NCBI GenBank assembly: GCA_903885555.1
Contig: CAISIV010000161.1
Span: 1-48,113 of the forward strand
DNA: 48,113 bases
Reading direction: 5' to 3'
Origin: an uncultured Hyphomicrobiales bacterium
Lineage (GTDB): Bacteria; Pseudomonadota; Alphaproteobacteria; Rhizobiales; Xanthobacteraceae
Below are positions 1 to 48,113 of this stretch, piece after piece; the first letter of the stretch is position 1; every line of letters starts with the position of its first letter. Both the position numbers and the translations under genes were made by a program. The notes beneath the pieces were generated by a model, which worked only from the letters and a program-made list of their open reading frames with translations, was not told the DNA's origin and did not search any database.

Positions 1-728
1 ACGGTACCGTCACCAATACCAACCGTCAGGTGCAGATGGGCCGCGCCGCGATCCCGCTGCCGGGCGACACGCGTCAGGATCTGTGGATCATCCAGGACAT
101 CGCCAATCGTATGGGCTGCGGCTGGAACTACACATCCGTCGGCGAAGTGTTCGACGAAATGGCGTCGATGATGCCGGCGCTCGACAACATCACCTGGGAT
201 CGCGTGAACCGCGAATACGCCGTCACCTATCCGACCGCCGGCCCCGACATTCCGGGCCGCGACGTCGTGTTCGAAGACGGTTTCCCGCGTCCGGGCGGCT
301 TCGCCAAGCTTGTTGCGACGAAGTTGCAGCCGCCGAACGAAGTGCCGGATCTGGAGTATCCGTTCATTCTCTCGACCGGCCGCCAGCTCGAGCATTGGCA
401 CACCGGCTCGATGACCCGGCGCAGCAAGGTGCTCGACGCGCTCGAGCCCTCGGCCATCGCGCAGCTGTCGCGCGGCACCATCGAGAAACTCGGCATCGAG
501 CCCGGCGACATGGTGAAGGTCATCACGCGCCGCGGCGAAGTCGAACTGGCCTCGCGCCAGGACGACGCGGTGCCGGATGGCGTGGTGTTCATTCCCTTCG
601 CTTATGTGGAGGCGGCGGCGAACCTGCTCACCAACCCGGCGCTCGATCCGTTCGGCAAGATTCCGGAATTCAAGTTCTGCGCCGCCAAGGTCGAAGCCGT
701 TCGTCCGCGCATGGAAGCGGCGGAATAG
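1..728 (+). CDS. fdhF: formate dehydrogenase alpha subunit, C-terminal part (5' truncated by window edge)
   Basis: The reading frame is open from base 3, with no start in view, to a TAG at 726-728, so the gene begins before the window. The visible 241 residues are the C-terminal part of a molybdopterin oxidoreductase: an early stretch GTVTNTNRQVQMGRAAIPLPG, then the molybdopterin-dinucleotide-binding domain with STGRQLEHWHTGSMTRR and LLTNPALDPFGKIPE, which are characteristic of NAD-linked cytoplasmic formate dehydrogenase alpha subunits. The enzyme oxidises formate to CO2 at a bis-MGD Mo (or W) centre and passes electrons through FeS clusters to the NAD-reducing subunits. Those partner genes are not visible; they should lie upstream. 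The gene is convergent with the next one, with a gap of 10 bp. Family confidence is high; the exact subtype is inferred from memory of FdsA-like sequences. Confidence 0.9.
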   Translation, partial: GTVTNTNRQVQMGRAAIPLPGDTRQDLWIIQDIANRMGCGWNYTSVGEVFDEMASMMPALDNITWDRVNREYAVTYPTAGPDIPGRDVVFEDGFPRPGGFAKLVATKLQPPNEVPDLEYPFILSTGRQLEHWHTGSMTRRSKVLDALEPSAIAQLSRGTIEKLGIEPGDMVKVITRRGEVELASRQDDAVPDGVVFIPFAYVEAAANLLTNPALDPFGKIPEFKFCAAKVEAVRPRMEAAE

Positions 729-738
729 AGGCCGATAT

Positions 739-2475
739 CTAGGATTGAGGCGTGACCCGCCGCGTGGCTGCAAATTCCCGCAGCGCCTCGTGAACGCGCG
801 CGATGACTCTGTTCCAGTCGCACGTCGCATCTTGCCGGAACAGGCGGGCCGTCGCGTACCAGGGGCTATCATCGCGGTCGAGCAGCCAGCGCCAGTCCGG
901 TACGTCGTTGAGCAACACCCAGACAGGTTTTCCCAGCGCGCCGGCGAGATGGGCAACGCTGGTATCGACGGAAATGACGAGATCGAGTTGAGACATGAGC
1001 GCCGCCGTATCCGTAAAATCCCGCAGACCGTCTGACAGGTCGAGAATGTCGTTGCGTTCCTTGAGAACGGCCGCGTCGCTGGCGCGGACATCCTTTTGCA
1101 GGCTCACGAAGATGGCGTCGATATCCAGCAGCGGCAGCATCGTACGCAGCGCGATCGACCGGTCCTGATCGCGCTTGTGCGCCGCGTTGCCGGACCAGAC
1201 CAGCCCGATCCTGGGCCGGTGGTTAGGCTCGGTGCGCGACGTCCAGTCGATCAAGGCGTCCGTGGACGCCCGCAAGCAAGAGGGTGGAATCGTTTCCAGC
1301 CGCGTACCAAAAGCCAACGGCAGGCTGAGCAAGGGGCACTGAAAATCATGGGCAGGCCGTGGTTCGCCCTTGGCGATGATCTGCGTCACGCCAGGTAGAC
1401 CGGCCATCAGCTGTTTGAGCGGCTGCTGCACTTCGAGGATCACACGCGCGCCGCGTTCGGCGACGAGAGGTGCATAGCGGCAGAACTCGATCGTGTCGCC
1501 AAGTCCTTGCTCGCTGTGCAGCAGGATGGTCTTGCCGGCAATAACGTCGTCGCCTTGCCACCGTGGCTGCGTAAAATCCTGAGCCGCGCTGGTGGCGGCG
1601 CCGATTTTCCAGCGCCATTCGTATTCCGCCCAGCCGCGGGCGAAGTCGCCCTGAAGCAGCATCAGTTGCGCCTTGTTCCAGTGCGCGTCGGCATAATTTG
1701 CGTCGCGTGCAAGGGCCTGATCATAGTTAGCCCGCGCCTCGTCAAAGCGCTTGAGCAAGTACAGCGCCCCGCCGCTGTTGTTGTAGGCCTCCGCATAGCC
1801 CCGCTTGAGCGCGATCGCCATAGCGTAATTGATCAGGGCATCGTCAAGCCGTCTGAGTTCGGCCAAGGCGACGCCACGGTTGTTGTAGGCTTCGGCGTAA
1901 GCGGGTCTGAGCTCAATGGCCCGGTCATAGCTCGCCAGAGCTTCCGCCGTGCGCTTGAGCTCGCGCAACGCAATGCCACGATTGTTGAACGCTTCCGCGT
2001 AAGTCGGTCTTGAAGCAATCGCCTTGTCGTAGCTCGCCAAGGCCTCCTCGGTGCGGCCGAGCGCCTTCAGCGCCACGCCGCGATTGTTAAGGGCTTCGGG
2101 AAAGGAGGGTTGCAACGCGACGGCCTTGTCGCAGCTTGTGACGGACTCGGCGAAGCGCCCCAGTGCGTTGAGAGCGGCGCCGTAATTCGCGAGTGCCACG
2201 GCGTCGTCCGGCCGTTGCTGCAACGCGCCGGCGATCAGCTTGACCGCTTCATTGTTGCGGCCCTGCTGATGTTTGAGAACGCCGAGGAGATGTTGCCCGT
2301 CAAAATGATCGGGCGCGATCTGCAAGATCTTTCGATAGATCGGCTCGGCGTCGCCGAGCTGGCCGCGCTGATGCAGCGCGATGGCATTTTTCAGGTCGTC
2401 GTTGACACTTGCGGCCAAGGAAGCGGTTGGGACATGCCCATGTGACCGCGGATGTTTTTGTGCGCGTCTGCTCAT
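739..2475 (-). CDS. TPR-repeat protein with C-terminal glycosyltransferase-like domain
   Basis: About 578 residues. An N-terminal array of roughly eight 34-residue TPR repeats shows the recurrent pattern AEAYNNRGVAL...ALASYDKAI. It is followed by a domain beginning GKTILLHSEQGLGDTIEFCR, with later IGLVWSGNAAHKRD and DLVISVDTSVAHLAGALGKP, the nucleotide-sugar-binding-like blocks of heptosyltransferase (GT9)/GT41-like folds. Such TPR-glycosyltransferase fusions are common in Bradyrhizobium relatives; no acceptor is known, so protein or polysaccharide glycosylation is only an inference. I chose the ATG at 2475 over an upstream in-frame TTG at 2502. Neither has a strong Shine-Dalgarno (SD) sequence. 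No operon partner is evident. Confidence 0.85.
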   Translation of the reverse strand: MSRRAQKHPRSHGHVPTASLAASVNDDLKNAIALHQRGQLGDAEPIYRKILQIAPDHFDGQHLLGVLKHQQGRNNEAVKLIAGALQQRPDDAVALANYGAALNALGRFAESVTSCDKAVALQPSFPEALNNRGVALKALGRTEEALASYDKAIASRPTYAEAFNNRGIALRELKRTAEALASYDRAIELRPAYAEAYNNRGVALAELRRLDDALINYAMAIALKRGYAEAYNNSGGALYLLKRFDEARANYDQALARDANYADAHWNKAQLMLLQGDFARGWAEYEWRWKIGAATSAAQDFTQPRWQGDDVIAGKTILLHSEQGLGDTIEFCRYAPLVAERGARVILEVQQPLKQLMAGLPGVTQIIAKGEPRPAHDFQCPLLSLPLAFGTRLETIPPSCLRASTDALIDWTSRTEPNHRPRIGLVWSGNAAHKRDQDRSIALRTMLPLLDIDAIFVSLQKDVRASDAAVLKERNDILDLSDGLRDFTDTAALMSQLDLVISVDTSVAHLAGALGKPVWVLLNDVPDWRWLLDRDDSPWYATARLFRQDATCDWNRVIARVHEALREFAATRRVTPQS

Positions 2476-2708
2476 CTTGGGTGCCAAAGGCGACAGGGCC
2501 AACCCAGTGTCGGAATCAGACTGATTCGGACGGGCTCTGCAATCGAGCAGATCACGCGCGTATATGTGCGATGGCGCAACTATTGCTGTGCACCAATGTC
2601 AGGCCTTGATTTATAATAGATATTTTCTATTGATATAGCGAAATTGGAGGCTTGATCTCTATCATCCGGACGACCTAGTTCAGCATTGCCGCAATGCTGG
2701 AGTTCCCG

Positions 2709-4181
2709 ATGAACATTCGCGCCGATTTTGACTTTCCACACCCACGGACCGATCTGCTGATCGGCGGCGAGTGGGGCGGTGCGTCCAAGGGCAAAACCTT
2801 CGCCACCCTCAACCCGGCTACCGAAGAAACGATCGCGGAGGTCGCCGAGGCCGGCGCCGCCGATATTGATGCCGCGGTCGCGTCCGCCCGCCGCGCGCTG
2901 ACGCACGGCGCCTGGCCAGCCACGACCGGCGCCGAACGCGGCCGCATTCTCAATCGCCTCGCCGCGATCCTGCGCGAGCGGACCAACGAACTCGTGCAAC
3001 TGGAAAGCATCGATGGCGGCAAGCCGTTCGCCGCCACGCGCCGCATGGACATTCCGGCGGCCATCGATTGCCTCGAATATTACGCCGGCTGGGCCGACAA
3101 GATCGCAGGGGACGTCATCCCGGCGCGGCGCGACGCGCTGACCTTTACGCAGCGCGTGCCTGTTGGCGTGGTTGCGGTCATTGTGCCGTGGAATTTCGCG
3201 CTGATGAACGCGGTGTGGAAGATCGCGCCGGCGCTGGCTTGCGGCTGCACTATCGTGATGAAGCCGTCCGAACTGACGCCGCTGTCGGCGCTGTGGCTCG
3301 GCGCCGCCGCGCTTGAAGCCGGCCTGCCACCGGGCGTCCTCAACATCGTGCCGGGATTCGGTGCCGACGCTGGCGCTGCGCTGGTGTCGCACAAGGGCAT
3401 CGACAAGATTTCCTTCACCGGCTCGCCGCAGACCGGGCAGTTCATCATGCGCGCGGCGGCAGAAAACATCACCCGCATCGGACTCGAACTCGGCGGCAAG
3501 TCGCCAAGCGTTGTGTTTGCCGACGCCAATATCGAGCAGGCGGTGCGCCAGACTTCGTCCGGTGCTTTCTTCAACGCCGGTCAGGTATGTTCGGCGGCGA
3601 CGCGCATTCTGGTCGACCGGTCGATCCACGACGCCTTCGTCGAGAAACTCGCCGCGCGCGCCAACGCATTGCGTCTTGGCGATCCGCGCGAACCGGACGT
3701 CAATATTGGTCCGGTGATTTCGCAAAAGCAGATGGACCGCGTGCTGGGCTATATCGAGATCGGCAAGGCCGAGGGCGCGCAAGCCGTCACCGGCGGTGGC
3801 CGTGCCGGCGAGCGCGGCTATTTCGTGCAGCCGACGGTGTTTGCCGGCGTCACCGGCGGCATGCGCATCTCGCAGGAAGAAATTTTCGGGCCGGTGGTTT
3901 CGGTGATGCCTTTTGCCGACGAGGAGGAAGCCGTCGCGCTCGCCAATGGTACGGCCTACAGCCTCGCCGCCGCGGTCTGGACCAAGGATATCGACCGCGC
4001 CACGCGCATGTCGAACCGGCTCGATGCCGGTACGGTGTGGATCAACACCTACGGTCCGACCGATGCGCGTTTGCCCTGGGGCGGCATGGGCGGCCAGTCC
4101 GGCATCGGACGCGACCTCGGCCGTTCCGCGCTCGACAATTATTCCGAGCAGAAAGTGGTCTGGCTGCAACGCGCTAGTTGA
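2709..4181 (+). CDS. NAD(P)-dependent aldehyde dehydrogenase
   Basis: 490 residues, normal length for the ALDH superfamily. Visible motifs: VPWNFALMNAVWKIAPAL (Trp161-Asn162, the catalytic Asn), KPSELTP (Lys185, cofactor), FTGSPQTG (about 237-243), the general base in LELGGKSP (Glu260) and the nucleophile in GQVCSAATR (Cys294). It oxidises an aldehyde to the acid in the cytoplasm. Closest in flavour to the betaine-aldehyde / gamma-glutamyl-aminobutyraldehyde group, but the substrate cannot be read from sequence. I prefer the ATG at 2709 to the one at 2694 because GGAG at 2699-2702 lies 6 nt before it. A hairpin terminator follows at 4213-4238, so it is probably transcribed separately from the next gene. 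Confidence 0.93.
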   Translation: MNIRADFDFPHPRTDLLIGGEWGGASKGKTFATLNPATEETIAEVAEAGAADIDAAVASARRALTHGAWPATTGAERGRILNRLAAILRERTNELVQLESIDGGKPFAATRRMDIPAAIDCLEYYAGWADKIAGDVIPARRDALTFTQRVPVGVVAVIVPWNFALMNAVWKIAPALACGCTIVMKPSELTPLSALWLGAAALEAGLPPGVLNIVPGFGADAGAALVSHKGIDKISFTGSPQTGQFIMRAAAENITRIGLELGGKSPSVVFADANIEQAVRQTSSGAFFNAGQVCSAATRILVDRSIHDAFVEKLAARANALRLGDPREPDVNIGPVISQKQMDRVLGYIEIGKAEGAQAVTGGGRAGERGYFVQPTVFAGVTGGMRISQEEIFGPVVSVMPFADEEEAVALANGTAYSLAAAVWTKDIDRATRMSNRLDAGTVWINTYGPTDARLPWGGMGGQSGIGRDLGRSALDNYSEQKVVWLQRAS

Positions 4182-4212
4182 ACTGCCCCCCAATAACGGG
4201 GACTGCTTGTTG

Positions 4213-4238
4213 AAAGGGCGGCCTGGCGGCCGCCTTTT
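4213..4238 (+). terminator. Rho-independent terminator after the aldehyde dehydrogenase
   Basis: GGCGGCC (4217-4223), a 4-nt loop, then the exact complement GGCCGCC (4228-4234) followed by TTTT. AAA before the stem can pair with part of the T run. It lies 32 bp after the ALDH stop. Confidence 0.75.
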
Positions 4239-4343
4239 GGCGTTTACTCGCCGCGAAGCGAAGCATAGGCTTTGCGTAATAATAATCGCTCGTGCGGCTG
4301 ACGACAGACCGTACGGGTCACAACACTGCCCAGGGAGACTTTC

Positions 4344-4979
4344 ATGAACATCCGAGGTTGCGTGGCCGCGCTTTTGGTGAGCGCGATGCTGCCGATGCAA
4401 TGCGTAAACGCCGCCGACGCGCCACGCTTCACACAAAAATCGATGGAACAGCTTAGCCCGGAGCAAAAGGAAGCCGCCGAAGGCGTGCTGAAGCAATCGA
4501 GCTCCGGGCTCGGCGGGCCTTACGCCATGCTGCTGACTAATCCCGAATTGCTCAAGCGCTATTTGATGATGACCGAGTATCTGCGGCAGAAGACGTCCGT
4601 GCCGAAACATCTCAACGAGATGGCGATCCTGCTCGAAGCCCGGCTCTGGGACGCGCAATATGAATGGTGGGCGCACGAGCCGCTGGCAAAAAAAGCCGGT
4701 CTGTCGGAAGCCATCATCTACGACATTCGCGACGGCAAGAAGCCGGCCAACATGAAGCCCGACGAAGCGGTCGTGTACGACTTCGTCACCGAGCTGTTGC
4801 TGACCAAGAAATTGTCCGACGCCACCTTTGCGCGCGCCAAGCAGATCCTGGGCGAGCAGCAGACCGTCGATCTCGCCGCCGTCACCGGCTTCTATGTTAT
4901 GGTCTCGGCGGTGATTGCCGCGGGACGCATCGGTATTCCGAATAACGGCCCGGAACCCATGCCCGTACTGGTGAAATAG
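4344..4979 (+). CDS. secreted carboxymuconolactone-decarboxylase-like (AhpD-fold) protein
   Basis: 211 residues with a clear N-terminal signal peptide (hydrophobic AALLVSAMLPMQ, likely cleavage after VNAA, about residue 24). The core matches the CMD/AhpD fold: HLNEMAILLEARLWDAQYEWWAHEPLAKKAGL, which I recognise as two adjacent helices (residues about 93-124), with a conserved His in WWAHEPLA. The Cys pair of true AhpD is absent, so peroxidase activity is unlikely. Export is unusual for this fold but known in soil proteobacteria; the substrate is unknown. The start has a good SD (AGGGAGA, 6 nt spacing). The Gfo/Idh/MocA gene starts 4 bp after its stop, so the two are co-transcribed. Confidence 0.8.
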   Translation: MNIRGCVAALLVSAMLPMQCVNAADAPRFTQKSMEQLSPEQKEAAEGVLKQSSSGLGGPYAMLLTNPELLKRYLMMTEYLRQKTSVPKHLNEMAILLEARLWDAQYEWWAHEPLAKKAGLSEAIIYDIRDGKKPANMKPDEAVVYDFVTELLLTKKLSDATFARAKQILGEQQTVDLAAVTGFYVMVSAVIAAGRIGIPNNGPEPMPVLVK

Positions 4980-4983
4980 ACGA

Positions 4984-6072
4984 ATGAGCAAGGCACGCGG
5001 CATCGGGCTCGGTATTATCGGCTCGGGACGGATCGGCACATTGCGCGGGCGGCTTGCCGCCGGCCACGCTGCCATCGATAGTATTACGGTGTCGGATCTC
5101 GATCCGGCCAATGCGGAAAAGCTCGCCAAACTGGTCGGCGGTACGTCGCACGGCGCCGACAACATGGCGGTGATCGACGACCCCAATGTCACCGCCGTGA
5201 TCGTCTCGACCAGCGAAGGCGAACACCTCAAGCCGATGCTGGCGGCGCTCGAGCGCGGCAAGGCCGTGCTGGTTGAAAAGCCGATCGCGCTCACTGTGCG
5301 CGAGGCCGATCAGGTGATCGAAGCACTGGCGAAATACAAAGGCGACATGCGGGTCGGATATAGCCGCCGCTACAAGGAGCGCTACCAGATCGCCAAGGAG
5401 CAGGTTGTGAAGGGCCGCGTCGGTACGCTGACCGGCGGCGCCGCGCGCGTGTTCAATTCGCGCTCGCAGGCTTTGGCGATGCTCAAGCGCAATCCGCACG
5501 CCACGCCGGTGGTCGACGCGCTGACTTACTATGTCGACCTGATGAACTGGCTGTTCGAAGGCCGCACCATCAAGGAAATCTACGCGCGCGGTCAGATGGG
5601 CGTGCTGAAGGACGCCGGCCACGAGGTGGCGGACGTCTGCTACGCCGTTTTCACCTATGACGACGGCGCGGTCGTTAATCTCGGCGTCAGCTATGCGCTG
5701 CCGGAGAAATATCCGGCGCTGGGCCATGCCGCGCGCGTCGAAGTGCTCGGCACCGGCGGCGTCATGATCCTCGACGACGATCACACCGACCAGATCATGT
5801 ATTCCGAGGTCGGCGTGCCGCACGTTTATTTGCCGGATCACAACGTCAACATGGTGTTCTTGCAAAGCGGAACGCCGGGGGATTGGGCGCTCGGCGAATT
5901 CTGGGGCCCGATCGCCAATGAAACCCGTGCCTGGCTGGACTATCTGGCGCTCGGCAAGCCTTGCACGCTGGCGACGGCGCAGGATGCGCGCGCCACGCTG
6001 GAAGCAACGCTCGCAATCGAACATTCGATGCGGACCGGCGTGGCGGTAACTCTGCCGCTCCGCCACGGCTGA
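4984..6072 (+). CDS. Gfo/Idh/MocA family oxidoreductase
   Basis: 362 residues. The N-terminal Rossmann fold carries GxGxxG (Gly13, Gly15, Gly18 in GIIGSGRIG) and the family EKP signature (Glu98-Lys99-Pro100). The C-terminal domain is the alpha/beta substrate-binding half. The family oxidises or reduces sugars, inositols and similar alcohols with NAD(P). In the usual D-x-G-x-H-x-x-D signature the His is replaced: here D178-A-L-T-Y182-Y-V-D185. That His normally acts with Lys99 in catalysis, so this enzyme is atypical. It follows the CMD-like gene by 4 bp and precedes a Bug receptor, suggesting a small catabolic operon. The substrate cannot be named. Confidence 0.88.
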   Translation: MSKARGIGLGIIGSGRIGTLRGRLAAGHAAIDSITVSDLDPANAEKLAKLVGGTSHGADNMAVIDDPNVTAVIVSTSEGEHLKPMLAALERGKAVLVEKPIALTVREADQVIEALAKYKGDMRVGYSRRYKERYQIAKEQVVKGRVGTLTGGAARVFNSRSQALAMLKRNPHATPVVDALTYYVDLMNWLFEGRTIKEIYARGQMGVLKDAGHEVADVCYAVFTYDDGAVVNLGVSYALPEKYPALGHAARVEVLGTGGVMILDDDHTDQIMYSEVGVPHVYLPDHNVNMVFLQSGTPGDWALGEFWGPIANETRAWLDYLALGKPCTLATAQDARATLEATLAIEHSMRTGVAVTLPLRHG

Positions 6073-6140
6073 ATCAGGTTTAGCTGAGCGAACGAGATAA
6101 CAGACCGCCACAACGGCGGCAGTTCAGGGAGGAGATGCGG

Positions 6141-7130
6141 GTGGCACATCCGTTCAATCGCCGCAGCGTTCTGCAGGGCGCCGGCGCTGTGGCGCTGGCC
6201 GCGCCACTGGTCCTGCGCGGCGCGTTGGCGGCCGGGTATCCCGACCGCACCGTGCGCATCATCGTGCCCTTCGCGGCGGGCGGTCCGAGCGACCTGACGG
6301 CGCGGCTGCTCAGCCAGAAATTCGGCGAGGCACTCGGCCAGACATTTATCGTCGAAAACCGCGGCGGCGCCGGCAGCAACCTCGGCACCTCGGTCGTCGC
6401 CCGCAGCGCACCGGACGGCTACACGCTGCTGGTGACCTCCAGTGCCTTCGTCGTCAATCCGGGACTTTACAAACAGTGCCCTTATGACCCGATCAAGGAC
6501 TTCGCGCCAATCACCGAACTGGACACCTCGCCGAATGTTTTCATCGCCACCAAGGCATCCGGCATTACGTCGATGAAGGAACTGGTGGCGCGGGCCAAGG
6601 CCAATCCGAATGATCTGAGTTATTCCCATGCCGGCGTCGGCACGACGCCGCATCTGGCCGGCGAAATGCTCAAGCTCGCGGCCGGCATCAACATGACCCA
6701 CATTCCCTATGCCGGCTCCGGCCCGGCGATGCAGAGCATCCTCAGCGGCACGGTGCCTTTGATGTGCGGCTCGCTGCCAGGTGCGCATCCCAGCATCATG
6801 AGCGGCGCGGTACGTGCGCTGGCCGTCACCGGCCCCGAGCGCTGGTTCGACATGCCCGATGTGCCGACCATGATCGAACTCGGTTATCCGGGTTTCCTCG
6901 CCGATACTTTCCACGGCATGTTCGCGCCCGCCGGCACACCGCCGGATGTCATCGACAAGTTGGTCAAGGTGGCGCTGAACGCTTTGAAAGATCAGGCCTT
7001 TCACGAAAAGCTGCGGACGCTCGGCTTCGACGTCATCGCCAATGGCCCCGCGGGCTTGCGCGACCGAGTCGCCGCCGAGGTGCCGCGCTATCGCGACATC
7101 ATCGCCAAGGCCGGCATCGAGCGCGTGTAA
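6141..7130 (+). CDS. Bug/TctC-family periplasmic substrate-binding protein
   Basis: About 329 residues with a twin-arginine type signal (NRRSVLQGAGAVALAAPLVL) and then the canonical TctC start YPDRTVRIIVPFAAGGPSD. Other family landmarks: ENRGGAGSNLGT, PDGYTLL, and VPTMIELGYPGF near the C-terminus. The family binds carboxylates, amino acids or their analogues for tripartite tricarboxylate transporters. No TctA or TctB gene is near, so it is one of the orphan receptors typical of this clade. Start: GTG at 6141 sits 8 nt after GGAGG (6128-6132); an in-frame ATG at 6135 is only 2 nt from it and is less likely. It follows the oxidoreductase by 68 bp on the same strand. Confidence 0.9.
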   Translation: MAHPFNRRSVLQGAGAVALAAPLVLRGALAAGYPDRTVRIIVPFAAGGPSDLTARLLSQKFGEALGQTFIVENRGGAGSNLGTSVVARSAPDGYTLLVTSSAFVVNPGLYKQCPYDPIKDFAPITELDTSPNVFIATKASGITSMKELVARAKANPNDLSYSHAGVGTTPHLAGEMLKLAAGINMTHIPYAGSGPAMQSILSGTVPLMCGSLPGAHPSIMSGAVRALAVTGPERWFDMPDVPTMIELGYPGFLADTFHGMFAPAGTPPDVIDKLVKVALNALKDQAFHEKLRTLGFDVIANGPAGLRDRVAAEVPRYRDIIAKAGIERV

Positions 7131-7142
7131 TTTTTCCGGTGT

Positions 7143-7931
7143 TCAAAAAAACTCATATAGATCAGCGTAGAATTGTGCCTTCGCCGCATCCCAAATGATA
7201 CCGTAATCGCGTGCGAACGCTGTGGCTGCCTCCGTGCCATGCTGCTCGGCGATGTCGGCTGCGAGCACCGCGAGATCGAGATAGCGGTCGCCGCGTCCGG
7301 CGCTGCCGCAATCGATGAAGCCGACATTGCCATCGGCATCGATCATCAAATTGCTCAACGTCGCGTCGCCGTGCACGATCACCTGATCTTCCGCCGGTGG
7401 TTGTGAGCTCAGGCGCGCGAGCAGTGCTTGCGGCGTGGTATCGGCATTGCGCGGTTCGAACTCGGCGGTTTCGACTTCGTCATCCGCCACAGCCTTGGCG
7501 GCACGCGCCAGGCGCACGCTGAGCGTTTCATCGAACGGGCAGCTATTGAGCGGCAGCGCGTGCAGCGCAGCTAAAGCCTTGGCCAAAGCGGCGATCAACT
7601 GCGGCGCTGGCAACCGGCTCGCGTCGGCCGGCGTTCCGGGCATGGCATGCATCAGCACGGCGTAACTGTCGGGCTGGTTACTCACACGCAAAATGCCTGG
7701 CACAGTGATGCCTTGCGCCGCGAGCCAGGCCGTACGCGTTATTTCTTGCCGCAACGGCGCGGCAGCTTTGTCCTGACCGATCTTGACGTAACGCACGAGT
7801 TGGCCGGGTCGCACGACCCTGAATACGCTGGCGCCGCTCATGCCGCTGGTGACGGGCTCGAGCCGAACCCCGGACAGATCGGCGTTGCCGTCCGCGCGCA
7901 GCAATGCCAAAGCTTCGGCTTCGTGATTCAT
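7143..7931 (-). CDS. APH(3')-like aminoglycoside phosphotransferase
   Basis: 262 residues, the usual length of APH(3') enzymes. Motifs: RYVKIG (Lys50, ATP), the catalytic loop VHGDATLSNLMID (Asp189 base, Asn194), metal-binding GFIDCGSAGRGDRYLD (Asp207), and a C-terminal ...FYADLYEFF whose final Phe carboxylate contacts the aminoglycoside in characterised APH(3') enzymes. The spacing of all blocks fits this subfamily rather than generic choline/fructosamine kinases. It is chromosomal, with base composition like its neighbours and no mobile element nearby, so probably a resident gene. Whether it gives kanamycin/neomycin resistance is inference. SD AAGGA lies 5 nt before the ATG. Confidence 0.85.
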   Translation of the reverse strand: MNHEAEALALLRADGNADLSGVRLEPVTSGMSGASVFRVVRPGQLVRYVKIGQDKAAAPLRQEITRTAWLAAQGITVPGILRVSNQPDSYAVLMHAMPGTPADASRLPAPQLIAALAKALAALHALPLNSCPFDETLSVRLARAAKAVADDEVETAEFEPRNADTTPQALLARLSSQPPAEDQVIVHGDATLSNLMIDADGNVGFIDCGSAGRGDRYLDLAVLAADIAEQHGTEAATAFARDYGIIWDAAKAQFYADLYEFF

Positions 7932-7993
7932 CCGGTTCCTTTACGACAAAGGCGTTGGAAAGGGCCGGATTTATGCGGCCGCGAGGTCAGCCG

Positions 7994-9208
7994 CTATGCC
8001 TTGCGTTCAGCGTCGAACATGAAATCGCGGCGGATCTGTACCGCATCGCGAGTCTTCGATAGGAGCATCTGGATGACCATATGCGATCCGTGCAGGAATT
8101 CCAGCTCCACCGCCGAAAGATAAAACTCCCACATCCGGCAGAACCGTTCATCGGTGATCGCAACGGCCTTGTCGCGGTTCAGTGCGAAGCGCTGCCGCCA
8201 GTGCCGGATCGTGTAGTAGTAGTGCAGCCGCAGGAATTCGGTGTCGGCGTTCCATAGTCCGTTGCGTTCGACCGCCGCCGACACTTCCGACATTGCCGGC
8301 GAATAGCCGCCCGGGAAGATGTATTTCCGGATGAAGGGGCCGGTGGTGCCGGGCGGCGACATGCGGCCGATGAAATGGATGAAGGCGTAGCCGTCATCTT
8401 TCAGCAGGCTGCGCACCTTGCCGAAATATTCGTCGAGATGCCCGATGCCGACATGCTCCATCATGCCGACCGATACGACGCGGTCGAATTGCCCTTCGAC
8501 ATTGCGGTAATCGGCTTCGCGAAATTCCACCAGGTCCGACACGCCGGCCGCCACGGCATTGTCGCGTGATACCTTGATCTGTTCGGGCGACACGTTGATC
8601 GCCAGCACGCGTGCCCCGGTCTGCCTGGCGATATGGATGGCGAAGCCGCCCCATCCGGAGCCGATCTAGATCACGCTCATGCCGGGTTTGAGATCCAGCT
8701 TTGCGGTGGCGTGAATGAGTTTGTAGTTCTGTGCCTGTTCCAGCGTATCGCGCTCGGGATCGCGAAAATAGGCGCAGGAATATTGCATGTTGTCGTCGAG
8801 GAAGAGCCGATACAGTTCAGCCGGCACATCGTAGTGATGCCGCGCGTTTTTCGCCGCGACGCCGACCGGGTTGGATTGATGCCAGCGCCTTAACGCGCGC
8901 CATATCCTCCGCAGCAATTTCTGCGAGCCGTGTCCGGCGAGACCCGCGCGGTTCACCGAGAACAGCATCAGCAGGTCATGGATGGTGGCGCCGTTCTCTA
9001 GCGTCAGGCCGCCGTCCATGTAGGCCTCGCCGGCGTTCAATTCTGGATTTAAGAATAGCTTGGATTCGAGGCCAGGGCGGTTGATGCGGAGCGTTACGTC
9101 AGGTCCCGGGAGCGTGCCGCCAAAGACGTGCAGCGTCCCGCCTGCATCGTAGAGACGCAGCGTTCCGTTGTTGATGAATTTCCTCAGGAGCCCCGAAAGA
9201 AATCGCAC
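7994..9208 (-). pseudogene. cfa: cyclopropane-fatty-acyl-phospholipid synthase gene interrupted by an in-frame TAG
   Basis: One continuous frame of 404 codons, the normal length of CFA synthases, from a GTG at 9208 to a TGA at 7994, but codon 181 is TAG (8666-8668). Upstream are the N-terminal domain and MQYSCAYFRDP with the active-site Cys. Immediately after the TAG comes IGSGWGGFAIHIA, the SAM-binding motif I, where the family has V-L/I-(D/E)-I-G-x-G-W-G. The C-terminal half (HFIGRMSPPGTTGPFI, IRHWRQRF) is intact. The parsimonious change is one substitution, GAG (Glu) to TAG. No other lesion is visible, so this is a recent nonsense mutation, a base error in the assembly, or a read-through site. 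The enzyme methylenates unsaturated phospholipid acyl chains using SAM. Confidence 0.85.
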
Positions 9209-9281
9209 CCTTTTTTGCCCCCGGCAACGTGTCGCGGCCGTTGGATTACGCGTTCGAGAGTAAATTGTTCCGGCCGGTTGT

Positions 9282-9650
9282 TCAATGCAGCGTTGGCTTT
9301 TCGTCGCCCACCACGCGCAACGCGATGCTGCCGATCAGATCCGCGCGCATGGCTTCGGCAGAGCTGCGGGCGGCTTCGGTTTGTTCCCAGGTCGTTGCAT
9401 TCGAGCCGAGCAGCACGAATCCGCCAAGCACGGCCGACGTCGCGGCGACGAAGGCGGTCGGCCCAAACGGCAGGATCCAGAATAGAAACAGCAAGAACCA
9501 GATGGCGCCGGCGGCGACCGCCAATTTGGCGGCTAGCGAAATCTTGCGGCAGCGCTCGATCGATACCGTCAGAGCTTCGATGCGCTCTTCGAGCTGTGCG
9601 ATCTGCTGGCTCGCGCCGCCTTCACCGATGACGCTCAATTCCGGCGGCAT
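9282..9650 (-). CDS. small membrane protein with N-terminal coiled coil, function unknown
   Basis: 122 residues. An amphipathic, coiled-coil-like N-terminus (IAQLEERIEALTVSIERCRK, about 17-36) precedes two hydrophobic segments (about 40-64 and 67-82) and a charged C-terminus. I recognise it as a conserved rhizobial hypothetical but know no function. The ATG at 9650 lies 16 bp downstream of the stop of the DUF3297 gene and 73 bp before the cfa gene on the same strand, so the three may share a transcript. Confidence 0.65.
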   Translation of the reverse strand: MPPELSVIGEGGASQQIAQLEERIEALTVSIERCRKISLAAKLAVAAGAIWFLLFLFWILPFGPTAFVAATSAVLGGFVLLGSNATTWEQTEAARSSAEAMRADLIGSIALRVVGDEKPTLH

Positions 9651-9666
9651 GCTGGTGTCCGCAATC

Positions 9667-9936
9667 TCAGGCCGGCTTCTTGTTCTTGAAGTAGGGCTCT
9701 ACCGCACCGGTCAGCTTGATGGTCAGCGGATTGCCATAGCGGTCAACCGCCTTGCCGGCGGCGACGCGGACCCAGCCTTCGCTGACGCAGTACTCCTCGA
9801 CATTGGTCTTCTCGACGCCCTTGAAGCGGATGCCGACGTCACGTTGCAGCGCCTCGGCATTGAAATAAGGGCTGCGCGGATCGTTGCACAGGCGGTCGGG
9901 CGGGGTGTCGGTATCGGCGGTTTTCGGGTCTGTCAT
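9667..9936 (-). CDS. DUF3297 family protein
   Basis: 89 residues matching the DUF3297 pattern: PPDRLCNDPRSPYFNAEAL, VGIRFKGVEKTNVEEYCVSE, VDRYGNPLTIKLTGAVEPYF. Small soluble protein of unknown function found widely in proteobacteria, apparently complete. It is the first gene of a leftward group and is divergent from the flavoprotein at 10006 with a 69-bp gap that must contain both promoters. Confidence 0.85.
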   Translation of the reverse strand: MTDPKTADTDTPPDRLCNDPRSPYFNAEALQRDVGIRFKGVEKTNVEEYCVSEGWVRVAAGKAVDRYGNPLTIKLTGAVEPYFKNKKPA

Positions 9937-10005
9937 GACGGCCTTTTCTCACGGCGACGGGACGATGACAACAGCGGCCCCGGCCGTGCTATCTGATGGC
10001 GGAAC

Positions 10006-11394
10006 ATGGGCAATTCCAGCAAAAACCTCATCGTCGTCGGCCAGGGTGCGGCCGGTCTCGCGGCCGCCTTGGCCGCGGCTCAGGCCGGGTCAGGGGTCCA
10101 CGTGACTCTGGTCGACAAGGCTGCCGAGGACGAAGCCGGCGGCAATACGCGCTGGTCGCCGTCCTACATGCGCATGGCCGCGGTCGATAAAGTCGAGCCG
10201 AGCTTTGTCCACGACATGCTAGCGGCGACGAAGTATCAGGGCGACGAAACCTATTTCGCGACGCTGGCGCATCATGCGCCGGCGACCTGCAAGTGGATCG
10301 CGGCGCAGGGCATCGAGTTCATCCAGCCGACTTATTATCTCGCCAAAGGTCCGCCGCGCATTCAGCCGCTCGGTGGCGGCCCCGCGGTGGTCAAGCAACT
10401 CACGCTCGCGGCGAAAAAAGCCGGCGTTGAATTTCGCTACGGCTGCACAGCGCTTGCGATTGCGCGTGAAGACGATCGCATCACCGGGCTTGAGATCGAC
10501 GGCAACGGCAAGCACGAAACGCTGCCGGCCGATGCCGTCATTCTCTGCAGCGGCGGCTTCGAAGGCGACGGCGCGAAAATGCGCGAGCATTTCGGCGAGG
10601 GCGCCGAAGTGATGCGGCTGATTTCGCCGGGCGGTAAATTCAATACCGGCGACGGCATCAAGATGGCGATGGACTTGGGCGCTGAGGGTTCCGGCGACTG
10701 GGGCGGCATGCATGCCGAGCCGGTCGATGCGCGCTCGAAGAATTCCGCGCCGGTGGTGCTGGTCTATCCCTACGGCATCGTCGTCGACAAAAACGGCCAG
10801 CGGTTTTTCGACGAAGGCGGCGGGCTGGTGCACGAGACCTGGGAATGGTTCGCGCGCGACATGCAGTTCAAGACGCCGGGACGGATCGCTTTCGCGATCC
10901 TCGACAGCCGGCTGCTGTCGATTGAAGGCTACGAGCGCGCCATTCGCTCGGAAGTGCCGCCGGCCCGCGCCGATACGCTCGCCGAACTGGCGACGCTCAT
11001 TGGTGTCGATGCCGAAGGTCTTGCCCGGACGGTCGCCACCTACAACGCCACCTGTACTGGCGACCCGGCAAAATTTGACGCCACGCGCTGCGACGGGCTG
11101 AAGGCGGGCGCCCAGCTTGCGCCGCCGAAGTCGAACTGGGCCCGCGCCATTTCAGAGCCGCCCTTCCTGGCCTATCCGCTGGTTGGCGCCGTGGCTTACA
11201 CATTCGGCGGTCTGGCCACGGACGAACGCGCCCGGGTGTTGCGGGCGGGTTCGCCGATCCCCGGCCTTTATGCCGCCGGCGAGATTACCGGGCATTTCTA
11301 TGCCACCGCGCCGAATGCGGTGTCGGTGCTCCGCGCCTTCGTGTTTGGCAGAATTGCAGGGGTTGAAGCGATCTCGTTCTTGCAGGCTTCGTAG
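10006..11394 (+). CDS. FAD-dependent tricarballylate dehydrogenase / fumarate-reductase-like flavoprotein
   Basis: 462 residues. The N-terminal dinucleotide motif is VVGQGAAGLAAALAAAQAG (residues about 10-28), and GGNTRWSPSYMR follows, the FAD-contact block of the succinate dehydrogenase/fumarate reductase flavoprotein family. The C-terminus has GLYAAGEITGHFY and NAVSVLRAFVFGRIAG. The length and the GGNTRWS block fit the TcuA (tricarballylate dehydrogenase) subgroup, which oxidises tricarballylate to cis-aconitate. The partner TcuB and transporter TcuC are not adjacent, so the substrate is uncertain. The SD before the ATG is weak (GGCGGAAC). It stands alone on its strand. Confidence 0.8.
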   Translation: MGNSSKNLIVVGQGAAGLAAALAAAQAGSGVHVTLVDKAAEDEAGGNTRWSPSYMRMAAVDKVEPSFVHDMLAATKYQGDETYFATLAHHAPATCKWIAAQGIEFIQPTYYLAKGPPRIQPLGGGPAVVKQLTLAAKKAGVEFRYGCTALAIAREDDRITGLEIDGNGKHETLPADAVILCSGGFEGDGAKMREHFGEGAEVMRLISPGGKFNTGDGIKMAMDLGAEGSGDWGGMHAEPVDARSKNSAPVVLVYPYGIVVDKNGQRFFDEGGGLVHETWEWFARDMQFKTPGRIAFAILDSRLLSIEGYERAIRSEVPPARADTLAELATLIGVDAEGLARTVATYNATCTGDPAKFDATRCDGLKAGAQLAPPKSNWARAISEPPFLAYPLVGAVAYTFGGLATDERARVLRAGSPIPGLYAAGEITGHFYATAPNAVSVLRAFVFGRIAGVEAISFLQAS

Positions 11395-11484
11395 GGCGAT
11401 GTATCGTCGCCCCGATGCCGCCGCTTTTTACGTCTGAGATCGCGATGCCTTGGGGTCAAGCCAGGGCCAAACCAGGATAGGGCC

Positions 11485-11913
11485 ATGAGATCGATGCCGC
11501 GCTTTATGGGTTATGCCTTGTGCGTTGGGATTGTCGCTGTCGCGAGCGCCGCTTCCGCCGCGCCGGCTTATGTGCCTTCGACCGTCAATCTGCGCGCCGC
11601 TCCCGGCACCACCAGCGAAATCGTGTCGAAGATTCCGGGCGGCAGCCTGATCGACGCCGATAATTGCACCGAAGGCTGGTGCGCGGTGACCTGGCAGGGC
11701 AAGAGCGGCTTTGCCAAGCAGACCGCGCTCGACATGAGCGGCCGCGTACCGCAGCAGCGCGCCGCGCAGCGCCGCTATCCGGTGCAAGGCGAGGTGTATG
11801 AAGACGACGGGCCGGCCTATGTCGAAGCGCCGCCGGTCTATTACGCGCCACGGCCTTATTACTACGGCTACGGCCCGTACTACCGCAGCTGGGGCTATCG
11901 CCACCGCTGGTAG
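11485..11913 (+). CDS. secreted SH3-domain protein with Tyr/Pro-rich tail
   Basis: 142 residues. Signal peptide (residues 1 to about 25, ending ASAAP), one bacterial SH3 (SH3_3) domain at about 30-82 (STVNLRAAPGTTSEIVSKIPGG ... GWCAVTWQGKSGFAK), then a low-complexity tail rich in Tyr, Pro and Arg (YYAPRPYYYGYGPYYRSWGY). Such proteins are usually periplasmic or cell-wall associated; the function is not known. It ends directly against the convergent gene at 11914. Confidence 0.8.
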   Translation: MRSMPRFMGYALCVGIVAVASAASAAPAYVPSTVNLRAAPGTTSEIVSKIPGGSLIDADNCTEGWCAVTWQGKSGFAKQTALDMSGRVPQQRAAQRRYPVQGEVYEDDGPAYVEAPPVYYAPRPYYYGYGPYYRSWGYRHRW

Positions 11914-12096
11914 TTAGTTCGCAGGCGGCTCCGGAACGAGCAGCGCAAAACCGAGCCGGCAGGCGGTGTAAGCCACGATCGCCAGCGGGATGGCGAAGTA
12001 GAGCGCCAGATCGAGCCCTTGCTGCAAGCCAAACAAAACCGCGGCGCCGATCAGCACCGCGATCATTCTGTGAAGCAGCGGATTGGCAAGCGACAT
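11914..12096 (-). CDS. 60-residue membrane protein, function unknown
   Basis: Two predicted transmembrane segments (about 10-27 and 29-53) separated by GLDLALYFAIPLA and a short polar C-terminus LVPEPPAN. It starts 6 bp after the stop of the upstream 87-residue gene, so the two are probably one transcript, although I see no good SD. Not recognised; called mainly on the clean membrane topology and operon position. Confidence 0.5.
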   Translation of the reverse strand: MSLANPLLHRMIAVLIGAAVLFGLQQGLDLALYFAIPLAIVAYTACRLGFALLVPEPPAN

Positions 12097-12102
12097 CGCG
12101 CG

Positions 12103-12366
12103 CTAGCGCTTCGGCTTGACGTCTTCGGAGCCCCGCATGTTCGCCCACGGGTCTTCGGGACGCGCCGCAGTGGTCGCGCCGCCCGTTTTTTGCAGGGTCG
12201 AACGATACTGCCGGTCGATGTTGTCGCGGTCGCGCTGCTTTGCCTGCTCGTCCAGCTGCATCGGGGTGGCGTCCGGACCCTTGGCGCCCTTGCCTTGGGC
12301 GTAAACGGGGCCGGTGAAACAGGCTGCCAGCACGGCGCCCGTAATAAGTGCTCTCATAACGGTCAT
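12103..12366 (-). CDS. small exported protein with C-terminal DPWANMRG motif, function unknown
   Basis: 87 residues from the ATG at 12366; a GTG one codon upstream and an ATG at 12357 are alternatives. Signal peptide ending PVYAQ, then a charged hydrophilic body (QLDEQAKQRDRDNIDRQYRS) and the tail ARPEDPWANMRGSEDVKPKR. I recognise the DPWANMRG ending from rhizobial hypothetical proteins; function unknown. It is divergent from bioB across a 139-bp gap. Confidence 0.65.
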   Translation of the reverse strand: MTVMRALITGAVLAACFTGPVYAQGKGAKGPDATPMQLDEQAKQRDRDNIDRQYRSTLQKTGGATTAARPEDPWANMRGSEDVKPKR

Positions 12367-12505
12367 CACTACACCCGGTTTTCAGCGAGATTTCAGCCTA
12401 TCACAGCGCGAAAAGCCGCTCAACGTGGCCGATTCCTTGCTGATAATGGCCCGGATATTGATATAAATGAGGCCAAAGCCCAGCCGGCGCGCGAAAGGTT
12501 ACGGA

Positions 12506-13504
12506 ATGTCACTTGCTCTTCCTGATAGTGAAAAAGATAATATCCCGCATCCCGGCATGAGCCTGCTGCGTCACGACTGGAGCCGGGACGAGGTGAGGGC
12601 GCTGTTCGCGCTGCCGTTCCCGGAGCTGATGTTCCAGGCCGCGCAGGTGCACCGTCAAAACTTTGACCCGACCGAAGTCCAGATTTCGACCCTGCTCTCG
12701 ATCAAGACCGGCGGCTGTCCGGAGGACTGCGCCTATTGCCCGCAAGCGGCGCAATATAATACCGGCGTCAAAGCCGAAAAGCTGATGGCGGTCGAAGCCG
12801 TACTCGCCGAAGCTGCCGCCGCAAAAGCCGGCGGCGCGTCACGCTTCTGCATGGGTGCGGCCTGGCGTTCGCCGAAGGACCGCGACCTCGACAGCGTCTG
12901 CGCCATGGTCGAAGGCGTCAAGGCGATGGGTCTGGAGACCTGCGTCACGCTCGGCATGCTCGAAGCGGCGCAGGCGCAGCGGCTGAAGCAGGCGGGCCTC
13001 GATTACTACAACCACAATCTCGATACCTCGCCGGAGTACTACAGCGAAATCATCACCACGCGCACCTATCAGGATCGTCTCGACACGCTCGATCACGTTC
13101 GTTCGGCGGGCATCAATGTCTGCTGCGGCGGCATTGTCGGCATGGGCGAGGGGCTGGAGGATCGCATCGGCATGATCGCCACGCTGGCAAGCCTGCCGCA
13201 ACATCCGGAAAGCGTACCGATCAATATGCTGGTGCAGGTCGAGGGCACGCCTTTGGCCGTTTCGGGAAAACTCGACGCGCTGGATTTCGTGCGCACCATC
13301 GCGGTGGCGCGCATCACCATGCCGGCGTCCGTGGTGCGGCTGTCGGCCGGTCGCGAGGAAATGAGCGAGGAGACGCAGGCGTTGTGCTTCCTCGCCGGCG
13401 CCAATTCGATCTTCTATGGCCCGAAGCTTCTGACGACGCCAAACCCCGGCCGCGATCGCGACATGGCGCTGCTGAGCAATCTCGGCATGCGGCCGATGGA
13501 GTGA
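12506..13504 (+). CDS. bioB: biotin synthase
   Basis: 332 residues. Radical SAM enzyme that inserts sulfur into dethiobiotin. The CxxxCxxC cluster motif is Cys71, Cys75, Cys78 in [12 protein letters not shown]. Other family blocks are present: [30 protein letters not shown], and the Arg of [10 protein letters not shown] that supports the 2Fe-2S cluster. An in-frame ATG lies upstream at 12467, but the ATG at 12506 follows AAAGG by 8 nt and gives the usual N-terminus. The other bio genes are not in the window, so bioB stands alone. A rhizobial palindrome follows immediately. Confidence 0.96.
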
Positions 13505-13553
13505 GCGCGTGATCCCGAAAAGTGGGAAGCGATTTTCGGATCGGATCACGCGC
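13505..13553. repeat. 49-bp rhizobial intergenic palindrome, copy 1
   Basis: Outer arms GCGCGTG (13505-13511) and CACGCGC (13547-13553) flank inner arms GATCCCGAAAA and TTTTCGGATC. The reverse complement of 25060-25108 matches it at 43 of 49 positions. This is the abundant palindromic intergenic repeat of Rhizobiales. It begins directly after the bioB stop and could act as a transcription or mRNA 3'-end structure. Confidence 0.85.
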
Positions 13554-13573
13554 AACATAAAAAAGTGTGAGTG

Positions 13574-13948
13574 CTAAGCAAAGCTCCGCACGATGGCCAG
13601 GCCGGCAAACAAGCCTGCGATCGACACCGCCACCGACGCCACCACATACAGCGCCGACAGGCCGACTTCGCCGCGCTCGTACAGCAGCGCCGCGTCGAGC
13701 GAGAAGGCCGAGAACGTCGTGTAGCCGCCGAGGATGCCGGTGGTGAGAAACAGCCGCCAATGCTGCGAGGCGTCGCCCTTCAAGGCGAAATAGCCGGCGA
13801 TCAGTCCCATCACGAGTGAACCGGTGACGTTGATGATCAGCGTGCCGTAGGGGAAGGCGGTTCCCAACAGTCGGGCAACGCCAATGTTCATGCCGTGGCG
13901 CAATGCCGCGCCGAACCCGCCACCGAGAAAAACGATCAAATACCCCAT
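13574..13948 (-). CDS. crcB: fluoride ion channel CrcB/Fluc
   Basis: 124 residues with four hydrophobic helices and the family blocks LGGGFGAALRH, GTLIINVTGSLVMG (conserved Asn) and GILGGYTTFSAFSLD (the Thr-Thr-Phe-Ser track). Dual-topology dimers export fluoride through the inner membrane. I used the ATG at 13948 (MGYLIVFLGGG) instead of an upstream start at 13993; the extra 15 residues do not resemble the family. I see no fluoride riboswitch in the 80 bp upstream. Confidence 0.93.
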   Translation of the reverse strand: MGYLIVFLGGGFGAALRHGMNIGVARLLGTAFPYGTLIINVTGSLVMGLIAGYFALKGDASQHWRLFLTTGILGGYTTFSAFSLDAALLYERGEVGLSALYVVASVAVSIAGLFAGLAIVRSFA

Positions 13949-14011
13949 GTTTGCCAACCTATTGGCCGTGTTTGCGTCGGTCAACAAGGGCAAACGGACA
14001 GATTGCGCTGC

Positions 14012-14054
14012 TTGACAGACCCTATCGTCTATGAGAGTGAACGTTCATTCTCAT
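14012..14054 (+). promoter_or_regulatory. TetR-type operator with adjacent -35 hexamer
   Basis: A 24-bp inverted repeat at 14031-14054 has 11 of 12 half-site positions matching and a perfect core TGAACGTTCA (14038-14047), the usual AcrR-like layout. A consensus TTGACA lies at 14012-14017, just upstream; I see no clean -10. It is 27 bp before the TetR start, as expected for autorepression of the efflux operon. Confidence 0.75.
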
Positions 14055-14081
14055 TTGGTTGCATTGCGATATAGGGGCGAC

Positions 14082-14747
14082 ATGAGCGACACCGTGACAG
14101 AGCCTGCGCCGTCTTCTGCCGCGCAGCGGCAATCCGACCGGCGCACTGAAATTCTCGACGCCGCCGAGCGCTGTTTTGCCCGTTCCGGCTTCCATCGCGC
14201 GTCGATGCAGGACATTTGCGGCGAAGCCTCGATGAGCCCGGGCAACCTGTACCGCTACTTCCCGTCGAAGGAGGCCCTGATCGCGGGCATCTGCGAACGC
14301 AACCGCGCCGAGGCGGTGGCGAGCTTTGCCATGGTCGACGAGGCGCCGAATTTCTTCGAGGGCCTTGCCGGCCTGGCGCGTCATCATCTTGTCGATCGCA
14401 CCGATGCCGAGGTCGGTCTCTGCGCCGAGATCATGGCCGAGAGCCGCCGTCATCCCGAGATCGCCAAGCTTTATCAAACCATCGAAGGCGACATCAAAGA
14501 GCGCATCGCCGCGATGTTGCGCAATGGCGCCAAGCGCGGCGAAATCCGCAGCGACGTCGATTTCGATGCCGCGGCCGCTGTGCTGATGGTGCTCGGCGAC
14601 GGCATGTCATGGCGTCGCTCGGTCGATCCTCAATTTAACGCCGAGAGTGCGCTGCCGCTCATCCTGCAGATGATTCATTGCCTGCTCGCCAAGCAAGATA
14701 ACAAGACTGGCAATTGCGCCGGCACATCCGAAAAGGCCGCGTCATGA
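14082..14747 (+). CDS. TetR/AcrR family repressor of the RND efflux operon
   Basis: 221 residues. N-terminal helix-turn-helix at about 22-66 (RRTEILDAAERCFARSGFHR ... ASMSPGNLYRYFPSKEALI), then an all-helical ligand domain. The ATG at 14082 has a good SD (AGGGGCGAC); an in-frame upstream start at 14031 would lie inside the operator. Its TGA overlaps the ATG of the membrane-fusion protein (4 bp), so regulator and pump are one operon. Known role of the family: derepression of the pump when a toxic ligand binds. Confidence 0.9.
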   Translation: MSDTVTEPAPSSAAQRQSDRRTEILDAAERCFARSGFHRASMQDICGEASMSPGNLYRYFPSKEALIAGICERNRAEAVASFAMVDEAPNFFEGLAGLARHHLVDRTDAEVGLCAEIMAESRRHPEIAKLYQTIEGDIKERIAAMLRNGAKRGEIRSDVDFDAAAAVLMVLGDGMSWRRSVDPQFNAESALPLILQMIHCLLAKQDNKTGNCAGTSEKAAS

Positions 14748-15838
14748 AAGTCGCCCGTCTCACCGCCGTCGGCGTCGTCGCTGCGGCGACGTTGTGGATC
14801 GCTTCCGGCCATCTGATGCCGCGCGACAGTGCTCAAGGCGAAGCCGCAGTGCGCGCCAGCGAGTCCAAGGCACAGCCTTTGTTCCGCGTCGCCGTGACGC
14901 CGGCGAAACTTCAGCCGCATAATCCCACGCTCACTTTGTCGGGCCGCACCGAAGCCGACCGCAAGGTGACGGTGGCGGCGCGCACCGGCGGCGTACTCAC
15001 CGAAGTACGCGTCAAGCGTGGTCAACATGTCGCCGCGGATGAAATCATCGCCGTCTTGTCGGATGACGCTCGGCAGGCGCAGGTGGCGCAGGCTCAAGCG
15101 CTGGTCGAGCAACGCCGCGCCGAACTGGACGCGAAGCGATCACTGATCAACAGCGGCGCGCTGCCGAAGCTCGATCTGGTCAATCTGGAATCGCAATACA
15201 AGACCGCCGAAGCTGCCCTCGGCACCGCGCGCGCCGAACTCGACCGCGGTTTTGTCCGCGCGCCGTGGGCTGGCGTGATTACCGATGTGCCCGTCGAAGT
15301 CGGCGGTGCTGCCTTCTCGTTCCAGGGCAAGGAAGTGGCCACCTTGGTGGCCCTCGATCCGATGCTGGCGGTGGTCGAGGTCTCCGAACGCAAGCTCGCC
15401 GGCATCAAGGTCGGCGAAAGGGCCGACGTCAAGCTGATCACCGGTCAGACGGTGCAGGGCCGTCTGCGTTACGTGTCGAAGTCGGCCAGCGCGACGACGC
15501 GCACATACCGTGTCGAGGTTGAATTGGCCAATGTCGATGGTGTCATTCCGGACGGCATTTCGGCGGAAGTAGTGGTTGCGCTCAACGCCATTCCGGCGAC
15601 GGCGGTGCCGCGTTCGGCGCTGACCATTTCGTCCGCGGGCGATATCGGCGTTCGCGTCGTCGGCAAGGACGACATTGTTGCTTTCGTGCCGGTGCAGGTG
15701 GTCGAGGATCAGCAGGGCACCATGTGGCTGTCGGGCATCGAAGACGGCGCGCGCATCATCGTGCGCGGCCAGGATTTTGTGCGCGAGGGCCAGAAAGTCG
15801 CCGCCGTCGATGCCGTTGCCGACCGGGCTGAAAAGTAG
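14744..15838 (+). CDS. RND efflux periplasmic adaptor (membrane-fusion protein)
   Basis: 364 residues. N-terminal signal/anchor (about 4-24), then the biotinyl-lipoyl half-motif VTVAARTGGVLTEVRVKRGQ, a helical hairpin (about 105-150, AQAQALVEQRRAELDAKRSL), the second lipoyl half FVRAPWAGVITDVPVEVGG, and beta-barrel and membrane-proximal domains. It links the inner-membrane RND pump to an outer-membrane channel. The ATG at 14744 overlaps the TetR stop and follows AAAAGG; an upstream TTG at 14714 is less likely. The RND gene starts 6 bp after its stop. No outer-membrane factor gene is nearby. Confidence 0.9.
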   Translation: MKVARLTAVGVVAAATLWIASGHLMPRDSAQGEAAVRASESKAQPLFRVAVTPAKLQPHNPTLTLSGRTEADRKVTVAARTGGVLTEVRVKRGQHVAADEIIAVLSDDARQAQVAQAQALVEQRRAELDAKRSLINSGALPKLDLVNLESQYKTAEAALGTARAELDRGFVRAPWAGVITDVPVEVGGAAFSFQGKEVATLVALDPMLAVVEVSERKLAGIKVGERADVKLITGQTVQGRLRYVSKSASATTRTYRVEVELANVDGVIPDGISAEVVVALNAIPATAVPRSALTISSAGDIGVRVVGKDDIVAFVPVQVVEDQQGTMWLSGIEDGARIIVRGQDFVREGQKVAAVDAVADRAEK

Positions 15839-15844
15839 ACACCG

Positions 15845-18800
15845 ATGACTGGTTTTATTAATTACGCGATCTCGCATGCGCGCCTGACGCTGGCGACGCT
15901 GGCATTCCTGCTGCTTGCGGGCCTCGTCGCCTATCAGACGATCCCGAAAGAGGCTGAGCCTGACGTCAAGGTGCCGATCATCTACGTGCAGCTGACCCAG
16001 CGCGGCATCAGCCCCTAGGATGCCGAGCGGCTGTTGTTGCGCCCGGTCGAAACGCAGTTGAAGTCGGTCAGCAACGTCAAGGAAATGCGCGCGACCGGCT
16101 ACGAAGGCGGCGGCTATGTGCTGCTCGAGTTCGAAGCCGGCTTTAACTCCGACGCCGCGCTCGCCGACGTCCGTGCCAAGGTCGATCAGGCCAAGCACGA
16201 TCTGCCGAAGGATGCCGACGAGCCTTCGGTGCAGGAGGTCAATCTCTCGCTCTATCCGGTGCTGGTGGTGACGCTGGCAGGCGACGTGCCGGAACGGTCG
16301 CTGCTCCACATCGCGCGCGACGCCAAGAACCAGATCGAACAGCAACCCGGCGTGCTGAAAGCCGAATTGCGTGGCGCCCGCGACGAGGCGGTCGAGATCA
16401 CCGCCGAGCCGATGCTGATGAAGAGCTACGGCATATCGATCGATCAGTTGATTTCGGTGGCGCAGTCATCGAACAGCCTGATCGCGGCGGGTGCGCTCGA
16501 GGGCGCCAGCGGACGTTTTGCCGTCAAGGTACCGGGTCTGATTGAACAGCCGCAGGACATGCTGAAAATTCCGGTGGCATCGACCGCCGGCGCGACCGTG
16601 ACCTTGGGCGACATCGCCACGGTGCGCCCGACTTACAAAGATGCGACTTCGGTGACGCGCGTCAACGGGCGCGCCGCGATGACCATCGAAGTGTCCAAGC
16701 GCACCGGCGCCAACCTCATCGAAACCGTCGACGGCGTGAAGAAGCAAGTCGCCAAGATGGAGAAGAACTGGCCGGAAGGCGTCAAAGTCGGCTTCACCCA
16801 GGACAAATCGAAACTCATCCGTCAGATGCTGGCCGATCTGCAGAACTCGGTCGCGACCGGCGTGCTGCTGGTGGCCGTCATCATTCTCTTTGCACTCGGC
16901 TTCCGCGCCTCGCTGTTCATCGGCATCGCCATTCCGGCCTCGTTCCTCGCCGGCGTGCTCGGCCTGCAGCTCGCAGGTTTGACAGTCAACATCGTCGTGC
17001 TGTTCTCGCTGATCCTGGCCGTCGGCATGCTGGTCGACGACGCCATCATCGTTTCGGAATTCGCCGAACGCCGCATGTCGGAAGGCATGTCGCCGAAGGA
17101 AGCTTATGCCTCGGCGGCGAGCCGCATGGCCGGGCCGGTGATCGCGGCGACCGCAACGCGCATCGCGGCCTTCTCGCCGCTGCTATTCTGGCCCGGTGTG
17201 GTCGGACAGTTCATGAAATACATGCCGATCACGCTGATCGCGACGCTGTCGGCGTCGCTCGCGGTGGCCTTGTTCTTCACGCCGACGCTCGGCGCGCTGC
17301 TCGGCCGTGCATCGGCCGTCGTCCATGACGAACGCGCCAGCGAGCGCGGGCCGTATATGCGCACCGTCAAGTTCGCGCTGCATCGGCCGGGTTTGGTGCT
17401 CGGCCTTGCGCTGGGTCTGCTGGTCGTGGTGATCGGCGCCTACAGTAAATTCGGCAAGGGCGTCGAGTTCTTCCCCAGCGTAGAGCCCGATTTCGGCCAG
17501 GTCATCGTTCACGCCCGCGGCAATCTCTCGCTCGACGAAAAGGACAAGGCGATCCGCCAGGTCGAGAAATACGTGCTGGCGACCGATGGCATCAAGACCG
17601 TCTACACCCGCGTCGGCGAACAGCCGCGCGGCTCCAGCGAAATCACCGAGGATACCGTCGGCGTCATCCAGTTCGAGTTCGCCGACTGGCAAACCCGTCC
17701 CGCCGCGCACGTCATCATGGACAAGATCCGCGACGAGACCCACGATATCGCGGGTATCCTGATCGAAGTGACCGCGCCGCGCGCCGGTCCGCCGACCGGC
17801 AAGCCCATTCAGGTGCAACTCGCGGCGATCGATCCGGACAAGCTTCCGGAGGCGGCGAAGAAAGTCGCAGGCATCCTGTCGCAAATTCCGGCGATCCGCG
17901 ATCTCGACGACGGCCTGCCGCTGCCCGGCATCGACTGGAAGATCCAGGTCGACAAGTCGGAAGCCGCCAAATACGGCGCCGGGCTCGGCTCGGTCGGCAA
18001 CGCCGTGCAACTCGTGACCAACGGCGTCAAGGTCACGGAATATCGCCCGGCCGACAACGACAAGGCGGTCGATATCATCGTACGCTTCCCGGACGATCGC
18101 CGCAGCCTCGGTCAGATCGACGAACTGCGTGTGCAGACCAACGCCGGCCATGTGCCGATCGGCAATTTCGTCGAGCGCGTGGCCGCGGCCCGCGTCGGCT
18201 ACATCAACCGCGTCAACGCCGCGCGCGTCATGACGGTCTCGGCCAATATCGCCGAAGGCGTGCAGAGCGCGGTGGTGCAGCAGGACATCACGCAGAAGCT
18301 GGCCGAGGCCGGACTTGGCGACGGCATCACGTTCAAGCTCAAGGGCGAAGACGAAGAACGCGCCAAGGCCGGTGCCTTCCTCGGCAAGGCCTTCGGCACC
18401 GCGATCTTCATGATTTTCGCGATCCTGCTGGCGCAGTTCAACCGCTTCGTCTCGGTCATCTTGGTGCTGTCGGCGGTGGTGCTGTCGACCATCGGCGTGC
18501 TGCTCGGCCTCATGATCATGGGCCAGCCGTTCGGTGTGGTGATGACCGGTATCGGCATCATCGCCAATGCCGGCGTCATCGTGAACAACAACATCGTGCT
18601 GATCGACACCTATGACCGGCTACGACGGGAAGGGCAGAGCGCCTACGACGCCATCATCGAGACGTGCCGCGAGCGTGCACGCCCGGTGGTGCTCACGGCC
18701 ATCACCGCCATTCTCGGCGTGCTGCCGATCGCCTTCGGCATCAACCTCGATTTCATCGGCCGCGAGATCACGCACGGCGCGCCGGCGACGCAATGGTGGA

Positions 18801-18973
18801 TCAGCCTGTCGACCGCGATCGTGTTCGGTCTCGGCTTTGCGACCATCCTCACGCTCATCGTCACGCCGGCGGCGCTGATGGGCATCGCCAATCTCGCCGA
18901 AAAGAAGAAGGTTTGGCTTGATCGCTGGCGTGAACGCCGTACGGCGGCGGCCGCGGCAAGGGCGGCGCGCTAG
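15845..18973 (+). pseudogene. AcrB-type RND efflux permease gene interrupted by an in-frame TAG at codon 58
   Basis: From the ATG at 15845 the frame encodes the N-terminal helix (LATLAFLLLAGLVAYQTIP) and the first periplasmic residues ...QRGISP, then TAG (16016-16018), then DAERLLLRPVE and an unbroken 984-codon remainder to 18973. Homologues read GISPEDAERLL here, so GAG (Glu) to TAG is the simplest explanation. Total length 1042 residues is normal. The proton-relay Asp pair in LAVGMLVDDAIIVSE and the repeated 6+6 helix layout are intact. Translation restarting after the stop would lack TM1, and the only start nearby is a TTG at 16034 without SD, so the pump should be inactive unless the TAG is read through or is a sequence error. 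Confidence 0.85.
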
Positions 18974-18986
18974 CCGCGCCGCTTTT
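18962..18986 (+). terminator. terminator overlapping the RND stop codon
   Basis: GCGGCGCG (18962-18969) and CGCGCCGC (18975-18982) form an 8-bp stem around CTAGC, followed by TTTT and, further on, a T6 run. The TAG stop (18971-18973) is in the loop. Confidence 0.7.
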
Positions 18987-19246
18987 GAGATTGTTTTTTG
19001 CGTAACAGCCACATTTTCAGCATCGTCGAAGTTTGACGGCCGGATTGCCTAATCCGAGTGCTGTCTGAAATTGCGTATAAGCCGATGGTTTTCTAACGAA
19101 ATCGACAAAATCGCCCACGCTTTGAGCAAATTTCCCGGATTGTGTGCATTGGCATGGCCCTTGCTCTTTCATGACGTGCAGACCCGCGTTGCAGGTGAAG
19201 CGATCGCTAGGCCGCAACGATCCTGCGGGCTGCCGGAGGGGCACCC

Positions 19247-19960
19247 ATGAGAGTCGTCTTCAAGGCAGAGCCACAGCCGCTGTCGGTCGAGTTCGCGCGC
19301 ACCGCGCTTCTCATCATCGATATGCAGCGCGACTTTCTGGAGCCAGGTGGTTTTGGCGAGACACTCGGCAATGATGTGAGCCTGCTCAAGGCCGCGGTGC
19401 CGCCGCTCAAGAGTTTGCTCCACGCCGCGCGGCAAGCCGGCATGCTGGTCATCCACACCCGCGAAGGGCATCGGCCGGATCTCACCGACGCGCCGCCGAC
19501 CAAGATTGAACGCGGCGAGCCATCCATGCGTATCGGCGCGCCCGGGCCGATGGGCCGCATTCTCATTCGCGGCGAACCGGGTCACGACATCATTCCCGAG
19601 CTGTATCCGATCGCGGGCGAGGCGGTGATCGACAAGCCGGGCAAGGGCGCCTTCTACCAGACCGACCTGCAGCTCATCCTGAAGAACTGCCACATCGAAA
19701 ACCTGCTGGTCTGCGGCGTCACGACGGAAGTTTGCGTCAATACGACGGTACGAGAGGCGAACGATCGCGGCTACCGCTGTGTCGTGGTGTCCGATTGCTG
19801 CGCCTCGTATTTCCCAGAATTCCACGAGATGGGCCTGAAGATGATCAAGGCCCAGGGCGGCATTTTCGGCTGGGTCGCGGCATCGGAAGATGTGATCGCG
19901 GCTCTTGCGACAACCAACGTCGGGGTAACACGCAAATACGCACAAGGGGGCGCGCTATGA
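19247..19960 (+). CDS. biuret-hydrolase-like isochorismatase-family amidohydrolase
   Basis: 237 residues, cysteine-hydrolase (isochorismatase) fold. Catalytic triad candidates: Asp25 ([10 protein letters not shown]), Lys130 ([10 protein letters not shown]) and the nucleophile Cys163 ([12 protein letters not shown], preceded by the cis-peptide region). [28 protein letters not shown] and the loop AQGGIFG (Gln203) closely match what I remember of biuret hydrolase BiuH and triuret hydrolase, enzymes of the s-triazine/cyanurate route. The first 20 residues are short compared with BiuH. SD GGAGG is 9 nt before the ATG. The TGA overlaps the ATG of the permease. Exact substrate (biuret, triuret, another ureide) is inference. 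Confidence 0.82.
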
Positions 19961-21558
19961 GTACGACATCGAGCACTTTCAAACCGACTCTATGGACGCC
20001 GGGCGACTGGAACGCTTTCTTCGGCTTCGGCACCAACATTCTCGTCAACATGCTGGTGCTGACCGGCCTGCTGCGTTTCGTCATCAAGATGCCTGACTCG
20101 ATCGTGTTCGGCCGCATCCTGCCGGCGCTCGGCCTGATGATGTGCCTGAGCACTTTCTACTACGCCTATCTTGCTTATCAGTTGGCGAAGAAGACCGGCC
20201 GCAGCGATGTCTGCGCCATGCCCTCGGGCGTCAGCGTGCCGCATATGTTCATCGTGACTTTCGTTATCATGCTGCCGATTGCGCTCACGACCGGCGACCC
20301 GATCAAGGGCTGGGAAGCGGGCCTCGTCTGGGTGTTCTTCCAGAGCTTCATCCTGATGATCGGCGGCTTTATCGCGCCGTACATCCGCGTGATCACGCCG
20401 CGCGCGGCGCTGCTCGGCACGCTTGCGGGCGTGTCCGTCACCTTCATCTCGATGCGCCCGGCGCTGGAAATGTTCATGACGCCGGTCATCGGCCTGACCT
20501 GCTTTGCCATCATCATGGCGAGCTGGTTCGGCGGCGTGCGTTATCCGAAGGGCATTCCGGCGGGCCTCGTCGCCATCGCGGTCGGTATGCTGATCGCGTG
20601 GGGCTCGACCTTGTTCGGCATGAGCCTCGGCGGCGTGTCGGTTGCCGGCGTCAAGTCGGCGTTCTCGAGCTTCGGCTTCTCGATCCCGTTGCCGGCGTTC
20701 GGGCACGTGTTCTCCGGCTTCCAGTTCCTCGGTGTCATCCTGATCACCGCCATCCCGTACGGCATTTACGATCTGGTCGAAGCCATGGACAACGTGGAGT
20801 CGGCGGAAGCAGCCGGCGATCACTATCCGACCACCCGCGTGCTGACCGCCGACGGCGTCGTCAGCTTGATTGGTTGCTTGATGGGTAACCCATTTATCAA
20901 CGCGGTCTACATCGGCCATCCCGGCTGGAAAGCGATGGGCGGCCGCATCGGCTACTCGGCGGCGACCGGCCTGATGGTGATTGTGCTGTCGTGGTTCGGC
21001 GTCATCTCGTTGATGCTCGCCGTGATCCCGGTGGTCGCGATCTCGCCGATCCTGCTCTACATCGGCATGCTGATCTGCGCCCAGGCGTTCCAGACGACAC
21101 CCAGGGAGCACGCACCTGCCATCGCTTTGGCGCTGACGCCGCATGCGGCGGCTTGGGCCACGGTGCTGATCAGCGGCGCGCTCGGTGCCGCTGGCATGGG
21201 CTTTGGCCAGACGCACGCGCCTGAGTTCGTCGCCAAGATGGCGCAGAACGGCGTGTTGTTCCACGGCCTGGAAGTCATGGGTGGCGGCTCGATCCTCGTC
21301 GGGCTGGTGCTCGGTGCGATCGGTGTCTTTGTGATCGACCGCAAGTTCATCAACGCCTCGGCCTTCGCGCTTGCCGGTGCGGTACTGACCTACTTCGGCT
21401 TTATGCACGGCGAGGCGATCGGCGTCGGCAACGGTCTCGGTGTGACGCCTGCGGTCACGCTTGCCTACCTGATCGTCGCCGGTTTCCTGTTCGCATTGTC
21501 GAAACAGCCGGCGATGGCCGCCAGCGAGATGCCTGCAAAAGCGGTCCCCGCGGAATAA
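19957..21558 (+). CDS. multi-pass permease distantly like NCS2 xanthine/uracil transporters
   Basis: 533 residues with about 12-14 hydrophobic segments. Begins [21 protein letters not shown], then [19 protein letters not shown]; later blocks include [39 protein letters not shown] and [10 protein letters not shown]. The PSG and [13 protein letters not shown] blocks recall the NCS2/AzgA nucleobase transporter core, but I cannot place it in a named family. The ATG overlaps the hydrolase stop by 4 bp (ATGA), so the two are translationally coupled and it probably imports the hydrolase substrate. A strong terminator follows at 21589. Confidence 0.75.
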
Positions 21559-21588
21559 CCGGCTAACCGCCGAGGATTCTGCCCCGCT

Positions 21589-21630
21589 GGCCATCGGCCC
21601 CTGTCATGGGGGCCGGTGGCCTCTTTCTTT
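21589..21630 (+). terminator. terminator after the hydrolase-permease operon
   Basis: GGCCATCGGCCCC (21589-21601) pairs with GGGGCCGGTGGCC (21609-21621), 12 Watson-Crick pairs and one G-U across a 7-nt loop, followed by TCTTTCTTT. Confidence 0.8.
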
Positions 21631-21686
21631 ACCGGCCGCCGTACGGCATGACAGCGGACTAATCCGTTTCAGCATGCCGGACTTCC

Positions 21687-22247
21687 TTGACCCAACCCGC
21701 CCCGCAACGCCGCCGCCGGCGCGCCTTCGACTGGTCGACCGCCGCGATTGCCGCGGCCGCACTTGGCGCCGCCGCCACGGTCTACTGGCGCGACGGCCGG
21801 GATCATTTCCTCGAAATTCTCGGCAGCGATCTGACGCTGTTTGCCGAGATGCTGCCGAAAGTTCTGGCCGGCTGCCTGATCGGGACCTTCGTCACGCTGC
21901 TGCTGCCACGCGAACTGGTGGCGCGCTGGGTCGGCCATGAATCCGGCTTTGCTGGGCTGCTGATCGCGGCTTTCTTTGGCTTCTTCCTGCCGGGCGGGCC
22001 GATCACGATCTATCCGGTGGCGGGTGCGTTCCTGGTGATGGGGGCCGATGCCGGTGCGGTGGTCGCCTTTATCGTGAGCTGGACGCTGATCGGCTACACC
22101 CGCGCGCTCGTTTGGGAACTGCCGTTCTTCGGTTCCGAATTCGTGCTGTGGCGTATTGCCGAAGCGTTGCCGCTGCCGATCATCGCCGGCCTGCTGGCGC
22201 GCATGGTGGTGCGGGCCGGTCTGATGCGCGGGGCAGGTCCGCCATGA
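21687..22247 (+). CDS. half-size permease, ArsP/DUF318-like, first of a tandem pair
   Basis: 186 residues; Arg-rich N-terminus (RRRRRAFDW), then about 4-5 hydrophobic segments. The block LPGGPITIYPVAGAFLVMGA and the later RALVWELPFF are the predicted-permease (PF03773, ArsP-like) signature. Full-length members have about 300-350 residues and two internal repeats; this one has a single repeat and the next gene supplies the other. The start is uncertain: TTG at 21687 has no clear SD, and an ATG at 21674 is in another frame, so a small frameshift near the 5' end cannot be excluded. The stop overlaps the next ATG by 4 bp. Confidence 0.7.
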   Translation: MTQPAPQRRRRRAFDWSTAAIAAAALGAAATVYWRDGRDHFLEILGSDLTLFAEMLPKVLAGCLIGTFVTLLLPRELVARWVGHESGFAGLLIAAFFGFFLPGGPITIYPVAGAFLVMGADAGAVVAFIVSWTLIGYTRALVWELPFFGSEFVLWRIAEALPLPIIAGLLARMVVRAGLMRGAGPP

Positions 22248-22738
22248 TCATCGCGATCAACATCCTGCTGTGGGCCGTGGTCGCCGCTTTGGCGTTTTTT
22301 GCCGCCATGCGCGGCCGCATCCTGCTCAATGACGGCCTGCGCGAAGGCGCCATCGAGTTCATCCGGCTCCTGCCAAGGATCGGCATCGGCGTGGTCGGCT
22401 CGGGTTTCATCGCCGAGGTGCTGCCGCGCGAACTGATCGGGCCGTGGCTCGGACCGGAATCCGGGTTTATGGGTGTGTTTCTCGCCATGCTGGGCGGCGC
22501 TCTGACACCGGGCGGGCCGGTGGTCGGGTTCTCGATCGGTGCCGCGGCGCTCAAGAGCGGAGCTGGCGCGCCTCAGGTGATTGCCTATTCCACCGCCTGG
22601 GCGCTTTACGCCATTCACCGGCTGGTGGTGTGGGAAGTGCCGCTGATGCCGGCCCATATCGTCTGGCTACGTGCGGCGGTGTCGCTGCCGCTGCCGTTCA
22701 TCGCGGCGGCAATCGCGATGCTGGCGGGCCGGCCGTAA
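22244..22738 (+). CDS. half-size permease, ArsP/DUF318-like, second of a tandem pair
   Basis: 164 residues. TPGGPVVGFSIGAAALKSGA followed by HRLVVWEVPLMP mirrors the block in the preceding gene, so the two halves are homologous and presumably form a heterodimer. The N-terminus is a membrane helix (IIAINILLWAVVAALAFFAA). The ATG at 22244 is coupled to the stop of the first half (ATGA). Possible cargo of the family includes organoarsenicals and other small solutes; nothing here fixes it. Confidence 0.72.
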   Translation: MIIAINILLWAVVAALAFFAAMRGRILLNDGLREGAIEFIRLLPRIGIGVVGSGFIAEVLPRELIGPWLGPESGFMGVFLAMLGGALTPGGPVVGFSIGAAALKSGAGAPQVIAYSTAWALYAIHRLVVWEVPLMPAHIVWLRAAVSLPLPFIAAAIAMLAGRP

Positions 22739-22740
22739 GG

Positions 22741-22947
22741 CTACTGGACTTCGATTTTGCTGAAGATGGTGACGTTGAGGTCGATTTTTTCGGCTGCCAG
22801 CGTCACCGACACCTGCAGCGTCTCGCCGGCATTGAGTTTGCCGTTGGCGATCGCGTTGCGCACGACCTTCTCGAGCTCGCGCTGCGTCGTGAAGTTAACG
22901 TTCTTCAGGAACCGGCCGACGGCCGCTTTGACTGCCGCGTCATTCAT
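22741..22947 (-). CDS. small DUF6494-like protein
   Basis: 68 residues, soluble. AVGRFLKNVNFTTQRELEKV and NGKLNAGETLQVSVTL fit the short DUF6494 pattern (FLK-x-VG-x-TSQRE-x-EKA ... GKL). Function unknown. The ATG is at 22947. It is convergent with the second permease half, with only 2 bp between stops. Confidence 0.65.
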   Translation of the reverse strand: MNDAAVKAAVGRFLKNVNFTTQRELEKVVRNAIANGKLNAGETLQVSVTLAAEKIDLNVTIFSKIEVQ

Positions 22948-23200
22948 GGCGCTACCTTACATCCTCGCAGGCGAGACGATTCAAGATTAATCGGCGGCGC
23001 GGCTGTGCGACTGGTTAACGCCGGCGCCCTTCGTGACGGGCCGATGACAGGGGGCGTCCGGCGTTATCGATATTTCTAACTTCCGATAGTCCTTCGCCCA
23101 TTAATCGATATTGTCTCGGCAACGAATTCTTGATGCACTGTACGGGTCTTGGCCCGATGGCGCTCCCGGTCCGGGGGAGCCTTAGTTAAGGAGAGATCAG

Positions 23201-23776
23201 GTGAGCATTTTTTCTCAGGGAAAAGGCGAGCGAGACATGAAAAGCGTGGGCGTGAAGGAAGAAGTCCGTTTCAATGAGCCGGCGCCGTCGGGCAAGCCGG
23301 AAATCGTGTCGACCCTCGGTCACGGCGTGCTGATCACCGGTAACATCGTCTGCACCGGTGCGCTGCACGTGTTCGGCCGCGTCGTCGGCGACATTCACGC
23401 TGCGCAACTCGTCGTCTGCGAAGGCGCCAAGGTCGAGGGCAAGATCGTGGCTCCGGATCTGGTCGTGCAGGGCGAATTCAAGGGCACCATCAACGGCATC
23501 AACGTCAAGCTGCAGTCGACCGCGGTCGTCGACGGCGAGATCTTCAACAAGTCGCTGACCATCGAGCAGAACGCGCTGTTCGAAGGTGTGGCACGCCGTC
23601 TCGACAAGCCGGTCGCGGCGCCGACGTCGATCGAGCCGAAGGTCGAAGCTGCCCCGATGGATTTGACCCCGGCGCAAACGTTCCAGCCGCAGCAGTCCTT
23701 CCAGCCGCAGCAGACGTTCCAGGGACAATCGTTCATGGCGCCGCAGAACGCGCCTGAACTGAAGGTTGTCAGCTAA
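23201..23776 (+). CDS. bactofilin (polymer-forming cytoskeletal protein)
   Basis: 191 residues. A central bactofilin right-handed beta-helix (about 38-135: GNIVCTGALHVFGRVVGDIH ... VDGEIFNKSLTIEQ) with hydrophobic periodicity, a charged N-terminus and a Gln/Pro/Phe-rich tail with the short repeat (Q)xFQPQQ at about 162-180. Bactofilins polymerise without nucleotide and organise cell shape, stalk or division sites. Start: GTG at 23201, with AAGGAGAG ending 5 nt upstream, a much better site than the ATG at 23237. The 253-bp upstream region has a GCTCCC/GGGAGC hairpin just before the SD that might affect translation. A terminator follows. Confidence 0.88.
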   Translation: MSIFSQGKGERDMKSVGVKEEVRFNEPAPSGKPEIVSTLGHGVLITGNIVCTGALHVFGRVVGDIHAAQLVVCEGAKVEGKIVAPDLVVQGEFKGTINGINVKLQSTAVVDGEIFNKSLTIEQNALFEGVARRLDKPVAAPTSIEPKVEAAPMDLTPAQTFQPQQSFQPQQTFQGQSFMAPQNAPELKVVS

Positions 23777-23794
23777 GTCCGGATTTGAAGTTTG

Positions 23795-23830
23795 AACGGC
23801 AGCGTCGTTGAGGCGGCGCTGCCGTTTTCG
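23795..23830 (+). terminator. terminator after the bactofilin gene
   Basis: ACGGCAGCG (23796-23804) pairs with CGCTGCCGT (23817-23825), followed by TTT, C and a further GTTTTC. It lies 19 bp after the stop. Confidence 0.75.
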
Positions 23831-23837
23831 TTTTCGG

Positions 23838-24077
23838 CTATTGCTTCATCAAGCCGCAATAGCGGTTAGCGCCGCTCGCCCAGCAGCCGCTGCGCATGCA
23901 GTTGGCCTGGCTGACGCGGCAGTTTTCCATGCAAAGCTGAATCTGGCCCGCGGGCAATCGCGCGCAAACAGTCGTGCAGGTCTTTTGCTCGCCGCTGCAT
24001 TTCATTGGCTCCGCCAGCGCGGCATGAGCGCCAGCTAGAATGAAGACAGCGGCGATCGCGTAGGTGAACTTTTTCAT
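23838..24077 (-). CDS. small secreted Cys-rich protein, function unknown
   Basis: 79 residues. Signal peptide (MKKFTYAIAAVFILAGAHAALA), then about 57 residues with eight Cys (KCSGEQKTCTTVC ... LCMENC ... NCMRSGCWAS ... YCG), enough for four disulfides or a metal site in the periplasm. The ATG at 24077 overlaps the stop of the upstream Bug receptor by 4 bp, so it is translationally coupled. An upstream in-frame start at 24116 would bury the signal peptide. Not recognised as a named family. Confidence 0.72.
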   Translation of the reverse strand: MKKFTYAIAAVFILAGAHAALAEPMKCSGEQKTCTTVCARLPAGQIQLCMENCRVSQANCMRSGCWASGANRYCGLMKQ

Positions 24078-25048
24078 TCCGCTTTGGCTCCGGATTTTTT
24101 GACGATTGCCGACCACAGCGTGTCTTCGCGGTCGATATCGGCGGCGTATTCTTCAGGCGTTGTCGGTTGGGGCTCGGCGGCCTCCAGCGCGAGGCGATTG
24201 CTGACCTCGGGGCTCGCCAGCGCCTCGCGCAGCGCCGCATTCAGTTTGTCGACGATGGGCCGCGGCATGCCGGCCGGGCCGATGATGCCGTAGTGCAGGA
24301 CCGCTTCGAAGCCGGGCAGACCGGATTCCGCGACCGTCGGCAGATCGGGAAAGACCGGCGAACGTTTGGCGCCGGTAACGGCAAGCGCGCGCAACTGACC
24401 CGATTTCACCAGGCCGATGGCCGGTGGCGGCGAGGAGAAATACAGCTTCACATGGCCGCCGATGACGTCGGTCAGCGCCTGCCCGGTGCCTTTGTAGGGA
24501 ATATGCGTCAGCTCGATTCCGGCGGTGACGGCAAACAGCACGGTGCTGAGGTGAATGCCGCTGCCGTTTCCCGCCGACGCATAATTCAGTTTGCCGGGCT
24601 GCGCCTTGGCGAGGGCGATCAGTTCACCGACATTGTTCGCCGGCACCGAGGGGTGCACCAGGATGACCAGCGGGCTGTTGGCGATCAGGCCGATCGGTGA
24701 GAAATCCTTGCGCGGATCGTAGCCGGCATCCGGATAAAGCGTCGGCGCGACACCAAGCGTTCCGGTGCCGCCGATACCCAGCGTGTAACCATCAGGCGTA
24801 GCCTTGGCTATCTGCCGGGTCGCGATCGAGCCGCCAGCGCCACCGCGGTTTTCAATCACGATCTGCTGGCCGAGGATCTTGCTCATCTGCACGGCGACGC
24901 CGCGCGCCATGGCGTCATTGCCGCCGCCGGCAGCGTAGGGAACGATCAGCGTGATCGGCCGCGTTGGATAGTCAGCGGTCTGCGCGCGGGCTGCCAGCGG
25001 CCACAGGGCCGTAGCGCTCAGTCCCTTGATGAATGTACGTCGCTTCAT
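24074..25048 (-). CDS. Bug/TctC-family periplasmic substrate-binding protein
   Basis: 324 residues. Tat-like signal (MKRRTFIKGLSATALWPLAA), mature start YPTRPITLIVPYAAGGGND, then IENRGGAGGSIATRQIA and LPTVAESGLPGFEA. Orphan receptor without TctAB. It lies between the sugar-kinase gene (upstream, same strand, 59 bp gap holding a palindrome) and the Cys-rich gene coupled to its stop. The ligand is not predictable; sugar acids are a guess from the KdgK neighbour. Confidence 0.9.
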   Translation of the reverse strand: MKRRTFIKGLSATALWPLAARAQTADYPTRPITLIVPYAAGGGNDAMARGVAVQMSKILGQQIVIENRGGAGGSIATRQIAKATPDGYTLGIGGTGTLGVAPTLYPDAGYDPRKDFSPIGLIANSPLVILVHPSVPANNVGELIALAKAQPGKLNYASAGNGSGIHLSTVLFAVTAGIELTHIPYKGTGQALTDVIGGHVKLYFSSPPPAIGLVKSGQLRALAVTGAKRSPVFPDLPTVAESGLPGFEAVLHYGIIGPAGMPRPIVDKLNAALREALASPEVSNRLALEAAEPQPTTPEEYAADIDREDTLWSAIVKKSGAKAE

Positions 25049-25059
25049 GCTTTATCCTT

Positions 25060-25108
25060 GCGCATGATCTGATCCGAAAACCGGTGCCCACTTTTCGGGA
25101 TCATGCGC
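25060..25108. repeat. 49-bp rhizobial intergenic palindrome, copy 2
   Basis: Outer arms GCGCATGATC (25060-25069) and GATCATGCGC (25099-25108) are exact complements. Read on the reverse strand it matches copy 1 (13505-13553) at 43 of 49 positions. It sits between the kinase stop and the Bug receptor start and touches the kinase stop codon. Confidence 0.85.
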
Positions 25109-26034
25109 TAATGCACTGCCGCGTCGCTGCGTGGCACGATGGCGCCGCGATGGCGGATCACCTGGCTTGCAAGTTTGTGCGCGGCCGTGGCGGATTCGAT
25201 TGCGCTGCGTCCGGACAGCCTTGCTGCGAGATAGCCGGCATTGAAGCCGTCGCCCGCGGCGCTTGGGTCGACCGGCACGATGGTCTCCGGCACCGGTACC
25301 ATCTCGCGCTCCTTCGCAACCGCGACTAGCGCGCTGCTCGGGCCGTTCTTGACGACGATCTCGTTGACGCCGAAAGCCTGCAGCCGCTCGACTGTCGACT
25401 CGGGCGAAGGGTCGCCCCACAGCACGGCTTCGTCGTCGTAAGCGGGCAACGCGATGTCGACGCGCTTGAGCGCTTCGGCGAACACCGTGCGCGTGCGGGT
25501 CAGGTCGCCGTTCCAGCCCTGCGGGCGGAAATTTCCGTCAAAGGCGATGGTGGCGCCGTTGCTGCGCGCCAGTTCGACCGCGGCGAGAAAGCGGCCGAGA
25601 CCGACATTGGAATAGAGCGACAGCGTGATGCCGGAAAAATAAATCAGCCGCGCCGACGTCATGCTTTCGGCGATCCGGCTCCATTGCGGCAGTTCGAACA
25701 GTTGATTGGCGGGTGCGGCGTCGCGCCAGTAGTGCGTGCGGCGCTCGCCCTTTTTGTCGGCGTCAGCCAGCGCCAGACCGGGCAGGCGGCCGGGCGCACG
25801 CAGGATCAGGTCGGTGGCGATGCCTTCGGCTTTTGTCAGCGACACGATGGCATCTGAATATGCATCGTCGCCGAGCGCGGTGGCAAAGGCCGTGGCAACG
25901 CCGGCCCGCGCCAGATAGATCGACGTGTTGAACGTGTCGCCGGAACTCGCCAGCGCAAAGCGGCCGTCGGCGCCGCGGGCTAGTTCCACGATCGCCTCGC
26001 CAATGCAGATCGCGCGCTTGGCACTGTCGGTCAT
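25108..26034 (-). CDS. kdgK: PfkB-family sugar kinase, probable 2-keto-3-deoxygluconate kinase
   Basis: 308 residues. Ribokinase-fold landmarks: SGDTFNTSIYLARAG (substrate lid side), HYWRDAAPANQL and FDGNFRPQGWNGD, which resemble KdgK, and PSAAGDGFNAGYLAARL with the catalytic base Asp262. KdgK phosphorylates KDG to KDPG in hexuronate breakdown. I used the ATG at 26034; the track upstream to 26064 begins with TTG and has no SD. It faces the TRAP permease gene divergently. Assignment within PfkB is probable, not certain. Confidence 0.82.
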   Translation of the reverse strand: MTDSAKRAICIGEAIVELARGADGRFALASSGDTFNTSIYLARAGVATAFATALGDDAYSDAIVSLTKAEGIATDLILRAPGRLPGLALADADKKGERRTHYWRDAAPANQLFELPQWSRIAESMTSARLIYFSGITLSLYSNVGLGRFLAAVELARSNGATIAFDGNFRPQGWNGDLTRTRTVFAEALKRVDIALPAYDDEAVLWGDPSPESTVERLQAFGVNEIVVKNGPSSALVAVAKEREMVPVPETIVPVDPSAAGDGFNAGYLAARLSGRSAIESATAAHKLASQVIRHRGAIVPRSDAAVH

Positions 26035-26223
26035 GGCTGCCTGACTAACATGGGCCGGGGGCAAAGGTCATCCAGCACGGCTCTGTATATTGTTGAGCGG
26101 GTCAAACGTGTTACCTTGCCGCCGGGACAGGCCGCTGGGGGCGGCGGCGCTGGCTTCGGACCGGAACAATCCGGCCGGCAACAACGAGTGCAGCGCCGCA
26201 ATGACGGTGCCGCGGGGGAAACG

Positions 26224-28422
26224 ATGGCTGAGGAACTGGGAGCCGATCAGGCTGTTTCGGCGGAAGCCCTGCGCAAGGCGGAGGAATACGTCCAGCAGGA
26301 AGAGGGCGCGGGCAACCGGCTGACCGGGACAGCCGGCATGATCGTGACCGGCCTCGCCGTCGTCATGACGCTGTTCCACCTCTACGCCGCCTACGACATC
26401 GTGCCGACGCAGGAACTTCGCTACATCCACGTCGCCTTTGTGCTGCTGCTGAGCTTCCTGCTGTTTCCGTTGGCTTCGCGCTTCCGCAACAAGATCCAGT
26501 GGTTCGATGTGATCCCGGCGGTCGCCGGTATCGCCATCATCTGTTACGCGCTCTACGGCGGCGACGATTTCACCGACCGCGCGGCGGTGCCGGAGCGCTG
26601 GGACGTCATCCTCGGCGGCATCTTCATCCTGCTGGTGCTGGAAGCGGCGCGCCGCACCACCGGTCCGATCATGCCGATCGTGGCCATTCTGTTTATCGCC
26701 TATGCCATGCTCGGCCCGCATCTGCCGCCGCCGTGGACGCATCGCGGTTTCGACGTCGCGCGCCTGGTCGGCCATCTGTTCATCACGCTCGAGGGCATCT
26801 TCGGCGTCGCGGTCGACGTCTCGGCGACGCTGATCATCATGTTCACGATCTACGGCGCGATTCTGCAGCACTCCGGCGCCGGCAAGTTCTTCATTGATTT
26901 CTCGTTGGCCGTCATGGGCGGCAAGCCGTCGAGCGCCGGCCGCGCCGTGGTTGCTTCGTCATTTCTGCTCGGCGGACCGTCGGGCTCCGGCGTCGCTACT
27001 ACGGTGATGATCGGCACGGTGGCCTGGCCGATGCTCAAGAAAGCCGGCTTCGAGAAGAACGCCGCAGGCGGGCTGCTCGCTGCGGGCGGTCTCGGTGCCA
27101 TCATCTCGCCGCCGGTGCTGGGTGCCGCGGCGTTCCTGATCGCCGAGTTCCTCAAGATAAGCTATCTCGACGTCATCTGGATGGCGACCATCCCGACCTG
27201 TCTCTATTACCTCGCGCTGCTGTTCATGGTCGAACTCGATGCCATGCGGTTCGGCGCCAACGAGGTCGTCTTCAAGCAGGAGATGACCATCGGCGAAATG
27301 TGCCGCCGCTACGGCTTCCATTTTGTGTCGCTGGTCGGCGTCATCATCTTCATGATCGTCGGCTATTCGCCGATGCTCGCGGTGTTCTATTCGACGGTGC
27401 TGGCCTTCGGTATGAGCGCGCTGGCGCCTGATACAGCGCTGGGGCCGCGCAAGCTGCTGATCGGCATGCTGGTCGTCGCCGTCGGTGGCGCCGTCCTGAT
27501 GGCGATTCCCGGTGCAAGCGCCACGCCTGCCGCGCAATTGTTCTCGGCGCATTTCCCGACGCTGATCCTGATCTTGATCGCGGTGCTGTCGATCTATGGA
27601 TTGACCGAAACCGGCCAGAAGCTGATCCCATCGGCCAAGAAACTGACTGCCGCGATGGCCGACGGTTCGGTCGGCGTGCTCAGCGCCGCGACTACATGCG
27701 CCGCGGCCGGCATCATCGTCGGTGTCGTGACGCTGACGGGTCTCGGCCTGAAGTTCTCGTCGATCGTGATCGATTTTGCCGGCGGCAGCCTGCTGCTGAC
27801 GGCGATCTACACCGCGCTGGTGGTCTGGATCATCGGCCTCGCCGTACCGGTGACGGCGTCCTACATCATCTGCGCGGTGATCGCCGCACCCGCGCTGACC
27901 AAGCTGGGCGTGCCGGACTACGCCGCGCACATGTTCATCTTTTACTACGCGGTGCTGTCGGAAGTGTCGCCACCGACCGCTCTGTCGCCGTTCGCCGCGG
28001 CCGCGATCACCGGCGGCGACCCTTACATCACGACCATGCAGGCATGGAAATACACGCTTCCTGCGTTTTTGGTGCCGTTCGTGTTCGTGCTCGATCCGCT
28101 CGGCATCGGCCTGCTGATGAAAATTCCGAAGGGCGGTTCTTTCTACGACATCATTTGGATCACCGCGGTCACCGGCGCGGGGCTCGGCGCGCTTGCCGCC
28201 GCCGCGCAGAACTGGGCGCTGCACAAGACCACGTTGGTCGAACGTGGCCTGTTCCTGCTGACCGGTCTGCTGCTGGTGTTCCCGAGTCTGCTCGAGGCGA
28301 TGTTGGAAACCATCACAGGTCTCGACATTCCGCACCCGGCGCCCTTCGGTCTCGCGCTCGGCGCGGCGCTGATCGGCTGGCAATGGATGACACGGCGGCA
28401 GCCCGCTGCCGCGGTCCCGTAG
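26224..28422 (+). CDS. TRAP transporter permease, fused small and large subunits (TAXI type)
   Basis: 732 residues with about 18 hydrophobic segments. The N-terminal part (about 40-150) corresponds to the small DctQ-like unit; the rest is the DctM-like large subunit with FLLGGPSGSGVATTVMIGTVAWP, GGLGAIISPPVLGAAAF and SEVSPPTALSPFAAAAITGGDP. This '4TM/12TM fusion' form pairs with TAXI receptors, and one is encoded next. Sodium-coupled import of organic acids is the family role. Start: ATG at 26224 after GGGGGAAAC; an ORF extends upstream to 26050 but that stretch is Gly/Arg/Gln-rich and not family-like. Confidence 0.92.
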   Translation: MAEELGADQAVSAEALRKAEEYVQQEEGAGNRLTGTAGMIVTGLAVVMTLFHLYAAYDIVPTQELRYIHVAFVLLLSFLLFPLASRFRNKIQWFDVIPAVAGIAIICYALYGGDDFTDRAAVPERWDVILGGIFILLVLEAARRTTGPIMPIVAILFIAYAMLGPHLPPPWTHRGFDVARLVGHLFITLEGIFGVAVDVSATLIIMFTIYGAILQHSGAGKFFIDFSLAVMGGKPSSAGRAVVASSFLLGGPSGSGVATTVMIGTVAWPMLKKAGFEKNAAGGLLAAGGLGAIISPPVLGAAAFLIAEFLKISYLDVIWMATIPTCLYYLALLFMVELDAMRFGANEVVFKQEMTIGEMCRRYGFHFVSLVGVIIFMIVGYSPMLAVFYSTVLAFGMSALAPDTALGPRKLLIGMLVVAVGGAVLMAIPGASATPAAQLFSAHFPTLILILIAVLSIYGLTETGQKLIPSAKKLTAAMADGSVGVLSAATTCAAAGIIVGVVTLTGLGLKFSSIVIDFAGGSLLLTAIYTALVVWIIGLAVPVTASYIICAVIAAPALTKLGVPDYAAHMFIFYYAVLSEVSPPTALSPFAAAAITGGDPYITTMQAWKYTLPAFLVPFVFVLDPLGIGLLMKIPKGGSFYDIIWITAVTGAGLGALAAAAQNWALHKTTLVERGLFLLTGLLLVFPSLLEAMLETITGLDIPHPAPFGLALGAALIGWQWMTRRQPAAAVP

Positions 28423-28488
28423 AAATCTGTTAAAGTGACGTCGCGACAAGAAACGAAAAACACGCACACCTGAGGGAGGAGCAAGACC

Positions 28489-29448
28489 ATGAAACGAGGA
28501 TTCATCATCGCGTTGGCGGCGGTCGCCACGTTGGGCGTCAGCGGCGCCGTCGCCCAGCAGAAGACGATCGCGATCGGCACCGGCGGTACCGGCGGCGTCT
28601 ACTATCCGATCGGCGGCGCGCTCGCCAATTTGCTGTCGAAGAACCTGAAGAACACCCAGGCTACCGCGCAGGTGACCGGCGGTTCGGTCGACAATCTCAA
28701 GCTGATCGGCTCGGGCCAGAGCGAAATCGGCTTCTCGATGGCCGACGCCGCGGTCGACGCGCTCAAGGGCGAGGACAAGTTCAAGGGCAATCCGGTCAAT
28801 CTGCGCACGCTGATGGTGCTCTATCCAAACATCATGCACGTCGTGAGCATCGAGGGTACCGGCGTCAATACGATGGCCGACCTCAAGGGCAAGCGCGTTT
28901 CTACCGGCGCGCCGGGCAGCGCCACCGAAGTGATGGCGTTCCGTGTCATCGAGGCCTCCGGCCTCGACAAGGACAAAGACATGAAGCGCGAGCGGCTGTC
29001 GGTCGCGGAATCGGTGAACGCGATCAAAGACCGCAAGATCGACGCTTTCTTCTGGGTCGGCGGTCTGCCGACCGCGGGCGTGACGGATCTGGCCGCAACG
29101 CCAGGCGTCAAAATCAAGATGATCGATCACACCGAAGTCGTCGCCAAGATGAACGCCAAGTACAACAACCTCTACGCACCGGCCGTGATCAAGGCTGGCA
29201 CCTATCCGGGCCAGACCGCGGACAACAAAGTTTCGGCGGTGTGGAACATTCTCGTCACCAACGACAAGATGACCGATCAGGAGGCCTACGACATCGTCAA
29301 GCTGATGGTGGAGAAGAAGGCCGACCTCGTTGCTGTCCACAAGGACGCCGAGAGCTTCTCGGTCGACAACCAGATCAAGTCCAACTCGCCGGTGCCGTGG
29401 AATGCCGGCGCGGTGAAGTACTTCGTCGAAAAAGGCGCGAAGATGTAG
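28489..29448 (+). CDS. TAXI-family TRAP transporter solute receptor
   Basis: 319 residues. Signal peptide to about residue 22 (SGAVAQ), then the TAXI hallmark IAIGTGGTGGVYYPIGGALA (28-47). Other features: GKRVSTGAPGSATEV, AFFWVGGLPTAGVTDLAA. It binds the substrate in the periplasm and hands it to the fused permease 66 bp upstream. A strong SD (GGGAGGAG) lies about 8 nt before the ATG. Known ligands of TAXI proteins are few (glutamate, 2-oxoglutarate); none can be assigned here. Confidence 0.93.
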   Translation: MKRGFIIALAAVATLGVSGAVAQQKTIAIGTGGTGGVYYPIGGALANLLSKNLKNTQATAQVTGGSVDNLKLIGSGQSEIGFSMADAAVDALKGEDKFKGNPVNLRTLMVLYPNIMHVVSIEGTGVNTMADLKGKRVSTGAPGSATEVMAFRVIEASGLDKDKDMKRERLSVAESVNAIKDRKIDAFFWVGGLPTAGVTDLAATPGVKIKMIDHTEVVAKMNAKYNNLYAPAVIKAGTYPGQTADNKVSAVWNILVTNDKMTDQEAYDIVKLMVEKKADLVAVHKDAESFSVDNQIKSNSPVPWNAGAVKYFVEKGAKM

Positions 29449-29454
29449 TTCTCT

Positions 29455-30284
29455 TCAATGCGCGTGATGATGCGACGGCCCCGCTTCGGCGGGGCCGTTT
29501 GTTTTTGCGGGCAGCGCGAGACAGACGAAATAGGCCAGCGCACTGAGCAGCGCGATGCAGAAGCTCACCGGCCAATCGGTGTAATAGGCCATCGTGATGC
29601 CAAGCCAGGCTTCGGCCAGCGCCAGCAGCGCCGAAACAATGAGCCCGCTCCACAGTCCGGTGGTGACGCGTTGCGCCGCGGCGGCCGGTCCCACCATCAG
29701 CGTGAAGACGAGCAGCACGCCGACGATCTGCGCGCAGGCCGAAACCGCGACCGCGACGATGGCGAGGAACGCGGTCGAGATGAACCGCATCGGCACACCT
29801 TTGGCTTCCGCGAGTTCGGGCTGCAAGGTCGCAAAGATCAGCGGGCGCATGATGACGGCCAGCGCGACTAAAGTAACGACGCCGAGCGCGGCCAGTGTCG
29901 CGATCATGCCGTGATCGACCGCCAGCACGTTGCCGAATAGTAGTGCTGTCGCCTGCGTGGCGAACGAGGTGTAGTAGTGCAGGAACAGCAGGCCGAAGCC
30001 GAGCGCCAGCGCCAGAACGACACCAATCGCTACATCTCGGTTGCTGATGCGGTCACTGAGTGCGCCCATCACAATGCCGGCCGCGAGCGTAAAGCCAAGC
30101 AGGCCCCACAGCGGCGCCAGCCCGATCAGTCCGGCGCCGGTGGCGCCGGCGAAACCGATATGCGACAGCGCGTGACCGGCAAACGTCTGCCCGCGCATCA
30201 CCAGAAAATAGCCGACGATGCCCGACACCACGGCGACGATGCCGGCGGCGGCGAAAGCATTGGTCATGAATTCATACTGGAACA

Positions 30285-30285
<1 letters not shown>
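29455..30285 (-). CDS. znuB: zinc/manganese ABC transporter permease
   Basis: 276 residues, about 8 membrane segments of the ABC-3 family: FLVMRGQTFAGHALSHIGFAG (the GHALSH block is diagnostic), TALLFGNVLAVD, and VAVSACAQIVGVLLVFTLMVGP. It ends in a short His-rich tail (SHHHAH). ATG at 30285 shares one base with the ATPase stop (TGATG). The 3' end of the gene contains the terminator of the convergent TAXI gene. Symbol by family and operon layout; manganese cannot be excluded. Confidence 0.9.
29475..29505 (+). terminator. terminator of the TAXI gene, inside the 3' end of znuB
   Basis: A perfect 10-bp stem ACGGCCCCGC / GCGGGGCCGT around a TTCG tetraloop (29475-29498) is followed by a T-rich run (TTTGTTTTTG). 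It lies 27 bp after the TAXI stop and within the znuB codons for NGPAEAG. Confidence 0.8.
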
Positions 30286-31090
<805 letters not shown>

Positions 31091-31094
<4 letters not shown>

Positions 31095-31966
31095 GAATTC
31101 GGGCCCGTCAGCGCCTTGTCGACGGCGTCGAGCTGTCCGAGCATCCAGTCTTGGAACGCGACGCCCGCCGGCTGCGTCTCGGTAACGCCGACCACCGGCA
31201 CCTTGGCCTTGGTGGCGATGCTGCGCAGCCGCTCGGTCAATTTTGCGGAAACCTGCTTGTTGTAGAGCATCAGCTTGACCTTGCGGTCTTTCAGGTCGTT
31301 CTCGAAGGCGGCGACGTCGCGCGCGCTCGGCTCCGTATCATTCATGACGGCCAGCGCGAGTCGTTGGTTACGCACAGTCAGACCGAGCGCATCGGCCATC
31401 GGGCCGAACACCGGCTCGGTCGCGGTTATCGCTGCACCGGCATGCCGGCTCTTGAGCTGTGCGACGCGCAGGCTGATCTTTTCAAGCGAAGCCAGAGTCG
31501 CCGTGAGACGGAGCGCATAGTCGCTGGCATGTGCGGCGTCGGCCGCGGCGAAGGCTTTGGCGATCGCGGTCGCTACCACCGGCATCGTAGCGGGTGCGTA
31601 CCACAGATGCGGATTGCCGCCAGATTTGGCGCCGGTAATTTGCGCCGCGCTGATGACAACGCGGCCGGGCCGTGGCGCAGCGGCAATCAGCTTGTCCATC
31701 CAAGGGTCGTAGTCGGCGCCATTGAGGATGACGATCTGGGCGTCCGCGATCTGCCGCACGATGCCGGGCGTGGTCTCGAACAGATGCGGATCCTGATCCG
31801 GGTTGTTCATGATGCTGACGACATCGATGCGGTCGCCGCCGATCTGGCGCGCGATGTCGCCGTAGAAATTTTCCGCCGCCACGACAGAAAGCTTGCCATC
31901 GGCAGCGCGGGCCGCGGGGCTCAATGCCAATGCGACGGCGAGGATAAATCCGGCGATTGATTTCAT
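31091..31966 (-). CDS. znuA: zinc/manganese ABC transporter periplasmic binding protein
   Basis: 291 residues, cluster A-I metal receptor. Signal peptide to about residue 22 (PAARAAD), metal ligands His61 (DQDPHLFE) and His120 (GNPHLWYAP), later VFGPMADALGL. It lacks the long His/Asp-rich loop typical of many ZnuA proteins; instead His-rich tails occur on the ATPase and permease. I used the ATG at 31966, because the preceding 15 codons would extend into the putative Zur site. First gene of the znu operon. Confidence 0.88.
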
Positions 31967-32001
31967 GACGATGTACTGCGTAAAGGGGCCGCCCCGCAGA
32001 C

Positions 32002-32023
32002 TATGTAACATTATAACATATTA
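32002..32023 (-). promoter_or_regulatory. putative Zur-binding site overlapping a -10 element upstream of znuA
   Basis: The AT-rich stretch contains ATGTAACATTATAACAT (32003-32019), ATGT/ACAT arms around an AT core, similar to Zur boxes of alphaproteobacteria. On the reverse strand it includes TATAAT (32010-32015), a perfect -10 hexamer. It lies 36 bp upstream of the znuA start. I see no good -35. Zur itself is not in the window. Confidence 0.6.
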
Positions 32024-32074
32024 TCGGCAAGGCGGAGCACCAGCCCTGCGGCAGGCACGCCCAAGCATCAGGCC

Positions 32075-32866
32075 TCAGTGCCAATAAGGCGGGAAATCGT
32101 CGTTCTTCTGCTCGGCCGCCAGCAGGCGCAGCATCGCCGGCCATTCCAGCACGCCGTAAGGTCGCCGCGCGCCTGGCTGATAAAGATGCGCGGTGTGCGC
32201 CAGTACGTTCTCGCCCGGCATGACCAACTCGGTGCGGGCCGCCATGGCATCGACCTGCGAGCGGCACGACAGTTCGAGCTGGTACATCGTGTTGAAGGCT
32301 TGCGGCACCGTGGCGCCGCAGGTGAGCAGGCCGTGATTGTTCATGATCAGCGCGTCGTGCGGACCGATGTCGTTGACGATCTGTTCGCGCTCATCGAGGT
32401 CGATCGCCGGCCCTTCGTAGCCGTGATAGCCGATGTGGCCGACGAAACGGATCGAGGTCTGCGACAGCGGCAGCAGGCCGCATTTCATCGCCGAGACCGC
32501 GATGCCGGCGCGCGTATGCGTGTGGATGATGCACTGAACATCCGGCCGCGCTTTATGGATCGCGCCGTGAATGACGTAGCCGGATTTGTTGATGCCGTAA
32601 TCGGTGTCGGGTGTCGCCAGGATGTCGCCTTCGACCGTCATCTTCACCAGGTTTGATGCTGTGATTTCTTTATACAGCAGCCCGTAGAGATTGATCAGCA
32701 GATGATCCTTGGTGCCGGGAATGCGCGAGGTGATGTGGTTGTAGATCAAGTCGGTCATGCCGTACTTGTCGATCAGCCGGTAACAGGCGGCGAGGTCGAC
32801 GCGCGCTTGCCATTCTTCCGGCGACACCTTGTCCTTGAGCGACGGAAAATCCGTTGAATAGTTCAT
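32075..32866 (-). CDS. class II aldolase/adducin family protein
   Basis: 263 residues. Metal ligands of the fold are visible: His115 and His117 in CIIHTHTRAG and His178 in MNNHGLLTCG, with Glu/Asp in the substrate pocket. NHITSRIPGT and NKSGYVIHGAIHKA are family blocks. The family includes fuculose- and ribulose-phosphate aldolases/epimerases and decarboxylases; members without a sugar operon, like this one, are often unassigned. ATG at 32866. A longer open frame extends to 33550, but the protein-like part begins here. It lies upstream of znuA on the same strand, separated by the Zur/promoter region. Confidence 0.85.
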   Translation of the reverse strand: MNYSTDFPSLKDKVSPEEWQARVDLAACYRLIDKYGMTDLIYNHITSRIPGTKDHLLINLYGLLYKEITASNLVKMTVEGDILATPDTDYGINKSGYVIHGAIHKARPDVQCIIHTHTRAGIAVSAMKCGLLPLSQTSIRFVGHIGYHGYEGPAIDLDEREQIVNDIGPHDALIMNNHGLLTCGATVPQAFNTMYQLELSCRSQVDAMAARTELVMPGENVLAHTAHLYQPGARRPYGVLEWPAMLRLLAAEQKNDDFPPYWH

Positions 32867-33008
32867 TGCAAACCCGGCCTTGTTGTTCAAGCTTTGGCTG
32901 TTTCCCGTTGCCACCATAGCGCCGCCGCCGGGCGCGGGCCAAGGGTCGTCGTCGCCAAATTGTGCGGGAAATAGCAGCCGCGCGCGGGCGCTCAGCGCCT
33001 CGTCCGTG

Positions 33009-33185
33009 TCAGCCGAAGCGGCGTCCGACTTGAGCGTCGCGGCGAACCCGGCGAACCTCATCGTCCAGCCGTTTGACTTCACCCACGAGTTCGACGACGG
33101 CCTTGAGCAGGCTTTCGTTGATGTCGCGCTGCGACATCTGTTGCCGCGCGATACGGACAATATTTTCGATATTTGTGATCGACAT
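33009..33185 (-). CDS. possible 58-residue coiled-coil protein, function unknown
   Basis: An ATG at 33185 opens a 58-codon frame to a TGA at 33009-33011. The product is charged with coiled-coil periodicity: NIENIVRIARQQMSQRDINE, then SLLKAVVELVGEVKRLDDEV. Its composition is protein-like, whereas the two other frames here give Arg/Ser/Pro-rich text. The SD is weak (AGAAAG). Not recognised. It fills most of the space between the aldolase and the next reverse gene. Confidence 0.5.
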   Translation of the reverse strand: MSITNIENIVRIARQQMSQRDINESLLKAVVELVGEVKRLDDEVRRVRRDAQVGRRFG

Positions 33186-33332
33186 GGTGGCTTTCTGGCC
33201 GTCAATTCCGCGGTTCTGGCCGGACGGCTATCGGCCGGTCCGAGACGCCAAAGATGCGTCCGAGAAATGAATTTTTCCCCAATAGCGGTGGCGCAAATTT
33301 TAACGGCTTTGCCCGATTCAGCGGGAAAATCG

Positions 33333-33641
33333 CTATTTCTGGTCGCCGTATCGCTCGAAAACCGCCTCGGCAACGAACATCTTGCGGCCCTGCCGCCCGG
33401 GCGTCGTGCCGTGGGCCGCGCACCATGCCGGGAAGGCGGCCGGGTCGAGGCGCACCCGCAGCACAGGATGGCCATAGGCCTTGAGACCCTTCTCCATCTC
33501 CTCGGCGATCTTGAGCCATTCCTTCCACGTCCGCGGCAGCGTGTTGCCATCGTCGAACACCTTCAGCAGCGCCGGGTAGTCGGCCTCGTCGATCCAATAT
33601 GCGCCGATGGCGGGAAGGGGCTTTTCTTCGGAGGGGATCAT
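33333..33641 (-). CDS. conserved hypothetical protein, 102 residues
   Basis: From the ATG at 33641: begins MIPSEEKPLPAIGAYWIDEA, then YPALLKVFDDGNTLPRTWKE and a helical, charged middle (WLKIAEEMEKGLKAYG), ending VFERYGDQK. Soluble, no signal peptide. The open frame extends upstream to 33941, but that part is low in protein character and antisense to the small forward gene. I know similar rhizobial hypotheticals but no function. Confidence 0.65.
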   Translation of the reverse strand: MIPSEEKPLPAIGAYWIDEADYPALLKVFDDGNTLPRTWKEWLKIAEEMEKGLKAYGHPVLRVRLDPAAFPAWCAAHGTTPGRQGRKMFVAEAVFERYGDQK

Positions 33642-33743
33642 GAGGAATGCCTGACTTGAAATGCCGACCGCACGCAGGGCCGCCGAAGGAACCAAAGCTG
33701 TTGTGCGGGATTGGTGGTCGTTCCCTGCAAAGGAGATTTTCAA

Positions 33744-33923
33744 TTGACCAACACCGTAGCACCACAGAACGACAACGCGAAAAAGAAGTCCGGCAACTCC
33801 CATCCCGGCATGATGGGTGACGGCACCGAAGAGCAGAATTTGGATCAAACCGGTACGCCGGCCGCGCGCATCGAGAAGGATGAACTCGACGAAGCATTCG
33901 GCCAGCAACCCGCCAAGAAGTAA
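33744..33923 (+). CDS. small acidic disordered protein (TTG start), function unknown
   Basis: 59 residues: NDNAKKKSGNSHPGMMGDGT ... EEQNLDQTGTPAARIEKDEL ... EAFGQQPAKK. Hydrophilic throughout, likely disordered. TTG at 33744 sits 8 nt after AAAGGAG, a strong SD, so I prefer it to the upstream in-frame start at 33711. I recognise similar short proteins in Bradyrhizobium; function unknown. Confidence 0.65.
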   Translation: MTNTVAPQNDNAKKKSGNSHPGMMGDGTEEQNLDQTGTPAARIEKDELDEAFGQQPAKK

Positions 33924-34021
33924 TCTCTTAATTCGTATCAATGATCGCTCAAACGCCTCTTATCGCCCCCGTCGGGGAAATTGCGCAATCAGATTTTTGA
34001 TGATCCTCAAAGGAATCTACG

Positions 34022-34489
34022 ATGAAAAAAGCACTGATCCTGATTACCGCTGCCATGCTTGCAAGCTCGGCCTTGACGGGCACCGCCGTGGCGCGCGATC
34101 GCGGTGACCGGGCGGAGCTCTCGGCAAACCAGATGAACGATCAGTTCAATGCCCGCACCGCTCGCATCAAGGCCGATCTGCGGCTTACCCCGGAGCAGGA
34201 TAAAAACTGGGCTGGCTTTGCCGACGCCATGAGCAAGATCGGCAAGCAGAATGCTGATCGCGAGATGACGCGGCGCGATGAAACGGCTCAGCGCAAAACG
34301 CCGCTCGACGTCATCGATCGCATGCGCCTGCAGGCCAAATACATGGGCGAGCGGTCGGTTGACCGCAAGGCGCTCGCCGATGGCGCAGCGCCACTCTACG
34401 CCAGCCTCGATGAGGCGCAGAAGAAGCGCTTTGCCGAAGAGCTCAACAATATTGGCGGCGGTCGTGGCCGTGGCCGCGAAGACGACTGA
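34022..34489 (+). CDS. LTXXQ-motif (Spy/CpxP-like) periplasmic protein
   Basis: 155 residues. Signal peptide to about residue 24 (GTAVAR), then one LTXXQ motif (LTPEQ, 55-59) in RIKADLRLTPEQDKNWAGF and a second helical part with PLYASLDEAQKKRFAEEL. The family comprises helical periplasmic chaperones that respond to envelope stress. The C-terminus is Gly/Arg-rich (GGGRGRGREDD). SD AAAGGA lies 8 nt before the ATG; a hairpin terminator follows. No stress regulator is adjacent. Confidence 0.82.
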   Translation: MKKALILITAAMLASSALTGTAVARDRGDRAELSANQMNDQFNARTARIKADLRLTPEQDKNWAGFADAMSKIGKQNADREMTRRDETAQRKTPLDVIDRMRLQAKYMGERSVDRKALADGAAPLYASLDEAQKKRFAEELNNIGGGRGRGREDD

Positions 34490-34516
34490 CAAACCATTGT
34501 CTTGCGTCGATAGCAG

Positions 34517-34543
34517 CGGGCGGCCTTTAGGGCCGCCCGTTTT
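34517..34543 (+). terminator. terminator after the LTXXQ gene
   Basis: CGGGCGGCC (34517-34525), loop, GGCCGCCCG (34531-34539), then TTTT: a 9-bp stem 28 bp after the stop. Confidence 0.8.
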
Positions 34544-34570
34544 GCATGCGGCGGCTGATCGGTTGCCCGC

Positions 34571-34843
34571 CTAAACGAATTCGGCACCGATCTGCGAGCC
34601 GCGCCGCCATTTGACGCTGGCCCGCCGGCCTTTGGCAGTTCGCGACGTCATGAAGGTAAATGTGCTCGGCACGGAACCGGGCGCGTCGATGGAAATCTGA
34701 ACGCCGGTGTCGGACAGGTCGATGATGGTGCAGGGTCGCACCGCAAAGCCGCCGTCCGGGCGGATGAATCCGCTCGTGCTCACCTTGCGGCGGGTGGCCT
34801 TGCGCTGTTCTTTGCCGCGTCGAGCGGAACCGAATATCGCCAT
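34571..34843 (-). CDS. single-domain PilZ protein (probable c-di-GMP binder)
   Basis: 90 residues from the ATG at 34843. PilZ signature: RxxxR (KATRRKVST, about 15-19) and D-x-S-x-x-G (IDLSDTGVQI), the two c-di-GMP contacts, then the beta-barrel with RASVKWRRGSQIGAEF at the end. Basic N-terminus. It would couple c-di-GMP to an unknown target. A longer in-frame start at 34918 adds 25 non-conserved residues and is unlikely. A second PilZ protein is encoded at 36205. Confidence 0.85.
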   Translation of the reverse strand: MAIFGSARRGKEQRKATRRKVSTSGFIRPDGGFAVRPCTIIDLSDTGVQISIDAPGSVPSTFTFMTSRTAKGRRASVKWRRGSQIGAEFV

Positions 34844-34971
34844 GCCTGCACACTCAAGGACCGGCTCTGCCTGCTTGAAGCAGGCCGCGGTTGCGGCGAG
34901 GTATACACCGGCGGACAATTTTTCGGAAACTGCGTAGAAATACTTAGGTGTCTGAGTATGGCTATAAAAGA

Positions 34972-35000
34972 ATAGCGCTGCCCTGAAAGGGCAGCGCTAT
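34972..35000. terminator. perfect 13-bp hairpin terminator, probably bidirectional
   Basis: The arms 34972-34984 and 34988-35000 are exact complements (core AGCGCTGCCCT/AGGGCAGCGCT) with a GAA loop. Reading leftward it is followed by TTCTTTTAT and lies 31 bp after the metallo-hydrolase stop; rightward a T5 run comes 7 nt later. Confidence 0.75.
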
Positions 35001-35031
35001 CTCTGTCGTTTTTGACCGTTAAGGTAGCGCG

Positions 35032-35850
35032 CTACTTCGCGAAGGCTGGGAACACCGGCAGTTTCTCGACGTCGCGGGCATCGTGCTGAATGATGATCGT
35101 CGCCTTGAGATTCGTTGCGATGTTCTTGAGGCGCTCGACCGAAGCCACCGTCTGGGCGCGATCGTAGTTGAACGCCGGCACGCCGGTCGAATTGGCGTTC
35201 TCGCGGAAGTGGATCGCGTCGCCGCTTAGGATCACCGGGCCCATGCCCGCCAGCTTGACGAGCAGGCTGGAATGTCCGGGCGTGTGCCCGGGCGTGCGCA
35301 GCACGATGACGGTGCCGTCCTCGAACACGTCCTTGTCGAGCGCGAGCGCTTCGAGCTTGTTCTCGCCTTTGATCCAGCCTTCGAACGGCTTGAAGTTCAC
35401 GCCCGTGCCGGGCTTCGGGCTGGAGATCGCTTCCCAATCCTTGGCGCCGATCAGCACTGTCGCTTTCGGGAACGACGCCACCTGGCCGGTGTGATCGGCG
35501 TGATAGTGGCTGATGCCGACATATTTGATCTGATCCGGCTTGAGGTCGATCTTGGCCAAATAGTCGACCAGGCTCACCTTCGGCGCGACATTGGGCATCG
35601 TCATGGCGTGGCCCGTATCCCAGAGCAGATAGTCGTCGCCGTGCTTGATGAGATAGCAGCTGAAGACGAACTGAAGCTTCAGTTCGCCGTAGGCAAAGGT
35701 GTCCGAGAAGCGCTGGTTGACGGGCACCGGCGCCTGCGGCGTGCCGCAGTCGAAGCGCGCGAGCGACACTTCCGGCGCCGCGAGTGCGGGCGCCGCGAGG
35801 CCGGCAAGCAGAGTGGCGCCGGCAGCGAGGATGGTCAGTGTTCGATTCAT
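35032..35850 (-). CDS. secreted MBL-fold hydrolase, N-acyl-homoserine-lactonase-like
   Basis: 272 residues with a signal peptide (cleavage near ALAAPE, about 25). Metal site: HYHADH (His115, His117, Asp119, His120), TPGHTPGHSS (His189), LSGDAIHF (Asp211) and IIIQHDA (His256). This full set and the LLWDTGHA start place it near the AttM/AiiA-like lactonases, though those are usually cytoplasmic. Quorum quenching is only a possibility; other lactones or esters are equally likely. ATG at 35850 after GGGGAC. Monocistronic, with a strong terminator. Confidence 0.82.
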   Translation of the reverse strand: MNRTLTILAAGATLLAGLAAPALAAPEVSLARFDCGTPQAPVPVNQRFSDTFAYGELKLQFVFSCYLIKHGDDYLLWDTGHAMTMPNVAPKVSLVDYLAKIDLKPDQIKYVGISHYHADHTGQVASFPKATVLIGAKDWEAISSPKPGTGVNFKPFEGWIKGENKLEALALDKDVFEDGTVIVLRTPGHTPGHSSLLVKLAGMGPVILSGDAIHFRENANSTGVPAFNYDRAQTVASVERLKNIATNLKATIIIQHDARDVEKLPVFPAFAK

Positions 35851-36204
35851 GATTTCGTCCCCAGATGGTTTGTTAAGCCAGCCTTTTCCGGCCGGTTGAG
35901 AGTTCGGAGCCGGCTGCAATTCCGGCAAGGATGGTCCATGCAGGATACACGCAGGTGACAGGTGGCGGAATGCCAAGTCTAGGTACTAACCCCGGCATCG
36001 GCTGCCCTATTCGTTATCAATATGCCCTGTCGGAGCGGCTTTAGGCCGATGCGCCAGCCCTCGCCGACCCCGGTTCGCTTCGCGTGGTTCCGGCGCCACC
36101 ACAATCTAGATTGTTATGGTGGATGATTGCATCCTCGGCGTTAAACTAACCTTAGCGTGTGCTTGTCATAAAAGGTATCGGGCTACGATAAACAGGATTA
36201 CCGC
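35851..36204. other. 354-bp divergent intergenic region with an inverted repeat
   Basis: Between the metallo-hydrolase and a PilZ gene. No convincing gene. The notable element is at 36096-36122: a 14-bp perfect palindrome ACAATCTAGATTGT (36101-36114) framed by CCACC (36096-36100) and GGTGG (36118-36122), giving an arm match broken by three extra bases. It could be an operator or an RNA hairpin in the leader of the PilZ gene, whose start is 83 bp downstream. Confidence 0.6.
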
Positions 36205-36843
36205 GTGCAGAAAATTCCATCGCAAGCGGACAACGATATCGCGATCGTCGAGCGCGAACTTCGTATTCTTGTCAGCATCGCCGCGCGATACACGTTGACG
36301 GACTGGTGCGAGTCCCAACGCTATCGGCGCAAGTTTGCGTGCCGGCTGATTGCCATTTCCAAGTTCGAGACCACGCTTTTTGCTCCGGTATCGGGAAAGG
36401 TCGGAGACCGGGTCATCACGTCTTGCGACGAGTTTGGAATACTGGACGGCTCGATCATGCGCATACTCGATCGCGGGTTTGTCGTGCGGATCGCCGCGAC
36501 CGAAAGCGGGCGCCGCAAGCTTGCCGCTCGAATCGAAGGCTATGAAAAGATCAAGAACTACGACCTGGTCGATCGACGATCGCACAAGCGTATCATTCCC
36601 ATAAATCCCAGTTCGACTTTATTTTTTGGCGACGGCACTCAGATGGATTGCTTCGTTATCGACATCTCGACGTCCGGCGTCGCGGTTTCCGCCAACGCTC
36701 AACCCGAGATCGGTACGCCCCTCGCCATTGGATCGCTCGTCGGCCGGGTCGTGCGGCACTTCGACGATGGCTTTGCCATTAAATTTATTCGGGAAGAGGA
36801 TATCGACGATCTCGAACAAAAACTCGTCGCACCCGCAGCCTGA
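36205..36843 (+). CDS. PilZ-domain protein with an extra N-terminal domain
   Basis: 212 residues. The C-terminal PilZ domain (about 120-200) has RRSHKR (Arg124/125...Arg129) and VIDISTSGVAV (Asp153, Ser155, Gly158), the c-di-GMP contacts. The N-terminal part (about 38-112: CRLIAISKFETTLFAPVSGK ... VGDRVITSCDEFGILDGSIM) looks like a second, degenerate PilZ/YcgR-N-type barrel without the Arg motif. The start is a GTG (36205) with AGG about 9 nt before. Codon use is somewhat more relaxed (more AT) than in the neighbours. Confidence 0.78.
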   Translation: MQKIPSQADNDIAIVERELRILVSIAARYTLTDWCESQRYRRKFACRLIAISKFETTLFAPVSGKVGDRVITSCDEFGILDGSIMRILDRGFVVRIAATESGRRKLAARIEGYEKIKNYDLVDRRSHKRIIPINPSSTLFFGDGTQMDCFVIDISTSGVAVSANAQPEIGTPLAIGSLVGRVVRHFDDGFAIKFIREEDIDDLEQKLVAPAA

Positions 36844-37058
36844 CGCGTTCTGTGAACCGGCGAGATCTTTCCGCGGCCTGCCGGCGCCGTGATGCTCACT
36901 TCAATCAAATCAGCACCAATAGCCGCACCATTTGACGATGACGCGCCGTCCCTCTGGCGGTTGTCTGTCCCTGGCACTTCACCCGTGCTGCGACGTTGCG
37001 AACTGTGCCGTTTGGCGATCTAGTACTATTCAAATATTCCAGCACTTGGAGCGGCACC

Positions 37059-38399
37059 ATGGCGGCAGCGGACGCGGGTTCGAATTCACGGCGGCCCGTG
37101 AGCAAGACTTCGTCCGGCGCCGCGACCGAGGCGATCCTGCCGGCCGGCATTCCGAATACACCTTATCGATGGGCGCGCGGCGTTAAGGCCGGACGGTGGC
37201 TGTTCGCTACGGGCCAATGCGGCACCGACTACGTCAATGCGATGGCGCCGGAAGTTCTGCAGTCCGGCCATCCCTTCAACGGTCCGTCGCAATCGCATCG
37301 CGAAGCGCGGCGCATTTTTCAGAATGTCGCCGAGGTTCTCGCCGCCGGCGGATCGAGTCCAAGCGATGTCGTCCGCATCGATCAATTCTATACGTCGCCC
37401 GACGTGGTCGATGGCTATCACCAGACCCGGCGGGAATTCTTCAAGGGTCAGATCCCGCCGTCGACGTCCAACCTGCATCGGCGATTTGCGCGCACCCAGC
37501 AGACCATGGAAGTCCAGGTCATGGCGGCCGTTCCGGCCCCGAATTTTCAAGTTCAACATGCAAAGGCCGGGGCCTACAGAATTCATGCGAGTTCCGGATA
37601 CAGTCCGTCGCTGAGTGCCGGCGATTTTCGCTTCATTCCGGGTCAGACCGCCGAAGCGCTGAAGGAAGAAGACGCGCCGGTCGATCCGGAAGCCAAACGT
37701 GCCCACGGTTTGTGGAAGGGCACGCCCATCATGCTCGAGACCGATTTCATCATTAAGCGAAAGCTCAAGCCGAGCCTTGAGGCCGCGGGCGCGAGCCTCG
37801 ACACCGTGGTCAAGGCGCAGGTCTATCTGCGCGATCAGGCCGACATTCCAGGTTTTCGTCACGTCTGGGCGCAGCATTTTCCGGTTCAGCCCGCCACCAC
37901 GATCATCGCGACGGAAACGCCCGGCTTCATCATGGCGGAGCTTCGCATCGAAATTAATACGATCGCGCTCGCCAGGGATGGCTCGACATCGAAAGAAGTC
38001 GTGGCGCCGGTCGCGCCGCTGTTCGACGGCGGCACAACGGCCGTTCGCGCCGGCGATCTTCTCTTCATCTCTGGTCTCATGGCGATGCGCGACGGCTCGC
38101 TCATCCCGGAAGCGCAGACCGATGCGACGCAACCGTTCTTTGCCTCGCCCGTCAAAAGCGAGCTGCGCGACATTCTCGCTCAGGCCGACGCCATCTGCCG
38201 CGCCGCCGGAACGAGTCTGCACAACGCCGTGCGCATTCAGCAATTCCATGCCGACCTCGCCGATCTTCCAGCGACGCTGGAAGTCTGGTCGGAGGCGATG
38301 GATGGAATGCCGCTGCCGCTCTCCGCGGTCGAAGTTCCGTGGCAGGCAGTGCCGCAAGCGCGGTTGCAGGTCGATCTCTGGGTCTACATTCCGGATTAG
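37059..38399 (+). CDS. three-domain RidA (YjgF/YER057c/UK114) family protein
   Basis: 446 residues carrying three RidA-like domains in tandem: about 37-160 (GRWLFATGQCG ... DVVRIDQFYTSP), 175-305 (AGASLDTVVKAQVYLRD, then QPATTIIATETPG and RIEINTIAL) and 320-443 (AGDLLFISGLMAM ... NAVRIQQFHADLADLP). Ordinary RidA proteins have one domain and form trimers with the active sites between subunits, so this may be a single-chain trimer. The Arg that RidA imine deaminases use is not evident in any copy, so another activity (as in Rid4-7 groups) is likely. ATG at 37059 after GGAG (7 nt). It is followed by a Bug receptor. Confidence 0.82.
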   Translation: MAAADAGSNSRRPVSKTSSGAATEAILPAGIPNTPYRWARGVKAGRWLFATGQCGTDYVNAMAPEVLQSGHPFNGPSQSHREARRIFQNVAEVLAAGGSSPSDVVRIDQFYTSPDVVDGYHQTRREFFKGQIPPSTSNLHRRFARTQQTMEVQVMAAVPAPNFQVQHAKAGAYRIHASSGYSPSLSAGDFRFIPGQTAEALKEEDAPVDPEAKRAHGLWKGTPIMLETDFIIKRKLKPSLEAAGASLDTVVKAQVYLRDQADIPGFRHVWAQHFPVQPATTIIATETPGFIMAELRIEINTIALARDGSTSKEVVAPVAPLFDGGTTAVRAGDLLFISGLMAMRDGSLIPEAQTDATQPFFASPVKSELRDILAQADAICRAAGTSLHNAVRIQQFHADLADLPATLEVWSEAMDGMPLPLSAVEVPWQAVPQARLQVDLWVYIPD

Positions 38400-38494
38400 C
38401 ATGCGCGGCTTTGCCATGCGTTGTCCGCTGAATGACTGGTCCATATCTTGCTTCAGTATAGTTGGCACGCGTTGATGCCGTTGAAGGAGTTGAT

Positions 38495-39466
38495 ATGGTT
38501 TTGAAACGGATCCTGGTGCTGACGATCGCGTGCTTGGCGCTTTTGGCATCGATGCCGGCAGGATACGCGCAGCAATGGCCAAGCAGGACCGTGAAAGTGG
38601 TGGTGCCCTACGGCGTCGGCGGCGTGACCGATACCATGGCGCGTCTTACGGCCGATCGGCTTGGCAAGATTTTCAACCAGACCTTCATCGTCGAGAACAA
38701 ACCGGGTGCCGGTGGCGCGCTGGGCGTCTCCTACGCCATGAACTCGGCGCAGGATGGCTACACCATTCTGTTTATCGGCAGCACGATGTTCACCGTTCTG
38801 CCGCTGGCGCACGAGGTGAACTACGTGCCGCTGAAAGACCTCGTGCCGGTCAGCATCACCGGAACGAACGGCATGGTGATGGTGGTCGGCAAGGACGCGC
38901 CTTATTCGACGCTGCGTGAGTTCATCGACTACGCGAAAGCAAATCCAGGCAAGCTGACTTATGCGAGTGGCGGCGCCGCGACCAACAATCATCTCGATAC
39001 GGCCTATCTCGCCGGACGGGAGAAAATGGATATGGTCCATGTGCCGTTCACCGGCGGTCAGGCGGCACTGACGGCTGTGCTGTCGAAAACCGTCGACATG
39101 CATTTCGGCAATTCGTCCGACCTCGTCGAGCCGGTCAAAGCCGGTACGGTCAAGGCGCTCGCCGTGTCGACGCGCGAACGCATGCCGCAACTGCCCAATG
39201 TGCCGACGGTCGCAGAGACCGTCCCGGGTTACGAATATGTTGCCTGGAACGGCTACGCCGTGACTGGCGGCGTTCCGAAGGATGTCATCGATCGCCTTGC
39301 GGGAGCCTTGCAGACCATTGCCAAGGATCCTGAGGTCATCAAGATCTTCTCAAGTCTCGGTATTGAATCGGTCGGCAGCACGCCGGAAGAAGCGGTCGCC
39401 AGCTTGCGCAAGGACATGCCGGTTTATTCGGAGATGGTCGACATGGCGGGTGTAAGGAAGAAATGA
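38495..39466 (+). CDS. Bug/TctC-family periplasmic substrate-binding protein
   Basis: 323 residues. Sec signal (ILVLTIACLALLASMPAGYAQ), mature start WPSRTVKVVVPYGVGGVTD, ENKPGAGGALGVSYA and VPTVAETVPGYEYV. Third orphan TctC-type receptor of the window. ATG at 38495 preceded by GAAGGAG (6 nt); an earlier in-frame start at 38462 lacks SD. It lies 95 bp after the RidA gene on the same strand and may carry the same substrate class; it is convergent with the aroE-like gene (7-bp gap). Confidence 0.9.
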   Translation: MVLKRILVLTIACLALLASMPAGYAQQWPSRTVKVVVPYGVGGVTDTMARLTADRLGKIFNQTFIVENKPGAGGALGVSYAMNSAQDGYTILFIGSTMFTVLPLAHEVNYVPLKDLVPVSITGTNGMVMVVGKDAPYSTLREFIDYAKANPGKLTYASGGAATNNHLDTAYLAGREKMDMVHVPFTGGQAALTAVLSKTVDMHFGNSSDLVEPVKAGTVKALAVSTRERMPQLPNVPTVAETVPGYEYVAWNGYAVTGGVPKDVIDRLAGALQTIAKDPEVIKIFSSLGIESVGSTPEEAVASLRKDMPVYSEMVDMAGVRKK

Positions 39467-39473
39467 CCCCGCG

Positions 39474-40295
39474 CTAGCCGAGAATTCGACGCAGCGCCGC
39501 GGCATCGACCGAGCGCCCGGTGAACAGCTCAAACGCGTCCACGCCTTGATACAGAAACAGCTCATAACCGCCGAGAATGTCGACACCGGCCGCTTTGCTC
39601 TCTTTCAGGAAAGGTGTTTCGAGCGGCGTATAAACCGCATCGAACACCCATTTTCGGCCGGTGAGGGGAATGCCGGCGAATGCATTGCCGCCATACCCGA
39701 CCATGCCCAGAGGCGTGCAATTAACGAGGCCATCGGCGCCTTGGCAAGCTTGTTCGAGTGTCAGCGCAATATCCACTGACATGGCCGGTCGTGCGTTCTG
39801 AAGCGTCTTTGCCAAAGATTCCGCTTTCTGTGCGTCGACATCGAACAGGCGCAGCGACGTCGCACCCAATGCTGCGAGCGCAAACGCGATCGCTTTGCCC
39901 GCGCCGCCGCTTCCCGCCAGCGCGACAACGCCGGGCCGTATATCTCCGAAGCGGCCTCTGAATGCGGCGATGTAACCGGTGTAGTCGGTGTTGAAGCCAA
40001 TCGTGCGTTCGTGAAACAGAACGGTATTGCAGGCGCCGATGGCTACGACAGCCGGATCCTCGATCGTCGCGAACTTCAGGATTTGTTCTTTGTAGGGATA
40101 GGTGATGTTGAGGCCGCGGAGACCGTCAGCCTTCGCACGCGCGATAACTTGATCGAACGTTAGACCCAGGTCTTTCGGGACCAGCCGCTCATAGGTCAGG
40201 TCGATCCCGCACAATTCCGCCGCGGCATGATGCAGGTCCGGCGCGCGTGACGCGGCAATATTATCGCCAACAAGGCCTAACCGGATTTTTTGCAA
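39474..40295 (-). CDS. AroE-like shikimate/quinate dehydrogenase, probably catabolic
   Basis: 273 residues, normal for AroE. Catalytic Lys69 (LNITYPYKEQ), Asn90 and Asp104 (GFNTDYTGY) are present, with the nucleotide loop GSGGAGKA (128-135) and YQGVDAFELFTG near the end. The carboxylate-binding S-x-S-P of housekeeping AroE is S16-R-A18-P here, as in the SRTP-type quinate/shikimate dehydrogenases of soil bacteria. Start: TTG at 40295 follows GAAGG by 8 nt; another TTG at 40310 overlaps the GntR stop. It is downstream of, and coupled to, the GntR gene, opposite a TRAP-AroQ operon, so a catabolic role is likely. Confidence 0.85.
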   Translation of the reverse strand: MQKIRLGLVGDNIAASRAPDLHHAAAELCGIDLTYERLVPKDLGLTFDQVIARAKADGLRGLNITYPYKEQILKFATIEDPAVVAIGACNTVLFHERTIGFNTDYTGYIAAFRGRFGDIRPGVVALAGSGGAGKAIAFALAALGATSLRLFDVDAQKAESLAKTLQNARPAMSVDIALTLEQACQGADGLVNCTPLGMVGYGGNAFAGIPLTGRKWVFDAVYTPLETPFLKESKAAGVDILGGYELFLYQGVDAFELFTGRSVDAAALRRILG

Positions 40296-40306
40296 GTGAT
40301 CGGCCT

Positions 40307-41050
40307 TCAAACAGGAATGGCGGCTTGGCCGGTAGTCTTCCGGTGCTTGGCAATCGCGGGACGGCGTGACCCAAGCAAACCTGACGGCGTGTGCGACAAA
40401 GTGTAGGCGACGCAATCCATGATGTGGGTTGCCAAAATCGCCTGTGCGCCTTTGGCGTCGCGCTTGAGCGCGCATTCGAGCAATGCTTGATGTTCCTGCG
40501 CCGCGCGGCCGCGAAAAATTACGGCGATCATCAGATAGCGCACATATTTGTCGAACACCGCCGCATGCGAGGCCAACAGAACCGGAGAACCGCAAGCCGA
40601 CAGCAGCGCCTGGTGAAATTCCGAGTCATAGCGCTTCAAGACTTCCAAGCCTCTGACGTCTCCCGTCAACGTGCGCTTCTCCATGGACGCCAGCTTGTGG
40701 TGCGCGGCGACAACGCGGCCCTCCCAATCCATGTCACCCAGCGCGAAGGATCGCTGTAGAGCATGGCCTTCCAGCAGCAGGCGCAGGTTGGCAAGTTCCT
40801 TAAAGTTCTCCGCAGACACCGGTGCGACCTCAAACCCACGGGCGCTTTCAGCGACAATCAGGCCCTCCGAGGTCAGCCGGTTCAAAAGCTCGCGCAATGT
40901 GCTGATGCTGATGCCGTAGTCGTCTTTGAGCCGACCCAGCTTGAGCTTCTCCGATGGCGCCAGCCGTCCTGAAACGATGTCGTCGCGCAGCCGTCGGTAA
41001 ACCCGTTCTCCGGCGGTCTCGACCTCATTATATCGCGCTGTAACCATCAT
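40307..41050 (-). CDS. GntR-family regulator (FadR/FCD subfamily)
   Basis: 247 residues. Winged helix at about 13-75 (RVYRRLRDDIVSGRLAPSEK ... ISISTLRELLNRLTSEGLI), then an all-helical FCD domain with the metal/ligand residues in YDSEFHQALL, EHQALLECAL and ATHIMD. Such regulators sense the substrate or an intermediate of the pathway they control. Divergent from the TRAP operon across 102 bp that holds a perfect palindrome at 41064-41078, so autoregulation and control of both sides are expected. Confidence 0.9.
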   Translation of the reverse strand: MMVTARYNEVETAGERVYRRLRDDIVSGRLAPSEKLKLGRLKDDYGISISTLRELLNRLTSEGLIVAESARGFEVAPVSAENFKELANLRLLLEGHALQRSFALGDMDWEGRVVAAHHKLASMEKRTLTGDVRGLEVLKRYDSEFHQALLSACGSPVLLASHAAVFDKYVRYLMIAVIFRGRAAQEHQALLECALKRDAKGAQAILATHIMDCVAYTLSHTPSGLLGSRRPAIAKHRKTTGQAAIPV

Positions 41051-41063
41051 CCGACACTTCCAC

Positions 41064-41078
41064 GATCATCTGATGATC
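41064..41078. promoter_or_regulatory. putative GntR operator
   Basis: GATCATC-T-GATGATC, a perfect 15-bp palindrome with a single central base, 14 bp from the GntR start and 75 bp from the DctP start in the divergent gap. The form fits FCD-type GntR operators. Confidence 0.7.
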
Positions 41079-41152
41079 CTATTTTTGACCATTGAGACCG
41101 GACAATCAAGCTGCCTAACTCTGCATAGAAAAGTAATAACAGGGAGGACAGC

Positions 41153-42139
41153 ATGATCCGGATGAACCGCCGTTCCGTCTTGGCCGCGGGAACCTCGGCG
41201 CTCGCGCTTGGCGCCACATACCCGGCCTTCGGCCAAGCCAAACAGAAGCTGCGCTTCAGCAGCGCCTTCACCGAAACCGATACCCGCACCGAGGCCTACA
41301 AATCGTTCGCGGCTGCGATCAAGGACGATTTCGAGTTCGAACCCTACTGGGGCAACACCCTGTTCAAGCAGGGCACCGAACTGGTCGCGCTGCAGCGCGA
41401 TAATCTCGATCTCTGCAATCTGGCACCGGCCGACATCTCCAAGCAGATTCCGGCCTGGTCGCTGATGACCTCGGCTTACCTCTTCCGCGATGCCGATCAC
41501 ATGAAGAAGACCTTCAAAAGTGATGTCGGCCGTGAATTCATAAAGATGGCCAAGGACCAACTCGGCATCCAGATCATCGCGCCGGTCTATTTCGGTTCAC
41601 GCAGCGTCAACTTGAAGCCGGACAAGCCAATCAAGACACCGGCAGACATGGCCGGCATCAAACTGCGCATGCCGCCTGGTGAATTCTGGCAATTCCTAGG
41701 TGAATCGCTCGGCGCCAACCCGACGCCGGTCGCCTATGCCGAGCTCTACACCGCCCTGCAGACCGGCACGGTGGACGGTCAGGACAATCCCGTGGTCGCC
41801 AGCAAGCTGATGAAGTTCGACGAGGTGACGACGCAGTTCGTGCTTACCCGCCACGTCATCGCTTATGACGTCATGGCGATCCGTTCGAAAATATGGGACG
41901 CGATGAAGCCCGATCAGCAGACGAAATTCCAGGCCGCAGCCGAGAAGGCGATGGACGAGAACACCGAGCGCTTCAACAAGCAGGAAGTGGAAGTGCTCGA
42001 GTACTTCAAGAAGGAAGGCAAGAAGGTTTACGAGCCCGATCAGAATGCCTTCCGCACATTCGCGCAGAAGCGCTACGTTGAGAAGTACGGCAACGACTGG
42101 CCGAAGGGCGCGCTCGAGCGCATCAACGCGGTCAAGTAG
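41153..42139 (+). CDS. TRAP transporter DctP-family solute receptor
   Basis: 328 residues. Twin-arginine-like signal (MNRRSVLAAGTSALALG), then the DctP fold with the carboxylate-binding Arg172 (AGIKLRMPPGEFW) and the block AYAELYTALQTGTVDGQDNP. It binds an organic acid in the periplasm. SD GGGAGGA 7 nt before the ATG. First gene of an operon with DctQ, DctM and AroQ; the context suggests a quinate- or shikimate-like ligand. Confidence 0.93.
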   Translation: MIRMNRRSVLAAGTSALALGATYPAFGQAKQKLRFSSAFTETDTRTEAYKSFAAAIKDDFEFEPYWGNTLFKQGTELVALQRDNLDLCNLAPADISKQIPAWSLMTSAYLFRDADHMKKTFKSDVGREFIKMAKDQLGIQIIAPVYFGSRSVNLKPDKPIKTPADMAGIKLRMPPGEFWQFLGESLGANPTPVAYAELYTALQTGTVDGQDNPVVASKLMKFDEVTTQFVLTRHVIAYDVMAIRSKIWDAMKPDQQTKFQAAAEKAMDENTERFNKQEVEVLEYFKKEGKKVYEPDQNAFRTFAQKRYVEKYGNDWPKGALERINAVK

Positions 42140-42219
42140 ACGGTTCGCATCCGCTTATGTCTGGCCGGTCAGGAGAGGGGGCCGGTCAGGTGCACGCTTG
42201 AAATTGCCGGGAGTGTTCG

Positions 42220-42732
42220 TTGAATCCGAAGCTTGTCAATGCCGCGCGATGGCTCCGGCGGCGCGCCGAAAACGTTTCGGTGGCGCTGCTTGGCATCATG
42301 TTCGCGGTCTTCATCGTGCAGATTTTTGCGCGCTACGTGCTCAACAAGCCGATCAGCTGGTCGGAAGAAGTCATCATCACAACCTGGCTGTGGACGGTGC
42401 TATGGGGCGCGGCCTTCATCCTGCGTGAATCCGACGAAATCCGTTTCGATATTATCTATTCGCAGGTTTCCGAACGCACGCGCCGCGTCTTCACGGTGCT
42501 GACCGGCGTCGCATTGGTTGGACTCTACGGTCTGTCTCTACCGGGAGCGTATAGCTACGTCAGCTTCATGAAAGTGGAGCACTCGGCGGCGCTGCGCGTG
42601 CCGATCAATTGGCTGTACTGCGTCTTCATTATTTTCAGCGTTGCTTGCATATGCCGGTATTGCTGGCTGGTTTATCGCGCGGTGCGTGGCGACAAGTCAC
42701 CCGAAACCGATCCGGCGAAGCTCACGGACTGA
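42220..42732 (+). CDS. TRAP transporter small permease (DctQ)
   Basis: 170 residues, four membrane segments (about 20-38, 52-70, 91-112, 131-152) with the family blocks FARYVLNKPISWSEEV and TWLWTVLWGAAFILRESDEI. Partner of DctM. The start is TTG at 42220, 6 nt after GGGAG; no ATG is well placed. DctM begins 2 bp after its stop. Confidence 0.9.
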   Translation: MNPKLVNAARWLRRRAENVSVALLGIMFAVFIVQIFARYVLNKPISWSEEVIITTWLWTVLWGAAFILRESDEIRFDIIYSQVSERTRRVFTVLTGVALVGLYGLSLPGAYSYVSFMKVEHSAALRVPINWLYCVFIIFSVACICRYCWLVYRAVRGDKSPETDPAKLTD

Positions 42733-42734
42733 CC

Positions 42735-44030
42735 ATGCTTTCACCCTTCGCCATTTGCATCATTGCTATCGTCACGCTCGGCGCGCTCGGTTTGCCGATC
42801 GGCCACGCGATGATCGCTTCGTCGATCCTGTATCTGCTGCTGGCGGGGCTGGACCTTGGCACTGCCGCCGAACAGATACTCAATGGCCTGTTCAACAGCT
42901 ACGTACTGCTGGCCATTCCGCTCTTCATTCTTGCCGCCGATCTCATGAACATCGGCAGCCTGACGGACCGGCTTCTGCAATTCTGCCTCGTGCTGGTTGG
43001 GCGTTTCCGCGGCGGTCTCGGTCACGTCAACGTCATCGCCAATATGATCTTCGCCGGCATGTCGGGCTCGGCTATTGCGGATGCCGTCGGCATCGGCCGC
43101 ATCATTATCGGCATGATGACAAAGGACGGCCGTTACCCGATCGCCTACGCCGGCGCGATCACGGCCTCCGCCGCCATCATCGGGCCGATCATACCGCCGT
43201 CGATTCCGATGGTGCTGTATGCGCTGATTTCGGACACCTCCATCGGCTACCTGTTTCTGGGCGGCTTCGTACCCGGCGTCATGCTCGGCATCGCCTTCAT
43301 GGTGATGAATTCCATCATCGCGCGGCGGCGCAACTATCCGGTCGAGCCGCCGATCCCGGCGCGCGAAATTCCGAAAATCACCATGCGCGCCTTCCCGGCG
43401 TTGATGCTGCCGGTGATCCTGCTGTTCGGCATCTATGGCGGCGTCATGACGCCGACCGAGGGTGCGGCGGCGGCAGCGGCCTACGCATTGTTCGCCTCGA
43501 CGGTGCTATATCGGGCAGTGACGTGGCGTCAGCTTTACGACGCGCTGCTCGCCAGCGGTAAAGCGACGACCTCGATCGGCATGCTCATCGCCGGCGCCAT
43601 GATCTTCAATTATGTCGTGACGATCGAGAACATTCCGGCATCGCTTGCGCGCTTCATGAGCGGACAGGACTTTTCGGCGTCAATGTTTCTGCTCGTCGTC
43701 AACCTCATCCTCTTCGTGCTCGGCTGCCTGCTCGAAGGCAGCACGATCCTTCTCGTCGTCGTGCCGATCTTCATCCCGACCGCCAAGGCGCTAGGCATCG
43801 ACCTGGTGCATTTCGGCGTCGTCGTGGTCGTCAACATCATGATCGGCCTGCTGACGCCGCCTTACGGGCTGCTGCTGTTCGTGCTGGCCAACATGACGAA
43901 GCAGTCTTTGGGCGCGATCGTGCGTGAGGCGCTGCCTTTCATCGCTATGGCCATTCTCGTGCTCGCTATCATCGTCGTCGTGCCGGACTCGATCCTCTGG
44001 TTGCCGCGGCTCATGGGATACAAAGGTTGA
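42735..44030 (+). CDS. TRAP transporter large permease (DctM)
   Basis: 431 residues with about 12 membrane segments. DctM landmarks: NIGSLTDRLLQFCLVLVGRF, MSGSAIADAVGIGRI, GPIIPPSIPMVLYA, and LTPPYGLLLFVLAN near the end. Sodium-driven import of an organic acid with DctP and DctQ. The ATG at 42735 follows the DctQ stop by 2 bp. AroQ follows after 10 bp, so transporter and dehydratase are co-expressed. Confidence 0.94.
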   Translation: MLSPFAICIIAIVTLGALGLPIGHAMIASSILYLLLAGLDLGTAAEQILNGLFNSYVLLAIPLFILAADLMNIGSLTDRLLQFCLVLVGRFRGGLGHVNVIANMIFAGMSGSAIADAVGIGRIIIGMMTKDGRYPIAYAGAITASAAIIGPIIPPSIPMVLYALISDTSIGYLFLGGFVPGVMLGIAFMVMNSIIARRRNYPVEPPIPAREIPKITMRAFPALMLPVILLFGIYGGVMTPTEGAAAAAAYALFASTVLYRAVTWRQLYDALLASGKATTSIGMLIAGAMIFNYVVTIENIPASLARFMSGQDFSASMFLLVVNLILFVLGCLLEGSTILLVVVPIFIPTAKALGIDLVHFGVVVVVNIMIGLLTPPYGLLLFVLANMTKQSLGAIVREALPFIAMAILVLAIIVVVPDSILWLPRLMGYKG

Positions 44031-44040
44031 GGTCTCGCCA

Positions 44041-44469
44041 ATGAAACCGATTTACATCCTGAACGGTCCCAATCTAAATCGCCTCGGCAAGCGCGAGCCT
44101 GAAATCTACGGCAAGGCGACGCTCGCCGACGTCGAAGGGTTCTGCCGCGAGGCGGCGGGCGATCACGCCGTCGAATTCCGTCAGACCAACAGCGAGGCCG
44201 AATTTATCGGCTGGATTCACGAAGCCATCGACGAAGGCGGCGGCATCATCATCAATCCCGCTGCTTTTACATTCACGTCGATCGCCATCCTTGACGCGCT
44301 CAAAATGTTCAAAGGACCGATCATCGAACTGCATATTTCAAACATTCATAAGCGCGAGCCGTACTATCACCACTCTTACGTGTCGAAGGTGGCGACGGCC
44401 GTCATTGCCGGCCTCGGGACGCACGGATATCGCGTGGCCACCGGTTCGATGCTGGAGCTGCTGAAGTAG
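44041..44469 (+). CDS. aroQ: type II 3-dehydroquinate dehydratase-like protein with altered substrate pocket
   Basis: 142 residues, type II DHQase length. Catalytic residues kept: Arg18 and Tyr23 (GKREPEIYG), Asn72 (INPAAF), Glu96 and His98 (IIELHISNIHKRE), Arg105. Replaced: the His of NPGAYTHTS is Phe78 (NPAAFTFTS), the Gly is Ala74, and the second Arg of REEFRHHS is Tyr109 (REPYYHHS). In the family these His and Arg contact the substrate C4/C5 hydroxyls, so the natural substrate may differ from 3-dehydroquinate. Last gene of the DctPQM operon and opposite an AroE-like gene, so catabolic rather than biosynthetic. Symbol reflects family only. Confidence 0.85.
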   Translation: MKPIYILNGPNLNRLGKREPEIYGKATLADVEGFCREAAGDHAVEFRQTNSEAEFIGWIHEAIDEGGGIIINPAAFTFTSIAILDALKMFKGPIIELHISNIHKREPYYHHSYVSKVATAVIAGLGTHGYRVATGSMLELLK

Positions 44470-44602
44470 GGCGCCCCTGCGGCGGTCGCGTCTCTTTCCG
44501 GGACCGATGAGGGGTGTTTACGGCGCTTTTGGGTAGCCTCCAGCCCCTTTTGCACCTGCGCCCCCGACCCCCTATATGTCTCCCTCCAGGAGACAATTGC
44601 CC

Positions 44603-45661
44603 ATGTCCGCGATCCCCGCCGCCCCTGAAAAAATCCCCGTTACCGTGCTCACCGGCTATCTCGGCGCCGGCAAGACAACGCTGCTCAACCGCATTCTGTC
44701 GGAGCCGCACGGCAAGAAATACGCTGTCATCGTCAACGAGTTCGGCGAAATCGGCATCGACAACGAGCTGGTGGTGAACGCCGATGAAGAAGTCTTCGAG
44801 ATGAACAATGGCTGCATCTGCTGCACCGTGCGCGGCGACCTGGTGCGCATCATCGACGGGCTGATGCGGCGTAAGGGCAAGTTTGACGCCATCATCGTCG
44901 AGACCACGGGGCTCGCCGATCCGGCGCCGGTGGCGCAGACCTTTTTCATGGACGAGAACGTCGGCGCCAAGACTCGGCTCGACGCGGTGGTGACGGTGGC
45001 CGACGCCAAGTGGCTTAAAGATCGGCTCAAGGACGCGCCCGAGGCCAAGAACCAGATCGCCTTCGCCGACGTCATCTTGCTTAACAAGACCGATCTCGTG
45101 ACGCCCGCCGAACTGGCCGAAGTCGAGGCGCGCATCCGCGCCATCAATCCCTATGCGCGGCTGCACCGCACCGTGCGTTCGCAGGTCGATATTGCCGAAG
45201 TGCTCGAGCGCAACGCCTTCGATCTCGACCGTATTTTGGACATCGAGCCACAATTCCTCACCGCCGACAGTCACGACCACGATCATGACCATCATCACGA
45301 CCATGATCACGGCCACGACCATCACCACCATCACGATCACGGCGGGCTGAAGCACTATCACGACGAAGACATGCAATCGATTTCGATCAAGACCGACAAG
45401 CCGATCGATCCCGACAAGTTTTTCCCTTGGGTGCAGAATCTGGTGGCGACCGACGGCAAGGATATTCTGCGCTCCAAGGGCATCCTGAACTTCAAGGACG
45501 ATCCCGAGCGTTATGTGTTCCAGGGCGTGCACATGATCCTCGACGGCGATCATCAGCGGAAATGGAAAGCCGACGAGACGCGCGACAGCCGCATCGTCTT
45601 CATCGGCCGCCAGTTGCCGGAAGACAAAATCCGTCAGGGTTTTGCAGGCTGCATCGCGTAG
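44603..45661 (+). CDS. CobW/COG0523 G3E GTPase with His-rich loop (zinc metallochaperone type)
   Basis: 352 residues. Walker [10 protein letters not shown] (18-26), the zinc-binding CxCC (CICC, 71-74), Walker B region [15 protein letters not shown] (161-164), and a His/Asp-rich insertion (about 224-253, over 15 His) before the CobW C-terminal domain (about 260-345). COG0523 proteins deliver zinc or serve cobalamin or nitrile hydratase; the His-rich loop favours zinc. ATG at 44603 after CAGGAGA; an upstream in-frame start at 44576 overlaps the SD. The WD40 gene starts 4 bp after its stop. Confidence 0.9.
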
Positions 45662-45665
45662 TCCC

Positions 45666-46661
45666 GTGGCCGAAGCCCCCATTCCATCGCTAGCCACCCG
45701 CGTTCGTCCCGTGAAAGCGGAGGCGGCGATCGTCGGCGTGCATTTCTTCGGCGCCACGCCGGTCTTCGTGCTGGGCGAGGAGGCGCTGCTCTATATTCGG
45801 AGTGAAGACGAGGACCGTGTCGCGGTGCACGGCGGCGGCATTCTGGTCAGCGCCTCGGACGGCGAGCGCATCGTCACCGGCGGTGACGACGGCAAGCTGA
45901 TCGCGACCGACATCGACGGCGAGCACGAGGTCATCGCTACCGACGAGAAAAAGCGCTGGATCGATCAGGTTGCGCTCGGGCCGGATAACGCGGTGGCCTG
46001 GTCGGCCGGCAAGACGGCCAACGTCCGCACCAAGAAGGGTGAGGTCCGCAGCGTCGATGCGCCGTCGACGGTGGCGGGCCTGTGTTTCGCACCCAAGGGG
46101 TTGCGGCTGGCGATCGCGCATTACAACGGCGCCTCGCTCTGGTTTCCCAATGCCGAGGCGGCGCCCACGAAATTCGAATGGAAGGGCTCGCACCTCGCGG
46201 TGACGATCAGCCCGGACGGCAAATTCCTGATGACCGCCATGCAGGAATCGACGCTGCACGGCTGGCGGATAACCGACGCCAAGAACATGCGAATGTCGGG
46301 GTATTCCGCGCGGGTCAGAAGCATGAACTGGACCGCGGACGGCAAATTCCTGGCGACGTCCGGCTCCGAACAGCTGATTTTGTGGCCGTTCGACGGCAAG
46401 GATGGACCGATGGGCCGTCAGCCGACCATGCTGGCGCCGTCCACGTCGCGCGTTGCCGTCGTCGCCTGCCACCCGAAACAGCCTGTGGTCGCAACCGGTT
46501 ATGCGGACGGACGGGTCGTGCTCGTTCGTATCGATGACGGCGCGCTGATCGAGGCGCGCGAGGCCGACGGCCAGCCGGTCTCAGCGCTCGGCTGGGATGG
46601 CGCCGGGCGCTTGCTTGCTTTCGGCACCGAGTTCGGCGACGCCGGCATTCTGACACTCTGA
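45666..46661 (+). CDS. WD40-repeat beta-propeller protein
   Basis: About 331 residues. Repeats are visible as recurring SPDGKFL...TLHGWRI, TADGKFLATSGSEQLILWPF and QPVVATGYADGRVVLVRID blocks, roughly seven blades, no signal peptide and no enzyme domain. Probably a cytoplasmic scaffold. It begins 4 bp after the CobW stop and I know this CobW-WD40 pairing from other Rhizobiales, so it may assist metal transfer; that is inference. The start is a GTG (45666) without a clear SD; a TTG at 45642 overlapping cobW is the alternative. Confidence 0.8.
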   Translation: MAEAPIPSLATRVRPVKAEAAIVGVHFFGATPVFVLGEEALLYIRSEDEDRVAVHGGGILVSASDGERIVTGGDDGKLIATDIDGEHEVIATDEKKRWIDQVALGPDNAVAWSAGKTANVRTKKGEVRSVDAPSTVAGLCFAPKGLRLAIAHYNGASLWFPNAEAAPTKFEWKGSHLAVTISPDGKFLMTAMQESTLHGWRITDAKNMRMSGYSARVRSMNWTADGKFLATSGSEQLILWPFDGKDGPMGRQPTMLAPSTSRVAVVACHPKQPVVATGYADGRVVLVRIDDGALIEAREADGQPVSALGWDGAGRLLAFGTEFGDAGILTL

Positions 46662-46773
46662 CTGTTTTCCGAAATTATTGAGTGCGATTCGTCGGTTGCG
46701 GCGGTTTGGCCGGGAACAAACGTCCTTGCGGCGGATTGGCAACGCGCATTCCGTTTCGGGGCAGGGAAGACAA

Positions 46774-48113
46774 ATGACCACTTCAAAATTGCGACGGCTG
46801 GCGCTGGCCTTGCTCACCGGCAGCGCCATTGCCGTTGTTTCGCTTCCGGCCTCGGTCGTCGTCGGTTCGCTGACGCCGGCTTACGCTCAGGTTTCCGAGG
46901 AATTCCAGCAGGCGCTCGAGCCTTACGGCGTGTGGCAGCAGCATCCGCGCTGGGGCGATGTCTGGGTGCCGGACCAGCGTCCGCGCGGCTGGCGTCCCTA
47001 CACCGTCGGTCACTGGGTCTATACCGACGACTGGGGCTGGTACTGGATTTCCGATGACGACGAAGCCGATTGGGGCTGGGTCACTTATCACTACGGCCGC
47101 TGGATTTCCGAACGCGGCAACTGGTTCTGGGTGCCCGGCCAAGACTGGAGTCCGGCTTGGGTCGATTGGCGGCGCGGCGATCGCTACGTCGGCTGGGCGG
47201 CGCTGCCGCCGGACGACGTCATCTACGAATACAATAACGATCCGACCTACTGGACCTTCGTCGAGCCGCGTTACGTCACAGCGCCCCGCGTGCGCACATA
47301 CTTCGTGCCGTCGCCGCGCATTCGCGACGTCATCCGCACCACAGTGATCGTCAACCGCGCTTTCCGGAGCGACGGCCGCATCGCGGTCAATCCGGGAATC
47401 TCGCCGGCCTTCATCGGCGCGGCGTCGCGCCGGCCGATTCAAACCTATCGTGTCGCGCCGCGCGTGCTGGCCGGCACGCAGGGCGTCAGCGGTGCCGTCA
47501 CCGTGCGGCGCGAAGACTTCCGCCAGCGCGGCGCGCCGCGCGGTCCCAGCATGATGGCGCCCGTATCGGTGCAGCGCACGACGACGGTGATTCAGCCGGC
47601 GACTTCCGTGCCGCCGCCGCAGCCTCTGCGCCAAGATGAGCGCGGCCGGCTCGGCACGCATCCGCCGCGCGCCGCACAAAGTGGTGGTGCAGCGACTCCG
47701 CAGCAGCAACAACAGCAGACGCCTGGGGCTCAATCGCCCGCGGGCGTGCCGCAACGCCAAAGTCCCGGTTTGCGTCCCGCTGCACCGGCGGGAGTCGCGC
47801 CAACAGCGCCGCCGCCCGCGGCGCCGCTTGCTGCGCCACCGGCATCGCCGCCACCCGCAATGGCGCCAGCGTCTCCACCACCGCCCGCTGTGGCGCCGCC
47901 ACCGCCGGCAATGACGCCACCTCCGGCTGCTGCGCCGCCGCGTCCCGCGCCGCCGAGCGCGCCGCCGCAACGTACAGGCGAGCCGCCGCGCGCGCGCCCT
48001 GAGCGTCCGATCGCGCCGCAGGCTCCACCGCCATCGCCGCCGCCTCAGCAGCGTCAATCGGCGCCGCCGCCGCCACCCGCGGCGCAATCGCGTCCTGCGG
48101 CACCGCCGCCGCC
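46774..48113 (+). CDS. secreted DUF6600-type protein with Pro-rich tail (3' truncated by window edge)
   Basis: Open frame of 446 codons with no stop before the window ends. Signal peptide (LALALLTGSAIAVVSLPASV ... PAYAQ, cleavage about residue 38). Residues about 45-160 are Trp/Tyr-rich (GVWQQHPRWGDVWVPDQRPR, YTDDWGWYWISDD, WGWVTYHYGRW), the DUF6600 pattern. From about 265 the sequence turns into Pro/Ala/Gln low complexity (QQQQQQ, PPPAAPLAAPP), likely a wall-spanning disordered tail. Function unknown. SD AGGGA lies 7 nt before the ATG. Confidence 0.85.
   Translation, partial: MTTSKLRRLALALLTGSAIAVVSLPASVVVGSLTPAYAQVSEEFQQALEPYGVWQQHPRWGDVWVPDQRPRGWRPYTVGHWVYTDDWGWYWISDDDEADWGWVTYHYGRWISERGNWFWVPGQDWSPAWVDWRRGDRYVGWAALPPDDVIYEYNNDPTYWTFVEPRYVTAPRVRTYFVPSPRIRDVIRTTVIVNRAFRSDGRIAVNPGISPAFIGAASRRPIQTYRVAPRVLAGTQGVSGAVTVRREDFRQRGAPRGPSMMAPVSVQRTTTVIQPATSVPPPQPLRQDERGRLGTHPPRAAQSGGAATPQQQQQQTPGAQSPAGVPQRQSPGLRPAAPAGVAPTAPPPAAPLAAPPASPPPAMAPASPPPPAVAPPPPAMTPPPAAAPPRPAPPSAPPQRTGEPPRARPERPIAPQAPPPSPPPQQRQSAPPPPPAAQSRPAAPPP

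Follow-up and report, generated by a model that had tools for sequence, protein, structure and literature searches.

The aroQ gene at positions 44041–44469 (+ strand) of the window, as we call the whole stretch of 48,113 nucleotides of DNA analysed here, raises a question: what is the task of a type II dehydroquinase that keeps its catalytic core and carries a rebuilt site for one hydroxyl of the substrate? The start codon of the gene is an ATG located 10 bases past the dctM stop, the frame is open throughout, and the product has 142 residues. It matches Pfam DHquinase_II (PF01220) with 173 bits, far above the cut-off of 23.3, which places it in that family. It also scores above the cut-offs of the subfamily models NF003805, NF003806 and NF003807; with the AroQ equivalog model TIGR01088, the score is 165.8 bits, under the cut-off of 169.85.

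The protein was aligned to the solved S. coelicolor enzyme. R18, Y23, N72, D85, E96, H98 and R105 of the window AroQ are identical to the residues found there, and F78 and Y109 occupy positions at which the S. coelicolor enzyme has His and Arg. An earlier examination of the letters without database searches (the sequence-only reading) had held that, in M. tuberculosis numbering, Arg19, Tyr24, Asn75, Glu99, His101 and Arg108 are kept and that His81 and Arg112 have become Phe78 and Tyr109; the alignment bears out both statements. We take Glu99 to be a catalytic position in that numbering. The same reading also listed a change of Gly77 to Ala74. The Ala is indeed present, but we rejected it as a signature residue, since Ala is common there in ordinary AroQs (11 of 27 accB-linked AroQ tree rows, the other 16 having Gly) and also occurs in the S. 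coelicolor enzyme. The M. tuberculosis numbers Arg19, Tyr24, Asn75, His81, Asp88′, His101, Arg108 and Arg112 match those in the available part of PMC6011038.

In that part of the paper, His81 and Arg112 are described as the main contacts of the C5 hydroxyl of the substrate, the carboxylate is held by residues 102 and 103 and by Asn75, and the C4 hydroxyl is held by Asp88′ of the neighbouring subunit. The two replaced residues thus do contact a substrate hydroxyl, as had been claimed, and it is the same one. The family's characteristic contact with the C5 hydroxyl through His81 and Arg112 is therefore missing from the window AroQ (F78, Y109). Because both residues bind this group, a single hydroxyl site appears to have been rebuilt, with the C4 and carboxylate contacts kept. 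The available part of PMC6011038 further relates a proposal that Arg112 contributes to the lowered pKa of Tyr24, the catalytic tyrosine; turnover may therefore suffer in enzymes such as this one.

We call an AroQ “F-type” if it has Phe at position 78; positions 108 and 109 then come out as results. The F-type sample was collected by similarity to the window AroQ and to a Rhizobium F-type copy, and the linkage fractions given below describe that sample. In a first sample, every match of at least 65.9% identity that covered both positions had F78, accompanied by Tyr at 109 except for a His in one locus (L053), and full-length matches of at most 60% identity combined Arg109 with either His or Thr at 78. 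Across the F-type, identity to the window AroQ drops to about 51%. The 78 distinct F-type copies come mostly from Alphaproteobacteria, with hosts that include Rhizobiaceae, Devosia, Roseomonas relatives and Paracoccus; a Paraburkholderia plasmid (L193) carries a copy with Phe78 and Tyr109 that is 51% identical to the window AroQ. A class-wide search of 190 genomes returned 30 loci, six of which were F-type, counting the window’s own. Two further genes were left out of the F-type count: a broken one in Pseudorhizobium tarimense (L081, near 8001–8409), which matches only in pieces, and a partial one in Neorhizobium alkalisoli (L082, 8001–8144), which has a gap at 109. In a plasmid collection, Klebsiella records with an AroQ match numbered 106; the 11 matches listed were each 48% identical to the window AroQ.

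Do the substitutions travel together? In 163 distinct copies, the residues at 78 and 109 form the pairs Phe/Tyr (72), Phe/His (6), His/Arg (77; “H/R” below), Thr/Arg (4), Tyr/Arg (2), Gln/Arg (1) and Met/Arg (1). Hence F78 is joined by Tyr109 in 72 of 78 copies and by His109 in the other six, never by Arg, and Arg109 is present in all 85 copies that lack F78. This pairing of F78 with Tyr or His at 109 is not chance. Comparison of the 65 tree rows (30 with F78, 35 without) revealed only three positions at which the residues of F-type and other AroQs do not overlap: 78, 109 and 108. The last is a third linked position that had been missed previously. It is Phe in 76 of 77 H/R copies, whereas no F-type copy has Phe there and 56 of the 78 have Ile; the window AroQ has Y108. 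Its adjacency to 109 suggests that it, too, belongs to the C5-hydroxyl site. No variation occurs at the seven catalytic positions in any of the 65 rows, the 30 F-type ones included. In two genomes that lack a type I enzyme (G018 and G030), the only AroQ pairs Thr78 with Arg109; a lone dehydroquinase can apparently dispense with His81, whose absence, taken by itself, does not conflict with the ordinary reaction.

The alignment set retained 127 of 153 rows after removal of identical copies and of those shorter than 115 residues. For the tree, it was thinned at 85% identity, and sequences below 120 residues and the broken L081 were removed. In the tree built without the two trait columns, 26 F-type rows, the window’s among them, make up a starred clade (99/96). 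The four further F-type rows (two Phe/Tyr from ABC operons and two Phe/His) stand apart on unresolved forks, and the tree as drawn needs three changes. A single F-type clade is not rejected (p-AU 0.324); thus, two origins are not established, and the expectation that F78 with Tyr or His at 109 marks a coherent set stands. The accompanying expectation, that this set is always linked to TRAP genes, does not: TRAP genes neighbour 67 of 78 copies, an ABC binding protein neighbours six, and five have neither in the DNA covered.

The operon of the window was delineated gene by gene. On the + strand, dctP (TRAP solute-binding protein, 41153–42139) is followed by dctQ (small permease, 42220–42732), dctM (large permease, 42735–44030) and aroQ; the likely ATG of dctM is at 42735, 2 bases past the dctQ stop, and its longest ORF runs from 42609. 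Divergent from dctP, on the − strand, are a gene for a GntR/FCD regulator (40307–41050) and one for an AroE-like quinate/shikimate dehydrogenase (39474–40310), which may start with a TTG at 40310 that overlaps the stop codon of the GntR gene. The divergent region of 102 bases (41051–41152) contains a palindrome, GATCATCTGATGATC, that is perfect over 15 bases (41064–41078) and is a candidate GntR operator. No palindrome is shared by most F-type loci, with loosely similar ones in L090 and L092, and a scan for sigma-70 promoters gave no match. The window AroE is nearest to the C. glutamicum quinate/shikimate dehydrogenase (3jyo; 1.1e-43), with Ala replacing Thr19. Immediately left of the AroE gene are genes for a protein with three RidA-like stretches (36996–38399) and for a TctC binding protein (38462–39466); one other locus (L034) likewise carries a TctC-type gene near its F-type operon.

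Genes for a dehydrogenase, a dehydroquinase, a dehydroshikimate dehydratase and uptake, the set expected of a quinate/shikimate catabolic operon, occur side by side in relatives; of these, the window has AroE, TRAP and AroQ genes. QuiC1 was not found in the window’s own genome (95% complete), in which the best match was 27% identical. The gene may be absent from this incomplete assembly, or 3-dehydroshikimate may feed biosynthesis. The small TIM-barrel protein discussed below (L049) had no relative in the same genome, in a search run without a positive control. An adjacent pair of intradiol dioxygenase genes is present in the genome. There are also two other AroQs, both accB-linked: one H/R and one Thr/Arg (on contigs C87 and C6 of G000; L001 and L002). 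The former, which sits on a long branch, may be contamination, and the latter resembles those of G007, G018 and G030.

What company does the F-type keep in other organisms? None of its 78 copies has accB or accC within 8 kb, compared with 65 of the 85 other copies, so no copy with the Phe/Tyr pair was seen in a biosynthetic (accB) setting. AroE or QuiC1 lies beside 53 F-type copies, and neither is within 8 kb of the other 25; 72 of the 78 copies are in loci of at least 9 kb, and six are in shorter ones. The gene order in Neorhizobium sp. SOG26 (L024) is TetR, AroE, QuiC1, GntR, DctP, DctQ, DctM, AroQ; in another common arrangement, AroQ is followed by QuiC1, and in Chelatococcus there are 4-base overlaps at both the dctM/aroQ and the aroQ/QuiC1 junctions. 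The SOG26 AroE is nearest to the C. glutamicum quinate/shikimate dehydrogenase (6.4e-71), and its QuiC1 (630 residues) is nearest to PDB 5hmq (1.4e-187), which bears the database name 4-hydroxyphenylpyruvate dioxygenase and which we take to be P. putida QuiC1. For a QuiC1 of R. leguminosarum (L139), the best NCBIfam model was 3-dehydroshikimate dehydratase QuiC, with 672 bits, under the 1200-bit cut-off. A 35% identical QuiC1 match belonging to the Met/Arg copy was not taken as QuiC1. R. leguminosarum WSM2304 has an F-type aroQ with QuiC1, an ABC transporter, Gfo/Idh, AroE and pcaGHCD, and Paracoccus has one with pcaG and pcaF. Loci of the Neorhizobium galegae type (L025, L027, L031 and L036) have TRAP genes and AroQ without AroE or QuiC1 nearby, and the surroundings of the Paraburkholderia and Terrarubrum F-type copies, to a distance of about 4.5 kb, are free of quinate genes.

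The partner enzymes were compared by their residues and their placement. The AroEs compared from beside TRAP-linked F-type AroQs keep T69, K73, N94, D110 and Q258 of the C. glutamicum enzyme, presumably its substrate-binding set. In ABC-linked F-type operons, AroE has different residues at 17 and 19, and this AroE subfamily also adjoins H/R AroQs (L186 and L197). In a quick tree (36 F-type rows, 7 unlabelled), two of the three QuiC1s found beside an H/R AroQ (L141 and L196) are nested among those of F-type operons, and the third (L150) groups with QuiC1s not located near any AroQ. One of these H/R operons, on an S. meliloti plasmid (L141), includes QuiC1, TRAP genes and a class III aminotransferase (5712–6947), for which we know of no role in quinate breakdown. 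Two operons hold two AroQs each: Phe/Tyr and Gln/Arg in L135 (2276–2719 and 7001–7456), and Phe/Tyr and H/R in L049 (1602–2036 and 4160–4618). Both also hold AroE plus either QuiC1 or a small TIM-barrel protein. An odd AroQ branch in Pantoea (L194, 4495–4944) and Aminobacter (L198, 4483–4932) has Tyr at 78 and, where the lid Arg would be, Asp; its genes adjoin those for DUF1028 and a glutathione transferase, with RidA too in Aminobacter, and its members are probably not ordinary dehydroquinases.

QuiC1 was also sought in whole genomes. For 43 F-type loci, 42 genomes could be searched, and QuiC1 was found at E ≤ 1e-80 in 39; it was absent at that threshold from G061, G094 and G097, but a fragment of the gene lies at the end of a G061 contig (L158). 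All 42 have at least two AroQ genes, and 37 have exactly two. We read the second AroQ of 30 of these genomes, and each was H/R. Four genomes (G058, G061, G084 and G006) combine an F-type copy with another AroQ that is not accB-linked. Among 60 relatives, including the window genome, an F-type AroQ was read in 17, with QuiC1 (whole, split or at a contig edge) in 14 of these; QuiC1 was present in 2 of the remaining 43, whose AroQs mostly went unread. No type I dehydroquinase was found among the 60.

From these associations, we infer the substrate, the reaction and the kinetic meaning of the F-type. It is fairly likely that the F-type AroQ acts as the catabolic dehydratase for 3-dehydroquinate in an operon for the uptake and breakdown of quinate or shikimate: the AroE resembling quinate/shikimate dehydrogenase, the QuiC1 and, in places, the pca genes of many F-type operons point to a breakdown of quinate, an acid common in plants, to protocatechuate. 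DctPQM would take up quinate (or shikimate), and the AroE-like dehydrogenase would oxidize quinate to 3-dehydroquinate. The F-type AroQ would then convert this compound to 3-dehydroshikimate by loss of water through the usual type II mechanism, in which Tyr23, activated by Asp85 of the adjoining subunit and by Arg18, would be the base and His98 the acid. In most relatives, QuiC1 would yield protocatechuate for the β-ketoadipate pathway. The predicted C5-hydroxyl site is rebuilt relative to that of the biosynthetic AroQ, with His changed to Phe, Arg to Tyr or His, and Phe mostly to Ile, and this rebuilding probably trades C5 recognition for other kinetics.

Several observations weigh against quinate. 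A fixed, joint loss of both C5-hydroxyl contacts and their neighbour is not obviously explained by drift in an identical task, and the two operons with two AroQs pair the F-type with a second form of the enzyme. The 25 F-type copies without AroE or QuiC1 within 8 kb, the three genomes in which QuiC1 was not found (the window’s, G094 and G097), the Ala at Thr19 of the window AroE, the differing residues 17 and 19 of the ABC-linked AroEs, and the Paraburkholderia and Terrarubrum copies with no quinate genes nearby fit the proposal less well. The sequence-only reading had suggested a dehydratase for a related but different cyclic acid. In that vein, the F-type could dehydrate a C5 variant of 3-dehydroquinate (a C5 epimer or a C5-O-substituted form) imported by the TRAP or ABC system, with QuiC1 still producing protocatechuate; QuiC1 expels the C5 substituent or removes the C5 hydroxyl. 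We rate this as a tentative possibility. In its favour, the three switched positions make up one site, that of the C5 hydroxyl (108 presumably, by its adjacency), the F-type co-occurs with a further AroQ lacking accB linkage in two operons and in several genomes, and the equivalog cut-off was missed by all three F-type sequences tested and passed by the one H/R catabolic copy tested. On the other hand, the AroE partners in TRAP operons retain the substrate-binding set, H/R AroQs, too, are found with the AroE subfamily seen in ABC operons and with close QuiC1s (three cases only for QuiC1), and we know of no abundant natural C5 variant of 3-dehydroquinate. A different acid is thus no longer the leading reading, many operon partners being those of quinate/shikimate breakdown. 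The broader claim, that the F-type is a separate specificity for C5-epimeric or C5-substituted 3-dehydroquinate and that many Alphaproteobacteria associated with plants and water use their TRAP/ABC operons to degrade a non-quinate cyclic plant acid to protocatechuate by an unrecognised parallel branch, seems to us doubtful. Two kinds of candidate substrate were set aside: 5-deoxy compounds, which are unlikely where QuiC1 follows because that enzyme removes the C5 hydroxyl, and chlorogenate-type C5 esters, since no esterase was seen by Pfam among the nine gene clusters common to at least 13 loci (rarer neighbours are mostly unannotated) and it is not evident that the substituted side chains would widen the pocket.

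Ordinary divergence, in which a redundant paralogue lost its C5 contacts without functional meaning, is improbable. Position 78 does vary among accB-linked AroQs (Thr in four, Met in one) and is Gln in one catabolic copy; nevertheless, Tyr or His at 109 accompanies F78 in every F-type copy, Phe108 in none, despite the low identities reached within the F-type, and Arg109 is retained in all other copies. It is more improbable still, indeed very much so, that the F-type has ceased to dehydrate any quinate derivative and serves as another lyase or in regulation: AroQ paralogues without the lid Arg exist, as in Pantoea and Aminobacter, but no F-type row of the tree (30 in all) deviates at a catalytic residue. 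The catabolic dehydratation of 3-dehydroquinate remains our preferred reading.

The F-type would be a new variant within a known enzyme family rather than a new kind of enzyme. We found no study of this branch in the literature searched, subscription journals being mostly outside that search. In rhizobia and their relatives, a set of the genes named “type II 3-dehydroquinate dehydratase” is probably catabolic, and their kinetic or substrate profile may differ from the named function. According to the available part of PMC6011038, type II dehydroquinase is a recognised target for antibiotics. A natural branch that lacks both C5-hydroxyl contacts, keeps the catalytic residues and resides in breakdown operons offers a direct test of the extent to which catalysis depends on C5 recognition.

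Structure models allow comparison with known systems. The DctP model (mean pLDDT 86.4) best matches 4pf6 (Roseobacter denitrificans RD1_0742), also its nearest solved structure, whose ligand is presumably KDO; the next matches are mostly sialic-acid binding proteins. The AroQ model (mean pLDDT 86.6) best matches 1gtz, with a TM score of 0.91. The F-type thus shares its fold and its catalytic residues with the type II AroQs of S. coelicolor (1gtz/1d0i) and M. tuberculosis (3n59); it differs from them in replacing the equivalents of His81 and Arg112 and the residue preceding Arg112. The nearest solved relatives of its AroE and QuiC1 partners are 3jyo and 5hmq, from which the window departs in its Ala for Thr19 and in the QuiC1 not found in its genome, respectively. 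The catabolic H/R AroQs of an S. meliloti plasmid (L141) and an R. etli plasmid (L196) are in the same kind of operon, with QuiC1s from inside the F-type-operon set; in contrast to the F-type, these proteins, 60% and 57% identical to the window AroQ, keep His and Arg and are accompanied by other transporter genes.
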